Source of the DNA: an uncultured delta proteobacterium
GTDB lineage: Bacteria; Myxococcota_A; UBA9160; JAFDET01
Direction: 5' to 3'
DNA: 64,000 nucleotides
Assembly (NCBI GenBank): GCA_947259215.1
Contig: CAMYLJ010000013.1
Span: forward strand, 1-64,000
Below, piece by piece: positions 1 through 64,000 of the stretch. Numbering within the stretch: the first letter of the stretch is position 1; each line of letters starts with the position of its first letter. The notes below the pieces were generated by a model, which had not been told where the DNA came from, ran no database searches, and saw only the letters and a program-made list of their open reading frames with translations. Made by a program: the position numbers and the translations under genes.

Positions 1-213
1 GAGCACGACCCGGCTCTGCACGAAGGCGGTGTAGCCCCGCCCGACGATGCTGGTGAGCAGCCACGCGAGGGCGAAGAGCGCCACCCCGATGGCGAGGAGG
101 CCGTAGGCGCGGAAGCGGCGCTCGGCGGCGTAGCGCCTGCGCAGGCGGCGCAGCGCGTCCTCGCTCGTGTGCACGCCCGTGTCGCGCGGCGCGGACAGGG
201 TGGCCTCAGTCAT
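1..213 (-). CDS. pstA: Phosphate ABC transporter permease PstA (5' part only)
   Basis: This is the N-terminal 71 codons of an inner-membrane permease; the gene runs off the left edge of the window. The start ATG overlaps the end of pstC by 8 bp (ATGACTGA), the usual translational coupling of pstC and pstA. The visible protein begins MTEATLSAPRDTG, has a basic Arg-rich stretch near residues 22-36, then a first membrane segment at about residues 40-60 (LLAIGVALFALAWLL). With PstC it would form the membrane channel of the high-affinity phosphate importer. Identity rests on the operon position and this N-terminal layout; the permease core is not in the window. Confidence 0.8.
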   Translation of the reverse strand, partial: MTEATLSAPRDTGVHTSEDALRRLRRRYAAERRFRAYGLLAIGVALFALAWLLTSIVGRGYTAFVQSRVVL

Positions 214-1585
214 ACTGCTCCCGATACCGGCGCACGACCCGCAAGGCGACGACGTTCAGCATCAAGGTGACGAAGAAGAGCACCAGGCCCAGGGCGAAGG
301 CCGCCAGGGTCTTGGCGCTGTCGAACTCCTGATCGCCCACCAGCAGGGTCACGATCTGCACGGTGACCGTGGTGACGGCCTCCAACGGGTTGCCGGTGAG
401 GTTGGCCGCCAGCCCGGCGGCCATCACGACGATCATGGTCTCGCCGATGGCGCGCGACACGGCGAGCAGCACGGCGCCCACGATCCCGTGCAGGGCGGCC
501 GGCAGCACGACCCGCTTGATCATCTCGGAGCGGGTGCTCCCCAGCCCAAGCGCGCCGTCGCGCAGCGACTGGGGCACGGCGCTGATCACGTCGTCGGAGA
601 GCGACGAGACGAAGGGGATGATCATGATCCCCATCACGAGCCCCGCGCCGAGGGCGCTCTCGGAGGCTACGTCCAGTCCGAGGGACTCACCGATCCGGCG
701 GATGACGGGTCCGACCGTCAAGGCGGCGAAGAACCCGTAGACCACGGTCGGAATGCCCGCGAGGATCTCGAGGATGGGCTTCAGCGCGGCGCGCGCCGCC
801 GGCCGGGCGTACTCCGACAGGTAGATGGCGGCCAACAGGCCCACCGGGACCGCCACGCCCATGGCGATGACGGTGATCAGCAGCGTGCCGGCGAAGATCG
901 GAATCGCCCCGAAGGCACCCGAGGAACCCACCTGGTCGGCCCGCAGCGCCGTCTGGGGACTCCACTTCGTGCCGAACAGGAACTCGCCCGGCGACACCAG
1001 GGCGAAGAAGCGCAGCGCCTCGAAGATCAGCGACAGCACGATGCCGACGGTCGTGAGGATCGCGACCGTCGAGCAGATCACCAGGGACGCGTTCAGGCTG
1101 CGTTCGACGGCGTTTCGCGCCCGGAAACCCGGCGAGACCCGGCGGCGCGCCCAGCTGAGCCCCCCGACGGCAAGCGCCAGCGCACACGCCGCCAGGCCGG
1201 TGCGTCCCAGCAGGCGCAGGCTCGCGTAGCGCGCTGCGGCGGCCTCGAGCTCCGGGCTCGCTGCCTGGCTGGTCACGCCGCCCGACGCTAGGCTGCGAGC
1301 GTCGCGCAGGAAGAGATCCACGCGCTCCGGCGGAAGCGCGTGCACGCTCGCCGGAGCGTCGGCGAGCACCATCGAATCCACGATCCTCGGCTGCGCGACG
1401 ACCCAGACGAGCACCAGCGCCAGCGCGGGCAGGCCGCACCACAGCGCCACGTAGTATCCGTGGTAGATCGGACGCGAGTGAAGGCCCCGAGGATCTCCGG
1501 CCGACGCCCGCAGCGCCGCGCGTCGTCCCACGACGTACGCCAGCACCATCAACCCCAGGAGGACGCTGGTGAGGAGCAGGCTCAT
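206..1585 (-). CDS. pstC: Phosphate ABC transporter permease PstC
   Basis: Inner-membrane permease of the high-affinity phosphate importer. The 459-residue protein is longer than E. coli PstC (about 320) because it has an N-terminal extension with extra membrane segments (about residues 1-20, 44-65 and 128-147), a form common in many proteobacteria. The C-terminal half is the canonical permease core, with several membrane helices and the ATPase-contact motif LEILAGIPTVVYGFFA at about residues 273-288. It lies downstream of pstS on the same strand and overlaps pstA by 8 bp, so pstS-pstC-pstA read as one operon; pstB would be expected beyond the left edge. Regulation by phosphate starvation is expected from the family, but I saw no clear Pho box. 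Confidence 0.93.
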   Translation of the reverse strand: MSLLLTSVLLGLMVLAYVVGRRAALRASAGDPRGLHSRPIYHGYYVALWCGLPALALVLVWVVAQPRIVDSMVLADAPASVHALPPERVDLFLRDARSLASGGVTSQAASPELEAAAARYASLRLLGRTGLAACALALAVGGLSWARRRVSPGFRARNAVERSLNASLVICSTVAILTTVGIVLSLIFEALRFFALVSPGEFLFGTKWSPQTALRADQVGSSGAFGAIPIFAGTLLITVIAMGVAVPVGLLAAIYLSEYARPAARAALKPILEILAGIPTVVYGFFAALTVGPVIRRIGESLGLDVASESALGAGLVMGIMIIPFVSSLSDDVISAVPQSLRDGALGLGSTRSEMIKRVVLPAALHGIVGAVLLAVSRAIGETMIVVMAAGLAANLTGNPLEAVTTVTVQIVTLLVGDQEFDSAKTLAAFALGLVLFFVTLMLNVVALRVVRRYREQYD

Positions 1586-1660
1586 GCGCGGCGTCGTTCT
1601 CCGGAACGCGCTGGCGACCGCACCGCGAGTGCGCGGCCGCCGGCGGCGTTCAGCAGGGAA

Positions 1661-2719
1661 TCACTTGCCGGGGCCGGTGGCCACGGCCGACTCCGAGAGC
1701 GTGGTCATGTTCTTCCCGATCTGCCGGACCTTCTTCAGCTCGGCTTCGGGCATCGGGATGAGCCCCTTGTCCGTCAGGTAGCCCTCCTGGCCCGCCGCCT
1801 TGTCGCTGGTGAACTCGGCCACGTACTCGCCGATCCCGGGCACGACGCCCACGTGCGCCTTCTTCACGTAGAAGTAGAGCGACCGCGACACGCCGTACTG
1901 GCCGTCGGCGATGTTCTCGAACGTCGGCTCGACGCCGTCCACCAGGCTGCCCTGGATCTTGTCGGCGTTCTGGTCGAGGAAGGAGAAGCCGAAGATCCCG
2001 AGCGCCTTCGGGTTGGCCTCGAGCTTCTGGACGATCAGGTTGTCGTTCTCGCCGGCCTCGACGTAGTGACCGTCCTCGCGGATCGAATGGGCCACGACCT
2101 GGAACGCCTTCTTGTCCTTGCCGCGCATGTCCGCCAGCATCGGAATCTCCTTGGCGCCGCCCTCCATGGCCAGCTCCACGAAGGCGTCCCGGGTGCCCGA
2201 GGTGGGCGGCGGGCCGAGCACCTCGATCTTGGCGTCGGGCAGCGAGGCGTCGATGTCCTTCCAGGTCTGGTAGGGGTTCGCCACCAGCTTCCCGTTGACC
2301 GGAACCTGCTTGCCGAGCGCCCGGAAGACCTGCTCCTTCGTGAGCGAGAGGCGACCGGACTTCTTGGAGTTGGCGATCACGATCCCGTCGTAGCCGACCT
2401 TGATCTCCACCACGTCGGTCACGCCGTTCGTGGCGCAGCGGTCGATCTCCGACTGCTTGATCCTGCGCGACGAGTTGGTGACGTCCGGATGCTCGAGGCC
2501 CACGCCGGAGCAGAAGAGCTTGAGCCCGCCCCCGGAGCCGGTGCTCTCGATCACCGGGGTCTTGAAGGACGTGGTCTTGCCGAACTGCTCGGCCACGGCC
2601 GTGGAGAAGGGAAACACCGTCGAAGAGCCCACGACGCGGATCTGGTCGCGGGCCTCGGCCGGGCCGGCGAAGGCGAGCGCGAGCCCGGCTGCAACGCTGG
2701 CGATCATCCTGGACTTCAC
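1661..2719 (-). CDS. pstS: Periplasmic phosphate-binding protein PstS
   Basis: Substrate-binding protein of the phosphate ABC importer, 352 residues, exported by an N-terminal signal peptide (MKSRMIASVAAGLALAFAGP, cleavage near AEA-RD). The mature start IRVVGSSTVFPFSTAVAEQF contains the family signature (GSST(V/I)xPF), and STGSGGG and SGTRDAF are the other phosphate-contact loops seen in PstS proteins. The start is GTG at 2719, preceded by a strong AAAGGAG ribosome-binding site 8 nt upstream; longer readings of this frame run antisense through phoU and are not credible. It is the first gene of the minus-strand pst operon. Confidence 0.95.
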   Translation of the reverse strand: MKSRMIASVAAGLALAFAGPAEARDQIRVVGSSTVFPFSTAVAEQFGKTTSFKTPVIESTGSGGGLKLFCSGVGLEHPDVTNSSRRIKQSEIDRCATNGVTDVVEIKVGYDGIVIANSKKSGRLSLTKEQVFRALGKQVPVNGKLVANPYQTWKDIDASLPDAKIEVLGPPPTSGTRDAFVELAMEGGAKEIPMLADMRGKDKKAFQVVAHSIREDGHYVEAGENDNLIVQKLEANPKALGIFGFSFLDQNADKIQGSLVDGVEPTFENIADGQYGVSRSLYFYVKKAHVGVVPGIGEYVAEFTSDKAAGQEGYLTDKGLIPMPEAELKKVRQIGKNMTTLSESAVATGPGK

Positions 2720-2868
2720 GTGCAGATCTCCTTTGAGAGCCCGCGCCCGCCCGTGTGCGGCACCACCGCGTGGGCAGCGCGCGGCGTCCGGCCCCGTCCG
2801 GCCGGACCTTCGGGGTGAAGGGTAGGGGCGGGGCTCGGGGCAGGCGGGGAGGCCGGGCGACGCTTCGG

Positions 2869-3402
2869 TTACGATTCGGTGACGCCCCGCTCGGGCGCGT
2901 CCTCCGCCCTCGCCGCTCCGATCTCGTCGAGCTGGCGCTGGAGCTTCACGCGATCCAGCGAGTCGATGGGCAGGCTCGCGAAGATGCGGATGCGGTGCTC
3001 GAGCTCGTGGAACGCCCGGCGGAAGGCCAGGGAGCTCTCCGCGGCGTCGCCCCTCACCGCAGCGGGATCCGCGACGCCCCAGTGGGCCGACAGCGGCTGT
3101 CCGGGCCAGACGGGACAGGCCTCCGCGGCCGCGCTGTCGCAGACGGTGAAGACGAAGTCGAGCTGCGGAGCCACTGCGCCCGCGAACTCCTGCCAGCTCT
3201 TGCTGTGGGGCTCGCCGGCCGGAATCCGCATCTGCGCCAGGATCCGGAGAGCGCCGGGATTCACCTTCCCGGTGGGCTGACTGCCCGCGCTGTGGGCGCG
3301 AAAGCGCCCGCGGCCCCAGTGGTTCAGCAGCGCCTCCGCCAGGATGCTGCGCGCCGAGTTGCCGGTGCACAGGAAGAGCACCTCGTAGCGTCGATCGGCC
3401 AT
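2869..3402 (-). CDS. arsC: Arsenate reductase / low-molecular-weight tyrosine phosphatase-like protein
   Basis: A 177-residue cytosolic protein with the CX5R phosphatase loop C12-TGNSA-R18, two further cysteines (C88 in FTVCD, C96 in EAC) and an Asp-Pro (D112-P113). This is the arrangement of thioredoxin-coupled ArsC: nucleophilic Cys, resolving Cys pair and general-acid Asp. It would reduce arsenate to arsenite, which makes sense beside a phosphate importer that also admits arsenate. The ATG at 3402 is chosen over one eight codons upstream because GGAGG lies 7 nt before it. No arsR, arsB or acr3 is adjacent, so a protein tyrosine phosphatase role cannot be excluded. It is transcribed toward pstS with a 149-bp gap. 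Confidence 0.82.
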   Translation of the reverse strand: MADRRYEVLFLCTGNSARSILAEALLNHWGRGRFRAHSAGSQPTGKVNPGALRILAQMRIPAGEPHSKSWQEFAGAVAPQLDFVFTVCDSAAAEACPVWPGQPLSAHWGVADPAAVRGDAAESSLAFRRAFHELEHRIRIFASLPIDSLDRVKLQRQLDEIGAARAEDAPERGVTES

Positions 3403-3637
3403 GGCCCGCCTCCCTTGGAACAGCATGCGACAACCGGTCGCCGTCGCGATGACGCCGCTGTGACGGGTGCGCGACGTTCCGGATGCTCGCCGATGACGTC
3501 TCCCTTGGGGGAAGCTCGCGCCGGCGCGGATCCGTCACGGAAGCGTCGTCATCCATTCGATGCCGCTTCGTCGCGCCTTCGTCAAACAGGATCTCGCGGG
3601 TCGGTGTACCCTCGGGGCTCGCTCCGAGGAGTTGCCA

Positions 3638-4318
3638 TTGAAGCGGACCCTGGACCCGGTCCTGGAAGACCTGCGCGAGCGGGCGCTGCGCATGGGGAGC
3701 CTGGCCGAGGCGATCCTGGCCAAGGCCCTGCGGGCCGTCTGGGAGCGCGACCCCAAGCTGGCCGAGCAGGTGCGCGAGGACGACCTGGCCATCGACCGCC
3801 TCGACGTGGAGATCGACGAGGAGGTGATCGAGGCGCTGGCCCTGCACCAGCCCGTGGCCGACGACCTGCGCCGGATCCTGGCGGTGCGCACCATGTCGGG
3901 CGACCTGGAGCGGGTCGGCGATCTCGCACGCAACATCGCCAAGAGCGCCGAGCGCCTGGCCTCGCGCCCCGAGATCCCCCTGCCGCCGCGGCTCCAGGAG
4001 CTCGCGGATCAGACCAGCCGCGCCCTGGGCGCGGCGCTCGACAGCTTCTCCCACCAGGACGCCGTCCGCGCCCAGGCCGTGATCGACGCCGACGACGCGA
4101 TCGACGAGGCCGAGGACCAGCTGATCCGGGAACTGATCACGGAGACCGGGATCCATCCCGAGTGGGTCGCCCAGGAGGTGGACCTGGTGCTGATCGCCAA
4201 GAACCTGGAGCGGGTGGGAGACCACGCCACCAACCTGGCCGAAGAGGTGATCTTCCTGGCCGAGGCGCGCATCGTGCGCCACGCGGCCAAGCTCGGCGGA
4301 ACGGCCAGCGGCGGCTAG
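3638..4318 (+). CDS. phoU: Phosphate transport regulator PhoU
   Basis: Cytosolic, all-helical regulator that links the Pst transporter to the PhoR/PhoB two-component system and restrains phosphate uptake. From the TTG at 3638 the protein has 226 residues, the normal PhoU length, beginning LKRTLDPVLEDLRERALRMG. Two three-helix PhoU repeats are visible, each with the metal-binding consensus (MSGDLERVGDLARN and LIAKNLERVGDHATN). TTG is preferred because GAGGAG sits 6 nt upstream; an ATG at 3560 would add 26 poorly conserved residues. It is divergent from the arsC-pst genes, with a 235-bp region between. The 69-bp double-hairpin repeat follows its stop codon directly. Confidence 0.93.
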   Translation: MKRTLDPVLEDLRERALRMGSLAEAILAKALRAVWERDPKLAEQVREDDLAIDRLDVEIDEEVIEALALHQPVADDLRRILAVRTMSGDLERVGDLARNIAKSAERLASRPEIPLPPRLQELADQTSRALGAALDSFSHQDAVRAQAVIDADDAIDEAEDQLIRELITETGIHPEWVAQEVDLVLIAKNLERVGDHATNLAEEVIFLAEARIVRHAAKLGGTASGG

Positions 4319-4320
4319 CG

Positions 4321-4389
4321 GACGGAGCCCGAAGGGCTCCGTTTGCGGCGCAAACCGATCGAAGACTCCGTCTTGGGTCGGCTTGCTAG
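4321..4389. repeat. 69-bp double-hairpin intergenic repeat, copy A
   Basis: This is one of two copies in the window (the other is at 19210-19278), 62 of 69 positions identical. It contains two inverted repeats: CGGAGCCC-GAA-GGGCTCCG (perfect 8-bp stem) followed by CCGATCGAAGAC-TCC-GTCTTGGGTCGG. Most differences between copies lie in the second stem, and some keep wobble pairing. Both copies begin 2 nt after a stop codon, here that of phoU, and end in TGCTAG. It looks like a REP-type extragenic element or a transcription-termination or mRNA-stabilising structure. The last bases, TAG, also form the start of a possible -10 box (TAGGCT) for the next gene. Confidence 0.8.
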
Positions 4390-4398
4390 GCTTCCGCG

Positions 4399-5148
4399 AT
4401 GGGTTCCGGCGTCTGTTACGGCGACGGCGTCTACCGCCGACGCATCCGCCTCGTCGCCCGTGATGACCGCGTGCGCGGCGACCTGGAGGACGACTTCCAC
4501 CGCTTCGGCGTCGAGATCCGCCACGACGGCCACCGCATTCTCGAAGCCCGCGGCGACGCCCGCCGCTTTCCGTGGGAGACCTGCGCCGGTGCCACGGCGC
4601 AGATCGAGGCGCTGGAAGGCACGCCCCTGGTGGAGCGCGCCGCCGACCTGGCCGCGCACAGCGATCCCCGCCTGCACTGCACCCACCTCTACGACGTGGC
4701 CGCCCTGGTCGTGGCGCACGCAGCTGCCGGCCGGGCGCAGCGCCAGTATGACGTGGCCGTTCCGGACCGCGTCGACTGGCGAACCGAGCCCAGCCTGGAA
4801 CGCGACGGCGCGCCGCTGCTGCACTGGAAGCTCGAGCGACACAGCCTCACCGGCCCGGCTCCCTTCGCCGGCGTGAGTCTCCGCGGGCGCGCCTTCCTCG
4901 ACTGGATCCACGACCGGCTGGAGCCGGATCTGGCCGAAGCGGCGCTGGTGCTGCGGCGCGCCTGCTACATCGCCATGGGCCGGGCGACGGACCTGGACAC
5001 GATCCCGAGTGCGGACCGCGTCACACCCATCGCGGGCGCCACCTGCCACAGCATGCAGCCGGCGATCGCGCCCCGGGCCCTGCGCGTGCACGGCTCGACC
5101 CGTCAGTTCAGCGACGGACCGGAGCGCCTGCTCGCAGACGCGACCTGA
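4399..5148 (+). CDS. DUF2889-family protein
   Basis: A 249-residue cytosolic protein of unknown function. It matches the DUF2889 pattern as I remember it: an N-terminal YRRRI strand, DDFHRFGVEIRHDG with conserved Asp-His and HDG, then RRFPWETCAGA with a conserved Cys, and a C-terminal YIAMGRA helix. No membrane segment or signal peptide is present. There is no clear ribosome-binding site. Instead TAGGCT (4387-4392) lies 6 nt before the ATG, so the transcript may be leaderless. The upstream neighbour is phoU plus the 69-bp repeat; the downstream neighbour is convergent. Confidence 0.72.
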   Translation: MGSGVCYGDGVYRRRIRLVARDDRVRGDLEDDFHRFGVEIRHDGHRILEARGDARRFPWETCAGATAQIEALEGTPLVERAADLAAHSDPRLHCTHLYDVAALVVAHAAAGRAQRQYDVAVPDRVDWRTEPSLERDGAPLLHWKLERHSLTGPAPFAGVSLRGRAFLDWIHDRLEPDLAEAALVLRRACYIAMGRATDLDTIPSADRVTPIAGATCHSMQPAIAPRALRVHGSTRQFSDGPERLLADAT

Positions 5149-5154
5149 GCGGGC

Positions 5155-6174
5155 CTACGGGCGCAGGATCACCTTGCACTGGGTGGTGGGCTGCTTCAGG
5201 GCCTGGAAGGCCTCCGGGAAGCGCTCCAGGTCGACCACGTCGGTGATCATCGGCTGCGAGGCGACGCGCTCCGAGCCGAGCATGTCCAGGATGAACTCGA
5301 AGTCCTGGCGCCGGTAGGCCACCACGAACTGCAGCGACAGCTCTTTCAGGATGGCCAGCGCCGGGAAGATCGTGTCCGGCTGCATGCACACGCCCACCAC
5401 CACGATGCGCGCCCGGGCCGGCGCCAGCATCAGGCATTCCTGGAGCATTCCCGGCACGCCGACGCACTCGAAGATCACGTCGGGGGTGGCGCCCGTCTGC
5501 TTGTGGAAGGAGCCCGCCACGTTCTCCTTCGAGGCGTCGACGCCGTGGGTGGCGCCGAAGCGCGCCGCCAGCTCGAGCCGACCCGCAGCCTTCTCGCTCA
5601 CCACCACGCTTCGCGCCCCGAAGAACCGGGCCCAGAGCGCCGTGGCCAGGCCGATCGGACCGGCGCCGACCACCAGCACGTTCTCCCCCGGCACGAGCTG
5701 CGACTGCCGCACCGCGTGCAGGCCGACGGCCAGCGGCTCGACGGTGGCGCCCGCATCGAAGTCCACGGACTCGGGCAGGCGCAGGCTCTCGTGACTGCCG
5801 ACGCGCACGTACTCGGCGTAGGCGCCGGGGATGGCTCCGAGACCGGTGGCCTGCATTCCGACGCAGCGGGTGCCGTCGCCCGAGAGGCAGGCGACGCAGC
5901 GGCCGCAGCCGATGTAGGGCAGCGCGCAGACGCGCTCGCCCTTCCGCCAGCGGTCGCCCACCTCGGAGCCCACCGCCACCACCTCGCCGGCGAACTCGTG
6001 GCCCATGACCGTGCCCGGGGGCAGTCCCGGCGGCAGGTCCGACGCGTGCAGATCGGAGCCGCAGATCCCGCAGCTCTTCACCCGCAGCACCAGGTCCGTC
6101 GGCCCGGGCTCGGGGTCCGGCATCTCCTCCAGCTCCAGGGGCTTTCCGAGGCCGCGAAGGACCGCCGCGCGCAT
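5155..6174 (-). CDS. Zinc-dependent alcohol dehydrogenase (MDR superfamily)
   Basis: A 339-residue cytosolic NAD(P)-dependent oxidoreductase. Catalytic-zinc ligands are visible as CGICGSD (C38) and GHEFAGE. The structural-zinc lobe has four cysteines in CGRCVACLSGDGTRC, and the Rossmann motif is VVGAGPIG in the middle of the protein. The architecture resembles threonine/sorbitol-type dehydrogenases, but the substrate cannot be deduced. The ATG at 6174 is used because GGAGG lies 8 nt upstream; a GTG at 6183 would overlap that site. It is divergent from the tetR operon with a 63-bp shared promoter region, so the TetR protein may control it. Confidence 0.85.
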   Translation of the reverse strand: MRAAVLRGLGKPLELEEMPDPEPGPTDLVLRVKSCGICGSDLHASDLPPGLPPGTVMGHEFAGEVVAVGSEVGDRWRKGERVCALPYIGCGRCVACLSGDGTRCVGMQATGLGAIPGAYAEYVRVGSHESLRLPESVDFDAGATVEPLAVGLHAVRQSQLVPGENVLVVGAGPIGLATALWARFFGARSVVVSEKAAGRLELAARFGATHGVDASKENVAGSFHKQTGATPDVIFECVGVPGMLQECLMLAPARARIVVVGVCMQPDTIFPALAILKELSLQFVVAYRRQDFEFILDMLGSERVASQPMITDVVDLERFPEAFQALKQPTTQCKVILRP

Positions 6175-6196
6175 GATCCGCACCTCCGACGCCAGT

Positions 6197-6226
6197 TTGA
6201 CAGACTCGAGAGGCAGTCACTAGACT
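6197..6226 (+). promoter_or_regulatory. Promoter and possible TetR operator of the tetR operon
   Basis: TTGACA (6197-6202), an 18-nt spacer and TAGACT (6221-6226) form a sigma70-like promoter reading toward the ATG at 6238. Between them, 6199-6218 is an imperfect 20-bp palindrome with 7 of 10 possible pairs, GAC...GTC at the ends. That is where an autorepressing TetR protein would be expected to bind, and it would also cover the region upstream of the divergent alcohol dehydrogenase. Confidence 0.5.
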
Positions 6227-6237
6227 GAGGTCCACTT

Positions 6238-6873
6238 ATGGATCGTAGTGCAAAACGGAACGCGGGCGATGCCGGAGTCCACGGCGGCTCGCGGCGCGCC
6301 CGCAAGAAGGAGCGCACCCGGCGCGAGATCTTCGACGCCGCCATGGCGCTGTTCGGCGAGCGGGGCTTCGGCGCGGTCACGATCGAGGAGATCTGCGCCC
6401 GCGCCGACGTGGCGCGCGCCACCTTCTTCCTGCACTACCCGACCAAGGCCGCCCTGCTCTTCGAGTACGCCCGCGCGCTCGCCGGCGAGCTGGAGAGCGA
6501 GCTGGGAGACGAGGACGAGACCGCCGCCGAGCAGTTCGGACATCTGGCTCGGGGGCTGGTGCGCAGCTGGAGCGAGCGCGAGGCCGTGATGCGCGAGATG
6601 CTGCGCGAGCTGTTCGCGGACCCCGACGTGCTGCGCAGCGCGCGGACCCGCGCCCACGAGCTGCCCGCGCTGGTCGCCGGCGTCGTGAAGCGCGGCCAGG
6701 AGCGCGGAGAGTTCCGCCCCGACGTGGCGCCTCACGTGGCCGCGGCCGCCTTCCTCTCGAGCTCCCTGGCGCTGCTCGCCGCCAGCCGGCGGCCGGCGCG
6801 CTTGCGCGACGAGCTGGTGGACCTGACCCTGTACGGCCTCGTGGCCGGCGCGGGACCGGAGGCGACCCGATGA
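6238..6873 (+). CDS. TetR-family transcriptional regulator
   Basis: A 211-residue DNA-binding repressor. The N-terminal helix-turn-helix is typical: RREIFDAAMALFGERGFGAVT, then IEEICARADVARATFFLHYPTKAALL (about residues 28-75). The C-terminal ligand domain is not diagnostic. It overlaps the next gene by 4 bp (ATGA) and heads an operon with a hydrolase and a ferredoxin-reductase-type flavoprotein, so it probably senses a hydrophobic substrate of that small catabolic unit. The palindrome in its promoter suggests autoregulation. Confidence 0.9.
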   Translation: MDRSAKRNAGDAGVHGGSRRARKKERTRREIFDAAMALFGERGFGAVTIEEICARADVARATFFLHYPTKAALLFEYARALAGELESELGDEDETAAEQFGHLARGLVRSWSEREAVMREMLRELFADPDVLRSARTRAHELPALVAGVVKRGQERGEFRPDVAPHVAAAAFLSSSLALLAASRRPARLRDELVDLTLYGLVAGAGPEATR

Positions 6874-7733
6874 GCGGCCCGCGATCCCTCCGCTTCGAAG
6901 GCCGCGACGGCATCGTGCTCGCCGCCGACGCCTGGGGCGACCCCGCGGCGCCGCCGGTGGTGCTGCTGCACGGCGGCGGCCAGACCCGTCACGCCTGGGG
7001 CGGCACGGCCATCGCCCTGGCCGGCGCCGGCTGGCACGCCGTCGCGGTGGATCAACGCGGCCACGGCGACAGCAGCTGGTGTCCCGACGGCGACTACAGC
7101 TTCCGCGCCTTCGCGGCCGACGCCGCGGCCGTCGCGGCGAGCCTCGGGCGAGCTCCGGTGTTCGTGGGCGCGTCCCTCGGCGGCATCGCTTCGATGGTGG
7201 CGATCGCCGAGCACGGGACGCCCGCCCGGGCGCTGGTCCTCGTGGACGTCGGCCCACGCATCGAGCGAGACGGCGTGCGGCGAATCGTGGACTTCATGAA
7301 CGCCCGCCCCGAAGGCTTCGCGAGCCTCGAGGAGGCCGCGGACGCGGTCGCCGCCTACCAGCCGCACCGCAAGCGCACGCGAAACCTGGCCGGCCTCGAG
7401 AAGAACCTGCGCCGCGGCGACGACGGCCGCTGGCGCTGGCACTGGGACCCGCGCTTCCTGAACGGCCGCCTGCCCGCGGGCGACACCTCCATGCCGGCCC
7501 AGCTCGACGCCCTCGCCCGCCGACTGAGCCTGCCCACCCTGATGGTGCGCGGGCAGCTCTCCGACCTGCTGTCCGAGGAGGGCGCGCGCCACTTCCTCGA
7601 GCTCGTGCCCCACGCCCGCTACACCGACGTCTCCGACGCCGGGCACATGGTGGCCGGCGACCGCAACGACCGCTTCACCCGCGCGGTGCTCGACTTCCTC
7701 GCCGACGAGATCCGCGACTCCGACGCGGCCTGA
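6870..7733 (+). CDS. Alpha/beta-hydrolase
   Basis: A 287-residue hydrolase. HGGG near residue 35 forms the oxyanion loop, the nucleophile elbow GASLGG carries the catalytic Ser, and DAGHMV near the C-terminus carries the catalytic His. Acidic candidates lie between them (MVRGQLSDLL). There is no signal peptide, so it is cytosolic. It starts inside the tetR stop codon (ATGA) and its own stop overlaps the next start (TGATG), so the three genes are translationally coupled. Ester or epoxide substrates are possible; nothing in the sequence decides. Confidence 0.88.
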   Translation: MSGPRSLRFEGRDGIVLAADAWGDPAAPPVVLLHGGGQTRHAWGGTAIALAGAGWHAVAVDQRGHGDSSWCPDGDYSFRAFAADAAAVAASLGRAPVFVGASLGGIASMVAIAEHGTPARALVLVDVGPRIERDGVRRIVDFMNARPEGFASLEEAADAVAAYQPHRKRTRNLAGLEKNLRRGDDGRWRWHWDPRFLNGRLPAGDTSMPAQLDALARRLSLPTLMVRGQLSDLLSEEGARHFLELVPHARYTDVSDAGHMVAGDRNDRFTRAVLDFLADEIRDSDAA

Positions 7734-8929
7734 TGGCCCCGCGCCGCCACATCCTGGTGGTGGGCGCCTCCCTGGCCGGCCTGCGCGGCTGCGAGGCGCT
7801 GCGCCGCGAAGGCTACGACGGGCGGCTCACCCTGCTGGGCGCCGAGTCCCACGAGCCCTACGACCGCCCGCCCCTCTCCAAGCAGCTGCTGGCGGGCAGC
7901 ATGCAGCCGGCCGACGTGGCGCTGCGTCGCGATCCCTGGGACGACCTCGCCCTCGAGCTGCGACTCGGGGTGCGCGCCGAGCGCCTGGACCCGAACGCCC
8001 GCGAGGTGACCCTGGCCGGCGGCGAGCGCGTGGCCTACGACGGCCTGCTCATCGCCACCGGGGCCACACCGCGGAAGCTTCGCGGCGTCGCTCCGCTCGA
8101 GGGATTGCACGTGCTGCGCAGCCTCGACGACGCCCTGGCGATCCGCCGCGCTCTCGAGAAGGGCCCGCGGGTGGTGATCGTGGGAGGCGGCTTCATCGGC
8201 GCCGAGGTGGCGGCCACCTGCCGCTCCCTCGACCTCGAGGTGACCCTGGTCGAGGCCCTGGCCCAACCCTGCGTGCGCGGGCTGGGCGAGACCCTGGGCG
8301 CCGTCGTGGCGGACCTGCACCGGGACCACGGCGTCGACGTACGCCTGGGCGTCGGCGTGCAGGCGATCGAGGGAGCGGGACGTGTCGAGCGCGTGCGCCT
8401 GGACGACGGCAGCGCCCTCGCGGCGGACCTGGTGGTGGTGGGCATCGGCGTGGTGCCGGAAGTAGGCTGGCTCGAAGGATCCGGCCTCAGGCTCCGCGAC
8501 GGCGTGGTCTGCGACGCCAGCTGCGCCGCCGGGCCGCCGGAGGTGGTGGCCGCCGGCGACGTGGCGCGCTGGCACAACCCGCGCTTCGGCGAGGAGATGC
8601 GCGTCGAGCACTGGACCCACGCGGTCGAGCAGGCGGAGGCCTGCGCGCGACAGCTCCTCGGCGCCGGCGAGCCGTTCGCGCCCGTGCCCTACGTCTGGAG
8701 CGACCAGTACGACCGCAAGCTCCAGATCGCCGGGCGCGTCGGCGACGGGGACGACCTGCGCGTGGTGCAGGGGAGCTTCGAGGAACGGCGCTTCGTGGTG
8801 ATCGCGGGGCGTGGCGGGCGCCTCTCCGGCGTGGTCGGCATGAACCGGCCCGCGCCCGTCATGCGCTGGAAGCGCCGCATCGCCGACGGCATCTCCTGGG
8901 AAGAGGCGTTGGCGGCGGCAGAAGCCTAG
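7733..8929 (+). CDS. FAD/NAD-dependent ferredoxin reductase-type oxidoreductase
   Basis: A 398-residue flavoprotein of the BphA4/ferredoxin reductase family. The N-terminal FAD-binding motif is VVGASLAGLRGCEALR, followed by the characteristic PYDRPPLSKQLL. The NAD-binding motif VVIVGGGFIGAEVA lies in the middle, and the second FAD contact is VVAAGDVARW. The C-terminal reductase domain includes YVWSDQYD. It would pass electrons from NADH to a ferredoxin or Rieske partner of an oxygenase or P450, but no such partner is adjacent. Its stop codon overlaps that of the convergent AIR synthase-like gene at a CTAG palindrome. Confidence 0.9.
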   Translation: MAPRRHILVVGASLAGLRGCEALRREGYDGRLTLLGAESHEPYDRPPLSKQLLAGSMQPADVALRRDPWDDLALELRLGVRAERLDPNAREVTLAGGERVAYDGLLIATGATPRKLRGVAPLEGLHVLRSLDDALAIRRALEKGPRVVIVGGGFIGAEVAATCRSLDLEVTLVEALAQPCVRGLGETLGAVVADLHRDHGVDVRLGVGVQAIEGAGRVERVRLDDGSALAADLVVVGIGVVPEVGWLEGSGLRLRDGVVCDASCAAGPPEVVAAGDVARWHNPRFGEEMRVEHWTHAVEQAEACARQLLGAGEPFAPVPYVWSDQYDRKLQIAGRVGDGDDLRVVQGSFEERRFVVIAGRGGRLSGVVGMNRPAPVMRWKRRIADGISWEEALAAAEA

Positions 8930-9912
8930 GGCGCCAGGACCCGCGCCACCTCGTCGCGCTCGAAGCGCGCGAGCGGGGACCCGTCCTCGGTCCGAACGCC
9001 GCGGCCCGCCACGGCGCGACCGATCACGCGGGCGGTGAAGCCCGCCCCGGCCAGGCCGCGGCAGGCGGGCTCGGCCGCGTCCGCGGCGAAGCCCGCCAGC
9101 AGCGACCCGGACGCCAGCGCGCCCCACGGATCGGCGCCGGCCGCGCGGCAGAGGGCGCGGCCCGGCTCGAACCAGTCGACGGCCGCGGGATCCACGACCA
9201 GCGCCAGACCCGACGCTCCGGCCAGCTCCTCCAGCCCGGTGGCGAGGCCCCCCTCGGTCGGGTCGTGCAGCGCGCAGGCGCCGAGGCGCGCGGCCGCCAG
9301 CGCGGGGTCGACCACGGAGACGCCGGGATCGTCGAGGGCGGCTCTCGCGCGTTCGCGCAGGCGCGGCTCCACGGCCGCGGCCGCCGGCGACTCGGCCTCC
9401 AGCACCGCGGCGGCCTCGATCGGCACCGGACCCACCTGCACCACGGCATCCCCGGGCCGCAGTCCGCCCGTGGGCACGAAGTGGCCGTCGGGCGCAAAGC
9501 CCAGCATCTGGCCCACCACCACGGGTTGGCGCACCGCCACCGTCACCTCGCTGTGTCCCCCCACGAGCACCGCTCCCACGGCGTCGAGCGCCCGGCGGAT
9601 CCCGGCCAGCAACGCGCGCACATCGTCGGCGACGGTGCCTTCGGGCAGCAGCACGCTGGCGAGGAACCAGCGGGGCCGCACGCCCATCACCGCCACATCG
9701 TTGGCGTTGATCCAGACCGCGTGGGCGCCGACCTCGCTGCCGGTCAGGGTGATCGGGTCGGTGGCCGCCACCAGCACGCCGCCCCCGAGCGCGATCGCGC
9801 AGGCGTCCTCGCCGATCGCGGGACCCAGGAGGACCTCGGGCGCCTCCCTGGCGGCCTCAGCCAGGAGCTCGCGCAGGAGCGGCGCGGGGAGCTTGCCGGC
9901 GAACAGGCGCAT
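8926..9912 (-). CDS. AIR synthase-related protein (HypE-like)
   Basis: A 328-residue protein with the two-domain AIR synthase fold. The N-terminal ATP/metal part contains GPAIGEDACAI, ATDPIT and WINANDVAVMGVRPRW. The C-terminal part has a Gly-rich segment and HDPTEGGLATGLEELA, a hallmark of HypE/ThiL/SelD relatives. It lacks the C-terminal Cys used by true HypE and the Cys/Sec of SelD, and no hyp genes are nearby, so hydrogenase maturation is unlikely. Its substrate is unknown. The ATG at 9912 is the only good start. Confidence 0.75.
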   Translation of the reverse strand: MRLFAGKLPAPLLRELLAEAAREAPEVLLGPAIGEDACAIALGGGVLVAATDPITLTGSEVGAHAVWINANDVAVMGVRPRWFLASVLLPEGTVADDVRALLAGIRRALDAVGAVLVGGHSEVTVAVRQPVVVGQMLGFAPDGHFVPTGGLRPGDAVVQVGPVPIEAAAVLEAESPAAAAVEPRLRERARAALDDPGVSVVDPALAAARLGACALHDPTEGGLATGLEELAGASGLALVVDPAAVDWFEPGRALCRAAGADPWGALASGSLLAGFAADAAEPACRGLAGAGFTARVIGRAVAGRGVRTEDGSPLARFERDEVARVLAP

Positions 9913-9987
9913 GCGCGACGTGTAGCCCAGGCGTCGGCGCGCGGGCAGTCGCGGCGCCCTCGGCTGCGACGCTGCGGGCTGGCGGAG

Positions 9988-10782
9988 CTAGCGGCGCCAG
10001 CTTCCGGCGAGGATCAGGCCCGCGATGCCGCCGCCGAGCAGCAGCCAGGTTCCCGGCTCCGGGACCATGAAGGCCGGCAGGCCGAGCCCGTCCGTGAAGC
10101 GGATCGTGAACGAGGTGAAGACCGGCAGCAGGTTGTTGAGCGCCGACACGAACGTGGGCGTCACCAGGGTGAGCTGGCTGGCCGCCGAGCTCGTCGTGCC
10201 CGAGATCACCACGGTCGACGTCCCGCCTCCCGTCGTGGGCACGGCCACCATGGCGACCGAGGTGGTCCAGGGCGCTGCGTCGAAGGTGAAGGGCGTCGTC
10301 GTCGAGCCGCCCCGGCCGATCAGGGCCGCGTTCAGGTTTACCGGGATCACCACGACGCCCGGGATGATGGACACGTTGATGGTGCCGGTCAGGCCCATGA
10401 GGCCGCCGACTCCGGTCCCGTTCACGCAGGCCTGGTTCGTACCCGGCGGGCAGACCTCGCCCGGGATGTTGCCGCCCATCGGGGAGAAGGTGCCCGCCTG
10501 GTTCGCGATGCCCGTGGCGGCTCGGAGCTGCGCGATCGCCGTGGTGGTCGTCACCGGGATCACGATCGACGTCGCCAAGCTGATCGCGCCCGGCGCCAGC
10601 GAGATCGTCCCCAGGGCGTCATCGACGGTGACGTTGCCGGCGGTGGCGAACCCGATGCTCGGGAGCCCTGCCAGGCTGATGTTCATGCTGAGGATGGCGG
10701 GCCGGACCACCGGCGCCGCGTGGGCGGCGCTCCCGATCCCCGCGAAGGCCGCCAGGGCCAGGGCTGCGAGCAGCTTGCGCAT
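9988..10782 (-). CDS. PEP-CTERM sorting-signal secreted protein
   Basis: A 264-residue exported protein of unknown function. The N-terminus (MRKLLAALALAAFAGIGSAAHA) is a signal peptide. The body is rich in Gly, Thr, Val and Ile with no charged catalytic signature. The C-terminus ends VPEPGTWLLLGGGIAGLILA followed by GSWRR, i.e. the PEP motif, a hydrophobic helix and a basic tail recognised by exosortase. The start is placed at the ATG at 10782, just before the signal peptide; upstream codons in frame look non-coding. It is probably an envelope or extracellular-matrix protein. Confidence 0.85.
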   Translation of the reverse strand: MRKLLAALALAAFAGIGSAAHAAPVVRPAILSMNISLAGLPSIGFATAGNVTVDDALGTISLAPGAISLATSIVIPVTTTTAIAQLRAATGIANQAGTFSPMGGNIPGEVCPPGTNQACVNGTGVGGLMGLTGTINVSIIPGVVVIPVNLNAALIGRGGSTTTPFTFDAAPWTTSVAMVAVPTTGGGTSTVVISGTTSSAASQLTLVTPTFVSALNNLLPVFTSFTIRFTDGLGLPAFMVPEPGTWLLLGGGIAGLILAGSWRR

Positions 10783-11048
10783 CGAGTGGGCACTCCGCCT
10801 GCGCCGCGTCCTGACCTCCGGCCGCGGCAACCAGGAGCCGTATCGGCCGATTTCCCGAGCCGCTAAAGCCCCCCAGCGGCAGCTCGCGTACAGCTCCACC
10901 TCTCCCGCGTGCAGCCGGAGCCGCAAGCGCCCGCTGCGTTGGGGGGTTTCGCGCTCCGCGCAGGCGGGATGCCCGCCGGCTGCCGGCCGCGCGCCGCACG
11001 TCCGCCGATCCGCTTGCGCGCCCGGACGCGATCCCGTTTCCTTCGCCC

Positions 11049-13001
<1,953 letters not shown>

Positions 13002-13037
13002 CTGGCGCGCGCGGGGCGGGGGCTTTGCGGAAGGCTC

Positions 13038-13973
13038 TCAACCCTCCCAGTAGCGGCGCAGCGCCACGGCGTCGTCGAGCAACGCTGCGACGTCGACCGT
13101 CTCATGCCAGTCTCCGCCGCGCAGCTCGCGGAAGGCTCGGGCCACGTTCAGTACGAGACGCTCGGGCTGGGTCCAGCGGGCGTAGGGTCCCGGGTCGATT
13201 TGCTTGGCGGCCTCCAGCGGCGACAGCTCGCGCACCGCCAGGCGCGCGCACTCGTCGTAGACGAAGCGCAGGTAGTCCCGCATCTCGAGGGCGCCCTCGG
13301 GCCCGCAAGGCTCGCCGTGCCCGGGCACGATCCACTCGGGCTCGAGCGCGGCGATCCGCTCCAACGCCTGGCACCAGCGCTCCGTCGTCCCCTCCCAGCC
13401 GATGGGCGTGCAGTGGTGGAAGAGGATGTCTCCCGCGAACACCACGCCGTCTTCGGGCAGATGGACCACCAGATCGCCTCCGGTGTGGGCCGGGCCGACG
13501 TAGAGCAGGTGCGCCGGGCGTCCGGCCAGGTCGAGCTCGAGGCCGGCGTCGTCCACGAGCCGGTTGGGCGGCGTCACCTCGACCTCCGAGAAGTCGAAGT
13601 CCCGCACGTCCTCGGCGAACCAGCGCATGCCGGGCGGCAGGTCGTCCCGGCCCGCCAGGGCCGCCAGCATTCCCGGCTGGAGATCGCGCTGCATGGCCTC
13701 CGCGCAGAAGCGGTGACCCAGGATCTCCGCGTCGCGCAGAAGCTGGTTGCCCCAGCAGTGGTCCGAGTTGTGGTGCGTGTTCACCAGCCGGCGCGGCGGC
13801 TCGGGGTGCACGCCCGCAAAGCCTGCGAGCATGCGCCGCGTGTGGGCCACGTCCATGAGCGTGTCCACCACGAGTCCGCCACCGCGGGCCACGAATCCCG
13901 CGTTGCTCCAGCCCCAGCCCCGGTCGGGCTGAAGCCAGGCGTAGATGTCGGCGGCGATCCGTCGCAGCTCCAC
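13038..13973 (-). CDS. MBL-fold metallohydrolase
   Basis: A 311-residue metallo-beta-lactamase-fold hydrolase. The metal motif is [11 protein letters not shown], in which Asn replaces the second His of HxHxDH, a variant common in one MBL subgroup. Later ligands are [20 protein letters not shown] and VPGHGEPCG. The GTG at 13973 is used because AGGAGG lies 7 nt upstream; the frame extends to 14099 but that part overlaps the divergent GST promoter. No signal peptide is apparent. The substrate is unknown; lactone, thioester or related hydrolysis is plausible. Confidence 0.85.
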
Positions 13974-14058
13974 GCCGTTTCCTCCTGGTCCGGCAGCATA
14001 CCCCCTGAACCCGTCGACCGGGGCCCTCTTCCCGCGCCCCGCGTCCAGGAGGCCCCCC

Positions 14059-14673
14059 GTGATCCGACTCCACACCGCCGGTACGCCCAACGGCCGCAAG
14101 GCCTCGATCGCCCTGGAAGAGCTCGGCCTCGACTACGAGGTGCGGCGCGTCGACCTGGAGGCCGAGGAGCAGCGCGCGGAGGCCTTCCTGCGCCTCAATC
14201 CCAACAACAAGATCCCGGTCCTCGAGGACGACGAGCGGGTCGTCTGGGAGTCGGGCGCGATCCTGCTGTACCTGAGCGAGCGCTACGGCGAGGGCGTGAT
14301 CCTGCCCAAGGATCCGGCGCGCCGGATCGAAGCGATCCAGTACGCCTTCTTCCAGGCCGGCGGGATCGGCCCGAACCTGGGCCGGCTGGGCCAGGCGTTG
14401 CGGGCGCCCGAATCGGCGCGCAGCCCGCACTGGATCGAGGTCTTCCGCAAGGAGACCGAACGGCGGGTAGGCGTGCTGGAGCGCTTCCTGTCGGACAGCC
14501 GGGAGTACCTGGCGGGCGAGTACTCGATCGGCGACATCATGCACTACCCGTGGCTGCGGGTCCCGCTCGACCTGAAGGCCCCCGAGCTCACGCGCCGGCC
14601 TCGCGTGGTGGCCTGGATGGAGCGGATCGCCGCCCGTCCGGCGGTCGCACGCGGCATGCAGCTACCCGGCTGA
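14059..14673 (+). CDS. Glutathione S-transferase family protein
   Basis: A 204-residue cytosolic protein. The thioredoxin-like N-terminal domain (IRLHTAGTPNGRKASIALEE) contains the glutathione-binding segment KIPVLEDDE followed by WESGAILLYL. The all-helical C-terminal domain includes YLAGEYSIGDIMHYPW. The pattern resembles the Ure2p-like/YfcG group. The GTG at 14059 has AGGAGG 6 nt upstream and is chosen over a frame opening at 13945. It is divergent from the MBL hydrolase with an 85-bp gap, which suggests the two may share regulation. Confidence 0.9.
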   Translation: MIRLHTAGTPNGRKASIALEELGLDYEVRRVDLEAEEQRAEAFLRLNPNNKIPVLEDDERVVWESGAILLYLSERYGEGVILPKDPARRIEAIQYAFFQAGGIGPNLGRLGQALRAPESARSPHWIEVFRKETERRVGVLERFLSDSREYLAGEYSIGDIMHYPWLRVPLDLKAPELTRRPRVVAWMERIAARPAVARGMQLPG

Positions 14674-14736
14674 TCGGCGGCAGCGAGGCCTGGGGCGGAT
14701 CTCAACCCGCCCGGCGGGAACGCCGAAAAGACGCCC

Positions 14737-15099
14737 ATGGCACGTCTCGCCGCCGCCCTGCTGGCCGCCTGCCTGGCCTCCGGCTGCTTCGTCGTCGAAG
14801 AGATCGACAAGGGCCAGAAGTACATGGATCAACACGCCGACGTGGACAAGCGCAAGGCGGTCGAGGAAGAGAAGGCGGCGGCGGAGCAGGCCAAGAAGAG
14901 CGACCAGGGCCCCGGCGTCACGGATCGGATGCGCGGCTGGTGGGACGAGCGCCAGGACGATCAGGCGCGGGCGGCCGACAGTGGCCCTGGCGCGCACCCC
15001 GACGACAAGCCCGGACGCTGCGAGCTGAACGGCAGCACCCAGTTCATGCGCAAGTTCGACTGCCAGCTCCGCGGCGGAACCTACACGCCCCTGTCCTAG
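14737..15099 (+). CDS. Small lipoprotein, unknown function
   Basis: A 120-residue lipoprotein. The signal peptide MARLAAALLAACLASGC ends in a lipobox (LASG-C17). After it comes a highly charged Lys/Glu/Ala stretch (about residues 34-56), which may be helical. A short C-terminal region has two Cys (GRCELNG and FDCQLRGG) that could form a disulfide. I do not recognise a family. It is convergent with the next gene, their stop codons sharing one CTAG. Confidence 0.7.
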   Translation: MARLAAALLAACLASGCFVVEEIDKGQKYMDQHADVDKRKAVEEEKAAAEQAKKSDQGPGVTDRMRGWWDERQDDQARAADSGPGAHPDDKPGRCELNGSTQFMRKFDCQLRGGTYTPLS

Positions 15100-15767
15100 A
15101 CGCGCCGGGCGCGACGGGCCAGCCCCACGAGCGCCGCGCACACGAGCCAGGCGGCCGCCGGCTCCGGAACGACCCCCCGCGTGCTGCCGAAGGCGTGCTG
15201 CACCAGGCCGGCGGTGTGCATGGCGCCCCGCTTCTGGCCGAGCTTGATCTGCTCCACGATGGTGAGCACGGTCTGCTCGTCGAAGGTCGAGCCGTCGGAT
15301 TCGCCCAGGCCCGCCTTCAGGATGCCCAGCTTCCGGCGCCCCGCCTTGAGCTTCTGCTTGAGCTTGCCGGCACCGAGGAAGGGATCCTGCGCGCGCAGGG
15401 CCACGCTCGCACCGGTCAGGCCTCCGATCACGCTCGCTCCGCCCAGGCTGCTGACCGCGCCGCCCTGCACGGGTCCAGCGACGGAGGCCGTGTACGAGAG
15501 CTTCAGCTTGGCGAGGCCTGCGCCCGAGACGTCGACGTCGAAGCCGGTTCGGGTGCCGGTCACGAGGTAGCTCGAAAGGTCCTTGTTGGCCTTCTTCCCA
15601 CCCCTGATCTTGATCGCGAAGTCACCGAGGACGATTCCGCTGCCGGTGGTGATGGAGCCCCCGTCCGCCAGATCCTGGAGGCTCAAGGCGGACGCCCCGG
15701 GCCCCGCGAGAGCCAGCGCCAACCCCACTCCAACCGCTGCCCCGAACCACCGCTTCGAGCACCGCAT
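15096..15767 (-). CDS. PEP-CTERM sorting-signal secreted protein
   Basis: A 223-residue exported protein. The signal peptide starts MRCSKRWFGAAVGVGLALAL. The body has a Ser/Gly-rich N-half and a Lys-rich middle (KLKQKLKAGRRKLG). The C-terminus ends VVPEPAAAWLVCAALVGLA then RRARRV, a PEP-CTERM tail. The start is set at the Met preceding the signal sequence; the frame extends about 16 codons upstream without a plausible initiation signal. Upstream, 15810-15832 holds an 8-bp inverted repeat (AGCCACGA / TCGTGGCT, 7-nt loop). Function unknown. Confidence 0.8.
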   Translation of the reverse strand: MRCSKRWFGAAVGVGLALALAGPGASALSLQDLADGGSITTGSGIVLGDFAIKIRGGKKANKDLSSYLVTGTRTGFDVDVSGAGLAKLKLSYTASVAGPVQGGAVSSLGGASVIGGLTGASVALRAQDPFLGAGKLKQKLKAGRRKLGILKAGLGESDGSTFDEQTVLTIVEQIKLGQKRGAMHTAGLVQHAFGSTRGVVPEPAAAWLVCAALVGLARRARRV

Positions 15768-15953
15768 CGCAGCCGTCCTCCTCTGCCCTCCGGGCATCCT
15801 GAGTCCTCGAGCCACGAGATGAAGTCGTGGCTTCTGAGCATGAGTGGTGCGGGGACACGAGAAGTCGCAACCGGAGCGGGGTACTGGAGCAAGACGGGCC
15901 CGGAGCAGGCTCGCTGCTGGCAGCCGGGCACCCGGGCGCTATCCACCGGCCCC

Positions 15954-16295
15954 ATGGATTCCGGGACTTCCGCGCGCGCGCCGGAGCTGGCGGGCTTCCA
16001 GCGGCGCCACCTGCGCGCCCTGGCCCACCCCCTGCGTCCGCTGGTGCAGGTGGGAGCCGGGGGAGCCAGCGCGTCGGTGCTGGCGGCGGTGAACGCCGCC
16101 CTCGGCGACCACGAGCTCGTGAAGGTCCGGCTGCGGGAGCCCGCAGACAAGCGGACTCTCGCGCGAGCCCTGGCCGAAGGCAGCGGCTCCGCCCTGTGCG
16201 GCGTCGTCGGCCACACCGTGATCCTCTACCGCCCCCATCCCGAGCGGCCGCGGATCGAGCTGCCGACCCGCCCCCGGAGCTCCGGCGGCGGCTAG
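15954..16295 (+). CDS. yhbY: YhbY-type CRM-domain RNA-binding protein
   Basis: A 113-residue protein consisting of one CRS1/YhbY (CRM) domain. The family pattern is clear: LAGFQRRHLRALAHPLRPLV, a GAGGAS loop (GxxG), DHELVKVRL, and GHTVILYRPHPERPRIELP at the end. YhbY proteins bind 23S rRNA and pre-50S particles and assist ribosome assembly. The ATG at 15954 gives a short N-terminal extension before the domain, and no strong ribosome-binding site decides the start. Its TAG stop overlaps the convergent gene's stop at CTAG. Confidence 0.9.
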   Translation: MDSGTSARAPELAGFQRRHLRALAHPLRPLVQVGAGGASASVLAAVNAALGDHELVKVRLREPADKRTLARALAEGSGSALCGVVGHTVILYRPHPERPRIELPTRPRSSGGG

Positions 16296-17236
16296 GGCTG
16301 GCAGCCGAGGGTCGAGACGAACCCCGTCGCGGGCGCGCCGGCGGCGATCCACTCCTCGATCAGGCGGATCTGGGAGCCCTTCAGGCGCTTCAGTCCCAGG
16401 GGCATGCGCGACCCTTCGTTGGAACCGAGCTTGCCGCGCAGCTTGTCGATCAGGAAGCTGTTGCCCGGGTTCCCCGGGTCGACCCGGAGCTTGCCGGCCG
16501 CGGCCGCGGCCGCGTTGTTGGGCGCGACGCCGACGAGGAAGCTCAGGGTCTCGCCGGGCGCGAACGACAGGTCGTGCAGGGGACCCACCGTGCTGTGGCA
16601 GGTGTCGCGCCCGCAGCCCGGGGTCAGGATGTGGCGCTGGATCTGGTCGAACGTGGAGGTGACCGTGTCGCACGGGCTCGTGGCGGTGTCCGGCAGGCAC
16701 TGCATGCCGAGCTTGTCGCTGTCGTCCACGCGGCCCCGGGCGTGGGTCCGCAGGTTCTTCTTCATCTTCTGATACTTCGCCTTGCGCTTCGCAACCCGGA
16801 CCGGAAGCACGAGCTCGATGCCGACCGTACCGCTGCAGACATCGGTCTGGTTCGCCGTCACCGGCAGCGCGAAGGCGTTGACCGCGTCCTCGAGGGCCTG
16901 GAAGTCGAAGTCGTGCCGGGCGTCGGTGTCGGGCTGCACGTTCTCCACGCTGAAGCGATCGATGCGATCGGGCCCGCACTTGGGCAGGGCCGGGTCGCTG
17001 ACGTTCACACATACTTCGACCTGGAACTGACACACGCCGGTCGTCGGGTCGGAGTCGCAGGTCGGGTCGTTGTCGACGCAGCGGACCTTCTTGGGCTTCT
17101 TGGCAGGAAGGTTGGCGGGCGCATTGAACTCGGCGAGGCAGTCGGTCGACTTCGAGCCGCCTCCGGCGACCTGGGCGGCGGCCGGCTGCGCAACGAGCAA
17201 CAGGACGGAAAACGCGGCGAGCAGAAGACAACGCAT
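16292..17236 (-). CDS. Secreted Cys-rich protein with CX4CH cytochrome-like motif
   Basis: A 314-residue exported protein (signal peptide MRCLLLAAFSVLLLVAQPAA). Cysteine-rich segments (DNDPTCDSDPTTGVC and similar) precede a domain starting HILTPGCGRDTCHS. There C-GRDT-CH is a CX4CH variant of the haem-binding CXXCH, followed near the end by MPLGLKRLKGSQIRLIEEWI. That pairing is typical of planctomycete/deltaproteobacterial cytochrome-c-like domains, where the Met could be the distal ligand. It may bind haem in the periplasm or on the surface, but this is unproven. It is convergent with yhbY, the stop codons sharing CTAG. Confidence 0.65.
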   Translation of the reverse strand: MRCLLLAAFSVLLLVAQPAAAQVAGGGSKSTDCLAEFNAPANLPAKKPKKVRCVDNDPTCDSDPTTGVCQFQVEVCVNVSDPALPKCGPDRIDRFSVENVQPDTDARHDFDFQALEDAVNAFALPVTANQTDVCSGTVGIELVLPVRVAKRKAKYQKMKKNLRTHARGRVDDSDKLGMQCLPDTATSPCDTVTSTFDQIQRHILTPGCGRDTCHSTVGPLHDLSFAPGETLSFLVGVAPNNAAAAAAGKLRVDPGNPGNSFLIDKLRGKLGSNEGSRMPLGLKRLKGSQIRLIEEWIAAGAPATGFVSTLGCQP

Positions 17237-17390
17237 CCCTGAAGGATTCGGCCAGGCGCCGCACGCCCGCCGTGAGCGGCGTCACCGAATCCATGCTCGC
17301 TGCGAGCGGACTGCCCGCTGCGTGCATGCGGACTGCGCGCGCCCTGCCGGCACGTCGCCGCCGGGCCCTGGTAGGGTACGCTGGGGCGTG

Positions 17391-17804
17391 ATGCCCGACG
17401 CATGCGCCCACTGGACGCTGCCGCGGATCGTCGGGTTCGAACGCGCCGCGTGGCTGCTGCTCACGGGCACCCGCGTCCGCGGGCGCGAGGCGGTGGAGCT
17501 CGGGCTCGCCCTGCGCGCCCTCCCCGCCGCCGCCGTCCTGCCCGCCGCCCTCGAGATCGCCCGGGACGTGGCGGACCACACCGCGCCCCTGTCGGTGGCG
17601 GTGACGAAACGCCTGCTCTGGCAGAGCCCGAGCCTGGACCGCCAGGAGGTAGAGCGCTTCGAGATCGAGCTGCACCACCACCTGCTGGGAAGCCCGGACG
17701 CCAGCGAGGGCGCCGCGGCCTGGCTGGAGCGGCGCCTGCCGCGCTGGACACGCTCTCTCGCGCGCGACTGGCCTGCGTGGCCCGCACGCACGCGAGACCC
17801 GTGA
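17391..17804 (+). pseudogene. Enoyl-CoA hydratase/isomerase remnant (C-terminal half)
   Basis: 137 codons matching the second half of crotonase-fold enoyl-CoA hydratases: GVMPDACAHWTLPRIVG, LLLTGTRVRGREAVELGLA, then the C-terminal helices with HTAPLSVAVTKRLLW. Intact relatives are about 260 residues. The N-terminal half is missing, including the CoA-binding and oxyanion-hole segments normally before the GVMPD region. The resemblance stops abruptly at about 17383; upstream DNA is the promoter side of the divergent secreted protein. An ATG at 17391 could allow expression of the fragment, but it could not be a complete hydratase. Confidence 0.7.
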
Positions 17805-17848
17805 GGCCCCGGACTGGCCGCCCGGGGGGGCAGTGGTAGTCTCCGGCG

Positions 17849-19207
17849 ATGCGAAGCCGGCCCTGGCTCGTCCTCGGTCTCGCGGCGGCAGTCGGGGCGA
17901 CGGCTGCGCGAGCCGCTTCGTGGCCGCGTCCCGAGACGCTCTCGCCGCCGCCCGCCGTGGCTCCGGCGAGCCTGCGCCTCGCGGTCGAGCACCCGGCGGC
18001 CGGTGCCCGCGTCTCCGGCGAGCGCCCGGTGCTCGTCTCGGGCTGGGCCCTGCCTCCGGGGAGCGATCGCCCGCGACGCGACGTGGTCCTGGTGATCGAC
18101 GTCTCCGACTCGACCAGCAAGCACTTTCGCGACGTCGGCGTGCCCGCGGCAGCCGACGACCGCGACGCACCCGACGCACTCGACGTCGCGCCCGTCGCGG
18201 CGACGAGCGACCTGCCCGTGGCCAGCGTGCTGGAGGCCGAGCTGGCCGCGGCGCGCCGGCTGCTGGCCTCCCTCGACCCGCGCTTCTCGAGGGTGGCGGT
18301 GATCAGCTTCTCGGGAGAGCCCCTCGACGAGCGCACGATCCCCGAGCGCTGGCGCCAGCTCCACCCGGCCGCCGACACCTGGACGGGACTGACCCACGAC
18401 TGGGCCGCCGTCGAGCAGGCCCTGGAGGGGGTCGAAGCAGCCGGCTCCCACGGCCTGACCCACATGGCCGCGGGCCTCGAGCGCGCGGTCGCGGAGCTCG
18501 TGGGTGGACCGGGCGCGTCGGCCGAGCCCGACCCTCGCGCGGAGCGGTCCATTCTCTTCATGACCGACGGCGTGCCCACCCTTCCGGTACCCGGCGACCG
18601 CTGGCGCAACCAGGCCGAGCTGCTGAAGCAGGTGACCCGAGCCCGCGACTACGGGATCCGGATCCACAGCTTCGCCGTGGGAGGCGAGGCGCTGACGGGA
18701 CCCTTCACCGTGGAGACCATGGCCGACCAGACTGGCGGGACCTTCACGCCGGTTCGCGACCCCGCGACCCTGCCGGACAAGCTCCCGGTGGTACCGCTCT
18801 CGGGGCTGGAGGAGGTGCGGGTCGAGAACCTGACCAGCGGCGGTCCCGCCCTGGCCACCAACCTGCGCCCCGACGGCACCTTCGACGCCCTGGTCCGGCT
18901 CGCCCCCGGCGACAACCGGATCCGGGTCGAGGCCCGCGCCAGCGACGGCAGCCGGGCCCGGCACGAGTTCAGCATGCAGCGCACGAACGGCGGGAACGAC
19001 GCCGAGGAAGCCTTGCCGGAGCACCTGCTGAAGCGACGCGCGGAGCTGCTGGCCAAGGCGGTCGAGGACATCCGCGAGTCCCTGGTCCGCCGCATGGAGC
19101 ACGAGCGCGCGAAAGGCGACGGGGACGCCGCGCGCCAGCGGCGCCAGCTGGAGCTCGAGCTGGAGAGAGCGCGCGCCTTCGGGACGCCCCCGCCGGCGGA
19201 CGACTAG
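17849..19207 (+). CDS. Exported VWA-domain protein
   Basis: A 452-residue protein with a signal peptide (MRSRPWLVLGLAAAVGATAA), a short beta-rich N-terminal segment (residues about 40-75, possibly Ig-like) and a von Willebrand factor A domain. The VWA MIDAS motif is VLVIDVSDSTS (DxSxS); the later strands are VAVISFSG and SILFMTDGVPT. After the VWA domain comes a beta-rich region (VRVENLTSGGPALATN...), then a charged C-terminal coiled coil (residues about 385-445, Glu/Arg rich). Probably periplasmic and metal-dependent in protein binding; partner unknown. TAGTCT lies 6 nt before the ATG with no ribosome-binding site, so the mRNA may be leaderless. The 69-bp repeat follows the stop. Confidence 0.85.
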   Translation: MRSRPWLVLGLAAAVGATAARAASWPRPETLSPPPAVAPASLRLAVEHPAAGARVSGERPVLVSGWALPPGSDRPRRDVVLVIDVSDSTSKHFRDVGVPAAADDRDAPDALDVAPVAATSDLPVASVLEAELAAARRLLASLDPRFSRVAVISFSGEPLDERTIPERWRQLHPAADTWTGLTHDWAAVEQALEGVEAAGSHGLTHMAAGLERAVAELVGGPGASAEPDPRAERSILFMTDGVPTLPVPGDRWRNQAELLKQVTRARDYGIRIHSFAVGGEALTGPFTVETMADQTGGTFTPVRDPATLPDKLPVVPLSGLEEVRVENLTSGGPALATNLRPDGTFDALVRLAPGDNRIRVEARASDGSRARHEFSMQRTNGGNDAEEALPEHLLKRRAELLAKAVEDIRESLVRRMEHERAKGDGDAARQRRQLELELERARAFGTPPPADD

Positions 19208-19209
19208 CT

Positions 19210-19278
19210 GACGGAGCCCGAAGGGCTCCGTTTGCGGCGCAAGCCGGCCCAAGACTTCGTCTCGGGTCGGCCTGCTAG
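19210..19278. repeat. 69-bp double-hairpin intergenic repeat, copy B
   Basis: Second copy of the element at 4321-4389, same length, with seven substitutions and no indel. The first stem-loop (CGGAGCCC-GAA-GGGCTCCG) is identical. The second is CCGGCCCAAGAC-TTC-GTCTCGGGTCGG. It begins 2 nt after the stop codon of the VWA gene and ends TGCTAG, as in copy A. The same orientation relative to the upstream gene in both copies suggests a role at 3' ends. Confidence 0.8.
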
Positions 19279-19335
19279 CCGCGGGAGGTCGCGCTGCTTG
19301 CCAGGCTGCGGCTGCGGGGCTAGGAACCCCGAACC

Positions 19336-20178
19336 ATGAACGCGCGCACCTCCGCCACATCCCGAAGCCTCCGCCGGGCTGCAACCGGCGCCGTCTGCGT
19401 CGCCCTGCTGATGTCGGGCTGCGCACGCCCGGCGCCGCAGTCCCAGACACGCGCCATCACCCGCATCGTCGACGCGGGGACCCTGCGCGTCGGGATCTCC
19501 GGAGAACAGCCCCCGCTCAACATGCGCGCCCGCAGCGGCGAGCCCATCGGCCTGGACGTCGCGATCGCGCGCGTGCTGGCGCGCTCGATGCAGGTGCAGG
19601 CGCAGTTCGTCGTGCTGCCCTTCGGCGAGCTGCTGGATGCGCTCGGCGACGGCCGGGTGGACCTGGTGATCTCGGGCATGACGATCACGCCGGAGCGGAG
19701 CCGGCGGGCGGTCTTCATCGGGCCCTACTTCGTCTCCGGCAAGATGCTCCTCACCCGCTCGCCCGAGTTCGCCGCGGTCGAAACGGCCGAGCAGCTGGAC
19801 GATCCAGCCCGCCGGATCACGGCGCTGCGCGGCTCCACCAGCGAGGCGTTCGCCCGCGCCTCACTGCCGAAGTCCCGGCTGGTGCTGGTGGATCACCTGG
19901 CGGAGGGCGTGCAGGCGGTGCGCGACGGGGACGTGGACGTGCTGGTGGCGGACCGCGAGACCTGTTCGTTCGCGGTGCTGCGCTACCCCGACGCGGGCCT
20001 GCTGGCGTCCGACCGCAGCTTCACCGTGGAGCCGCTGGGGATCGCCGTCCCCCACGGCGAACCCAATCTGGTGAACCTGCTGGAGACCTACCTGGCCGCC
20101 CTGCGCGAGAGCGGCGGGCTGCAGAAGGCGCAGGACTACTGGTTTCGCGATCCCTCCTGGATCGAACGCCTGCCCTGA
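19336..20178 (+). CDS. Solute-binding lipoprotein (SBP_bac_3 family)
   Basis: A 280-residue lipoprotein: basic N-terminus, hydrophobic segment and lipobox LMSGC. The mature part is a type-3 periplasmic binding fold: GTLRVGISGEQPPLNM, GLDVAIARVLA, GRVDLVISGMTITPERS and FIGPYFVSGKMLL, with GDVDVLVADR in the second lobe. Such proteins bind amino acids or other small polar solutes. No ABC permease or ATPase is adjacent, so it may be an orphan receptor or work with a distant transporter. The YWFRDPSW C-terminus is typical of the family end. Confidence 0.88.
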   Translation: MNARTSATSRSLRRAATGAVCVALLMSGCARPAPQSQTRAITRIVDAGTLRVGISGEQPPLNMRARSGEPIGLDVAIARVLARSMQVQAQFVVLPFGELLDALGDGRVDLVISGMTITPERSRRAVFIGPYFVSGKMLLTRSPEFAAVETAEQLDDPARRITALRGSTSEAFARASLPKSRLVLVDHLAEGVQAVRDGDVDVLVADRETCSFAVLRYPDAGLLASDRSFTVEPLGIAVPHGEPNLVNLLETYLAALRESGGLQKAQDYWFRDPSWIERLP

Positions 20179-20345
20179 CCGGATCCGGCAAGAGTCCGAA
20201 AAGTCCCTCCAAGCCGAGATCTTGGTGCACCCGAGCGCACGCTCATGAGAGCACCGGGGGGCTGCACTCCCGGCGGGGGGTGACCGCTGTCGCTCAGGGC
20301 GGGGGCTGTTTCGTCGAAGGTACAGGGAGCCCGAAGGAGGCCCTC

Positions 20346-22025
20346 GTGCGCCATCGCATCACCAGCCTGCTCCTGGTCGCCGCCGCCTGCGCCGCCGCGC
20401 CGGCGAACGCGCAGTTCACCGCCCAGCGCATCGCCTCGGGCCTGAACCAGCCGATCTACCTGACCTCGACGGGGGACGACGACCGCCTCTTCATCGTGGA
20501 GCAGGACGGGCGCATCCTGATCCACGACGGCGCCGCGATCCTCACCACGCCCTTCCTGGACATCGGCGGGCTGGTGGACTTCGAGGGGGAGCGCGGCCTG
20601 CTCGGCCTGGCCTTCCCGCCCGACTACGTCGCGAGCGGCTTCTTCTACGTGCACTACTCGAATCTGGCCGGCGACAGCGTGCTCGCCCGCTACACGGTCA
20701 GCATCGATCCCAACGTGGCCGACGCAGGCAGTGCCGAAATCCTGCTCACCGTCGCGCAGCCCTTCGGGAACCACAACGGCGGCCACATCGCCTTCTCGCC
20801 GATCGACGGCTTCCTCTACATGGCGCTCGGCGACGGGGGCTCCGGCGGCGATCCGGGCAATCGCGCCCAGAGTACGAGCACCCTGCTCGGCAAGCTGCTG
20901 CGGATCGACGTGTCGAGCGCGCCCGGCTACACGGTGCCTCCCGGCAATCCCGGCTTCGCCGCGCCGGAGATCTGGGCCTACGGACTCCGCAATCCCTACC
21001 GCTTCAGCTTCGACCGCACGAACGGCGACCTCTGGATCGGCGACGTGGGTCAGGACGCCGTCGAGGAAGTGAACTTCCAGCCCGCGCTGAGCCCCGGCGG
21101 CGAGAACTACGGCTGGCGCTGCTACGAGGGATCGCGCCGCTTCAAGGCCAAGGGCTGCCCGCCCTCGAGTCAGCTGACCCATCCCGTGATCGAGTACCGT
21201 CACAAGAGCTTCAACCAGCCCTTCCACTCGGTCACCGGCGGCTATCGCTACCGCGGCCCGGTCAGCGCCCTTGCAGGCCTGTACTTCTTCGCCGACGTCG
21301 GCGGCGCCTTCTTCGTGGCGGACGAGGTGGCGCCCGGAGTCTTCTCTTTCGGCACCGCGGTCGTGACCCCCGACGCCGGCTCGATCGACCTCGTCGGCGG
21401 CTTCGGCGAGGACCGCGACGGCGATCTCTACATCGTGGACCTCGACGGCGAGATCTTCCGGCTGGGCCGGGTGGCGCCGCCGCTGCAATGTCCGGCGACC
21501 CCGCTGATGGGATGCGACGGCATGGGCAAGGCGCAGCTCGTGCTGCGCGACGCCAAGTCCGACGGGCCCGGCCCCGGCGACGAGCTGCGCTGGAAGGGCA
21601 AGCAGGGACCGATCGCCGCGGTCGCCGACTTCGGCGACCCTTCGCGCCACACGGCCACGGCACTCTGTCTCTACAGCGGAAACCCGAGCGCGCTCACGAC
21701 CGAGGTGCTGCTTCCCTCGGCGCGGTTCTGCCGCGGCAAGCCGTGCTGGAAGGCCAGCAGTCGGGGCTATCGCTACACGGATCGTGACCAGCTGCGCGCG
21801 GGCCTGCGCAAGCTCAAGCTGCAAACCGCAGCGTCGGGCAGCGCTTCGCTGCTGGTGCTGGCCCGCAACGGCAACGTCCCCCTGCCCTCGCTTCCGCTGG
21901 ACACCTCCGGCGACGTGATTGCCCAGATCTCGAACGACGCCGGGGGACGCTGCTGGGAGTCCCGCTTCCCGGCCGCCAGCGTGCGCAGGAACGACGCCGG
22001 CCTCTTCAACGCCCGCGCGCCCTAG
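20346..22025 (+). CDS. Soluble PQQ-dependent sugar dehydrogenase with appended C-terminal domain
   Basis: A 559-residue exported enzyme. After the signal peptide (residues 1-22), residues about 25-380 form a GSDH/sorbosone dehydrogenase beta-propeller: GLNQPIYLTSTGDDDRLFIV, GGHIAFSPIDGFLYMALGDG, LLRIDV, AYGLRNPYRFSFDR and GDVGQDAVEEVN. A second domain (about 390-559) contains ELRWKGK, LCLYSG, CRGKPCWK and GGRCWE. It resembles a domain found at the ends of many deltaproteobacterial secreted proteins, probably disulfide-bonded. GTG at 20346 is preferred because AAGGAGG lies 5 nt upstream. It probably oxidises a sugar or sugar alcohol in the periplasm using PQQ. Confidence 0.87.
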   Translation: MRHRITSLLLVAAACAAAPANAQFTAQRIASGLNQPIYLTSTGDDDRLFIVEQDGRILIHDGAAILTTPFLDIGGLVDFEGERGLLGLAFPPDYVASGFFYVHYSNLAGDSVLARYTVSIDPNVADAGSAEILLTVAQPFGNHNGGHIAFSPIDGFLYMALGDGGSGGDPGNRAQSTSTLLGKLLRIDVSSAPGYTVPPGNPGFAAPEIWAYGLRNPYRFSFDRTNGDLWIGDVGQDAVEEVNFQPALSPGGENYGWRCYEGSRRFKAKGCPPSSQLTHPVIEYRHKSFNQPFHSVTGGYRYRGPVSALAGLYFFADVGGAFFVADEVAPGVFSFGTAVVTPDAGSIDLVGGFGEDRDGDLYIVDLDGEIFRLGRVAPPLQCPATPLMGCDGMGKAQLVLRDAKSDGPGPGDELRWKGKQGPIAAVADFGDPSRHTATALCLYSGNPSALTTEVLLPSARFCRGKPCWKASSRGYRYTDRDQLRAGLRKLKLQTAASGSASLLVLARNGNVPLPSLPLDTSGDVIAQISNDAGGRCWESRFPAASVRRNDAGLFNARAP

Positions 22026-22095
22026 GGCCCGGCCTCCGGAAAACGGTCTGCCGCACCCGAGGCAGCGCTGGGAAGCGCGGGCCCGATGGCGCAGC

Positions 22096-23343
22096 ATGGG
22101 GTCCGTGACCCCGTCGGACCCCGAACCCAGCCCCTCCGCACGCCTCCCCCGCAACGTGTGGGTGGCGAGCGCGACGAGCTTCCTGACCGACGTCTCCAGC
22201 GAGATGGTGGTGAACGTCCTGCCTCTCTTCCTGGCCAACGTGCTGGGCGCCCGCACGGCCGTGATCGGCCTGATCGAAGGCGTGGCCGCCTCGACGGCGA
22301 GCCTGATCCAGTTCGGATCCGGCGCGGTTTCGGACCGGATCCGCCGCCGCAAGGGTCTGGCGGTGCTGGGCTATGCCATCTCGGCCCTCTCCAAGCCCGG
22401 CTTCGCCCTGGCCTCCAGCTGGGGCGGAATTGCGGCGGCACGCTGGGCCGAGCGCCTGGGCAAGGGCGTGCGCACCGCGCCGCGCGACGCCCTGGTGGCC
22501 GACGCCGTGGGGTCCCGTGATCGGGGCCTCGCCTTTGGCCTGCACCGCGCCGCCGACACGGCCGGCGCGGTCGTCGGGCTGCTGGTCGCCATCGGCGTGC
22601 TGGCGTGGGTCCAGCAGGGCAGCGCAACCCTGGACGCCGGCGCCTTCCGCACCCTGGTGTGGGCAAGCCTCGTTCCCGCCCTGGCGGCCGTCGCGGTCCT
22701 CGCCCTCGGGGCCCGGGAGGTGCGCCGGACGCCGGACGCCGCGATGCGGCGTCCGCGTCTGCGCGAGCTCGGCCGCCCATTCTTCGGCTTCCTGGCCGTG
22801 TCCGCCCTCTTCGACCTCGGCAACTTCTCCGACGCCTTCCTGGTACTGCGCGCGCAGGAGCGCGGACTCGGGGTGACCGACATCCTGTGGGTGCTGGTCG
22901 GCTTCAACGCGGTCTACGCGCTGCTCGCCACGCCCGGCGGCCGCCTGTCCGACACCCTCGGCCGCCGCGGCGTGCTCGCCGTCGGCTGGACCTGGTACGG
23001 CGCGGTGCGGCTGGGCTTCGCAGGCGCCCGGGACGGCGGCGACATCACCCTGCTGTTCCTGCTCTACGGCGCCTACTACGGCCTCACGATCGGAACCGCC
23101 AAGGCCCTGATCGCGGACCTGGTGCCGGAGCGGCTGCGCGCCACGGCCTACGGCAGCTACCACGCGACGCTCGGGGCGATCGACCTGCCCGCCTCGCTGC
23201 TGGCAGGGGTGCTCTGGCAGGGTGTCGGCAGCTGGTCCGGCTTCGGGCCCCAGGCGCCCTTTCTGTTCGCGGCTGCGACGGCGCTGGCCGCCGCGCTGCT
23301 CCTGCTGAAGGTCGTTCCGGCGCAGGGCGGCGGGCGGGCGTGA
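22096..23343 (+). CDS. Major facilitator superfamily transporter
   Basis: A 415-residue inner-membrane carrier with about 12 helices. Family features include FLTDVSSEMVVNVLPLFL in helix 1, GSGAVSDRIRRRKGLAVLGY (MFS loop 2-3 signature) and RLGKGVRTAPRDALVADAV, with the second-half counterpart GGRLSDTLGRRGVL. This SSEM-type group is widespread and mostly uncharacterised, so the substrate is not predictable. The ATG at 22096 has no strong ribosome-binding site; a GTG a few codons on is an alternative. It is convergent with the next gene, 15 bp apart. Confidence 0.88.
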   Translation: MGSVTPSDPEPSPSARLPRNVWVASATSFLTDVSSEMVVNVLPLFLANVLGARTAVIGLIEGVAASTASLIQFGSGAVSDRIRRRKGLAVLGYAISALSKPGFALASSWGGIAAARWAERLGKGVRTAPRDALVADAVGSRDRGLAFGLHRAADTAGAVVGLLVAIGVLAWVQQGSATLDAGAFRTLVWASLVPALAAVAVLALGAREVRRTPDAAMRRPRLRELGRPFFGFLAVSALFDLGNFSDAFLVLRAQERGLGVTDILWVLVGFNAVYALLATPGGRLSDTLGRRGVLAVGWTWYGAVRLGFAGARDGGDITLLFLLYGAYYGLTIGTAKALIADLVPERLRATAYGSYHATLGAIDLPASLLAGVLWQGVGSWSGFGPQAPFLFAAATALAAALLLLKVVPAQGGGRA

Positions 23344-23358
23344 GGTCCGCGCTTCGGG

Positions 23359-24459
23359 TCAGGGCAGGCCGCGCAGCTCGGCGAGCGCCACCTCGCGTCC
23401 GTCGGCGGCGGAGCGCGCCGCGGCCAGGGCGAAGACCAGGGTTTCGCGCGCGGCCGCGAGGTCCTGGGCCGGCGCGCGCCCCTCGAGCAGGGCGTCCACG
23501 AAGTCGCGGCCACCCAGGCGGAAGGACTCGGCCCAGTCCGTCGCGAGATCGTGGAAGGCACGGGTCTCGCCGTCGCGGTAGAGGACCAGCGACGGCTCGT
23601 CCAGGAGCTTCCCGGTGCAGCGGTTCACCCAGACGATGCCCTCGCTGCCGTGGATCTCGAGCCGGTCGTCGCTCACGTAGTAGTCCGAGCGCACGCGCAT
23701 CCCGAGCGAGGCGATCACCTCCCAGGAGCCGTAGCGCGGCGGGTCGCCCTCGTAGCGCCAGGAGACGAGGGCCGGCCCGTCGTAGGCGGCGTTCTCGCCC
23801 AGGCGGGTCCAGTGAATGAACGCGTGCACCCGCTCCACCCGCGCCGGCACGAAGAGCTGACCCATGTGGAAGCAGTGGTAGCCGTGGTCGAAGGTGGTGG
23901 GACCGCCGCCGCAGGTCTCGGGGTCCATGCGCCAGGCCTGGGTCTCCGGCGTGACCTGCCAGCCGTCCTGGAAGCGTCCGGCGGCCGTCTTCACCCGCAC
24001 CGAGAGCGGGACGCCGACAGCGCCCGCCTCCACCAGCTCGAGCGCCTTCCGGTGCGGCGGGTAGTGCATGAAGTTCTCGAAGACCCGCAGGGTCCGGCCG
24101 CTGGCGCGCGCCGCCTCGGCCAGCCGGTCGAACTCCTCGAGCGTGCGCGTCGGGGGCTTCTGGAGCGAGACGTGCTTGCCCGCCTCGAGGGCGGCACGCG
24201 CCTGGCTCTCGTGGAGCTGGTGGGGGGTGAGGATCTCGACCGCGTCGATCTCCGGGTCGGCCAGCAGCGCCTCCAGCTCCGTGTACGCGCGCGCGGCGCC
24301 CCAGGCCTCGGCGCGCGCGCGGGCGCGATCCGCGTCCAGATCGCAGACCGCGGCGATCTCGGCCCGGGGATGCTCCAGGTAGCCCAGGCACTGGAGGTCG
24401 GCGATGCGGCCGCAGCCGACGAAGCCCAACCGGATGGTCCGATCGGCAGGTTCGCTCAC
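23359..24459 (-). CDS. Gfo/Idh/MocA-family oxidoreductase
   Basis: A 366-residue NAD(P)-dependent oxidoreductase. The Rossmann motif is LGFVGCGRIADLQCLGY, and the family signatures are AVEILTPHQLH and GKHVSLQKPPTRT (the E-K-P-like motif with catalytic Lys). The C-terminal beta-sheet domain contains FDHGYHCFHMGQLF, with His residues likely at the active site. It probably acts on a sugar, inositol or related polyol; no pathway neighbours narrow it. The start is GTG; TAGGCT lies 6 nt upstream of it with no ribosome-binding site, consistent with leaderless initiation. Confidence 0.87.
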   Translation of the reverse strand: MSEPADRTIRLGFVGCGRIADLQCLGYLEHPRAEIAAVCDLDADRARARAEAWGAARAYTELEALLADPEIDAVEILTPHQLHESQARAALEAGKHVSLQKPPTRTLEEFDRLAEAARASGRTLRVFENFMHYPPHRKALELVEAGAVGVPLSVRVKTAAGRFQDGWQVTPETQAWRMDPETCGGGPTTFDHGYHCFHMGQLFVPARVERVHAFIHWTRLGENAAYDGPALVSWRYEGDPPRYGSWEVIASLGMRVRSDYYVSDDRLEIHGSEGIVWVNRCTGKLLDEPSLVLYRDGETRAFHDLATDWAESFRLGGRDFVDALLEGRAPAQDLAAARETLVFALAAARSAADGREVALAELRGLP

Positions 24460-24576
24460 GCAGGGAGCCTATCGCGGGCACCGGTCGACGGCTGGCTGAT
24501 GGATCCCTATCCCCGCGGGGCCTTCTAGCCTATGTAGCGCTCAAGCCCCACATCCGTTGGGGCGAAAAGCCTCCAT

Positions 24577-25428
24577 ATGGATCGGTGCATGCCCACTCGA
24601 CGCTCGGCCCCGGTGGCCGGGGTCCTCGCGGCCCTGTGGCTGTGGGCGGCGCCGGGTACGGCCCTGCCGCTCACGGTCCCGCCCGTGGACCACAGCGGCG
24701 AGGACCACGCGGGCGAGAACCACCAGGACTCGAACATCCCGGGCATCGTGCTCGACGGCGCCGACCTGACGGGCACCAACCTGAAACGCTCCGTCGCCGC
24801 GAGCTCGAGCCTGGTGGCGGCAGTCCTGGTCAACGCGAACCTGCGCGAGACCGACTTCCGCTTCTCCGACTTCACCGGCGCCGACCTCAGCGGTGCGGAC
24901 CTGTGGAGCGGCGACTTCAGCGGGGCCGATTTCAGCGACGCCACCATGACCGGTGCGAACCTGCGCGTCGGGACCTTCGACGACGCAGTCTTCGGCGGCG
25001 CCGACCTCACGGACGCCGACCTGCGCGATGCCGGCTTCATCGACGCCAACTTCGCGGGCGCGACCCTCGACGGCGCCGACATGCGCACGGCCGACCTCAC
25101 CGGCGCCGACTTCACCGGCGCCAGCCTGATCGACGTCGATCTGCGCGACAGCCTGGCCCTCGACGCCCTCTTCGACGGGGCGGATCTCTCCGGTGCCGAC
25201 CTGCGCAAGGCGGACTTCGCGGGCGCGTCTCTGCTGGGCGCCGATCTCTCGGGTGCGGTCACCGACAAAAAGTCGAACTTCGGGGGCGCCTTCTTCAACG
25301 TGCTCACGATCCTCGATCCCGGCTTCGACACCACGGGAATGATCTACGTGCCCGAGCCCAGCGCCTCCGCGCTCCTCCTGCTCGCTGCGGTCTGGCTCGC
25401 GGTCGTCCGCCGACCCTCCAGGGCCTGA
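24577..25428 (+). CDS. Pentapeptide-repeat protein with PEP-CTERM tail
   Basis: A 283-residue exported protein. After a signal peptide (hydrophobic stretch at about residues 12-30), residues about 58-230 are pentapeptide repeats of the A(D/N)LxG type (GADLTG, GADLSG, NFAGATL and many others). These form a right-handed quadrilateral beta-helix. The C-terminus is VPEPSASALLLLAAVWLA then VVRRPSRA, a PEP-CTERM anchor. A long rigid surface rod is the likely structure; function unknown. Either Met1 (24577) or Met5 could be the start. Just upstream, a GCCCCA...TGGGGC hairpin lies in the leader. Confidence 0.87.
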   Translation: MDRCMPTRRSAPVAGVLAALWLWAAPGTALPLTVPPVDHSGEDHAGENHQDSNIPGIVLDGADLTGTNLKRSVAASSSLVAAVLVNANLRETDFRFSDFTGADLSGADLWSGDFSGADFSDATMTGANLRVGTFDDAVFGGADLTDADLRDAGFIDANFAGATLDGADMRTADLTGADFTGASLIDVDLRDSLALDALFDGADLSGADLRKADFAGASLLGADLSGAVTDKKSNFGGAFFNVLTILDPGFDTTGMIYVPEPSASALLLLAAVWLAVVRRPSRA

Positions 25429-25461
25429 TCCGGACGGCCTCGGCTACACTCCGAGAGGATC

Positions 25462-26943
25462 ATGTTCGAAGCCGTCGAAGTCGGTCGCCGGGTCCGGAAG
25501 CAGGACTTCCGCCGGCTCGAGCCGGAGCTGAGCACCCGGCTGCTTGCGGCCCAGCGCGAGGTCCAGGCGGCGCGGATTCCGGTGATCGTGATCGTCTCCG
25601 GGGTGGAGGGCGCCGGCAAGGGCGAGGTGGTCAACCGCCTCAACCAGTGGCTCGACAGCCGCGGAATGCGCAGCGTCGCCTTCTGGGACGAGAGCGACGA
25701 GGAGCGGGAACGCCCGCGCTACTGGCGCTTCGCGCGCCAGCTGCCCGAGCGCGGCGAGATCGGGGTCCTGTTCGGCTCCTGGTACACCCGCCCGATCATC
25801 GATCGCGCCTACGGGGAGTTCGGCAAGGGCGAGTTCGACCGCCAGCTGGATCGCATCGCGCGCTTCGAGCGCACGCTGGTGGACGACGGCGCCCTGATCG
25901 TGAAGCTCTGGTTCCATCTGTCGAAGAAGACCCAGCGCCGACGACTGCGCAAGGACGTCCGGGACGGGCGCCGGGACGTTTCGCCCCTGACGCGCCAGTA
26001 CTCGAAGCGCTACGACGCATTTGCCGCAGCCTCCGAGCAGGCGATCCGGCGCACGGACCACGGGGACGCGGCGTGGCACGTGATCGAGGCGGAGGACCGG
26101 CGCTACCGCGACCTGGCCACCGGCTTCATCCTGCTCGACGCCATGCAGCGGGCGCTGGAGGAGCGCACCCGGACGCCGCAGACCGTCGAGACCCGCGACG
26201 TGCCCCTGCCGAGCCTGGAGGGAGCGGCGACCACGATCCTGGATCACGTGGATCTCTCGGCGCGCCTCGAGGTCGAGGACTACGAGCGCGAGCTCGACGC
26301 CCTGCAGCAGCGTCTGCGTGGACTCGCCTGGGACACCTGGAAGCACAAGGGCAACGTGGTGGCCGTCTTCGAGGGCTGGGACGCTGCGGGCAAGGGCGGC
26401 GCCATCCGGCGCGTGACCCGGGCCGTCGACGCGCGACTCTACCGGGTGATCCAGATCGCCGCGCCCAGCGACGAGGAGCTGGCCCATCACTACCTCTGGC
26501 GCTTCTGGCGCCACCTGCCGCGGGCTGGCCAGCTGACCGTCTACGACCGCTCGTGGTACGGGCGCGTGCTCGTCGAGCGCGTCGAGGGCCTCGCGCGACC
26601 CGACGAGTGGATGCGGGCCTACGGCGAGATCAACGACTTCGAGGAGCAGCTCTGCGACCACGGTATCGCGCTGCTCAAGTTCTGGCTCCACGTCGACGCC
26701 GACGAGCAGCTGCGCCGCTTCCGGGAGCGCGAACAGACCCCGCACAAGGCCTGGAAGATCACGGAAGAGGACTGGCGCAACCGGGAGAAGCGCGGCGAGT
26801 ACGAGGCGGCAGTCAACGAGATGGTGGCGCGCACCAGCACCGCGTACGCTCCCTGGGAGATCGTGCCCGGCAACGACAAGCGCCACGGGCGCATCCAGGT
26901 GCTGGAGCGGGTCTGCCGCGCGTACGAGGCGCTGCTGAAGTAG
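25462..26943 (+). CDS. pap: Polyphosphate:AMP phosphotransferase (two-domain PPK2)
   Basis: A 493-residue cytosolic enzyme made of two tandem PPK2 domains, the layout of Pap (class II PPK2), which phosphorylates AMP to ADP with polyphosphate. Walker A loops are GVEGAGKGE (residues 47-55) and GWDAAGKGG (about 305-313). Domain-typical segments YWRFARQLP and FGSWYTRPI in the first half correspond to YLWRFWRHLP and YDRSWYGRVLVERVEG in the second, which is the more conserved, catalytic copy. The ATG follows GAGAGG at a good distance; TACACT 11 nt upstream could be a -10 box. Polyphosphate use fits with the pst-phoU genes in the same window. Confidence 0.93.
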   Translation: MFEAVEVGRRVRKQDFRRLEPELSTRLLAAQREVQAARIPVIVIVSGVEGAGKGEVVNRLNQWLDSRGMRSVAFWDESDEERERPRYWRFARQLPERGEIGVLFGSWYTRPIIDRAYGEFGKGEFDRQLDRIARFERTLVDDGALIVKLWFHLSKKTQRRRLRKDVRDGRRDVSPLTRQYSKRYDAFAAASEQAIRRTDHGDAAWHVIEAEDRRYRDLATGFILLDAMQRALEERTRTPQTVETRDVPLPSLEGAATTILDHVDLSARLEVEDYERELDALQQRLRGLAWDTWKHKGNVVAVFEGWDAAGKGGAIRRVTRAVDARLYRVIQIAAPSDEELAHHYLWRFWRHLPRAGQLTVYDRSWYGRVLVERVEGLARPDEWMRAYGEINDFEEQLCDHGIALLKFWLHVDADEQLRRFREREQTPHKAWKITEEDWRNREKRGEYEAAVNEMVARTSTAYAPWEIVPGNDKRHGRIQVLERVCRAYEALLK

Positions 26944-26967
26944 ACCGCCGCCCCTCCCCGCAGCGCC

Positions 26968-28443
26968 CTAGGAGTCGTCCGAGCCCGCGCCGCTGCGGCG
27001 CTCCTCGAGCTGGCGCCGCACGTCGGCGTAGGCCTCCCGCGTCAGGGGATAACGGGTGAAGACGAGAGCGCCCAGCAGGCCGACGCCCAGTGGAAACCCC
27101 CCGTAGAGCAGACGCAGACCCAGCCGCGTGCCCTCCGACTGCTCCACGTTGGGAACGAAGCCGATGGCTTCCAGGGCGAAGCCCATGGAGAAGAGCGCGA
27201 TACCCCCGCCGGTCTTCTGGACGAACATCCAGATGCCGTAGAACCCGCCCTCGTGTCGCTGCCCGTGGTTCAGCTCCTCCCACTCCAGGCAATCGGGGCC
27301 CAGGGCGCCCGGCAGCATCCAGAGCCCCAGGGCGCCTGCACCCACCAGCAGGTTGAGCAGCGGGAAGAGAAAGCCGAGGTCGCTCGGAATCAGGAACAGG
27401 CCGCAGACCGTCACGCCGAGATACAGGAAGGCGAAGATGTAGCCGTGCTTCTTGTCCCGGGTTCGGAGCGCGCGCGACCAGATCGGCGCCGACAGGAAGA
27501 CGCCGACGAAGTAACCGAGGATCACGGCGATGTCGAGAAACGCGGGGGCGCCGATCCGCTCGATGGTCGGTCCCAGGGCCGTCGCCTCGAGCCCCGTGGC
27601 GGTGAAGACGTAGCGGTTCACGAAGCGGAAGACCGCCACCGGAATGGTGGTGGCGAAGACGGCGCATGCGTATGCGATGATCAGCAGCCGCGCAGGCCGG
27701 TTGCGCCTCGGCAGAGCCACGATGCGCGACAGGTTCTCGGCCAGTGGCCGCTTGGGCAGCCCGGAGGCGTCGAAGCGCTCGCGCACGCCGGCAAAGGCCA
27801 CCACGGCGCCGACCAGGATGACGGCGCCGATGGCGAGGCCGCTCAGGGCGAAGGTCATACGGGGCGCCAGGAAGGCCAGCATCAGCATGGGAACGATCGC
27901 GCCAGTGAAGTCGCCCAGGTTGCCGATCGTGACCCGGTAGGCGGCGACCCGCGTGCGCTCGTCGTAGTCCGGCGTGAGATCCGGCGCCATGGCCTGGTAG
28001 GGGGTCTCGAAGATCGTGCGCGCCGTGAAGGCGGCCAGGAAGCAGACCAGGAACCAGCCGAAGAGCGCCTCCCCCTCCCGGTCCGGCGGCCGGAACAAGA
28101 GGATGGTGAAGAGCGCCAGCAGGGGCGCCCCGATCAGGAAGAAGGGCCGCCGCCGGCCCATGCGCAGGCGGGTGTTGTCGGTCAAGTGGCCCATCAGCGG
28201 ATCCGTGACCGCGTCCCAGAGCTTCCCGATCAGCATGGCCAGCCCGAAGAGAGTGGCGGGCAGGCGCAGGGTGTCGACGTAGAAGAAGGGGATTTGGGTG
28301 TTGACCAGGGTGTTCATGGCCGATAGGCCGAACTGCGCCGCCGAGTAGCTCAGCAGGACCGAGAGACCGAGGCGATCCTGGAGCCGCGGTAGGGCGGTGG
28401 CCGACACCCTCGCAGGGTGCCTGTTTCGGCGCGGAAGGTCCAC
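26968..28443 (-). CDS. MFS_2/GPH-type sugar:cation symporter-like transporter
   Basis: A 491-residue membrane protein with about 12 helices. GPH-family features are clear: LIGKLWDAVTDPLMGHLTDN followed by RLRMGRRRPFFLIGAP, and ETPYQAMAPDLTPDYDERTR in the loop after helix 4. The second half begins with a long cytoplasmic loop (KRPLAENLSRIVALPRRNRP). Homologues co-transport sugars or glycosides with Na+ or H+; MFS_2 relatives include lipid carriers. The start is uncertain: GTG at 28443 gives the full frame, and GTG at 28407 (VSATALPRLQ) is an alternative. It is divergent from the wax-ester synthase with a 44-bp gap containing TAGAAT (28464-28469). Confidence 0.85.
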   Translation of the reverse strand: MDLPRRNRHPARVSATALPRLQDRLGLSVLLSYSAAQFGLSAMNTLVNTQIPFFYVDTLRLPATLFGLAMLIGKLWDAVTDPLMGHLTDNTRLRMGRRRPFFLIGAPLLALFTILLFRPPDREGEALFGWFLVCFLAAFTARTIFETPYQAMAPDLTPDYDERTRVAAYRVTIGNLGDFTGAIVPMLMLAFLAPRMTFALSGLAIGAVILVGAVVAFAGVRERFDASGLPKRPLAENLSRIVALPRRNRPARLLIIAYACAVFATTIPVAVFRFVNRYVFTATGLEATALGPTIERIGAPAFLDIAVILGYFVGVFLSAPIWSRALRTRDKKHGYIFAFLYLGVTVCGLFLIPSDLGFLFPLLNLLVGAGALGLWMLPGALGPDCLEWEELNHGQRHEGGFYGIWMFVQKTGGGIALFSMGFALEAIGFVPNVEQSEGTRLGLRLLYGGFPLGVGLLGALVFTRYPLTREAYADVRRQLEERRSGAGSDDS

Positions 28444-28487
28444 GCGAAGCAGGACACGCAGGGTAGAATGGAGTCGGGAGATGGACC

Positions 28488-29915
28488 GTGGCCTACAGCC
28501 ACTACCAGCGCCTCACCGCGCTGGACGAGAGCTTCCTGCGCTTCGAGGAACAGGATCCGGCCATCCACATGCACGTGGGTGCGGTCGCGCTGTTCGATCC
28601 CGGCCCCCTCGCGACGGACGACGGCGGCATCGACATCGACCACCTGCGCCGCGGCGTGGAGGCCAGCCTCGGCGAGAGCCCGCGCTTCCGGCAGAAGCTG
28701 GCGCGGGTGCCCGTGGCGGAGTCGCCGGTCTGGGTCGACGACGAGCGCTTCAACCTCCACTACCACGTCCGCCACACGTCGTTGCCGCGGCCCGGCTCGC
28801 TGCGCCAGCTGAAGCGGCTCGCGGGCCGCATCCTCTCCCAGCGCCTCGACCGCTCGAAGGCGCTGTGGGAGTTCTGGTTCGTCGAGGGCCTCGCAGACGG
28901 CCGCTTCGCGCTGATCGCGAAGGCGCACCACTGCCTGGTGGACGGCATCTCCGGCTTCGACCTGCTGGCTCGCATGATGCGGCCGGATCCGGACCCGACG
29001 ATCGAGCCCCCGCCGCGCTGGTTTCCGCGCCCGGTACCGCCGGGAACGCGGCTCCTGGTGGACGAGGTGACCCGTCGCGTCGGGTTGCCCCTGGACGTGG
29101 CGGGGGCGGGCCTGCGCGCCTTGACCGCACCCCGGGAGTCCCTGGGCCGGCTGTGGGACGCCTCCGGAGCGCTCGGGGAGGCGCTCACCGCCAACGCGAG
29201 CCCCGTGTCGCGGACGCCGCTGAACGCCGAGATCGGCCCGTACCGCCGCTTCGACTGGACGCGCTTCGAGCTCGACGCCGTGAAGGAGGTGAAGCGGCGT
29301 CTCGGGGGCACCGTGAACGACGTGGTGCTCGCCTGCGTGACGGGCGCCGTGGGACGCTTTCTCAGCCGGCGCGGAGAGCGACTCGCCGAGCTCACGATCC
29401 GGGCCATGGTGCCGGTGAGCGTGCGCCGCTCGGACGAACGCAGCAGCGAGGGCAACCGGGTCGTGAGCCTGGTCGCGCCGCTTCCCGTCGCAGAGCCGAA
29501 CCCCATTCAGCGCCTGGAGCAGATCGTCCAGACCACGGCGCGCCTGAAGGGCTCGCGCCAGGCCCGCGGCGTGGAGATCTTCGAGGAGATCACCGACCGC
29601 ATCCACCCGGCGATCTTCACCGCCGTCGCGAGCCGTGCGGCCCGACAGGCCTACAACCTCGTCGTCACCAACGTCCCCGGCCCCCAGACCCCGTGGTGGC
29701 TGCTGGGAGCGAAGATGCTGGAGATCTACCCGATGGTCCCGCTGTTCGAGTGCCAGGGGCTCGGGACCGCCCTCTTCAGCTACGACGGCAGCCTGTGCTG
29801 GGGCTTCAGCGCCGACTGGGACGCCCTGCCGGATCTCCACGACTTCGCCGGCTTCGCGGACGAGGAGTTCGAGGCGCTGCGCAAGGCGGCACGAGCCGAC
29901 GCCCCGGCGGGCTAG
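28488..29915 (+). CDS. Wax-ester synthase/diacylglycerol acyltransferase (WS/DGAT)
   Basis: A 475-residue acyltransferase that esterifies fatty alcohols or diacylglycerol with acyl-CoA to make neutral storage lipids. The catalytic HHxxxDG is H147-H148-CLV-D152-G153. Other family signatures are the N-terminal YQRLTALDESFLRFE, MHVGAVALFD, GTVNDVVLACVTGA, SVRRSDE and NLVVTNVPGPQTPWWLLGA. The length matches bacterial WS/DGAT. The GTG at 28488 has GGGAG 7-8 nt upstream. The gene ends before a 9-bp inverted repeat and is convergent with glutamate dehydrogenase. Confidence 0.94.
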   Translation: MAYSHYQRLTALDESFLRFEEQDPAIHMHVGAVALFDPGPLATDDGGIDIDHLRRGVEASLGESPRFRQKLARVPVAESPVWVDDERFNLHYHVRHTSLPRPGSLRQLKRLAGRILSQRLDRSKALWEFWFVEGLADGRFALIAKAHHCLVDGISGFDLLARMMRPDPDPTIEPPPRWFPRPVPPGTRLLVDEVTRRVGLPLDVAGAGLRALTAPRESLGRLWDASGALGEALTANASPVSRTPLNAEIGPYRRFDWTRFELDAVKEVKRRLGGTVNDVVLACVTGAVGRFLSRRGERLAELTIRAMVPVSVRRSDERSSEGNRVVSLVAPLPVAEPNPIQRLEQIVQTTARLKGSRQARGVEIFEEITDRIHPAIFTAVASRAARQAYNLVVTNVPGPQTPWWLLGAKMLEIYPMVPLFECQGLGTALFSYDGSLCWGFSADWDALPDLHDFAGFADEEFEALRKAARADAPAG

Positions 29916-29917
29916 GA

Positions 29918-29937
29918 GGGCGACTCCAGAGTCGCCC
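29918..29937. terminator. Hairpin between convergent genes
   Basis: GGGCGACTC-CA-GAGTCGCCC, a perfect 9-bp inverted repeat with a 2-nt loop, starting 2 nt after the wax-ester synthase stop codon. It lies between two convergent genes and could end transcription from either side. There is no T-run, so intrinsic termination is uncertain. Confidence 0.45.
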
Positions 29938-29974
29938 GACGCCCAGCAAGCCGCAGGCGAGCGAAGATCAGCGG

Positions 29975-31396
<1,422 letters not shown>

Positions 31397-31415
31397 CGTC
31401 CTCCTTCTCGTCCGG

Positions 31416-32816
31416 TCAGGCCGGTGCCGGGACGAGACCCTCGCCCGCGAGCTCGACGTGGAGTCGCTCCAGCCCGCGCCCGAAGCGGCGCAGCGCCTCG
31501 GCGAGCTCGTCCTCGCCGATCACCAACGGTGGCGAGAAGGCCAGGGAGTCGCCCAGGGCACGAACGACGAGCCCCTCTTCGAGACACAGCTCGTGGAGTC
31601 GCAGGCCCACCTTGCGCTCCGCGGGGAAGCGGCGGCGCTGGCCGCGGTCCGCCACCAGCTCGACGGCGGCGATCAGCGCCTCGCCCCGGATCTCTCCCAC
31701 CAGGGGGTGGCCCCCGAAGGCCGCGCGCAGCTGCGCCTGGAAGCCGTGCCCCAGCTCGGCCGCGCGCGCGACGAGGCCTTCGCGCTCCAGGATGTCGAGG
31801 TTCGCCAGCGCGGCGGCGGCGCCCACCGGGTGCAGGCTGGTGGTGTGGCCGTGGGCCACGGGTCCGTGCTCCGACGAGCCGGCGGCGAGCGTGTCCCAGA
31901 CCCGGTCGGACACGACCGCCGCCGACACCGGGAAGTAGGCGCTGGTGATGCCCTTCGCGACGGTCATGAAGTCCGGCCGCAGGTCGAAGCGCTGGGAGCC
32001 GAAGGGCGTGCCGAGCCGCCCGAAGCCGCACACCACCTCGTCGGCGACGAGCAGCACGTCGTGGCGCGCCAGCACCTGCTGGACCGCCTCCCAGTAGCCC
32101 TGGGGCGGCGGGATCACGCCGCCCGCCGCCATCAGCGGCTCGCCGATGAAGGCGCCCACCGTCTCCGGGCCCTCCGCGACGATCAACGCCTCGAGCTCCG
32201 CCGCCAGACGCGCGGCGAACGCGGGCTCGTCCTCGTCCGGCCGCGCCTCGCGGTAGAAGTGCGGCTTGCGTGCGTGCAGGAACCCCGGCAGCGGCGCGTC
32301 GAAGAGCGCATGCATGTAGGGCAGGCCCGACAGGCTCGTCGCGCCCAGGGTCACGCCGTGGTAGGCGCCGTGGCGCGCGATGATCTTCTTCTTCTTCGGG
32401 CGTCCGCGCAGGTTCCAGTGGTACCAGACCAGCTTGACGATCGTGTCGTTGGCCTCGGAGCCCGAGTTGCAGAAGAACGCGTGATCCAACCCATCCGGAG
32501 TCAGGTCGGCCAGCCGGGCGGCCAGGCGGATCGCGGGCTCGTTGGCCTGGGCCAGGAAGCCGTGGGCGTAGGCCAGGCGCCGCGCCTGCTGCGCCATCGC
32601 CTCCGCGATCTCCTCGCGGCCGTAGCCGGCGGCGACGCACCAGAGCCCCGCCATCGCGTCCAGCAGCTCGCGCCCCTCCGCATCCCGGATCCACACACCC
32701 TTGCCCTCCGCCAGCACCCGGGGACCGCGCTCCTGCTGGAGGGCGATGGAGGTGTAGGGGTGGAAGACGTGGGAGCGGTCGAGGTCGGGCAGCCCCGATC
32801 CTCCCGGTCGCGGCAT
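31416..32816 (-). CDS. Class III PLP-dependent aminotransferase
   Basis: A 466-residue omega-type transaminase. N-terminal HVFHPYTSIALQQ and GKGVWIRDAEGRELLDAMAG, then FCNSGSEANDT (phosphate-binding Ser/Gly), HGAYHGVT, DEVVCGFGRLG (Asp to pyridinium N), and AKGITSAY with the Schiff-base Lys. Such enzymes move amino groups from amines, beta-amino acids or diamines to pyruvate or 2-oxoglutarate. The start ATG overlaps the upstream gene's stop (TGATG), so it is tightly coupled to the decarboxylase/lyase-like gene, and glutamate dehydrogenase follows. Amine catabolism by the three products together is a reasonable inference. Confidence 0.9.
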   Translation of the reverse strand: MPRPGGSGLPDLDRSHVFHPYTSIALQQERGPRVLAEGKGVWIRDAEGRELLDAMAGLWCVAAGYGREEIAEAMAQQARRLAYAHGFLAQANEPAIRLAARLADLTPDGLDHAFFCNSGSEANDTIVKLVWYHWNLRGRPKKKKIIARHGAYHGVTLGATSLSGLPYMHALFDAPLPGFLHARKPHFYREARPDEDEPAFAARLAAELEALIVAEGPETVGAFIGEPLMAAGGVIPPPQGYWEAVQQVLARHDVLLVADEVVCGFGRLGTPFGSQRFDLRPDFMTVAKGITSAYFPVSAAVVSDRVWDTLAAGSSEHGPVAHGHTTSLHPVGAAAALANLDILEREGLVARAAELGHGFQAQLRAAFGGHPLVGEIRGEALIAAVELVADRGQRRRFPAERKVGLRLHELCLEEGLVVRALGDSLAFSPPLVIGEDELAEALRRFGRGLERLHVELAGEGLVPAPA

Positions 32817-34264
32817 CAGGCGGTCTCCGGCTGCCGGAAGAGCTGGTTCAGGTATTCGACCAGCAGGCGCTCGCGCAAGGGGACGGGCAGCGCGTTCAGC
32901 ACCTCGTTGATCTCCGCCATCCGCCCCGGGAGCCCCGTGCCCTGGATGCCCGCCATGGCGAGCAGGCCCTGGAAGACGTCGTCGGTCAGCTCCGCGGGCT
33001 TCAGGTGACCGAAGGCCTCCCGGATCTTTGGCGCCAGCTGTCCCGACGGGAGCAGCCGCGCCTTCTCCGTGCACTCGTGGAGGTCCGCCAGCATGCCGTC
33101 CACCCAGCGCACGCTCTCCGGATTGATCGACAGGTGGATGTTCTCCGGCGAGCTGCCGTAGGCCAGCTGGGGCTGGACGTACCAGTCGCGCTCCTTCATC
33201 TCGTCGGCGATGTGGAAGACGCTGACCGTGTCCGACGCGAACGACAGCAGGTTCATGTCGGGCCGGCCGAGCAGACGCAGATCGGGCGCCGCGTCCACGG
33301 CCGCGACGATCTCGTCGGTGGCCTCCTTCACGGCCCGCGTGATCTCCAGGTAGCCGTCGTCGCCGATGAAGTGCAGGGCGGCCCAGGCGGCGGCGATCGG
33401 CCCGGCGGACTTGGTGCTCTGCACCGTGGGATTGATGACCGTGTAGCCCGTCCAGTTGGAGCAGGCGTACATCCCGTACTTCCGGAGCTGCTTGTCGCCG
33501 TAGAGGATCGTGGAGGCGCCCTTGGCTGCGAACGCGTACTTGTGCAGATCCATGGAGATCGACGTGACGCCGGGGACCCGGAAGTCGTATTCGGGCAGCG
33601 GCGCGCCCAGGCGCGCGAAGTACTGGAGCAGGAAGCCGCCCATGCAGCCGTCCACGTGCAGCAGCAGATCCCGCTCCAGCGCTAGCTGACCGAGCTCCCG
33701 GATCGGATCGACGACCCCGTGCGCGTAGGAGATGGCCGAGCCCACCAGCAGCACGGTGTTCGGCGTGATCGCGTCGCGCACGGCACCCACGTCCGCCCGG
33801 AAGCTCTCCGGATCCACCGGGACGATCACGGGTCGCAGGCCCAGGTAGTAGGCCGCCTTCTGGAAGGCCGCGTGGGCCGTTTCCGGAAGCACGATCTCGG
33901 GCTCGCGGATGGCCGGACGCTGCTCGCGCGCCTGGTCGCGCGCCGCCTTGACGGCCAGCATGATGCTCTCGGTCCCGCCGCTCGTGAAGTTGCCCACCAC
34001 GTCCGCGTCGCCGTTCAGGTGGCGCGCCGCCATGGCGACGACCTCGTTCTCCATCTGGAGGGCGCTGGGAAAGGCCGTGGGATCCAGGCCGTTCTCGGAC
34101 AGGTAGCTGGAGAAGGCGTCCTTGATGACCCCCTCCGCCTCGCGCCCCGGGTCGTAGACGTAGGCCCAGGTGCGCCCTTCGCGCCACGGGGTGTCGTGCT
34201 CGCGGAAGCGCTCCAGCTGCTCGAAGACCTGCTCCCGGCTCCAGCCCCGCTTGGGGATCTCCAC
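32816..34264 (-). CDS. Sphingosine-1-phosphate lyase-like PLP enzyme
   Basis: A 482-residue group II PLP-dependent lyase/decarboxylase. The lysine motif reads PGVTSISMDLHKYAFAAKGA, close to the GVTSIS-D-HKYG-APKG-S pattern of sphingosine-1-phosphate lyases and unlike glutamate decarboxylase. Other PLP contacts are NFTSGGTESIMLAVKAARD, ISYAHGVVDP and HVDGCMGGF. Bacterial SPL homologues cleave phosphorylated long-chain bases to an aldehyde and phosphoethanolamine, but some act as amino-acid decarboxylases. No membrane helix is present, as in other bacterial forms. GTG with AAGGAGG 8 nt upstream. First gene of the operon with an aminotransferase and glutamate dehydrogenase. Confidence 0.8.
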   Translation of the reverse strand: MEIPKRGWSREQVFEQLERFREHDTPWREGRTWAYVYDPGREAEGVIKDAFSSYLSENGLDPTAFPSALQMENEVVAMAARHLNGDADVVGNFTSGGTESIMLAVKAARDQAREQRPAIREPEIVLPETAHAAFQKAAYYLGLRPVIVPVDPESFRADVGAVRDAITPNTVLLVGSAISYAHGVVDPIRELGQLALERDLLLHVDGCMGGFLLQYFARLGAPLPEYDFRVPGVTSISMDLHKYAFAAKGASTILYGDKQLRKYGMYACSNWTGYTVINPTVQSTKSAGPIAAAWAALHFIGDDGYLEITRAVKEATDEIVAAVDAAPDLRLLGRPDMNLLSFASDTVSVFHIADEMKERDWYVQPQLAYGSSPENIHLSINPESVRWVDGMLADLHECTEKARLLPSGQLAPKIREAFGHLKPAELTDDVFQGLLAMAGIQGTGLPGRMAEINEVLNALPVPLRERLLVEYLNQLFRQPETA

Positions 34265-34335
34265 TCCGCGGCCCTCCTTCGGGTTTCATCTTACCCGAAG
34301 ATCTCCGCGATCCAGGCGGGAGCGGTCTGGGCCCG

Positions 34336-35160
34336 TCAGAGCTTGCTGAGCGCGTCGTACGTGGAGGCGTCCACTTCGAGGTGCGTGAAGATCTCGGTCT
34401 CCGACAGATCCTCCTTGCCCTCCTTGTCGTACGAGCGCTCCACATTGTGGAGCGACACGAGCCGGAAGCGCTGGCAGCCGGAGCAGGACTTGAGCGTGAG
34501 CTTGGCGAACTGGGCGCGCGCCAGGTCCACCCGCTCGAATCCGAGCAGCGCCGCTAGGTCGCCGCGCGCGAGCCGGTTCTTCAGGACCTGCTCGTCGCGA
34601 ACCGGATCGAAGGGCGCCATCTCCATCTTGTCCGTGAGCCAGCCGTCGCAGTTCTCGCAGAAGGCCCAGTCGAGCAGCATTCCCGCCGGCACGCCGGCCG
34701 AGAGGGCGACGATCACGAGGCCCTCGAGCCCCCAGATCGCGTAGAGCGAGCCACCCGTGGGCTCCCAGCCGAAGACGCTCCAGGCGCCCTCGGCGGCGAC
34801 GGCGCCGATGGCGGCGCGCACCAGGCCGACGTCTGCCAGGCCCAGCTCGGCCCCGGCACCGGTGAGCCAGGCGACCCACTGCACGTAGGTGGCGGCGACT
34901 CCCAGGGCCGCTCCGGAGACCGCGACCAGTCCCACGCTGCGGATCTTGCCCAGGCGCGCGGACCCGGCCACGACGGCCCCGACGCCGGCGCCCAGCAGGA
35001 GGGGGAGCACGGCGGCCAGGTAGACCCACGGAATCCACAGGATCGCGTAGCCGTAGATCCAGCCCAGGACCAGGGCGGCGGCCGGGCCGGCAACGCCGAG
35101 GCACAGCAGGCCCGCGATCGGCGCCTTGCCCGAGTGGCGGTAGAAGAGATCGTGGTGCAT
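34336..35160 (-). CDS. Membrane protein with CxxC pairs, partner of the ion channel
   Basis: A 274-residue protein of unrecognised family. The N-terminal 180 residues have five or so membrane segments (for example LLCLGVAGPAAALVLGWIYG and LPLLLGAGVGAVVAGSA). The cytosolic C-terminal part has two CxxC pairs, AFCENCDGW and SCSGCQRF about 50 residues apart, a likely zinc site, then an acidic tail. It starts 9 bp after the CASTOR/POLLUX-like channel gene and is co-transcribed with it, so it may be an accessory or sensing subunit. No homologue with a known function is recalled. Confidence 0.7.
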   Translation of the reverse strand: MHHDLFYRHSGKAPIAGLLCLGVAGPAAALVLGWIYGYAILWIPWVYLAAVLPLLLGAGVGAVVAGSARLGKIRSVGLVAVSGAALGVAATYVQWVAWLTGAGAELGLADVGLVRAAIGAVAAEGAWSVFGWEPTGGSLYAIWGLEGLVIVALSAGVPAGMLLDWAFCENCDGWLTDKMEMAPFDPVRDEQVLKNRLARGDLAALLGFERVDLARAQFAKLTLKSCSGCQRFRLVSLHNVERSYDKEGKEDLSETEIFTHLEVDASTYDALSKL

Positions 35161-35169
35161 GACGTTCTC

Positions 35170-37509
35170 CTAGAGTTCGTCCTCGGCCAGGACGATCAGA
35201 CAATCGTCCTGGGTCAGCGAGAAACGGGTGTTCTTTTCCGGGATCAGTCGGACCCCGCAGTTCTGGCCGCTGTCCGCTTCCAGCGCGCGGATCTTCACCC
35301 CGATGCAGACCTCGTCCCGCTGGCGCGCCACGCCCATCAGGTCGGCGAAGCTCACGTCGGCGGGGAAGCGCTCCAGGTAGAGCGCGGCCGGCTTCAGGTA
35401 GATCTCGGAGCCGTCTTCCTGGAAGATGTCGTCGTACACCTTCTTGATGTGACGGCTCTCGGAGACCTGGGCCATGATCATGCTGACCAGGCGGTTCGAG
35501 ATGATGATGTCCTTGACCCCCGCACGCGCCACCAGCGAGTGGTTCTGGGAATCCAGGACCTCGGTGATCAGCTTGGTCTCCCGGCTCTCGTCCGGGTGCT
35601 GGGCAAAGATGCTGCGCAGCAGCAGCAACGTGACGATGTTCTCCGAGTCGATCTGGTTGGCGTCGCGCACGCCCTCGCCGCCGCCGGCCAGGATGATGAT
35701 GTTGTCGTACTCGAACGGCCTCAGCTCCAGCAGGGCTTCGCGGCTCAGGCGATCCCGCTCGAAGAGACGGACCTCCACCGTCTCGAGCTCGGCGTCCACG
35801 GTCTCGATCTCCTGGCGCTCGGCGTCGGACGCAGCGCCCAGCAGGACGTGCACCTGGCTCCCCGGGCTCACGTAGTCGGCGAACTCCCGCAGGATGATCG
35901 GAGCCTTGTGGTTCCAGCCCAGGATGAGCTCGCGCTCGATCTCCTGGCTGAGACGCTCGCCGGCCAGGGACAGGTCGCCGGGCCGGGCCACGGGCTCCGG
36001 GAGATACTCGATGGTGGAGTCGTCTTCGGCGACGATCAGGATCTCGTCCCGCCCCTCCATGCGGTAGTCGCCAGGGGGATTCAGCAGGATGGCCCCGTCG
36101 GGCTGACGCACTCCCATGGGCACACCGTCGGGGAAGTGGTACGCGATCTGCGCGAAGTCCACGTCTCCCCAGTCGGCGCCGTAGAAGTACATCTCGCAGC
36201 CGTCGAAGGAGAGGATCTCGTTGTAGACCACCGAGAGGCCCACCGAGCGTGACGTCTGCACCAGCAGCTTGGCCAGGATGTCGCTGGTGTCGATGGTCAC
36301 GACGTCCTCGCCGAAGGTGGTCTCGACGATCTCGCGGTGGGTGGGATTGTAGATCTCCGCCACCACGCAGAAGTCCTCGTGCCGGGACGCCTTGCCCGTG
36401 CTGGCCAGGATCGTCTGGATCACCATCGCGTCGCTGGCGGCCTTGCCGGCGGCGCCGTCGGTGTCCTCGCACTGGGCCAGGATGATCGCGGACTTGCACG
36501 TCTCGATGGACACCATGTCCAGGTTGGCGATCGTCGACACCGATCCGCTGCGGGTGACGAGGCGCGTGGTCTGCGTATCGGGCAGGCGCAGGCGGAGGAT
36601 GTCGTCCATCTCCTCCTTGTCCTTGTCCGCCAGGACCACGACGCAGGCGTCGTCCTCGCTCTCGTTGGCGATGACGAGCTCGCGAATGATCTCGACGATG
36701 CGCTGCTCGTTCCAGCCCAGGATGAGCGTGTGGCCCTCCTCGATGACCTTGGAGCGGCCCCGCTTCAGCTCGCTGAGCTTCTGGTCCAGGCTGGTGGTGA
36801 TGAAGGCGATCAGCGCCGAGAGCATGATCACACCGGACAGCCCGGCGAGGACCGAGAAGACCTTGTAGGAGGGGGCCGACCGGATGTCCTGGGCCATGTT
36901 GCCCGGGTCGGTGAGCTGCAGGAAGGTGATGTAGAGGTTGCCCCAGAAGTCGAGCTCCGCGTGCTGGAGCGCGGTCTCGGGCACGAGCCACTGGAGCAGG
37001 CCGCGGGTCGCCCCGATCGCGACGAAGATGCCCACGAAGACCAGGACCAGGACCTTGAAGATCGAGGTGCCGCCGCGGGCCATGAAGGTGTCGAAGCGGT
37101 AGCGGAACAGGCCCGCGCGGCCTGTGTCCTCCGCCGGCGCGTCGGACGCGATTTCGGGCGCCTCCAGCAGCGGCGCTGCCGCCCGCAGCGTCCGCCGCGA
37201 CGACCCGGGGGCGCTCGCCTCCGCGCCCTCCTGGGCCTCAGCCACTTCGCGGACTTCCGCCGGCTGTCCGGGCGCTCCGACCTCCTCGATGTAGACGACC
37301 GCGCCCAGCTCTTCGAAGAGACGCAGGACCCGCTCCGCGTCCTTCCACTCGAGCTGGCGCGCGAGGACGTAGGGCTCTCCCGTGAACAGCACGTCGAACG
37401 CCGACTCCGAGCGCCGATAGCGCTGCGCGAGACTCTTCTTCACCTGTTCGGGGGTGAAGTAGTCGAGCACTTCACCCCGGAATACGACGTTGTACCGACC
37501 GTCCGCCAC
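35170..37509 (-). CDS. CASTOR/POLLUX-type ion channel with RCK (TrkA-N) domains
   Basis: A 779-residue inner-membrane channel. Residues 1-70 form a small soluble domain (RYNVVFRGEVLDYFTPEQVK...), followed by a low-complexity linker. Two or three membrane helices (VLVLVFVGIFVAIGA, VFSVLAGLSGVIMLSALIAF) flank a pore-like loop (NLYITFLQLTDPGNM), like the CASTOR/POLLUX pore. The cytosolic part has two Rossmann-type RCK units starting HTLILGWNEQRIVEII and ELILGWNHKAPIILREF, and a TrkA-C-like end. Plant CASTOR/POLLUX conduct cations; bacterial relatives are little studied. The start is uncertain; GTG at 37509 (VADGRYNVV) is chosen from domain content. Confidence 0.82.
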   Translation of the reverse strand: MADGRYNVVFRGEVLDYFTPEQVKKSLAQRYRRSESAFDVLFTGEPYVLARQLEWKDAERVLRLFEELGAVVYIEEVGAPGQPAEVREVAEAQEGAEASAPGSSRRTLRAAAPLLEAPEIASDAPAEDTGRAGLFRYRFDTFMARGGTSIFKVLVLVFVGIFVAIGATRGLLQWLVPETALQHAELDFWGNLYITFLQLTDPGNMAQDIRSAPSYKVFSVLAGLSGVIMLSALIAFITTSLDQKLSELKRGRSKVIEEGHTLILGWNEQRIVEIIRELVIANESEDDACVVVLADKDKEEMDDILRLRLPDTQTTRLVTRSGSVSTIANLDMVSIETCKSAIILAQCEDTDGAAGKAASDAMVIQTILASTGKASRHEDFCVVAEIYNPTHREIVETTFGEDVVTIDTSDILAKLLVQTSRSVGLSVVYNEILSFDGCEMYFYGADWGDVDFAQIAYHFPDGVPMGVRQPDGAILLNPPGDYRMEGRDEILIVAEDDSTIEYLPEPVARPGDLSLAGERLSQEIERELILGWNHKAPIILREFADYVSPGSQVHVLLGAASDAERQEIETVDAELETVEVRLFERDRLSREALLELRPFEYDNIIILAGGGEGVRDANQIDSENIVTLLLLRSIFAQHPDESRETKLITEVLDSQNHSLVARAGVKDIIISNRLVSMIMAQVSESRHIKKVYDDIFQEDGSEIYLKPAALYLERFPADVSFADLMGVARQRDEVCIGVKIRALEADSGQNCGVRLIPEKNTRFSLTQDDCLIVLAEDEL

Positions 37510-37583
37510 GACGAGGGGCGTATCGGTGCGCCGAATGAATGGGCTTAGACGCGCGACGAACGCCCATGCGCAGCCCGTGAGCA

Positions 37584-37630
37584 AGTTGCACGCGTGTGTG
37601 TATGGCGCGTGCAGCAGTTGCACGCGTGTG
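37584..37630. promoter_or_regulatory. Twin palindromic direct repeats upstream of the channel gene
   Basis: AGTTGCACGCGTGTG occurs at 37584-37598 and again, identical, at 37616-37630, starting exactly 32 bp apart (about three helical turns). Each copy has the palindromic core CACGCGTG. The pair lies 75-121 bp upstream of the channel start codon, where an operator would sit. The regulator is unknown. Confidence 0.55.
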
Positions 37631-38010
37631 CGCACTACGGGCGCAAACGCGGGCGGTCGATGAGCAGGACGGGAGGAAGGTCCGACCATGCTTGCGAACC
37701 GCCGCTCACGTGCCACGCCGACGAACGCGCCGCGTCCCGGTCCGGGAGCCGCCTCCCAGCGCCCGGCGTCGGGCGTCTCCCGAGGCGCCGGAATCCCGAC
37801 AGGGAGCGTCGGGAATCCCGAGACGCGGAGACCGGCCGCTGCCGCCCGAAGCGGCCGCAATCGGGCCCTTTCCCACCCGCACGAGCCGATCGGAACCGCT
37901 GTCGAGGCTGATGGGGCCCTCACGCAGAAAGCCTTGCTGGTTCGCGGGCTTCGGCACACCCGTTGCACAGGTGTGAAGAAGCTCGTCATGGAGACGACTC
38001 GGAGGTGACC
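37631..38010. other. Intergenic region, no gene seen
   Basis: The rest of the 501-bp gap between the channel gene and the next plus-strand gene. Reading frames here have no plausible start sites or protein features. It contains an inverted repeat TCCCGAC-N7-GTCGGGA (37794-37814) inside a duplicated GGAATCCCGA motif, and GGAGG (38001-38005) for the following gene. No promoter is convincing. Confidence 0.4.
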
Positions 38011-38379
38011 ATGCGCAAGCCCATCACGTTCCTGATCGCGATTTCCCTGGCGGGGACCCTCTCGGCGGCAGACGCCGAGGCCGGCTCCTGCGGCAGCAAC
38101 TTCCTGGCCACCCTGATCGCCTGCCCGCTCTGCGGCGAGGCCGCGGCATCGGCCACGAAGCAGTGCTTCGAAGACCAGGCGGCGCGTCGCCGCGAGGCCC
38201 GCTGCGCCGAGATGAGCAGCTGGTCGCCGGAGTACCACGACCTGCGCGTCGCCAAGGTGCGTTACGAGCTGAACCACGGTCGCGGTCAGCGCTCGGATCT
38301 CTGGCGCAACAAGTACACCGAGTACATCGAGCTGGCCGAGCGCTGCCAACCGACGCAGACCGCGCGCGTGGAGAACTGA
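38011..38379 (+). CDS. Small exported Cys-containing protein, unknown
   Basis: A 122-residue protein with a signal peptide (MRKPITFLIAISLAGTLSAADA). The mature part has six Cys (SCGSNF, ACPLCGE, QCFED, RCAEM, RCQPT) and an Arg-rich helix, so it is probably disulfide-stabilised in the periplasm. GGAGG sits 5 nt before the ATG. A hairpin (38390-38410) lies 11 nt downstream of the stop. I recognise no family; it could be a small helical envelope protein. Confidence 0.68.
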   Translation: MRKPITFLIAISLAGTLSAADAEAGSCGSNFLATLIACPLCGEAAASATKQCFEDQAARRREARCAEMSSWSPEYHDLRVAKVRYELNHGRGQRSDLWRNKYTEYIELAERCQPTQTARVEN

Positions 38380-38389
38380 CGGCTGCGGC

Positions 38390-38410
38390 AGCCCGGACCG
38401 CATCCGGGCT
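38390..38410 (+). terminator. Hairpin after the small exported protein
   Basis: AGCCCGGA-CCGCA-TCCGGGCT, a perfect 8-bp stem with a 5-nt loop, beginning 11 nt after the stop codon. There is no T-run, so it may be a 3' stabilising hairpin rather than an intrinsic terminator. The following 206 bases to 38616 hold short GC-rich inverted repeats and a good ribosome-binding site (GGGGAGGAAGG) for the next gene, but no gene. Confidence 0.45.
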
Positions 38411-38616
38411 GGCCGCCGGCGTCCAGGGCAAGCGCCTGGAGACGCCCGATCGCGAGCGACGCCAGGCCGGATCCCGCCCGTCCCGCTGGAGAGCCGGGAA
38501 GAGGTCGCTCCGAGCCGTAGGACTCCCGCCATGCCGGGGGGCAATTCCCGGTTGTACTCCGCCGATGCCTGCTCCAGAATGCGCGCTGGGCATCCGCCCT
38601 GGGGAGGAAGGTTTCG

Positions 38617-38997
38617 ATGGACTCCGCCAGTCACCACACACGGCGCTGCGTCGCCGGCCTCGCGCTTCTCGTGTCCCTGCTGGTGGCCGCGCCGGCGCTG
38701 GCCCAGGTCGACTACCTCAAGAACTCGGGGAACCGCTTGGGTGTCGGCCTGAACGGCATCGTCACCGGCGTAGCCGACCCGTTCGCCTCCAGCGTCCAGC
38801 CCCCGGAGGGGTTCAGCGACCTCCCGGGCGGCGTGGTGATCCAGTACCCCCTCGGCCTGCTCCAGGGGACGATGCTCGGCGTCTGGCGGATCATCGGGGG
38901 TGGCTTCGATCTCGCCACCTTCTGGGCTCCGTTCTCGCTGTCGAGCCCGGAGCCCCGCTTCATGCTCATCCCCGGTGTGGAGCACGACGGCTTCTGA
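38617..38997 (+). CDS. Exosortase-system-associated protein, TIGR04073-like
   Basis: A 126-residue exported protein (signal peptide to about residue 29, ALAQ). The mature part matches my memory of the TIGR04073 pattern: RLGVGLNGIVTGVADPF, then a hydrophobic GLLQGTMLGVWRIIGGGFDL, then a Pro-rich end around FSLSSPEPRFMLIP. The family occurs in genomes that have PEP-CTERM/exosortase systems, which agrees with three PEP-CTERM proteins in this window. The biochemical role is unknown. GGGGAGGAAGG precedes the ATG. Confidence 0.65.
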   Translation: MDSASHHTRRCVAGLALLVSLLVAAPALAQVDYLKNSGNRLGVGLNGIVTGVADPFASSVQPPEGFSDLPGGVVIQYPLGLLQGTMLGVWRIIGGGFDLATFWAPFSLSSPEPRFMLIPGVEHDGF

Positions 38998-39017
38998 CCT
39001 CCCGGCAGCTGCGGGTC

Positions 39018-42000
39018 CTACCCGGGGCTGGATGCGGCGGAGCTCTCGTTGCGCAGGCCCAGGCTCCGCACCAGGGCGAAGACCACCGGAATCACCACCA
39101 GGGTGAGGAGGGTTGCGGAGACCAGGCCGCCGACCATGGGCGCGGCGATCCGCCGCATCGTCTCCGAACCCGTCCCCGAGCCCCACATGATGGGCATGAG
39201 ACCCGCGATGGTCGACGTCACCGTCATCATGATCGGCCGGACGCGCAGGCCCGCACCTTCGCGCACCGCAGCCAGCAGGTCCCCACGCGTCCGTAACCTC
39301 CCCTCGCGCTCGAAGCGGGACACCGCCTCTTCCAGGAAGACCAGCAGGATCACACCCAGCTCGGCGGAAACGCCGGCCAGCGCGATGAAGCCCACTCCCA
39401 CGGCGACGCTCAGGTCGTAGTCGAGGAGCCACAACAGCCATACCCCGCCCACCAGTCCGAACGGAAGCGTCAGCATCACGATCAGCACGTCCGAGAGCCT
39501 GCGGAAGTTCAGGTAGAGCAGGAGGAAGATGATCCCGACGGTGACGGGGACGACGACGCGCAGGCGGTCGGCGGCCCGCTCCATGTACTCGTACTGCCCG
39601 CTCCAGGCGATGCTGTAGCCCGCCGGAAGCTCGAGGCGGTCGGCCAGCGTCTTCCGCGCCCGCCCCACCCAGGTCCCCACGTCCACGCCGTCCAGGTCCA
39701 CGTAGATCCAGGCGTTGAGACGGGCGTTCTCGCTCTTGATCGACGGCGGGCCCTTGCGGATCTCGAGCTTCGCGAGCTGGGAGAGCGGAACCTGGGCGCC
39801 CACCGGTGTGGAGACCAGGACGCGGCGCAGCATCGGCAGGTTGTCGCGCAGCTCGCGCGAGTAGCGCAGATTGACCGGATAGCGCTCGAGCCCCTCGACG
39901 GTCCAGGTGACGTTCATCCCGCCGATCGCGGACTGGATCACGTCCTGGACGTCAGCGACCGTCAGGCCGTAACGGGCGATCTCGCGCCGGTCGATCTCGA
40001 AATCCAGGTAGTTGCCTCCGACGACCCGCTCCGCGTACACGCTGAGCGTGCCGGGCTCGTTTCGCAGGATCGCCTCGATCTCCTCGCCCAGCTCCTGCAG
40101 CACGGCCAGGTCCGGACCGGCGATCTTGATGCCCACGGGCGTCTTGATGCCCGTGGAGAGCATGTCGATCCGGGTCTTGATCGGCATGGTCCACGCGTTG
40201 GTGACACCGGGCACCTTCACGGCCGCGTCCATCTCGGCGATCAGCTTCCGGATGGTCATCCCGGGCCGCCACTGGTCGCGGGGCTTCAGGGTGATGGTGG
40301 TCTCGATCATCGAAAGGGGCGCCGGGTCCGTCGCGGTCTCGGCGCGCCCGATCTTTCCGAAGACGCGGTGCACCTCGGGGAACTGGCCGATCATGCGATC
40401 GGTCTGCTGCAGGATCTCCCGCGCCTTGGTGACCGAGATGCCCGGCAAGGTGGTCGGCATGTAGAGGAGGTCGCCCTCGTCCAGGGGCGGCATGAACTCG
40501 GAGCCGAGCTGTCGCAGCGGCACGATCGTCGCCACGAGGACGAGGCCCGCCCCGACGAGGACCCAGGCCCTGCGACGCAGGGCGAAACGGATCACCGGCG
40601 CGTAGGCCCGCAGCAGCCAGCGATTGAGGGGATTCTTCTCCTCCGGAACGATCCGCCCCCGGATGAACCACATCATCAACATCGGCACCGCCGTGATCGC
40701 CAGGACGGCGGCCCCGGCCATGGCGTAGGTCTTGGTGTACGCCAGCGGCCGGAAGAGCCGTCCCTCCTGGGCCTGCAGGCTGAAGACTGGCAGGAACGAA
40801 ACGGTGATGATCAGCAGCGAGAAGAAGAGCGCCGGACCCACCTCGGTCGCGGCGTCGATCAGGATGCGCTCCCGGGGCTTCCTGCCCTCGTCCCGCTCGA
40901 GATGCTTGTGGGCGTTCTCGATCATCACCACCGCCGCGTCCACCATGGCGCCGATCGCGATGGCGATCCCTCCCAGCGACATGATGTTGGCGTTGATGCC
41001 CTGCTGGTACATGATGACGAAGGAGATCAGCACGCCGAGCGGTAGCGTCAGCACGGCGACGAAGGCGCTTCGCAGGTGGAAGAGGAAGACGACGCAGACG
41101 AGCGCGACGATCAGGATCTCCTCCACCAGCTTCACGCGCAGGTTGTCCACGGCGCGCTCGATCAGGCCGGAGCGGTCGTAGACCTCCACCAGCTCCACGC
41201 CCTCGGGAAGGCCGGCCTCGAGGGTGCGGAGCTTCGCCTTGACGTTGCGGATGACCTCGAGGGCGTTCTCGCCGAAGCGCATCACGACCACACCGGCGGC
41301 GACCTCGCCCTGTCCGTCCAGGTCCGTGAGGCCCCGGCGGAGCTCCGGCCCCAGGTGGACGGAGGCCACGTCGCGGATCAGGACGGGGGTGCCGCGGCCG
41401 TCGGTCCCGATGGCGATGCTCTTCAGGTCCTCCAGGGACTTGAGGTACCCGAGCCCCCGGACCATGAACTCGCTCTCGGCCATCTCCACCAGCCGGCCGC
41501 CCACGTCGTTGTTGCTGCGTTGAATCGCCTTCCGGACCTGGGCCAGCGGAATCCCGTAGGCGGCGAGGGCGTTGGGATCGACCTCCACCTGGTACTGGCG
41601 CACGAACCCGCCGATGCTCGCCACCTCCGACACGCCGGGCACCGTCTGGAGCTCGTAGCGCAGGTACCAGTCCTGGATGGAGCGCAGCTCGGACAGGTCG
41701 TGCCGTCCCGTGCGATCCACGAGCGCGTACTCGTAGACCCAGCCCACACCCGTGGCATCCGGACCCAGGGTGGGTGTCACGCCGGCCGGCAGCCGACCCG
41801 AGACGAAGTTCAGGTATTCGAGGACCCGGCTGCGCGCCCAGTAGAGGTCCGTTCCGTCCTCGAAGATCACGTAGACGAAGGAGAAGCCGAAGAACGAGTA
41901 GCCGCGGACGACCTTGGCGTACGGAACCGCCAGCATCGACGTCGTCAGTGGGTAGGTGACCTGGTCTTCGACCACCTGGGGGGCCTGGCCGGGGAACTCG

Positions 42001-42152
42001 CTGAACACGATCACCTGGACGTCGGAGAGGTCCGGGATCGCGTCGAGCGGCATCCGGTAGACCGCGTAGCCGCCCCACACCAGTAGGGCGACGATGCCCA
42101 GCCCCACCAGGAAGGGGTTGGTGGCAGAGCCCTCGATGATGCGCCGGAGCAC
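39018..42152 (-). CDS. cusA: Heavy-metal efflux RND transporter CusA
   Basis: A 1044-residue inner-membrane proton-driven pump for Cu(I)/Ag(I). Heavy-metal RND features are clear: N-terminal NPFLVGLGIVALLVWGGYA, the segment YSFFGFSFVYVIFEDGTDLY, and the helix-4 charged motif GAMVDAAVVMIENAHKHLE with the acidic proton-relay residues. There are two halves of six helices each with large periplasmic porter loops. Met pairs that carry copper in CusA fall in the second periplasmic loop. The start is GTG, 3 bp after the cusB stop. It forms the cusC-cusB-cusA operon on the minus strand. Confidence 0.94.
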   Translation of the reverse strand: MLRRIIEGSATNPFLVGLGIVALLVWGGYAVYRMPLDAIPDLSDVQVIVFSEFPGQAPQVVEDQVTYPLTTSMLAVPYAKVVRGYSFFGFSFVYVIFEDGTDLYWARSRVLEYLNFVSGRLPAGVTPTLGPDATGVGWVYEYALVDRTGRHDLSELRSIQDWYLRYELQTVPGVSEVASIGGFVRQYQVEVDPNALAAYGIPLAQVRKAIQRSNNDVGGRLVEMAESEFMVRGLGYLKSLEDLKSIAIGTDGRGTPVLIRDVASVHLGPELRRGLTDLDGQGEVAAGVVVMRFGENALEVIRNVKAKLRTLEAGLPEGVELVEVYDRSGLIERAVDNLRVKLVEEILIVALVCVVFLFHLRSAFVAVLTLPLGVLISFVIMYQQGINANIMSLGGIAIAIGAMVDAAVVMIENAHKHLERDEGRKPRERILIDAATEVGPALFFSLLIITVSFLPVFSLQAQEGRLFRPLAYTKTYAMAGAAVLAITAVPMLMMWFIRGRIVPEEKNPLNRWLLRAYAPVIRFALRRRAWVLVGAGLVLVATIVPLRQLGSEFMPPLDEGDLLYMPTTLPGISVTKAREILQQTDRMIGQFPEVHRVFGKIGRAETATDPAPLSMIETTITLKPRDQWRPGMTIRKLIAEMDAAVKVPGVTNAWTMPIKTRIDMLSTGIKTPVGIKIAGPDLAVLQELGEEIEAILRNEPGTLSVYAERVVGGNYLDFEIDRREIARYGLTVADVQDVIQSAIGGMNVTWTVEGLERYPVNLRYSRELRDNLPMLRRVLVSTPVGAQVPLSQLAKLEIRKGPPSIKSENARLNAWIYVDLDGVDVGTWVGRARKTLADRLELPAGYSIAWSGQYEYMERAADRLRVVVPVTVGIIFLLLYLNFRRLSDVLIVMLTLPFGLVGGVWLLWLLDYDLSVAVGVGFIALAGVSAELGVILLVFLEEAVSRFEREGRLRTRGDLLAAVREGAGLRVRPIMMTVTSTIAGLMPIMWGSGTGSETMRRIAAPMVGGLVSATLLTLVVIPVVFALVRSLGLRNESSAASSPG

Positions 42153-42155
42153 CGC

Positions 42156-43694
42156 CTAGTCCCCGGTGTGCGGGTCGGGCATCACGTGCCCCTCGTGTCC
42201 GCCCGCCGGCGGCATCGCGTGCCCCGCGTGCGGGTCCTCCGGCTCCGGCATCACCGCGTCGGGCATCGCGTGACCCGCGTGCGGGTCCTCCGCTTCCGGC
42301 ATCGTCGCGTCGGGCATCGCGTGCCCCGCGTGCGGGTCCTCCGCTTCCGGCATCGCCGCGTCGGGCATCGCGTGCCCCGCGTGCGGGTCGGGGCTTTCGT
42401 CCCCGGCCTCGCTCTCCCCGAGCAGCTTCTGCACCGCCTCCCGCAGCCTGCTCTCGCTGTCGATCAGGAACTGGCCCGAGGTCACGACCTCCTCTCCGTC
42501 GGCGAGCCCGCTCCTGGCCTCCAGCCAGCCGTCTCCGGAGTCGATCCCGATCTCCATCTCACGCGGCTCGAAACGTCCCTCCCCCAGCGCGACGATGACG
42601 AGGTTGCGCTGGCCCGAGCGGATCACCGCCTCCTCGGGGACCGCGAGCACCCCGCGATGGATCTCGGTCTCGATCGTCACATTGGCGAACATGTCCGGCT
42701 TGAACGTGAGGTCATCGTTGGCGAGCTCGAGGCGCACCCGGGCGGTTCGCGTCTTCGGATCCAGGAATGGATAGACGTAGGTCACCTCCCCCTCGAACGT
42801 CCGACCCGGCAGGTAGCTGAGCTCGACGCTGCCCTTCTGCCCGACCTCGATCCAGGGCAGCTCGTACTCGTAGACGTCGGCGTAGAGCCAGACCCGCGAC
42901 AGGTCGGCGATCGTGTAGAGGTTGTCGTTCGAGCTGACCTCCATTCCCTTGCGCACCATCAGGTGGGTCACGACCCCACCCGAGGGCGCGTACAGGGTCA
43001 GGCTCTTGCGAACCTCCCCGGTCTCCAGCAGGCGATTCACGTCTCGTTCCGGGATGTCCCACAGCTCGAGCCGTCGACGGGTGGCATCGAAGAGGGCCTG
43101 CCCTCCGCCCGAGACGTCGGGGAAGGGGCTCTCCGAGGTCGTATCCCGGTAGCGGGCTGCGAGCAGCAGCTCCTCCTGGGTCGAGACCAGCTCCGGCGAG
43201 TAGATCTCGAGCAACGGCTGGCCGGGCTTCACCATCTCGCCCTCGTACTCCACGTAGAGGCGCTCCACCCAGCCCTGGATCTTGGTGTGGACGTGGTCGA
43301 CCAGCCGCTCGTCGTAGTCCACGCGTCCGACCGCACGAACCCTGCGCGCGAGGTCGCGGCGTTCCACTCGGCCGGTACGCACGCCGATGCTCTGGATCAC
43401 GTGGGGACTGATGCGGACCGCCCCGGCGTCGCCCGTGTCTGCCGCGTCGCCGCAGACCGGTACCAGGTCCATGCCCATGGGCGACTTCCCCGGCTCATCC
43501 CGCACGTAGGTGGGGTCCATCGGGGCCTTCCAGTATCGGGGCCGGGATCCGTCGGGACAGGCACCGTCTGCGGCCCGTGTGGCGCCGCCCTGCTGGGGAG
43601 CGCCGGAGGGCGCCAGCCAGCCGCGCCCGAACCACCCGAGCGCAACCGCCAGCACCGCAACCGCTGCCGCGGGAATCCAACCGCGCCGGCTCAT
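42156..43694 (-). CDS. cusB: CusB-type membrane fusion protein with His/Met repeat tail
   Basis: A 512-residue periplasmic adaptor of the Cu/Ag pump. After one N-terminal membrane anchor comes a heavy-metal-binding segment (YWKAPMDPTYVRDEPGKSPMGMDLVPVC). The adaptor domains follow: VRAVGRVDYDERLVDHVHTK, lipoyl half-motifs and a beta-barrel with VPEEAVIRSG. Unusually, the C-terminus adds four DPHAGHAMP units in 17-residue repeats, a likely metal-binding tail absent from E. coli CusB. The start overlaps the cusC stop (ATGA). Confidence 0.93.
   Translation of the reverse strand: MSRRGWIPAAAVAVLAVALGWFGRGWLAPSGAPQQGGATRAADGACPDGSRPRYWKAPMDPTYVRDEPGKSPMGMDLVPVCGDAADTGDAGAVRISPHVIQSIGVRTGRVERRDLARRVRAVGRVDYDERLVDHVHTKIQGWVERLYVEYEGEMVKPGQPLLEIYSPELVSTQEELLLAARYRDTTSESPFPDVSGGGQALFDATRRRLELWDIPERDVNRLLETGEVRKSLTLYAPSGGVVTHLMVRKGMEVSSNDNLYTIADLSRVWLYADVYEYELPWIEVGQKGSVELSYLPGRTFEGEVTYVYPFLDPKTRTARVRLELANDDLTFKPDMFANVTIETEIHRGVLAVPEEAVIRSGQRNLVIVALGEGRFEPREMEIGIDSGDGWLEARSGLADGEEVVTSGQFLIDSESRLREAVQKLLGESEAGDESPDPHAGHAMPDAAMPEAEDPHAGHAMPDATMPEAEDPHAGHAMPDAVMPEPEDPHAGHAMPPAGGHEGHVMPDPHTGD
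42159..42389 (-). repeat. 51-bp tandem repeat encoding the CusB metal-binding tail
   Basis: Three near-identical 51-bp units (42237-42389) plus a partly diverged fourth (42159-42236), all in frame inside cusB. Each unit encodes DPHAGHAMPDA-MPE-E with two His and two Met. Units differ by single codons (DAAM, DATM, DAVM), which indicates recent unit duplication. Confidence 0.85.
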
Positions 43695-44989
43695 CGCAAG
43701 CTCTCCCCCAAGGCCGCCTCCAGGCCCGCGAAGGCCCCGCGCCGGTCTGCGCGCGCCCGCACCAGCCGCAGCTCCGCCTCCAGCAGACTCACCTGGCTGT
43801 CGATCAGGCTCAGGAAGTCCACCTTGTCCACCTCGTAGCCGGCCCGGCTCGCCTCGAGCGACTGGCGGGTCTGGGGTACGAGTCCTGTCTCCAGCAGCGT
43901 CGCCTCCGCGTCGGCGCGTCGCAGCTCGGCGAACAGCGCCGTCACCGCATCCCCCAGGCGTGCCCGCGCCGAGCGATACCGGGCCTTGGCCCGCCGGTGG
44001 AGGGCGTCCCGCTCCGCGACGCGGGCGCGCCACTTGGAGCGGTTCACGGGCAGCCGGATGGTCAGACCGGCCGTCACGAAGTCGTCCCCGTCGACGGGAT
44101 CGCTCACGACGCGCTGCCGGATCCGATAGCCGAACCCGAGATCCACGTCGGGATACCCCTCGAGCTCGGCCACGCGACGGAGCCGCTCGGCCTCCTCCAC
44201 GCGGGCGCCGAGCGAGCGCAGGAGCGGATTGACGTCCTCCAACCGGGCGAGCAGCTCCTCCAAGCGGGGTATGGCCTCGGTCCCAGCCAGCTCCGTCGTC
44301 CGGCCCAGACGTGCGCCGGGTGCCAGGTCGAGCACTCCAGTCATCGCGGCCTCGCTCGTCACGATGGCGGCTTCCCGCTCGAGCCGCTCGTTCAAGAGCT
44401 GCGTGAGTCCCACCTGGGCCCGCAGCACGTCCTGCTGGAGACCGGTACCCACGCGGTACTTCGCCTCCGCGATGCGAGTCAGCTGGCGCAGGAGCTCGAT
44501 GTTCCGGTCGGTGATGTCCAGGGCGCGCTGGGAGAAGCCGAGCTCCGCCCAGGCCCGCTCCACCTCCGCTGCGATCCGGTGACGCCGATCCTCGAGTGTA
44601 GCGAGGGCAGCTTTCTCGCCCGCCTCCGCCGCGTGCTTGCGATTGCCGAGCAGCCCCGGGAAGGGGAGCTTCTGCGCCAGGGTGAGCTGCTGGCCGGACA
44701 GCGGAGTGGAATTGAAGTCGAACGAGCCGATGGGGAGGTTGCTGGCCTGATAGGCGAACCGGGGATCGTCCAGGGCGCCCGCGGGTACGATCCGCTCCCG
44801 GGCCGCGTCGGCGGCCGCCGCCTCGGCGGCGATGTCGGGATTCGCTGCAGCGGCCCGCTCCAGGCACCAGTCGAGTGACAGCGGCGTGGGCGGCAGCGCG
44901 TCCTGCGCCGCCACCGGGGCCACTCCGGCGGTCGCCAGGATCGCGCCCAGCGAGAGCGACGAAGCCCATCGGCCAGCCAACTTGCCCAT
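43691..44989 (-). CDS. cusC: Outer-membrane efflux factor (TolC family), CusC
   Basis: A 432-residue outer-membrane channel of the Cu/Ag efflux complex. Signal peptide (about residues 1-29), then two outer-membrane-efflux repeats rich in long amphipathic helices: PLSLDWCLERAAAANPDI, QLTLAQKLPFPGLLGNRKHA, FGYRIRQRVVSDPVDGDDF and GYEVDKVDFLSLIDSQVSLL. There is no lipobox cysteine at the N-terminus, unlike E. coli CusC. The ATG at 44989 is preceded by a purine-rich GGGGGAAGGG. First gene of cusCBA; the perfect inverted repeat at 45010-45034 lies in its promoter region. Confidence 0.92.
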   Translation of the reverse strand: MGKLAGRWASSLSLGAILATAGVAPVAAQDALPPTPLSLDWCLERAAAANPDIAAEAAAADAARERIVPAGALDDPRFAYQASNLPIGSFDFNSTPLSGQQLTLAQKLPFPGLLGNRKHAAEAGEKAALATLEDRRHRIAAEVERAWAELGFSQRALDITDRNIELLRQLTRIAEAKYRVGTGLQQDVLRAQVGLTQLLNERLEREAAIVTSEAAMTGVLDLAPGARLGRTTELAGTEAIPRLEELLARLEDVNPLLRSLGARVEEAERLRRVAELEGYPDVDLGFGYRIRQRVVSDPVDGDDFVTAGLTIRLPVNRSKWRARVAERDALHRRAKARYRSARARLGDAVTALFAELRRADAEATLLETGLVPQTRQSLEASRAGYEVDKVDFLSLIDSQVSLLEAELRLVRARADRRGAFAGLEAALGESLR

Positions 44990-45009
44990 GCGCCCTTCCC
45001 CCTCCAGGC

Positions 45010-45034
45010 CGTAAGGGACCGTGATCCCCTTACG
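45010..45034. promoter_or_regulatory. Perfect inverted repeat in the cus divergent promoter region
   Basis: CGTAAGGG-N9-CCCTTACG: two perfect 8-bp arms with a 9-bp spacer, 21 bp upstream of the cusC start codon and ahead of the divergent membrane-protein gene. The site differs from the CsoR operator found at 48548-48564 (ATACCC-N5-GGGTAT). It could be bound by a separate metal regulator or be recognised as promoter DNA. Confidence 0.5.
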
Positions 45035-45102
45035 TGGGGAGCCTGCGGAAAGTGACTGCGAAAGAACGTCACTCGACGTGCGGTGGCGGCGTACTCCGGG
45101 TG

Positions 45103-45819
45103 GTGAACAGCACGAAGGCCGAGGAAGGCGTGGCTTCCCCGAGGGAGGTCCGGGAGAGCGTGCGACAGGGTATCCGGGACGCCCTGGGGGCCGAGCTCGA
45201 GCGGACGAGTTCGTCCACCGCCCGGCGCCTCGCCCTCGCGGCCGTGCTGGGGCTGGCCGGGGCGATCGGCGCCGTGGTCCTCTTCTCCGTCGGCTCCCTT
45301 CACGGCGCGCACGGCTGGCACCTGGCCGTCTGCGCTTCAGCCTGGGCCGGACTCCTGGTACACCTCTTCTCCGTGGTGCTGCTGCGGATCCGCGCAGGCC
45401 CGGTCCACGTGGCGCAGGCGGCCGCCCTGGCCCTGGTGGGCTTCGCACTGGCCGCGGTTCTCGGACTCGTGTGCCCGGATCCCCACTACCTGGACTGGTG
45501 GGGCTCGACGTCGCTCGGCCGCCTCAGCCACGGCCTGCTCGGCAGCGCGGGCAGCGCACTCTGCCTGGGCCTCTGCTCCACCCTGCTGATCGGAGGGGTC
45601 GCGTCGGCGACCCTCACCCTGCGCGGGGTGAGGTTTCGCAGCATCCACTTGCCCGCAGCCCTGCTGTTCCTCCTGCTCTGGCCCGCAGTCGTTCTGCAGT
45701 CCGTGGAGACGCCGATCGCGGTCGCCGCGCTGTGGTCCGTCGGCCTGATGGCGGGCTCGCTCGTCGGCGTACGGCTGGGATTCCGGCCGGTTCGCGGCTG
45801 GCTCGAGCGCACGCTGTAG
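45103..45819 (+). CDS. Multi-helix membrane protein, possibly NrsF/DUF1109-like
   Basis: About 238 residues: a short charged N-terminus (REVRESVRQGIRDALGAELER) followed by six predicted membrane helices. It has a central motif LVCPDPHYLDWWGS and a C-terminal LFLLLWPAVVLQSVETP. The layout recalls DUF1109 (NrsF-type) anti-sigma factors, which are six-helix proteins controlling ECF sigma factors, sometimes in metal responses. The resemblance is by topology and a few residues only. The start is uncertain: GTG at 45103 or in-frame GTG codons at 45052 and 45034. It is divergent from cusCBA and convergent with copA. Confidence 0.6.
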   Translation: MNSTKAEEGVASPREVRESVRQGIRDALGAELERTSSSTARRLALAAVLGLAGAIGAVVLFSVGSLHGAHGWHLAVCASAWAGLLVHLFSVVLLRIRAGPVHVAQAAALALVGFALAAVLGLVCPDPHYLDWWGSTSLGRLSHGLLGSAGSALCLGLCSTLLIGGVASATLTLRGVRFRSIHLPAALLFLLLWPAVVLQSVETPIAVAALWSVGLMAGSLVGVRLGFRPVRGWLERTL

Positions 45820-45888
45820 ATTCCGGCGGCGGCGCAGGCGATGCGCGCCGACCCGCACGGCTCATGGGTCGCCTCCCCGGTGCCCGGG

Positions 45889-48207
45889 TCAGAGGCGCGC
45901 CCGCCGCAGGCGCAGGGCGTTTCCGATCACCGACACCGAACTCAGACTCATGGCGGCGGCCGCCAGCATGGGGCTCAGCAGGACGCCGAAGAACGGGTAC
46001 AGCACACCCGCGGCCACCGGGACGCCCAGGCTGTTGTAGACGAAGGCGAAGAAGAGATTCTGGCGGATGTTGCGCATGGTGGCGCGACTCAAGCGTCTCG
46101 CGCGCACGATCCCGCGCAGGTCGCCCTTGACGAGGGTCACCCCGGCACTCTCCATCGCCACGTCGGCGCCCGTTCCCATGGCGATGCCCACATGGGCGCG
46201 GGCCAGGGCCGGGGCGTCGTTCACGCCGTCCCCGGCCATCGCCACGATCCGTCCCTGCTCCTGCAGGCCGCGCACCATCGCGGCCTTCTGGTCGGGCAGC
46301 ACGTCGGCGATCACCTCGTCCAGTCCGAGCTGCGCCGCGACCGCCTGGGCGGTGGTCCGGCTGTCGCCGGTGAGGACCACGATGCGCATTCCCTCGGCGT
46401 GAAGGAGGCGAATCGCCTCGGGCGTCGTCGCCTTGATCGGGTCGGCGACGGCCAGCAGGCCGGCCGCCCGGCCGTCAACGGCCACGAACATGGCGGTCTG
46501 GCCCCCTCGTCGCAGCTCCTCGGCGCGCGCCCCGAGCAGCTCCGGCTGGATCCCGAGCTCCTCGAGCAGGCGGCGGTTCCCGAGCGCCACGGCGTGGCCC
46601 TCCACCCGGCCCGAGACGCCCCGGCCCGGGTGCGAGTCGAAGTCGCTTGCGGTGCTCAGCGTAACGCCGCGCTCCTCGGCGCCGGCGACGATGGCTTCGG
46701 CCAGCGGGTGCTCGCTTCCCCGCTCGAGGCTCGCCGCCAGACCGAGCAGCCGGGTATCGTCCAGTCCCTCCCCGGGAATCACGTCGACCAGGCGAGGCCT
46801 GCCCTCGGTGAGCGTCCCCGTCTTGTCCACGACGAGGGTGTCCACCTTGCGCAACACCTCGATCGCTTCGGCGTTCTTGAAGAGCACACCCGCCGTGGCG
46901 CCCCGTCCGGTCGCCACCATGATCGACATGGGCGTCGCCAGACCGAGCGCGCAGGGGCAGGCGATGATCAGGACCGCCACCGCTGCGAGGAGCGCGTGGG
47001 CCATGCGCGGCTCCGGACCCACCGCCGCCCAGATGGCGAACGCCACCACCGCGGCCACCAGGACCGCCGGCACGAAGTAGCTGGCGACGACGTCGGCCAG
47101 GCGCTGGATGGGAGCCCGGCTGCGCTGGGCCTCGGCCACCATCTGCACGATCTGGGCGAGCAGGGTCTCGCCGCCGACGCGCTCGGCCCGGATCACGAGG
47201 CTTCCGGTGCCGTTGACCGTGGCGCCGATCACGGCCTCGTCGGGACCCTTCTCCACCGGGATGGGCTCCCCGGTAACGAGCGACTCGTCGACCGCGCTGC
47301 GACCTTCGAGCACCACGCCGTCCACGGGGACCTTCTCGCCAGGCCGGACGCGAAGGCGGTCCCCGGCCTGCACCTCGTCCAGGGGAACGTCCTCCTCGCT
47401 CCCGTCGTCGAGCAGGCGGCGGGCGGTCTTGGGCGCGAGGCCCAGCAGGGCCCGGATCGCCGCTCCCGTCCGGCTGCGGGCACGCAGCTCCAGCACCTGG
47501 CCGAGCAGCACGAGCGTCACGATCACCGCCGCCGCCTCGAAGTAGACCGCCACCTCCCCTTCGGGTCCGCGAAAGGACGCGGGGAAGATCTCCGGCGCCA
47601 GCGCGGCGATCACGCTGTACGTCCAGGCGGCGCCGGTGCCGATGGCGATCAACGTGAACATGTTGAACGCACGGCTCCGAATGGACGCCCAGCCCCGAAC
47701 GAAGAAAGGCCGCCCGCCCCACAACACCACGGGTGTCGCCAGGACCAGCTGCAGCCAGACCCACGCCTTCGCCGGGGCCGCGCCCTGCAGCGGCCGGCCG
47801 GGCAGCATCTCCGACATGGCGACCCCGAAGACCGGCAGCGTGAGGGCCAGGCTCAGCCAGAACCGCCGGGACATGTCCCGCAGCTCGGGGCTCGCCTCCT
47901 CCTCCGCCTCGAAGCCGACCGGCTCGAGGGCCATCCCGCAGAGCGGACAGGTCCCGGGCCCGATCTGGCGCACCTCCGGGTGCATCGGGCAGGTGTACTC
48001 CCGGGTGTCCGGCTGGCCCCCGCTTCCGGGGCGATCGGGTCCGGGCTCGAGGTAGCGACGGGGATCGCGGCGGAACCGGGCCCGGCAGCGGTCGCTGCAG
48101 AAGCCGTAGTGGACCCCGTCGAGCTCGAGCCGGTGCGGGCCGTCCGGATCCACGTGCATTCCGCAGACCGGATCGCGCAGCGCGTGCGATCTGTCAGGCC
48201 CGGCCAT
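45889..48207 (-). CDS. copA: Copper-translocating P1B-type ATPase CopA
   Basis: A 772-residue inner-membrane ATPase that exports Cu(I). The N-terminus replaces the usual GMxCxxC domains by a YHS domain ([10 protein letters not shown] ... FCSDRC) and a heavy-metal-binding domain ([20 protein letters not shown]). The core has the CPC metal site ([13 protein letters not shown]), the phosphorylated Asp in [11 protein letters not shown], the actuator [10 protein letters not shown], the SEHPLAEAI nucleotide-binding HP motif and [12 protein letters not shown]. It lies 18 bp behind csoR, so it is a CsoR-controlled, copper-induced operon. Confidence 0.95.
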
Positions 48208-48225
48208 GGCTCGCCACCCGTGCCC

Positions 48226-48513
48226 TCAGCGGGCGTTCACGTACCCGAAGCGGGAGAACACCTCCAGGAGCTCCGCCATCTTCTTGTCGCGATCGCGACG
48301 CCGGCCGCTGGCGAACGCGTCGGCCACACAGGTCTCCACGTGGGACGCGAGGATCAGCTTGCCCACCCGGTCCAGGGCCGCTCGGGCGGCCGCGACCTGG
48401 AGCAGGACGTCCACGCAGTAGCGGTCGTCGTCCAGCATCCGCTGGATGCCCTCCACCTGCCCCCCGATGCGCCGGAGCCGTGCCTGGGCCTTCTGCTTCG
48501 TGTCCGTCTTCAT
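48226..48513 (-). CDS. csoR: CsoR-family copper-sensing repressor
   Basis: A 95-residue all-helical DNA-binding repressor released from DNA by Cu(I). The copper ligands of the family are present with normal spacing: C33, H58 and C62. The RLRRIGGQVEGIQRM helix gives the DNA-contact surface. The ATG at 48513 has GGGAGG about 4 nt upstream. The palindrome ATACCC-N5-GGGTAT overlaps its promoter, so it is autoregulated with copA downstream. The C-terminus is a little longer than in minimal CsoR proteins. Confidence 0.95.
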   Translation of the reverse strand: MKTDTKQKAQARLRRIGGQVEGIQRMLDDDRYCVDVLLQVAAARAALDRVGKLILASHVETCVADAFASGRRRDRDKKMAELLEVFSRFGYVNAR

Positions 48514-48544
48514 GGCGCCTCCCTGGATCCGTCGGGTCTTGCGG

Positions 48545-48573
48545 AATATACCCTAAGGGGGTATGTGTACCAA
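48545..48573 (-). promoter_or_regulatory. csoR-copA promoter with CsoR operator
   Basis: On the minus strand, -35 TTGGTA (48573-48568), a 17-nt spacer and -10 TATATT (48550-48545) read into csoR. A perfect inverted repeat ATACCC-N5-GGGTAT (48548-48564) overlaps the spacer and the -10 box. This is the known CsoR operator type (TACCC...GGGTA). The same site could affect the divergent exported-protein gene at 48693. Confidence 0.85.
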
Positions 48574-48692
48574 CCCAGGTGCCCGGAGGGACGCCCGCGG
48601 GTTCGCCCTCGCCTCTCAAGCCGCCAGGAGGTAGGGTCGATGCGCGGATCGGGAGTCGCCATGCGGACTCGAAATCGCACGAGGTCGCCGGA

Positions 48693-49136
48693 GTGAGGAG
48701 AAGCCTGGCCGCCAGCGCTGCCGCATTCATCTGGCTGCAGGCCTCCCTGTGCGCGCTCGCGGGACTGGGCGTCTCCGTGACGGAGGGCTCCGGGCATCTC
48801 GCGGGGCCGGCGGTTGCGACGGCTTCGCAACCGGCCGGTTGCCATGACCGCCCCGCCACAGACGGAGGCCACCAGGCCGCGCTGCCCCTGCGCAGCGGGT
48901 CCTCCGCACCCGAGAACGATGCGGACCAATGCTGCCGGGAACACTGCGATCTGTTCGTGGAGACCCTGCTGGCCGCGCCGCCGGTCCTGTCCGCTCCCAC
49001 CACCCCTCCCCTTCGCCTGGACGCCGCGCTCTTCGACCTCGCGGCGCCGGCGCGCGCCGTCCGCGAGGCGGGAGCCTGGCGCCGGCCACCAGCTCCGGCC
49101 GACATCCTGCTCGAGCTGTCGATCCTCCTGATCTGA
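48693..49136 (+). CDS. Exported Cys/His-rich protein of the copper block
   Basis: About 147 residues with an N-terminal hydrophobic export signal (SLAASAAAFIWLQASLCALAG). The middle is rich in potential metal ligands: GCHDRPATDGGH and QCCREHCDLF. The C-terminus is Ala/Pro/Leu-rich and ends in a hydrophobic DILLELSILLI. It is divergent from csoR across the CsoR operator and sits between copA and an ECF sigma gene, so a periplasmic copper-binding role is plausible. The GTG start is a best guess. No family recognised. Confidence 0.6.
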   Translation: MRRSLAASAAAFIWLQASLCALAGLGVSVTEGSGHLAGPAVATASQPAGCHDRPATDGGHQAALPLRSGSSAPENDADQCCREHCDLFVETLLAAPPVLSAPTTPPLRLDAALFDLAAPARAVREAGAWRRPPAPADILLELSILLI

Positions 49137-49247
49137 TCCCACATCGCCTGTCCGCAATCCGATCGGGACGGGACCCGCCCGCGTGGGCGACCCGACCCGA
49201 TCCGACGGCCGAGCCCTGCACGGCGCCCGGCCGAGGAGGGAACAGGG

Positions 49248-49811
49248 ATGAGGGAGACCCCCGACTCGCGATTGATGGAGGACTACGCCGCGGGCAGTGC
49301 GGCTGCCTTCGACGAGCTCTTCCGGCGCTACGAGCGCAAGGCCTACGCCTACTTCCTGCGCCGCGCTCGCGCGCCGCAGCGCGCTGGCGACCTGTATCAG
49401 GAGCTCTTCCTGCGGCTGCACCGCTTCCGCAGCCGGTACGATCCCGAGAGACCGTTCGCGCCGTGGTTCTTCCGGATCGCGAACCGCGTCTGGCTGGACG
49501 AGCTTCGGCGAACATACCGGGAGGCCGGAGTCACGCTCGGTCTCGACGACACGGCCAGCGATGAGCCCAGCTCCGAGCGGCTGGCTGCAGCGCGTGAGGA
49601 AGCCGGGCAGCTCCTCGGCGAGCTCTCAGGAGAGCAGGCGCGTGTGCTCCTGCTCGCGAAGGTAGTCGGCTCGGAGTACGGCGAGATCGCCGCCGAGCTG
49701 GGAAAGTCCGTGGATGCGACCAGGCAGATCGGCTCGCGGGCGCTCCGGAAGCTGCGACGGTTCTCCGTGGGCGAAGCCGCGGGTCTCACGCTGGCGCCCG
49801 AGGATGGCTAG
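49248..49811 (+). CDS. ECF-type RNA polymerase sigma factor
   Basis: A 187-residue alternative sigma factor. Region 2 is AAAFDELFRRYERKAYAYFLRR ... DLYQELFLRLHRFRSRYDP, with the WFFRIANRVWLDELRR helix. Region 4 is ELSGEQARVLLLAKVVGSEYGEIAAEL followed by VDATRQIGSRALRKLRR. No anti-sigma factor follows; the next gene is convergent. The only membrane-protein candidate nearby is the NrsF-like gene at 45103, about 3.4 kb away, across the copper genes. Function probably linked to copper or envelope stress by position. An ATG at 49248 with GAGGAGGGAAC before it. Confidence 0.9.
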   Translation: MRETPDSRLMEDYAAGSAAAFDELFRRYERKAYAYFLRRARAPQRAGDLYQELFLRLHRFRSRYDPERPFAPWFFRIANRVWLDELRRTYREAGVTLGLDDTASDEPSSERLAAAREEAGQLLGELSGEQARVLLLAKVVGSEYGEIAAELGKSVDATRQIGSRALRKLRRFSVGEAAGLTLAPEDG

Positions 49812-49858
49812 TGCGCGTGGCACTCGGCGGTCCGCAGGGGGGCGCGGCGGATCCGCGC

Positions 49859-50575
49859 CTAGGCCCTCCGGGAGGCCTCTCGCAGCGCGATCTTCGTCTC
49901 GGGGGAGACGGGCGCCTGGAGGACGGCGAGGACGCAATCCACCAGCTGACCCACGGTGAGCTGCCACGCGGCGGCGCCGCCGCGGCGGCGCGCCAGCCGG
50001 GCGTTGTCGGCGATGCCGTGGAAGACGAGCCCCGTCACCAGCAGCATGCGGGGCTCGCGGAGCGGCTCGGGAAGCGCGGGCGTCGCGCGCACCACCAGCT
50101 GGAGGAGCCGAGCGGCCGTCCGGTTCTCGCGGGTCGACCGGCGCGAGAGCAGCGGGAAGCGAGGATGACCGATCAGCGCGGCGTTGATGCGAACGTAGGC
50201 CTCGCCCCCGTCGGGATCCCGGACCTTCTCGGCGACCGGAATCACCAGGGCCTCGACCAGGCTGCGCAGCGGCGGCCGGCGCGCACTCCCGAGCGCATCG
50301 AGCATGGCCGCGCGTCGCAGCTCGATTCCCGGTGCGTGCTTCTGGCGGATCGCCTCGAGCAGCGCCGCCTTGTCGCCGAAGTGGTACTGGACCGCCGAGC
50401 GGTTGCGCTGCCCCGCGGCCTTTCCGATCTCGACCAGCGAGACCCGGTCGATCCCCCGCTCCGCGAACAGCGTCTCGGCGGCGGCCACGATGCGGGCACG
50501 GGTCGTGGCGGAATCGGCCCGCTCGGCCCTCGCCCTTCCCTTCCCGACCCGACGCTTTTCGATCCGGTTGGCCAT
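49859..50575 (-). CDS. TetR-family transcriptional regulator
   Basis: A 238-residue repressor. The N-terminal helix-turn-helix is RARIVAAAETLFAERGIDRVS, then LVEIGKAAGQRNRSAVQYHFGDKAALL (about residues 26-75); the C-terminal domain is variable. It is divergent from the sulfatase gene with only 54 bp between starts, and that gap holds TAATAC-N4-GTATTA, the likely operator. Control of the sulfatase is therefore the simplest reading. The AT-rich site contrasts with the high-GC surroundings. Confidence 0.9.
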   Translation of the reverse strand: MANRIEKRRVGKGRARAERADSATTRARIVAAAETLFAERGIDRVSLVEIGKAAGQRNRSAVQYHFGDKAALLEAIRQKHAPGIELRRAAMLDALGSARRPPLRSLVEALVIPVAEKVRDPDGGEAYVRINAALIGHPRFPLLSRRSTRENRTAARLLQLVVRATPALPEPLREPRMLLVTGLVFHGIADNARLARRRGGAAAWQLTVGQLVDCVLAVLQAPVSPETKIALREASRRA

Positions 50576-50603
50576 TGACGAATTAATACTACCGTATTAT
50601 ATT
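50575..50603 (+). promoter_or_regulatory. Sulfatase promoter with TetR-type operator
   Basis: TTGACG (50575-50580), a 17-nt spacer and TATATT (50598-50603) form a promoter reading toward the sulfatase. The perfect inverted repeat TAATAC-TACC-GTATTA (50584-50599) fills the spacer, exactly where a repressor would block RNA polymerase. The -35 box overlaps the first base of the divergent tetR start codon. Confidence 0.65.
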
Positions 50604-50629
50604 GCGCCGGCCACCGCGAAGGAACCGCC

Positions 50630-52255
50630 ATGCGCGCCCCCGCCTCCCCCCTGCTCCCGCTCGCCGCCCTGCTGCTGGGCAGCCTGCTCGCCGCGCCGGC
50701 CGCGGCCGCCTTCGGACGACCCAACGTGGTGATCTTGCTGGCCGACGACTTGGGCTGGTCCGACGTGGGCTTCCGTGGCGGGCCGATCGACACGCCGTCC
50801 CTCGACCGGCTGGCGCGAGAGGGCGTCAACCTCCACCGCTTCTACACCACGCCGATCTGCTCGCCCACGCGGGCGGCGCTCATGACCGGGCGCGATCCGA
50901 TGCGCCTCGGCGTGGCCTACGCGGTCATCCTGCCCTGGAGCAACAACGGCATCCATCCCGACGAGCACTTCATGCCCCAGAGCTTCCAGGCCGCGGGCTA
51001 CCAGACGGCCATCGTCGGAAAGTGGCACCTGGGCCACGCCCAGGAGACCTACCATCCAAACCGGCGCGGCTTCGACCACTTCTACGGCCATCTCCACACA
51101 GAGGTCGGCTACTTCCCGCCCTTCTCGAACCAGGGAGGCCGGGACTTCCAGCGCAACGGCGAGTCCATCGACGATCGCGGCTACGAGACCTTCCTGCTCG
51201 CCGACGAGGCCTCGCGCTGGATCCGCGAGCGTGACCCCGAACGCCCGTTCTTCCTCTACATGCCGTTCATCGCGCCCCACACCCCGCTCGACGCGCCCGA
51301 GAATCTGAAGCAGAAGTACGCCGACCTGGACGACGACCGCGAGCCCGCGCGCAGCAACAACAGCGACCGCACCCGCAAGATCGCCAGGCTCCTGCGCCGT
51401 CCCAGCGCGCGACCGGTCTACGCCGCCGTGGTGGAAGGAATGGACCAGGCGATCGGGCGCGTCCTCCAGACCCTGGACGACGAGGGGCTGGCCGAGAACA
51501 CCATCGTGCTCTTCTTCAGCGACAACGGGGGTGCGGCCTACGCGCTCGGCGGAGCGGACAACGTGCCGCTGCGGGGCGGCAAAGGCGAGACCTTCGAGGG
51601 CGGAATCCGCGTCGTCTCCCTGCTGCGCTGGCCGGCGCAGCTCGAGGGCGGGACGCGAATGGACCAGATCATGTCGGTCATGGACGTCTTCCCTACCCTG
51701 GCGGCCGCCGCCGGGGTCGAGCCCCGCAACGAGCGCACGCTCGGCGGACGCGACATGTGGCCGGCGATCCGGCGCGGGGAGGAGGTCCACCTGGACGGGC
51801 ACCTGTTCTTCGCGTCCGAGACCCCGATCCGCGGCTCCTTCGCGCTGACGGCCTTCGACGACGAGTGGAAGCTGGTGCAGGAGGTGCGTCAGACGCTGCT
51901 CTCGGCCGAAGTCTCCAACCATCTCTTCCGCATCCGTGACGATCCCTACGAGCGCAACGACCTCGCCGCCGCGCATCCCGAGGTGGTGGCCGACCTGTCC
52001 GAGGCCATCCATCGCTGGCGGCTGCTCTACCCCGTGTCCGGCACGCGCTCGGAGCTGATCGCGCCGCCGGGCTGGCGCGCGCCGCGCGACTGGGCCGACT
52101 ACCCGATCCCGCTGGAGAAGCTCCACGACGAGGCGGCCCCCGGGATGGCTCCTGCCTACGCGCGCCGCGCCCTGGACTGGATGCACGGCGAGGGCGGCCG
52201 GCTGCTCTACGACTGCGAGCCGTGGCCGTTCCTCAATGGAGGGCTGTGTCGATGA
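50630..52255 (+). CDS. Exported sulfatase (arylsulfatase family, FGly type)
   Basis: A 541-residue exported sulfatase. The signal peptide ends near AAAA-FG. Metal-binding NVVILLADDLGW (two Asp) is followed by C77-S-P-T-R81, the Cys-type sulfatase signature whose Cys is converted to formylglycine, then LMTGRDP. AIVGKWHLGH carries catalytic Lys and His, and SDNGG supplies the calcium Asp-Asn. The closest pattern is arylsulfatase B/N-acetylgalactosamine sulfatase-like. The substrate is unknown. AAGGA precedes the ATG. Its TGA overlaps the ATG of the disrupted gene that follows. Confidence 0.92.
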   Translation: MRAPASPLLPLAALLLGSLLAAPAAAAFGRPNVVILLADDLGWSDVGFRGGPIDTPSLDRLAREGVNLHRFYTTPICSPTRAALMTGRDPMRLGVAYAVILPWSNNGIHPDEHFMPQSFQAAGYQTAIVGKWHLGHAQETYHPNRRGFDHFYGHLHTEVGYFPPFSNQGGRDFQRNGESIDDRGYETFLLADEASRWIRERDPERPFFLYMPFIAPHTPLDAPENLKQKYADLDDDREPARSNNSDRTRKIARLLRRPSARPVYAAVVEGMDQAIGRVLQTLDDEGLAENTIVLFFSDNGGAAYALGGADNVPLRGGKGETFEGGIRVVSLLRWPAQLEGGTRMDQIMSVMDVFPTLAAAAGVEPRNERTLGGRDMWPAIRRGEEVHLDGHLFFASETPIRGSFALTAFDDEWKLVQEVRQTLLSAEVSNHLFRIRDDPYERNDLAAAHPEVVADLSEAIHRWRLLYPVSGTRSELIAPPGWRAPRDWADYPIPLEKLHDEAAPGMAPAYARRALDWMHGEGGRLLYDCEPWPFLNGGLCR

Positions 52256-52916
52256 GGGCCCGCTGCGTGACGAGCCTGCTGCTGACCGAGTGCCGAGCCA
52301 CATCGAGCCGATCCGCGGCCGAGAGACGATCCGCGCCGGCGTCCGCCGCACCCGCGACGCCGTCGCCTACGTGGAGCAGGCCGTGATCGACGGCATCAAC
52401 GACGGCAAGGACGCGCACACCCTGATGCGCGAGATCGCGCTGCCGCCCGAGCTGGCGCTGCCCGAGGTCCACGGCAAGGTCTCCTGGGGCGTGCGCAGCA
52501 TCTTCGAGGACTACACCGGATGGTTCCAGCTGCGCTCCAGCACGGAGCTCTACGCCGTGCCGCGGCGCGCGATCGACCCGGAGATCGTCGAGATGGCCGG
52601 CGGCACGAACGCCGTGGCGGCACGCGGCGCGGCGCGCCTGGAGCGGAGCGAGCCCGTCGAGGCGCTGCACCTGGCCGACATGGCGCTCGAGGCCGAGCCC
52701 GAAAATGCCGCAGCTCTGCGGGTCCGGCTGGACGCGCTGGGCGACCTGCTCGAGGCGAGCAGCGACGTGAAACACGACGAGGTCTACTGGCTCCGCCACC
52801 GCATCGACGAGACGCTGGCCGAGTTCGGCGAGCGCCCCGCCGCCGACCGTCAGCCCGCGACCCGCTCGAAGGCGTCGCGCACGTCCAGGGGCCCGCGATC
52901 CTCGAGCCCGTCGTAG
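52252..52916 (+). pseudogene. Disrupted MBL-type alkylsulfatase gene (start and C-terminal domain only)
   Basis: Two pieces of one gene appear joined. An ATG at 52252 overlaps the sulfatase stop (ATGA) and opens a signal-peptide-like start (MRARCVTSLLL). About 40 bp on, in another frame, begins a clear alkylsulfatase dimerisation domain: EPIRGRETIRAGVRRTRDAV, GKDAHTLMREIALPPELALP, GWFQLRSSTELYAVPRRAID and PVEALHLADMALEAEPENAA. The metallo-beta-lactamase catalytic domain that should lie between (roughly 300 residues with HxHxDH) is absent, and the two pieces are out of frame. The true 3' end is near 52845; the frame then runs antisense into the next gene. Confidence 0.7.
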
Positions 52917-53611
52917 AGGCAGGCGAGGTAGAGACCCAGCGCCAGGAAGTTGCGGTGCAGGGTCACGCCCTCGTCCCGGCAGCGCACGAAGACCTCGTGG
53001 AAGCTCGAGTGGAACACCCGGGTCTCGAAGCGGACCTCGCGCTGGTCGCCTTCGCCGAAGTGGGCCCGGAGCACGTCGGCAGCCGGCTCCAGCCGCAGCG
53101 CCTGGATGCCACGATCGAAGAGCGCGTCGTCGTCGCAGTAGAAACCGCGGTACATGTCCCGCACCGCGGCCAGGAACTCCGGCTGCCAGCGGATCCAGAG
53201 CGCGCGTGGGAACCAGGACGGAGCGTCTGCGTCCGCGGACGAGGCCCAGCGTGCGCCGCGCAGGTCGAGGATGGTGGCGTCGCTCGCGAAGAGCTGCCCG
53301 AAGTAGACCTCGAGGATGCGCTGGCCGAGGGCGCGCTCATCGCCCGGCTCCTGCGCCCCGTCGTGCGACGGAACCAGCTGCACCGCGACGCCCCGCTCGC
53401 CGAGCGCGCGGGCCTGCCTGGCGCGGAGCACATCGAAGCCGCGCCCGTCGGCCAGGTTGCCCGCCATTTCCCGCCCCTGGGAAAGCAGGTCGCGCACGCC
53501 CACCACGTCGAAGAAGGACGGCGTCACGTAATCGAGAAACTGGCTCCACTCGGTGCCACGCACCGCCTTGAGCAGCATTCCCCGGTTTCCCTGCAGCAGC
53601 TTACCCAACAC
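52850..53611 (-). CDS. Protein of unknown function downstream of nei
   Basis: A 253-residue, probably cytosolic protein with no membrane segment or signal peptide. Visible features are RGTEWSQFLDYVTPSFFDVV near the N-terminus, DATILDLRGARW in the middle, and an aromatic and acidic C-terminal half (MYRGFYCDDDALFDRG, FHSSFHEVFVRC). I do not recognise a family. The start GTG at 53611 lies 2 nt beyond the nei stop, so it is translated from the same message as nei and the upstream SRPBCC gene, and may act in the same stress response. Confidence 0.7.
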   Translation of the reverse strand: MLGKLLQGNRGMLLKAVRGTEWSQFLDYVTPSFFDVVGVRDLLSQGREMAGNLADGRGFDVLRARQARALGERGVAVQLVPSHDGAQEPGDERALGQRILEVYFGQLFASDATILDLRGARWASSADADAPSWFPRALWIRWQPEFLAAVRDMYRGFYCDDDALFDRGIQALRLEPAADVLRAHFGEGDQREVRFETRVFHSSFHEVFVRCRDEGVTLHRNFLALGLYLACLYDGLEDRGPLDVRDAFERVAG

Positions 53612-53613
53612 GT

Positions 53614-54450
53614 CTAGCCCGCCTCGCGCGCTGGACCCTGGCAACCCGGGCACGCGTACAGGCGCCGCCCGCCGGCCTCGAGCCTGCGCACACACTCGCC
53701 ACAGATGTAGCACGGCTGGCCCGCCCGGCCGAAGACATGGTGGCGGTAGCGGCGGCGCGGAACGCCTCGCGCACGCAGCGCCCGCACCCGCTCGGGGTCG
53801 TTGGTGACGCCGCCGGTCCGATAGGCGCGCCGCGACAGGATAAGGACGGCCTCGGCCAGCTGTCGGCGCCGCGCGCCGTCGAGGTCCACGGGACGCGTCT
53901 CCGCGGGAAGCCCCGCCTCGAACAGGATCTCGGAGCGCAGGTAGTTGCCCAGACCGGCCAGGAACGTCTGGTCGAGGAGCAGGCTGCCCAGCCGGCGTCC
54001 CCGGAACGACGCGCTCGCCAGACGCTCTTCGACGACGCCCGGATCGGTGTCCGCAGCCAGCACGTCGGGCCCGATCCGGCCGAGGTACGGGTGGCTCTCG
54101 ATGGCGGCATCGTCCAGCACGTCGATCTCCGAGGCGCTGTAGAGCAGCGCCGACGACTCCGGCGTGTGAAGCGCGAAGCGCAGGCTCCGGCGCGTGGCCG
54201 GGAGCTCACCGGCGGGCCGCACGAACCAGCGTCCATAGAGCTGGCTGTGGGTGTAGACCGAGAGGCCGTTCGCGAAGCGCACGAGGAGCGCCTTGCCCCG
54301 CGGCTCGACCGCGGCAACCTCCTCGCCCGCCAGCACCGACTCGAACGGCCGGAGCGGCTCCCGGGCGAACTGGACCGAGCCGGCTACGCATCCCTCCACC
54401 GCCTTCGCGATGCGGTCCGCCGCGCGCCGGATCTCCGGTCCCTCGGGCAT
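53614..54450 (-). CDS. nei: Endonuclease VIII-type DNA glycosylase (Nei/Fpg family)
   Basis: A 278-residue base-excision-repair enzyme that removes oxidised bases and nicks the strand by beta/delta elimination. After Met removal the catalytic N-terminal Pro-Glu is present in MPEGPEIRRAAD, the start pattern of Nei rather than Fpg (MPELPEVE). The conserved Lys and H2TH region is FLAGLGNYLRSEILFEAGL, and the C-terminal zinc finger is CYICGECV ... CPGCQ. It lies 4 bp behind the SRPBCC gene, in the predicted photo-oxidative stress operon, which fits repair of oxidised pyrimidines. Confidence 0.92.
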   Translation of the reverse strand: MPEGPEIRRAADRIAKAVEGCVAGSVQFAREPLRPFESVLAGEEVAAVEPRGKALLVRFANGLSVYTHSQLYGRWFVRPAGELPATRRSLRFALHTPESSALLYSASEIDVLDDAAIESHPYLGRIGPDVLAADTDPGVVEERLASASFRGRRLGSLLLDQTFLAGLGNYLRSEILFEAGLPAETRPVDLDGARRRQLAEAVLILSRRAYRTGGVTNDPERVRALRARGVPRRRYRHHVFGRAGQPCYICGECVRRLEAGGRRLYACPGCQGPAREAG

Positions 54451-54454
54451 CGCC

Positions 54455-55015
54455 CTAGCCGATGACCCGCGCGCCCAGCGAGCGGGCCATCCAGCGGGGG
54501 AAGCGCCGCCAGAAGACCCGTTGCGCGACCGTCCAGGTTCCGGCGAGCCAGCCGCGCACGAGGCTCGTCACGCGCAGACGCACGCGGGTCTCGCCCTCGC
54601 CGGCATCCTCCAGCCAGAACTCCAGACGGGTCGGCCGGATCAGACGCAGGCTCAGGGCGTAGCTGCCGTAGAAATAGCGGAGATCGCGGTAGGCCCCTTC
54701 GCGGATCTCGGTCAGGATCCCCGCGAAGCACAGGAGCGGCCCGTGGTGGACGTTCAGGCCACCCACGTGGAAGCCCGGCGGCACCCCGGGGTCGGCCGAC
54801 ACGAACTCGACGCGGAAGGGCCAGATCTGGTTGTCGACGAAGGTGGCGGGATCCTCGAGCCAGGCCCACGCCGCCTGCCGCGGAGCCGACACCACGAAGC
54901 TTCGCTCGTAGACGTGCTCCGCGAAGCCCGGCGGTGCCACGTGGGGCGGGGCCTCGAGGAGGCGTCCGTCGGCGTACGAGATGGAGCCGACCGCGCTGCC
55001 GAGTTGCTGGTGCAT
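54455..55015 (-). CDS. SRPBCC-domain protein
   Basis: A 186-residue protein with a START/SRPBCC-like lipid-binding fold: YERSFVVSAPRQAAWAWLEDP begins the domain and beta-strands such as RLEFWLEDAGEGETRVRLRV follow. The C-terminal amphipathic helix contains VFWRRFPRWM. There is no signal peptide. SRPBCC proteins bind hydrophobic ligands. It heads the operon with nei and the unknown gene, under TAGACA-N16-TAGCCT, the -10 ending 8 nt before the ATG, so the mRNA may be leaderless. Confidence 0.78.
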   Translation of the reverse strand: MHQQLGSAVGSISYADGRLLEAPPHVAPPGFAEHVYERSFVVSAPRQAAWAWLEDPATFVDNQIWPFRVEFVSADPGVPPGFHVGGLNVHHGPLLCFAGILTEIREGAYRDLRYFYGSYALSLRLIRPTRLEFWLEDAGEGETRVRLRVTSLVRGWLAGTWTVAQRVFWRRFPRWMARSLGARVIG

Positions 55016-55023
55016 TGTTGACG

Positions 55024-55051
55024 AGGCTAACTCCTGCCAAGCTCCTGTCTA
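55024..55051 (-). promoter_or_regulatory. TAGACA-N16-TAGCCT promoter of the SRPBCC-nei operon
   Basis: On the minus strand TAGACA (55051-55046), 16 nt, TAGCCT (55029-55024). The layout equals the two promoters at 57510-57584. A weaker 11-bp-phased unit, TTGGCA, lies between them. The TAGACA box abuts the ATG (55052) of the divergent FAD gene. Confidence 0.5.
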
Positions 55052-56041
55052 ATGGGAACGACACGCATCGCGGTCGTCGGCGCCGGCATCGCCGGTCTGT
55101 CTTGCGCGCGCGTGCTGGCGGACGCGGGCTTCGACGTCCGCGTGTTCGACAAGGGTCGCGGTCCGGGAGGACGCTGCGCGACGCGGCGCGCGGAGAGCCT
55201 GCGCTTCGACCACGGCGCCCAATACTTCACGGCGCGCGATCCGGCGTTTCGCGAGGTCGTCGCCTCGTGGCAGCGCGCTGGCGCGGTGGAGCGCTGGACG
55301 GGCCGTCTGCTCGCCCAGGGCGTCGATGGAAGGCGCGAGCCCCTTCCGCCGGAGGATCGCTTCGTCGGAGCCCCGACCATGGGTGCGCTGGGCCGGCACC
55401 TGGCGCGCGACCTCGCCGTCGGGGCGGGGCTCCGCGTGTCCCGTCTCGAGGCGGACGCCGGCTGGCAGCCGTCGGCGGAGGACGGCTCCGCGCTCGGCCG
55501 CTTCGACGCCACGGTGCTCGCGGTGCCGGCGCCGCAGGCCCCTCCCCTGCTCACCGCCCATCCCGACTTCGCCGCGCGGATCGGGGCGGTCTCGCTCGCC
55601 CCGTGCTGGGCGACCTTGCTGGGCTTTCCGGAGTCACCCGACGCCGACTTCGACGCGCTCGCCCTCCAGAGCGACGACCTCCTGGCGTGGCTGGCGCGGA
55701 ACGAGACGAAGCCCGGGCGTGAGCCGGCCGCGTGTTGGACGCTGCACGCCCGGGGCGACTGGAGCCGAGCCCACCTCGAACTGGAGCCCGACGACGCCGG
55801 TCGCCGGATGCGCGCGGCGCTCGAGGTGCTGCTCGAGGGCGGCCTCCCCGAGCCGTCGTTCCAGACCACGCACCGTTGGCGCTACGCGCTGGTGGAGAAG
55901 CCGCTCGGCGAACCGTTCCTGTGGGACGAGCACGCGCGTCTCGGCGTCTGCGGGGACTGGTGCATCGCGCCTCGGATCGAGGCGGCGTGGCAGAGTGGCG
56001 TCGCACTCGCGCGAAGGATGGCGGAAGCATTCACCGCCTGA
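55052..56041 (+). CDS. FAD-dependent amine-oxidase/renalase-like oxidoreductase
   Basis: A 329-residue flavoprotein. The N-terminal Rossmann motif is IAVVGAGIAGLSCARVLADA, then the amine-oxidase-type FDKGRGPGGRCATRRAE and FDHGAQYFTARDP. The C-terminal FAD segment is LGVCGDWCIAPRIEAAWQSG. The family includes renalase and many uncharacterised bacterial proteins, and members are frequent next to photolyase genes in light-regulated clusters. No export signal. It is divergent from SRPBCC-nei with 36 bp between, and no ribosome-binding site is seen. Confidence 0.86.
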   Translation: MGTTRIAVVGAGIAGLSCARVLADAGFDVRVFDKGRGPGGRCATRRAESLRFDHGAQYFTARDPAFREVVASWQRAGAVERWTGRLLAQGVDGRREPLPPEDRFVGAPTMGALGRHLARDLAVGAGLRVSRLEADAGWQPSAEDGSALGRFDATVLAVPAPQAPPLLTAHPDFAARIGAVSLAPCWATLLGFPESPDADFDALALQSDDLLAWLARNETKPGREPAACWTLHARGDWSRAHLELEPDDAGRRMRAALEVLLEGGLPEPSFQTTHRWRYALVEKPLGEPFLWDEHARLGVCGDWCIAPRIEAAWQSGVALARRMAEAFTA

Positions 56042-56092
56042 CCGCCGATCCGCCGGGCGACGCGCCGATCGGGCGCCGCCCGGTCAGACGAC

Positions 56093-56267
56093 TCAGAGGG
56101 TCGGCATCATCACGCGGTCGATCACGTGGATCACGCCATTGCTGGCCATCACGTCGGCGTTCACCACCTTGGCGCCGTCGACCCTCACGACCGGCCTGCG
56201 CCAGGGGCGACGAGACGAGGGCCAGGGCAAGCACCAGGCCGACGCTCGCGAGGGGGTCGATCCGCAT
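56093..56267 (-). pseudogene. Fasciclin-domain protein remnant (signal peptide plus last 32 residues)
   Basis: From an ATG at 56267 with AAGGAGAGG before it comes a good signal peptide (MRIDPLASVGLVLALALVSS). From 56191, one frame away, begins a fasciclin C-terminus: VRVDGAKVVNADV, then ASNGVIHVIDRVMMPTL and a stop at 56093. Intact fasciclin proteins have about 130-150 residues between these points. So the middle of the domain is missing and the two ends are out of frame. The original was a secreted single-FAS1 protein, of a kind often found in light-stress clusters. Confidence 0.7.
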
Positions 56268-56335
56268 GTTCCTCTCCTTGGGTTCTTGGCCCCGGAGCGA
56301 CCGAACCGACGGCCGGCCCTCGTGCCCCACGGGAC

Positions 56336-56770
56336 TCAGTTCCGGGCGAGCGCCGTTTCGAGCCCGCCGAGGGCCCGCCGTCCGACAATCTGGAAGGCGA
56401 CGTGGAGCGCCAGGTCGGCCAGGTAGCGAAGGCCCTTCAGGGTCAGGTTGGCCTCGTAGACGAGGCGGGTGCCCGACGGCGTCTTCTCGAACGTGACCGT
56501 ATCGACCGAGCGCAGGGTCTCGTTCTCCGCCTCCAGCATGAGCCGGGTCGGCGCCTCGTACTGGACGATCCGGTAGGTGAGCGGCACCTCACGCCCCAGG
56601 AAGTCGCTCACGACCTCGAACGCGGTGCCGGTTCCGATCGGGCCCGGCGTGAGCCGGTCTGCCCGGACGACGCCCGGATCCCACTGCTCGGTGTTCGCGA
56701 AGTCCGCCAGGTAGGCAAAGGCCTCGTCGATCGGACGCGCCACCTCCAGCTCGGCTCTGTAGTTCGCCAT
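56336..56770 (-). CDS. SRPBCC/polyketide-cyclase-like protein
   Basis: A 144-residue single-domain SRPBCC protein: YRAELEVARPIDEAFAYLAD opens the fold, FANTEQWDPGVV is the conserved Trp-Asp-Pro turn, and the last helix is ADLALHVAFQIVGRRALGGL. It probably binds a hydrophobic small molecule in the cytosol. AGGAGG lies 7 nt before the ATG. It follows the photolyase-like remnant by 22 bp, in the minus-strand operon that starts at 57502. Confidence 0.87.
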   Translation of the reverse strand: MANYRAELEVARPIDEAFAYLADFANTEQWDPGVVRADRLTPGPIGTGTAFEVVSDFLGREVPLTYRIVQYEAPTRLMLEAENETLRSVDTVTFEKTPSGTRLVYEANLTLKGLRYLADLALHVAFQIVGRRALGGLETALARN

Positions 56771-56792
56771 CGTTCGTCCTCCTCTCGGCGGC

Positions 56793-57027
56793 CTAGACGG
56801 GCCGCGTTTCCATCGGTACGGCCGGGGGCAGCCGGCGCGGCAGGCGCGCCAGCTCCCGGCACGGGATCTCGAGCGCGTAGAACTCGTGGTCCGAGGCGTT
56901 GCGACGCAGGAGCGCCACCGACCGCCGCCGTGAGCTGATCCTCGGGCACGAAGATCCAGCGCCGTCCTTCGGGATCAAGCGAGGCGTCGCGCAGCCGGCA
57001 TTCGAAGCTCGCCACGAGATCAGCCAC
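56793..57027 (-). pseudogene. Possible photolyase-related (cryptochrome-like) gene remnant
   Basis: A GTG at 57027 overlaps the stop of the upstream membrane-protein gene and opens VADLVASFECRLRDASLDPE, then GRRWIFVPEDQLTAAVG. The RRW-FVP-DQLT-A-G pattern is like the first strand of photolyase-related (DPRP) proteins, which are about 500 residues. After about 40 codons the sense continues only in another frame (NASDHEFYALEIPCRELA ... PMETRPV, stop at 56793). I read this as an internal deletion with frameshift. The photolyase assignment rests on one short motif and on the neighbourhood, so it is tentative. Confidence 0.4.
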
Positions 57028-57502
57028 CCATCGCCGCGGCGAGCATGGCCAGGACCAGCAGGGAGCGCGCGGTCCAGGCCGCCGTGCGGATCCAATTGGT
57101 CCGGACGAGCTGGCGGTGCGCATCCGCATGGAAGCCGCGTCGCAGCCGCGTGTGTCGCGGCACCTGCAGCCCCAGGGTCGAGGCCCAGATCACCCCGAGC
57201 AGCCCGAGGCCGGCGACGAGCGCGACCCCCGGCACGCCGGCGGGGCGCAGCCATAGCAGCAGCACGGCGCAGCCGAGCTCGGCCAGCATCGGCGGGCCCA
57301 CGACCCAGCCGGTGCGCCGGACGTGGGCGTCGGCGTACGTGCGAAAGCCGGCCGGCCCCACGGCTCCGAACAAGGGGTAGTGGACCACTTGCACGAACCA
57401 GACGATCCCGGTCAGGTAGAGCGTGGTCGCCAGCTGGGCGAGCAGCACGACGAGGCCCAACGACGGCGCAGGAAATCCCCCCGGGGAATCGATCCATTCC
57501 AT
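57020..57502 (-). CDS. Four-helix membrane protein, DUF1772-like
   Basis: A 160-residue integral membrane protein with four predicted helices (for example LGLVVLLAQLATTLYLTGIVWFV and VALVAGLGLLGVIWAS). Family-type features are VQVVHYPLFGAVG in loop 1, RTGWVVGPPML, and HRQLVRTNWIRTAAWTARSL near the end. Function unknown; relatives occur beside photolyase and LitR genes. The ATG at 57502 sits 7 nt from the -10 box TAGGAT, so the mRNA is probably leaderless. First gene of the minus-strand operon in the light-stress region. Confidence 0.78.
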   Translation of the reverse strand: MEWIDSPGGFPAPSLGLVVLLAQLATTLYLTGIVWFVQVVHYPLFGAVGPAGFRTYADAHVRRTGWVVGPPMLAELGCAVLLLWLRPAGVPGVALVAGLGLLGVIWASTLGLQVPRHTRLRRGFHADAHRQLVRTNWIRTAAWTARSLLVLAMLAAAMGG

Positions 57503-57509
57503 GAACAAG

Positions 57510-57537
57510 ATCCTACTTGATGTCTAAATTATGTCTA
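57510..57537 (-). promoter_or_regulatory. Minus-strand promoter with 11-bp TAGACA repeats (CarH/LitR-like operator)
   Basis: On the minus strand -35 TAGACA (57537-57532), 16 nt, -10 TAGGAT (57515-57510). A second TAGACA (57526-57521) lies exactly 11 bp after the first, and the -10 box is a third unit at the same phase (TAGACA, TAGACA, TAGGAT). CarH operators are known to be 11-bp direct repeats with consensus nnTnnACAn overlapping the -35 region, which this matches. Confidence 0.6.
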
Positions 57538-57556
57538 CATATTTTTAAAATAATTA

Positions 57557-57584
57557 TAGACAGACATCGCGATCTAGCTAGAAT
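57557..57584 (+). promoter_or_regulatory. Plus-strand promoter TAGACA-N16-TAGAAT
   Basis: TAGACA (57557-57562), 16 nt, TAGAAT (57579-57584), reading toward the plus-strand operon that starts at 57637. It is in an AT-rich island (57519-57590) that stands out in this high-GC window. It has the same box spacing as the divergent promoter, and inverted TGTCTA/TAGACA units face each other across the gap. A transcript from here would have about 46 nt of leader with a GGAGG site. Confidence 0.55.
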
Positions 57585-57636
57585 CGATTCCGAAACGCGC
57601 GGTCGCCCTGGCCGCCTGCCGGTGGAGGATCCCAGC

Positions 57637-57870
57637 ATGGCTCACCCCGAATCCCATCCCGGAGGAGCACGCGTGGATGCACGCACCGGCTCCCTGGCCA
57701 AGGCCCGTCAGGCGAAGGCGCTGTTCTTCGCCGCCGCGGGTCTCTCGTTCCTGGCCTCGATCTCCCTCTTCTTCACCGGTGACACGGAGCGCGGCATCTA
57801 CGTCGGGCTCTGGGTCCCGTCCATCTGCGCGGCGGGGGCGCTGCTGCTGGCAGGAGAGCGTCATGACTGA
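57637..57870 (+). CDS. Small two-helix membrane protein
   Basis: A 77-residue protein: a hydrophilic N-terminus, then two membrane helices (ALFFAAAGLSFLASISLFF and GIYVGLWVPSICAAGALLLA) joined by a short TGDTERG loop. GGTGGAGG precedes the ATG. It overlaps the next small membrane-protein gene by 8 bp (ATGACTGA). Unknown function; perhaps a small subunit of a membrane complex with the product of the next gene. It leads the operon containing the selenoprotein. Confidence 0.72.
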   Translation: MAHPESHPGGARVDARTGSLAKARQAKALFFAAAGLSFLASISLFFTGDTERGIYVGLWVPSICAAGALLLAGERHD

Positions 57871-58051
57871 TCTCGACCTTCTGATCTTCGGGTGCGTCGT
57901 GAGCTTCATCGCCTGGGCCGGCATGTACATCTACGTGCGGGAGATCTTCACCCGCGGCGAGACGAAGGAGGACCGCGAGGTCCCCGTCCACATCGAACCC
58001 GGCGACGCCGCGATTCCCGCGCGCGCTCGCGTGGCGTCGCGTAGGCGATGA
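57863..58051 (+). CDS. Small single-helix membrane protein
   Basis: A 62-residue protein beginning MTDLDLLIFGCVVSFIAWAG, a single membrane segment followed by MYIYVREIFTRGETKEDRE and a basic tail. It starts inside the preceding gene and overlaps the following SDR gene by 4 bp (ATGA), so translation of the three is coupled. Too short for family assignment. Confidence 0.7.
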   Translation: MTDLDLLIFGCVVSFIAWAGMYIYVREIFTRGETKEDREVPVHIEPGDAAIPARARVASRRR

Positions 58052-58815
58052 CGTCACTTCGGGCCTCGCGAAACGTTCTCGTGCAGGGTTCGAGCCGGGG
58101 CCTGGGCCTCGCGCTCGCGCAAGCCCTGGTCGCGAGGCCCGACGTCGGACTCGTCTTCGCAACCTGCCGGGATCCGGGCCGCAGTCCGGGGCTCGAGGCC
58201 CTCCGGCGGGAACACCCGGATCGAGTCCTCGTTCGGCCGCTCGACGTGCGCTGCGAGAAGAGCATCGGGGCGGCCGCCGAAGGGCTCGGCGAGGATTGCG
58301 ATCGCCTGCACCTGCTGCTGAACTGCTCCGGCATCCTGCACGACGACTCGGGACTCCATCCCGAGAAGAAGCTGGAGCAGGTACAGCCGGAGAACCTCGT
58401 CCGGGCCTTCGAAGTGAATGCCTTCGGGCCGCTGCTGGTGGCAAAGCACTTCCTGCGCTTCCTGCGACACGACGAGCCGGCCGTCCTGGCCAACGTATCG
58501 GCCCGCGTGGGGAGCATCGGCGACAACCGGTCCGGAGGCTGGTACGGGTACCGTGCCTCCAAGGCCGCGCAGAACATGTTCACCCGCACCCTGGCCGTCG
58601 AGCTGCGGCGCCGCGCCCCGAACGTGGCCTGCGTGGCGCTCCATCCGGGAACGGTGGATACGGATCTCTCGCGGCCCTTCCAGCGCAGCGTGCCGAAAGG
58701 AAAGCTATTCTCCCCCGAGCAGGCCGCCCGACAGCTCCTGGCCGTGATCGATGCCGTGAGGCCCGAGCAGACCGGCAGCTTCCTGGCCTTCGACGGCTCG
58801 CGGATCCCGTGGTGA
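58048..58815 (+). CDS. Short-chain dehydrogenase/reductase (CsgA/C-factor-like)
   Basis: A 255-residue classical SDR. The cofactor loop is NVLVQGSSRGLGLALAQALV (GxxxGxG variant), and NCSGILHDD takes the NNAG position. The catalytic set is Asn/Ser (ANVSARVGSIGD), Tyr and Lys in YGYRASKAA. PGTVDTDLSRPFQ follows the active site. This subtype (GGWYGYRASKAAQNMF) is commonly encoded beside photolyases in LitR-type clusters. The substrate is unknown. Second-to-fourth gene coupling by ATGA overlaps supports one operon. Confidence 0.9.
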   Translation: MTSLRASRNVLVQGSSRGLGLALAQALVARPDVGLVFATCRDPGRSPGLEALRREHPDRVLVRPLDVRCEKSIGAAAEGLGEDCDRLHLLLNCSGILHDDSGLHPEKKLEQVQPENLVRAFEVNAFGPLLVAKHFLRFLRHDEPAVLANVSARVGSIGDNRSGGWYGYRASKAAQNMFTRTLAVELRRRAPNVACVALHPGTVDTDLSRPFQRSVPKGKLFSPEQAARQLLAVIDAVRPEQTGSFLAFDGSRIPW

Positions 58816-58837
58816 CGCGGAGAAAGGAATTTCCGAC

Positions 58838-60364
58838 ATGCGTGTAGCCACCCGCCTCGCGGGCATCGAGCTCGACGACTGGCGCGGCCGGCCGCTGCGT
58901 CTCGGGACGCTCTGGCAGGAGCAGCCCGTCGTCCTGGTCTTCATCCGCCACTTCGGCTGACTCTTCTGCCGGGAGCAAGTCGCGCAGTTGCGCGACCGGG
59001 TGGACGAGATCCGCAAGCAGGGCGCGGAGCTGGTCATCGTCGGCAACGGGGCGGCGCAGTTCGCCGAAGCCTTTCGCGAGGATCTCGGCATCGACGGCCC
59101 GCTGCTCGTCGACCCGGAGCTGCGCGCATACCGCGCGGCCGGGCTGCGGCGCGGCCGGGTGGAGGTGCTCTCGCCGCGCCTCGCCGGCAACGCGTTGCGC
59201 GCCCTGCGCGCCGGATTTCGGCAAGAGGGGGTGCAGGGCGACCCGTGGCAGCTGGGCGGCGTCTTCGTGATCCGGCCCGGCGGCGAGCTGGCATTCCGTC
59301 ATACGAGCCGCGAGGCGGGCGACCACCCGAACCTGGACGATGTGCTCGCCGCGCTGGCGCCGTCGGCTCCGGCCGTCGAAGAAGAGCCGCCCGCCAACCC
59401 GGCGGTTCGCTGGATCGGCCGCGGCCTGGCGCGCATCGTCGATCCGGCCATCCCCGTCTCCTTCGCCCGCCCGGGGCTCCAGCTGCGCTCGCTCGCGTTC
59501 GACCCGAGCGACCTCGACGTCGACCTGTCCGGCCGGCGCTGCGTGGTCACCGGAGCCAACTCCGGCCTCGGCTACGAAGCCGCGCTGGCGCTGGCGGACC
59601 TGGGAGCGGAGGTCGTGCTGGCGTGCCGCAGCCTCGCGCGGGGAGAGGAGGCGGCGGAGCGAATCCGCGAACAGACCGGGAGCTCCCGCGTCTCGGTGGA
59701 GACGATCGACCTGTCGGACCTCGCGTCGGTGCGCGAGGCCGCCGCCCGCCTGGTGGTGCAGCCCCTGGACGTCCTGATCCACAACGCCGGCCTGCTGCCG
59801 GAAGAACGCATCGAGACGCGCGACGGCCTCGAGCTCACGTGGGCCACCCACGTGATCGGTCCCCACCTGCTGACGCGGCTGCTGCTGCCCGCACTGGAGA
59901 AGTCGCCCGAAGCCCGGGTGGTCTGGGTCTCTTCGGGCGGCATGTACACGCGCCGGCTGAACCTCGACGATCCGAACTGGCAGGCCCGGGAGTACGACGG
60001 CGTCCTGGCGTACGCCGAGACCAAGCGCGCGCAGGTGGTGCTGGCGGAGCTCTGGGCGGAAAAGCTCGCCGAGAGCGGGATCCGGGTGAACGCGATGCAC
60101 CCGGGCTGGGCGGACACGCCCGGGGTGCGCAGCTCGCTCCCGGGATTCTTCCGTCTCACCCAGGCCATCCTGCGCAGCCCGGCGGAAGGCGCCGATACCG
60201 TGGTCTGGCTCGCGGCCAGTCCGCGCGCCGCAGACGTCTCCGGACGCTTCTTCTTCGACCGTGAGCCGCGCCAGACCCACTATCTGCCCTGGACGCGGGA
60301 GTCCGAAGAGGACCGGCGCCAGCTCTGGCAGCGCTGCGAAGCCGCCTGCAGCGACGCCACATGA
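58838..60364 (+). CDS. Selenocysteine-containing peroxiredoxin-like/SDR fusion protein
   Basis: A 508-residue protein if the in-frame TGA at 58958-58960 (codon 41) is read as selenocysteine. Residues 1-40 (MRVATRLAGIELDDWRGRPL ... VVLVFIRHFG) and the part after TGA (LFCREQVAQLRDRVDEIRKQ) form one thioredoxin-fold AhpC/TSA_2 (SelU/PRXL2) domain. There the motif FGULFCREQ gives U41-x-x-C44. Residues about 190-508 are a complete SDR: VVTGANSGLGYEAA, HNAGLLPEE, then Tyr/Lys in YAETKRAQ. The ATG at 58838 has AAAGGA upstream. A SECIS-like hairpin lies 25 nt after the TGA. Likely role: a redox or peroxide-reducing enzyme in the light-stress operon. The stop overlaps the next start (ATGA). Confidence 0.85.
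58961..58996 (+). ncRNA. Bacterial SECIS-like element
   Basis: The sequence directly after the in-frame TGA folds with an apical stem GTCGCGC (58979-58985), loop AGTT (58986-58989) and GCGCGAC (58990-58996), a perfect 7-bp stem. The loop has G in its first two positions and starts 25 nt after the TGA. That agrees with the described bacterial SECIS rules as I recall them (apical loop 16-37 nt after UGA with an early G). It would recruit SelB-tRNA-Sec. Confidence 0.75.
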
Positions 60365-61725
60365 GCACGCCCCTTCCGCGCGTGGCCGTGGCCGGCGCCT
60401 CGGGCTTCGTCGGGAGCGCCCTAGTGGGCGTGCTGGCCCAGCGCGCGGAGGTGATCGCGCTCGGCAGGCGCGTCTCCGAGGGGCGAGGCGCCGACGGCTC
60501 GGCCGTTCACGGCCGCCGCTGCGATCTCTTCTCCCTCCGCGAGACCGAGGCCGCACTCAAGGGTGCCGAGGTGGCGTACTACCTGGTGCACTCGATGCTG
60601 CCCTCCACGCGACTGACCCAGGCGCGCTTCGAGGACCTGGACCTCCTGCTGGCGGACAACTTCGGCCGGGCCGCGGCACAGGCGGGCGTGAAGCGCATCA
60701 TCTACCTGGGTGGCCTGGTACCGACCGAAGCCGAGTCGGGGGGCCACCTCTCCGCGCACCTGCGAAGCCGGCTCGAAGCCGAGCAGGCCCTGGCAGCGCA
60801 CGGCGTTCCGGTGACCGCGGTTCGGGCAGGCCTCGTCGTCGGTGCCGGAGGCTCGTCGCTCCAGATCCTGGTGCGTCTCGTCCGACGGCTGCCCGTCATG
60901 CTGTGTCCGCGCTGGACGCGCTCGCTCTCGCAGCCCATCGCGCTGGAGGACGTCGTCTCCGTCCTGGTGCACTGCCTGGAAGACGCCGAGACCACGGGAC
61001 GCATCTGCGAGGTGGGCGGGCCGGACGTCCTGAGCTACCGGGACATGATGCGGGAGACCGCGCGCGTGCTGGGTCGCCGGAGACTCTTTCTGCCGGTTCC
61101 GCTCTTCAGCCCGGGTTTGTCGCGCCTGTGGGTCTCGCTGATCACGCGCTCGCCGCGGTCGTTGGTGGCACCCCTGATCCAGAGCCTGCGCCATCCCATG
61201 GTGGCGCAGGACCGTTGGCTGCAAGAGCGCATGCATCTCCCGGGACGGCCGTTCGCCGAGTCCCTGAGCGAGGCGGTGCGCGCCGAGGGCCTGCGGCGCG
61301 AGCCGACGGTGCGCTCGGTCCAGCGGCTGCCCCAGCCAGCCGGGCGTGACGCCCGCTGGGTCGCCGAGGAGTACATCCGCTGGCTGCCGCGTTTCCTGAA
61401 TCCCCTGCTACGGGTCGAGCGGGACGGAGCGACCAGTCGCATCTTCGCGCGCGGCTGGCGTCGCCCGCTGCTGGAGCTCACGTATCGCACCCCGGGCAGC
61501 GAGGCCGATCGTGCCGTGCTCGACGTCACCGGGGGGCAGCTGGCCGGTCCCCGCCTGGGCTCGCCGAGGCTGGAGTTCCGGGTGACTCCCGACGCCCGCC
61601 AGCTCCTCGCCGCGCTCCAGGACTTCCGACCGGGACTCCCCTGGTGGATCTACGCGGTCACCCAGGCCCCCCTGCACCGTCTCGTGATGCACCGCTTCGG
61701 CCGGCATCTCGCCCGCAGCGTCTGA
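60361..61725 (+). CDS. NAD(P)-binding epimerase/NmrA-like protein with C-terminal domain
   Basis: A 454-residue protein. The N-terminal atypical SDR domain has VAVAGASGFVGSALVGVLA (GxxGxxG) and AYYLVHSM, then KRIIYLGGLVPTEAESGGHL and VTAVRAGLVVGAGGSS. The catalytic YxxxK is not evident, as in NmrA/complex I-like SDRs. A second region (about 330-454) is an SRPBCC-like or DUF2867-like domain. It begins inside the preceding stop (ATGA) and ends the plus-strand operon. It may be a redox sensor or acts on a quinone or lipid; uncertain. Confidence 0.82.
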   Translation: MSTPLPRVAVAGASGFVGSALVGVLAQRAEVIALGRRVSEGRGADGSAVHGRRCDLFSLRETEAALKGAEVAYYLVHSMLPSTRLTQARFEDLDLLLADNFGRAAAQAGVKRIIYLGGLVPTEAESGGHLSAHLRSRLEAEQALAAHGVPVTAVRAGLVVGAGGSSLQILVRLVRRLPVMLCPRWTRSLSQPIALEDVVSVLVHCLEDAETTGRICEVGGPDVLSYRDMMRETARVLGRRRLFLPVPLFSPGLSRLWVSLITRSPRSLVAPLIQSLRHPMVAQDRWLQERMHLPGRPFAESLSEAVRAEGLRREPTVRSVQRLPQPAGRDARWVAEEYIRWLPRFLNPLLRVERDGATSRIFARGWRRPLLELTYRTPGSEADRAVLDVTGGQLAGPRLGSPRLEFRVTPDARQLLAALQDFRPGLPWWIYAVTQAPLHRLVMHRFGRHLARSV

Positions 61726-61885
61726 AGGGCCCGTCCTGGGCGGGTCCGCGTTCCGCCTGCAGCGCTAGCTCCGAGCGGGAAGATCCCCGCGGGACTTCGA
61801 GCCGAGGCAAGCGATGGTGGATCGCCACATCCGCGCACGGATTGGGTCGTACTCGGCGGCCCGGAGCGCGCGCGAGGCGGCGGGG

Positions 61886-63403
61886 CTAGCCCTCCGCCTC
61901 GGGGCGGCAGGCGGGCGCGGGCTCCGCGCTCTCCGGCAGGTTCGGGACCGGCGCCACCAGGTCCTGGAGGTAGACCTCCAGGTTCGTGTAGGGCTCGGCG
62001 AACTCGCGGCCGTTGCGGTCCTCGGGGTCGGCGGGGTCGAGGCCCCGCCGGCACTCCCAGCGGTCGTCCATGCCGTCGCGGTCGACGTCGGGCACCGACG
62101 AGCGACGCGGCGGGTCCTCCGGCCAGCCCCCCACCTGCTCCTGGGAGTCGACGATGCCACCCCCGCGGCCCCGGACCTGGCGCACCACCCGCTGATCCAC
62201 CGCGTCCCGTGCCAGGGAGGCGCCCGCCGTGTCCAGGACCTGCTCGTAGGCCTGGAGGGCGGGACGCAGCTCCGGCGGCGTGCGCGGGAAGGCGAAGGGC
62301 TGCGACGCCCGCTCCGGCTTGCCGGTGAAGCGCACCGGCGTCACCCGCTGCGGCGCGATCTCGCCTTCCGTCCGGGGGTCGTGCCAGTTGTCGTCCTGGT
62401 AGAGGAAGAGGCGATCGCCCTGGCTGCGGCCCATGAACGCGAAGACGCAGGTGGGACACGTGGTGCTCGGGCCCGCGACCAGGACGTTTCCGCGGTAGTT
62501 GAGGCGCACGTTCACGATGCCGGCGGACGCGTAGCCCGCCCGATCGCCCCAGTCGTAGACGACGTTGTTCACGAAGTCCACGTCGAGGCCGTCGATGCTG
62601 CCACCCTTGGGGTTGGTGTTGCCACCGATGGTCGGATTGCGGGCGGCGTGGTGAGCGTAGAGGTTGCCGTAGTAGGTCACCCCGCCCTTGCCGTAGCCTC
62701 GTATCAGGGATCCGAAGGCGTGGGAGCCGCGGGGATGGAACGAGCGGTTCAGGCTCTCCGACAGGATCGAGTGCTGGAGTGTGACCTCGCCGGACTTGAT
62801 GATCGAGAGCGCTTCGTCCAGCGACCAGGAGACCGACACGTGGTCCAGCAGCACGCGTCGGCTGACGCCGATCCCGATCCCATCCCCGGATTCGCCGCGC
62901 AGGTCCTCCTGCCCGCGGCCCTCCTTGCCCCGGACGCCGCGGGCATTCACGTCTCCAGGACGCACCCGCAGGTAGCGGATCACCACGTCCCGGGAACGCG
63001 CGATGCCGAACGGATAGCCGCGCAGCGTGATGCCGCCCGGCGCGGTCTGTCCCGCCACGGTGAGCCCCTCGACCTTGTCGATGCCGAGCGGCTCGTACAG
63101 GTCGATGGTGCCGCCCACCTCGAACACCACCGTGCGATGCTTCGTCTTCGGACGCAGTCCCCGGCGCAGGCTCCCGGGTCCGCCGTCGTCGAGGGTGGTG
63201 ACGTGGTAGACGTCGCCTCCCCGGCCTCCGCTGGCACCGGCGCCGAAGCCGACGGCTCCCGGGAAGGCGGGAGGCTCGGCGGCGGCGGCGCCCCCGAGGA
63301 GGAGAAGGAGCGCCGTCAGCAGCGGGAGCGCCTTGCGCACGGCCGCGAGGCTGCACCAACGCGGAACCGGGGGCAAGCACGCGCGCTTCCCGAGCACGCT
63401 CAC
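61886..63403 (-). CDS. Exported pectate-lyase-like parallel beta-helix protein
   Basis: A 505-residue secreted protein. FPGAVGFGAGASGGRGGDVYHVTTL opens a right-handed beta-helix, with GPGSLRRGL and VVFEVGGTIDL next, as in PL1-type pectate lyases. The active-site rung region includes DHVSVSWSLDEALSI. A C-terminal extension contains DVDRDGMDDRWECRRGLDP, a calcium-binding thrombospondin-type-3-like loop. The GTG at 63403 overlaps the upstream stop (GTGA); a GTG at 63340 directly before the signal peptide (RKALPLLTALLLLLGG) is an equally good start. Acts on an anionic polysaccharide outside the cell, consistent with the adjacent sulfatase. Confidence 0.85.
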   Translation of the reverse strand: MSVLGKRACLPPVPRWCSLAAVRKALPLLTALLLLLGGAAAAEPPAFPGAVGFGAGASGGRGGDVYHVTTLDDGGPGSLRRGLRPKTKHRTVVFEVGGTIDLYEPLGIDKVEGLTVAGQTAPGGITLRGYPFGIARSRDVVIRYLRVRPGDVNARGVRGKEGRGQEDLRGESGDGIGIGVSRRVLLDHVSVSWSLDEALSIIKSGEVTLQHSILSESLNRSFHPRGSHAFGSLIRGYGKGGVTYYGNLYAHHAARNPTIGGNTNPKGGSIDGLDVDFVNNVVYDWGDRAGYASAGIVNVRLNYRGNVLVAGPSTTCPTCVFAFMGRSQGDRLFLYQDDNWHDPRTEGEIAPQRVTPVRFTGKPERASQPFAFPRTPPELRPALQAYEQVLDTAGASLARDAVDQRVVRQVRGRGGGIVDSQEQVGGWPEDPPRRSSVPDVDRDGMDDRWECRRGLDPADPEDRNGREFAEPYTNLEVYLQDLVAPVPNLPESAEPAPACRPEAEG

Positions 63404-64000
63404 TCGACGTAGCCGAGCGCCCGAAGCTGCTCGCGGGATTCCGGGTCCAGCCGGACGTCCGCCGGGGCGCCCCGGACGAGCGCACGCCAGAGCGCGAGGT
63501 TGGCTCGCTTCTGCTCCCGCAACAGGCGCAGGATGCGGCGCTCGTAGAGCGCATGCCCCGGGATGGCGAGCGGCTGCTCCTCGCCGGGATCCGACCGGTA
63601 GTCGAACAGCCAGACCGACCTCTCGTCCGCGTGCCGCGAGCGGAGCACGTGCTGGTTGCCGAGCCAGAGCGAGCCCCGCACGCGATGGGCGCGATGCCGC
63701 TTGTAAGAGCTCACCTCCTCGGACACCGCCAGCCGCTCCCAGGGAGCGTCCGGATCCCGGACCAGCGGCAGCAGCGAGTCTCCCTGCAGGAGCAGCGGCT
63801 CCAGGGGAACGCCCGCCAGCTCGAGGATCGTCGGTGCGACGTCCACGAGCCCCACCGGCTCGTGCACCCGGCGACCGGCGGGCAGCTCCCCGGGATGCGC
63901 CATCAGCAGCGGCACGCGCAGCACCGTATTGAACCCCGGCGGATGGTGCTCCCAGAGCCCGCGCTCGCCCAGATGCTCCCCGTGATCCGAATGCATCACG
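63400..64000 (-). CDS. Sulfatase, C-terminal part (gene continues past the window)
   Basis: About 200 codons of an FGly-type sulfatase; the 5' end and the active-site CxPxR lie outside. Diagnostic segments are SDHGEHLGERGLWEHHPPGF (metal-binding Asp-His), VPLLMAHPG and LVDVAPTILELAGVPLEP, then the C-terminal subdomain LFDYRSDPGEEQPLA. It overlaps the pectate-lyase-like gene by 4 bp (GTGA), so the two are one operon, likely for a sulfated or acidic polysaccharide. Confidence 0.85.
   Translation of the reverse strand, partial: VMHSDHGEHLGERGLWEHHPPGFNTVLRVPLLMAHPGELPAGRRVHEPVGLVDVAPTILELAGVPLEPLLLQGDSLLPLVRDPDAPWERLAVSEEVSSYKRHRAHRVRGSLWLGNQHVLRSRHADERSVWLFDYRSDPGEEQPLAIPGHALYERRILRLLREQKRANLALWRALVRGAPADVRLDPESREQLRALGYVE

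Follow-up and report, generated by a model that had tools for sequence, protein, structure and literature searches.

In this work we describe a gene found in a window of 64,000 nucleotides, the whole stretch of DNA analysed, which belongs to a 5.7 Mb assembly (96% complete) of an uncultured delta proteobacterium. The gene lies at positions 58838..60364 of the plus strand, where all the features below are also encoded, and starts with the ATG at 58838. Its 508 codons are followed by a terminal TGA (60362-60364), and they form one continuous frame, giving 508 residues, if a first TGA at codon 41 (58958..58960) is read as selenocysteine (Sec). At 58823..58828, 9 nt before the ATG, stands AAAGGA, the likely ribosome-binding site, and purine-rich stretches are found at the corresponding position in many of the orthologues.

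Translated with this TGA as U, the gene encodes two domains. The first one (residues 10-172; 58865..59353) is a Sec-containing thioredoxin-fold domain related to SelL and to the PRXL2 (SelU-like) proteins, in which codon 41 provides the U of a UxxC motif (FG-U-LF-C-REQ). The last one (59522..60361) is a short-chain dehydrogenase/reductase (SDR) domain, and the linker between both (59354..59521) contains the motif DP.I..SFDR.GF..H.L.FDP.DLDVDL, conserved in the alignments. Shortly after the UGA, at 58979..58996, the sequence GTCGCGC-AGTT-GCGCGAC forms the core of a hairpin with the features of a bacterial SECIS element. Upstream, a separate SDR gene (58048..58815; Pfam) is likely to be part of the same operon, and its homologue adjoins the fusion in another locus (L108). 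Downstream, an NAD(P)-binding epimerase/NmrA-like gene (60361..61725; Pfam) overlaps the stop codon of the selenoprotein gene with its own start (ATGA).

The in-frame UGA and the downstream hairpin

The fusion gene set (n=26) was defined by a scripted reading of each locus, in which genes were kept if 360 codons or more follow the TGA. The contig scan used short exact peptides, which reach close relatives only, so that fusions may also exist in other phyla, and a search of plasmids returned partial matches, none of them covering 80% of the query. All the 26 fusion orthologues recovered, which come from eight families of one class and share protein identities down to 55%, have a TGA at codon 41, surrounded by the motif [IVL]R[HQ]FG-U-[LIM]FCREQ, a recurrence that far exceeds chance. 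Three close fusions from public MAGs labelled as delta proteobacterium or Myxococcota (L022-L024) appear to come from the same genomes as G003, G085 and G002, and are counted once in this number. At the same codon, the 12 distant single-domain homologues without TGA that were fetched have TGC or TGT, and single-domain relatives from other families of the phylum carry either TGA or a Cys codon. Such an exchange is the classical Sec/Cys signature. The initial annotation had already described an in-frame TGA at codon 41 of a 508-codon gene, occupying the place of the first Cys of CxxC, and both statements hold once the orthologues and homologues are compared.

The hairpin begins after 18 nt from the UGA and consists of 7 bp closed by an AGUU loop, which starts at a distance of 25 nt from the UGA and carries G in its second position. 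The bSECIS model requires a loop of 3-9 nt with G in the first two loop bases, a spacing of 16-37 nt, and an MFE <= -7.5 kcal/mol (PMC13188914). The check for a bacterial SECIS suggested in the initial annotation thus returned a covarying hairpin that agrees with the published model, and does so at exactly the same place in 25 of the 26 fusion orthologues. The orthologue L071 forms just five of the seven pairs. In a set of 37 Sec sequences, the bases of the seven pairs are matched in 99.2% of the cells, and five of the pairs show changes on both sides. Not one of the five covariation measures is reached by any of 500 shuffles, and sliding the hairpin partner destroys the signal. When synonymous codons are resampled, all seven pairs would be expected in 7.8% of the sequences, as against the 25 of 26 genes observed. 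Furthermore, 26/26 genes use TTG for the Leu codon that spans the loop, compared with 6% of the leucine codons in the remainder of these genes, a count taken from related sequences that are not independent, though their proteins can be as little as 55% identical. The 63 nt that follow the UGA have, by themselves, an unexceptional fold energy (z = -1.0); the case for a SECIS is built on the covariation, together with the constraint on synonymous codons. No hairpin was found at this position in the Cys homologues. A SECIS that overlaps conserved codons, showing clear covariation and an invariant Leu codon that is otherwise rare, represents a good model for the study of constraints shared by protein and RNA.

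The machinery for Sec insertion is complete in the host genome, where the search for selA, selB, selC and selD proposed by the initial annotation found all four: selA (454 bits), selB (269.5 bits, 649 aa), selD (323.6 bits, with an in-frame TGA of its own), and a tRNA-Sec scoring 73.7 bits, above the cut-off, which ARAGORN identifies as SeC with anticodon tca. The selA gene is present in 75/80 genomes of the order; among the 25 genomes that yielded the long fusion within this order, 24 have it. In the remaining one (G074), an 85% complete MAG, selA was not found, probably because of missing sequence. According to the comparative evidence, UGA 41 is decoded as Sec by SelB and tRNA-Sec under the direction of the downstream hairpin.

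Three other readings of the TGA were considered. The TGA could be a true stop, ending a leader peptide of 40 codons that would be followed by a separate protein of 458 aa starting from TTG 58988, where an open reading frame does exist. Such a protein, however, would have its N-terminus within the first active-site helix of the predicted structure, losing the first strands, its TTG is the very codon spanning the SECIS loop, and the conserved FG-x-LFC runs across the TGA. Codons 1-40, to which the initial annotation had attributed their own ATG and ribosome-binding site, are also conserved in frame: no stop occurs in codons 3-40 of any fusion orthologue, the changes there fall mostly at third positions, and nearly all the start codons are placed 40 or 41 codons upstream of the TGA rather than after it. 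A split into two ORFs was rejected on this in-frame conservation and on the residues spanning the TGA, and we hold it to be very improbable. This is compatible with some partial termination at the UGA, which is likely to remain because recoding is incomplete (30-40% as measured for another SECIS; PMC4513850). A nonsense mutation or sequencing error changing TGC to TGA in an ordinary Cys gene could explain a single TGA in one MAG, given that Cys homologues exist, but it is harder still to believe and was rejected, since TGA instead of TGC is kept in 26 separately assembled genomes, as well as in single-domain Sec relatives, together with a covarying hairpin. Finally, a reassignment of TGA to an amino acid such as Trp or Gly would leave the frame equally open, but it was rejected as practically out of the question, since this gene and 20/26 orthologues end in TGA and tRNA-Sec, selA, selB and selD are present.

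Since 26 related genomes preserve both the UGA and its RNA signal, the Sec reading is almost certainly real, and on this comparative basis we consider that the gene very probably encodes a selenoprotein fusion with Sec at codon 41. Standard gene prediction would break up or shorten such a gene, so the family is probably misannotated in the at least 26 genomes where it occurs.

The two domains and their relatives

Residues 10-172 match the NCBIfam family NF040769, named 'SelL-related redox protein', with 141.7 bits (cut-off 120), and another member of the fusion group reaches 139.9 bits. In Pfam, AhpC-TSA_2 (PF13911) is recognised in the first half of the protein (67.8 bits, cut-off 27), and the match to AhpC/TSA (PF00578) extends over residues 9-107, spanning the TGA. 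The nearest solved relative is the prostamide/prostaglandin F synthase (PDB 9us9; E=7e-13 over 156 residues), whose motifs FGCxxCR and GDxxQxGG line up with this domain. In the AlphaFold2 model, residue 41 is located directly before helix 42-52, as expected of a thioredoxin-fold active site, and U41 and C44 are conserved among the fusion members. The peroxidatic motif of peroxiredoxins, PxxxTxxC/U, was not found, the motif here being RHFG-U-LFC.

The SelU-like label given by the initial annotation stands as far as the nearest structure is SelU3/PRXL2B, and can be refined in that the best curated family is the SelL-related one (NF040769). SelU and SelL are related branches, so that SelU-like remains an acceptable name. 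NF040769 has its redox pair in the same place, but its model describes a single domain of 173 positions, whereas here the domain is fused to an SDR via a conserved linker. The SelU/PRXL2 proteins (SelU3 = PRXL2B) are homologous to the N-terminal domain and have known Sec forms in animals (PMC3473315). In contrast to them, the present protein is bacterial, has a bacterial SECIS inside its coding region and a fused SDR, and its prostaglandin-like endoperoxide activity is putative. SelL from aquatic animals, which forms a diselenide, is named by NCBI as a relative of the NF040769 family, but it carries two Sec (PMC3473315) instead of the U-x-x-C found here.

Bacterial selenoproteins of the Prx-like type (UxxC) and of the pfam13911/cd02970 type (UxxS) have been reported (PMC9312934, PMC13188914), which likewise combine the thioredoxin fold, and in the second case pfam13911, with Sec. 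However, the motif listed for pfam13911 is UxxS, not the UxxC of this gene (PMC13188914). The same 2026 inventory, comprising 119 families and subfamilies, gives cd02970 with UxxS only and includes no SDR fusion (PMC13188914). A precedent for fused thioredoxin-fold selenoproteins is found in the GOS survey of 2008, with Prx selenoproteins fused to a PP2C-type phosphatase, a Secretin_N-like domain, and unknown domains; these partners differ from the present one, and no SDR is among them (PMC2398784). In the open-access literature, we found neither a selenoprotein-SDR fusion nor any paper on SelU-like bacterial, SelL-related or SDR-fused selenoproteins, in agreement with the statement of the initial annotation that the fusion had not been described. 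Selenoproteins of the SelU, SelL and pfam13911 types are already known, and it is the fusion of two enzymes, with an SDR as partner, that appears to be undescribed within the open-access literature.

The second half of the protein matches adh_short (PF00106; 92.7 bits, cut-off 26.6) from about residue 229, and displays the SDR motifs TGANSGxG, HNAG, VSSGG, and YAETK. The glycine-rich TGxxxGxG and residues N316, S365/S366, Y392, and K396 are kept in 24-25 of 25 fusion members; by these sequence features, the domain is an intact SDR. The residues CR follow its second beta strand, which presumably indicates the use of NADP(H). The AlphaFold2 model, built on a 25-member alignment, has a mean pLDDT of 90.4 and a pTM of 0.87. 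A Foldseek search with it gave LPOR and classical SDRs as the nearest folds for the second half, with matches dominated by SDRs and uninformative on the N-terminal domain. The best SDR matches are PRK06197/PRK06196 and LPOR. The C-terminal half does not reach the curated cut-offs set for PRK06197/06196, and it therefore probably constitutes an SDR subgroup of its own. Its motifs SSGGM and MHPGWADTPGV suggest a possible resemblance to DHRS12. The fusion to a selenoprotein domain distinguishes it from all these PRK06197/06196, LPOR and DHRS12-like SDRs.

Origin and possible role of the fusion

In a tree of the Sec domain, all the fusions are grouped, along with a few shorter genes, in a single branch of the class (support 98/91). 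Three of the shorter genes (L075, L082, and L106) are short merely because of contig ends. Other close relatives stop soon after the Sec domain and have no SDR: L079 (G036), L107 (G035:C267), L080 (G047), and L087 (G089). Within this tree, L079/L107, L080 and L087 would be best explained as likely later losses of the SDR, and a single fusion with a few such losses afterwards would be the simplest reading of the branching. One genome, G035, has a fused copy as well as an unfused one. In sister lineages, the redox domain and the SDR are encoded by separate, adjacent genes, either with Sec (L101, G274) or with Cys (L090, G214); the separate SDRs are 48% and 44% identical, respectively, and the gene order is opposite, with the SDR first in L101 and second in L090. 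Since the separate genes adjoin in both cases, a joint function of the two halves is supported, and since some relatives have no SDR, the halves can work apart.

The neighbours of the fusion were surveyed in 20 other loci, after setting aside several clusters that are antisense shadows of real genes. They include a photolyase (5 loci), a cyclopropane-fatty-acid (CFA)-synthase-like gene (5), an SRPBCC protein (4), a DUF2867/NmrA-like epimerase (4), and a MerR regulator with a B12-binding domain (3-4). The SRPBCC and DUF2867/NmrA-like kinds are also present in this window; photolyase, CFA synthase and MerR-B12 genes were not found within it. Among MerR-type B12 regulators, those of the CarH/LitR kind are described as light sensors (PMC6739363), and blue light induces the photolyase and CFA synthase genes in Vibrio cholerae (PMC5241685).

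From the fold, the motif and the relationship with prostaglandin F synthase, a mechanism can be proposed in which U41 of the N-terminal domain would attack an organic peroxide or endoperoxide. SelU3, the prostamide/prostaglandin F synthase, reduces the endoperoxide prostamide H2 (PMC3473315). In the proposed mechanism, C44 would then resolve the intermediate as a selenenylsulfide with U41, to be re-reduced by a cellular thiol system. The fused SDR, in turn, would reduce a carbonyl with NADP(H); it is plausible that this carbonyl belongs to the product of one and the same damaged lipid or pigment, or else to a coupled substrate. We put this combination of peroxide and carbonyl reduction forward tentatively, as a reading that falls a little short of probable. 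Photo-oxidative damage control is suggested by the photolyase, CFA synthase and MerR-B12 neighbours in related loci, and it is because some loci carry these genes that a repair of (photo)oxidised lipids is proposed. In its broadest form, the proposal would be that of a class-wide bifunctional family, with a Sec domain reducing lipid (endo)peroxides derived from light or singlet oxygen and an NADPH-dependent SDR reducing the resulting carbonyl, in a single-chain repair of photo-oxidised lipids or pigments. So specific a role is speculative, and we consider it rather unlikely as a whole.

Alternatively, the selenoprotein could take part in lipid or isoprenoid metabolism at large, as a thiol:disulfide oxidoreductase or one of another type, and have no specific connection with either light or peroxides. 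The neighbours do vary by genome, and those of this window are NAD(P)-binding and SRPBCC proteins, which would suit such a role. The recurrence of photolyase, CFA synthase and MerR-B12 genes near the fusion in several genera, and the endoperoxide substrate of the nearest solved relative (PMC3473315), speak against it, and we regard it as a serious possibility without calling it a probable one. Another role for the SDR within a genuine selenoprotein would be to recycle the Sec domain with electrons from NADPH, with no second substrate. The fusion of a redox domain to a nicotinamide enzyme invites this reading, as does a conserved cysteine (C263) after the second Rossmann strand, but the residues for carbonyl reduction (S, Y, and K) are conserved and there is no flavin domain. 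To our knowledge, no SDR reduces a disulfide or a selenenylsulfide, and we deem recycling improbable. Whether the partner acts on a carbonyl, as we tentatively favour, or otherwise, the joining of a SelU/SelL domain, whose function is poorly known, to an NADP(H)-type enzyme offers a testable clue to the role of this domain.

Further selenoprotein candidates

Several genomes of the phylum (e.g., G169, G348, G249, and G326) have homologues with two or three TGA codons in the matched frame, which could mean multiple Sec residues in some of them or just a match that extends past a stop. In the host genome itself, a weak fourth match (G000:C63:8082-8531) has one in-frame TGA in a frame of 539 codons, and a third Sec candidate of the same superfamily, with the motif HRHLHULPCREHV, is found at G000:C17:208966-209478 (L055). 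A second SelL-like selenoprotein gene (LRHFGUPYCRRHL) is located at G000:C5:76720-77280 on the plus strand (L128:2221-2781) and ends about 130 bp before selD, the gene with an in-frame TGA of its own, so that two selenoprotein genes would possibly share one operon.
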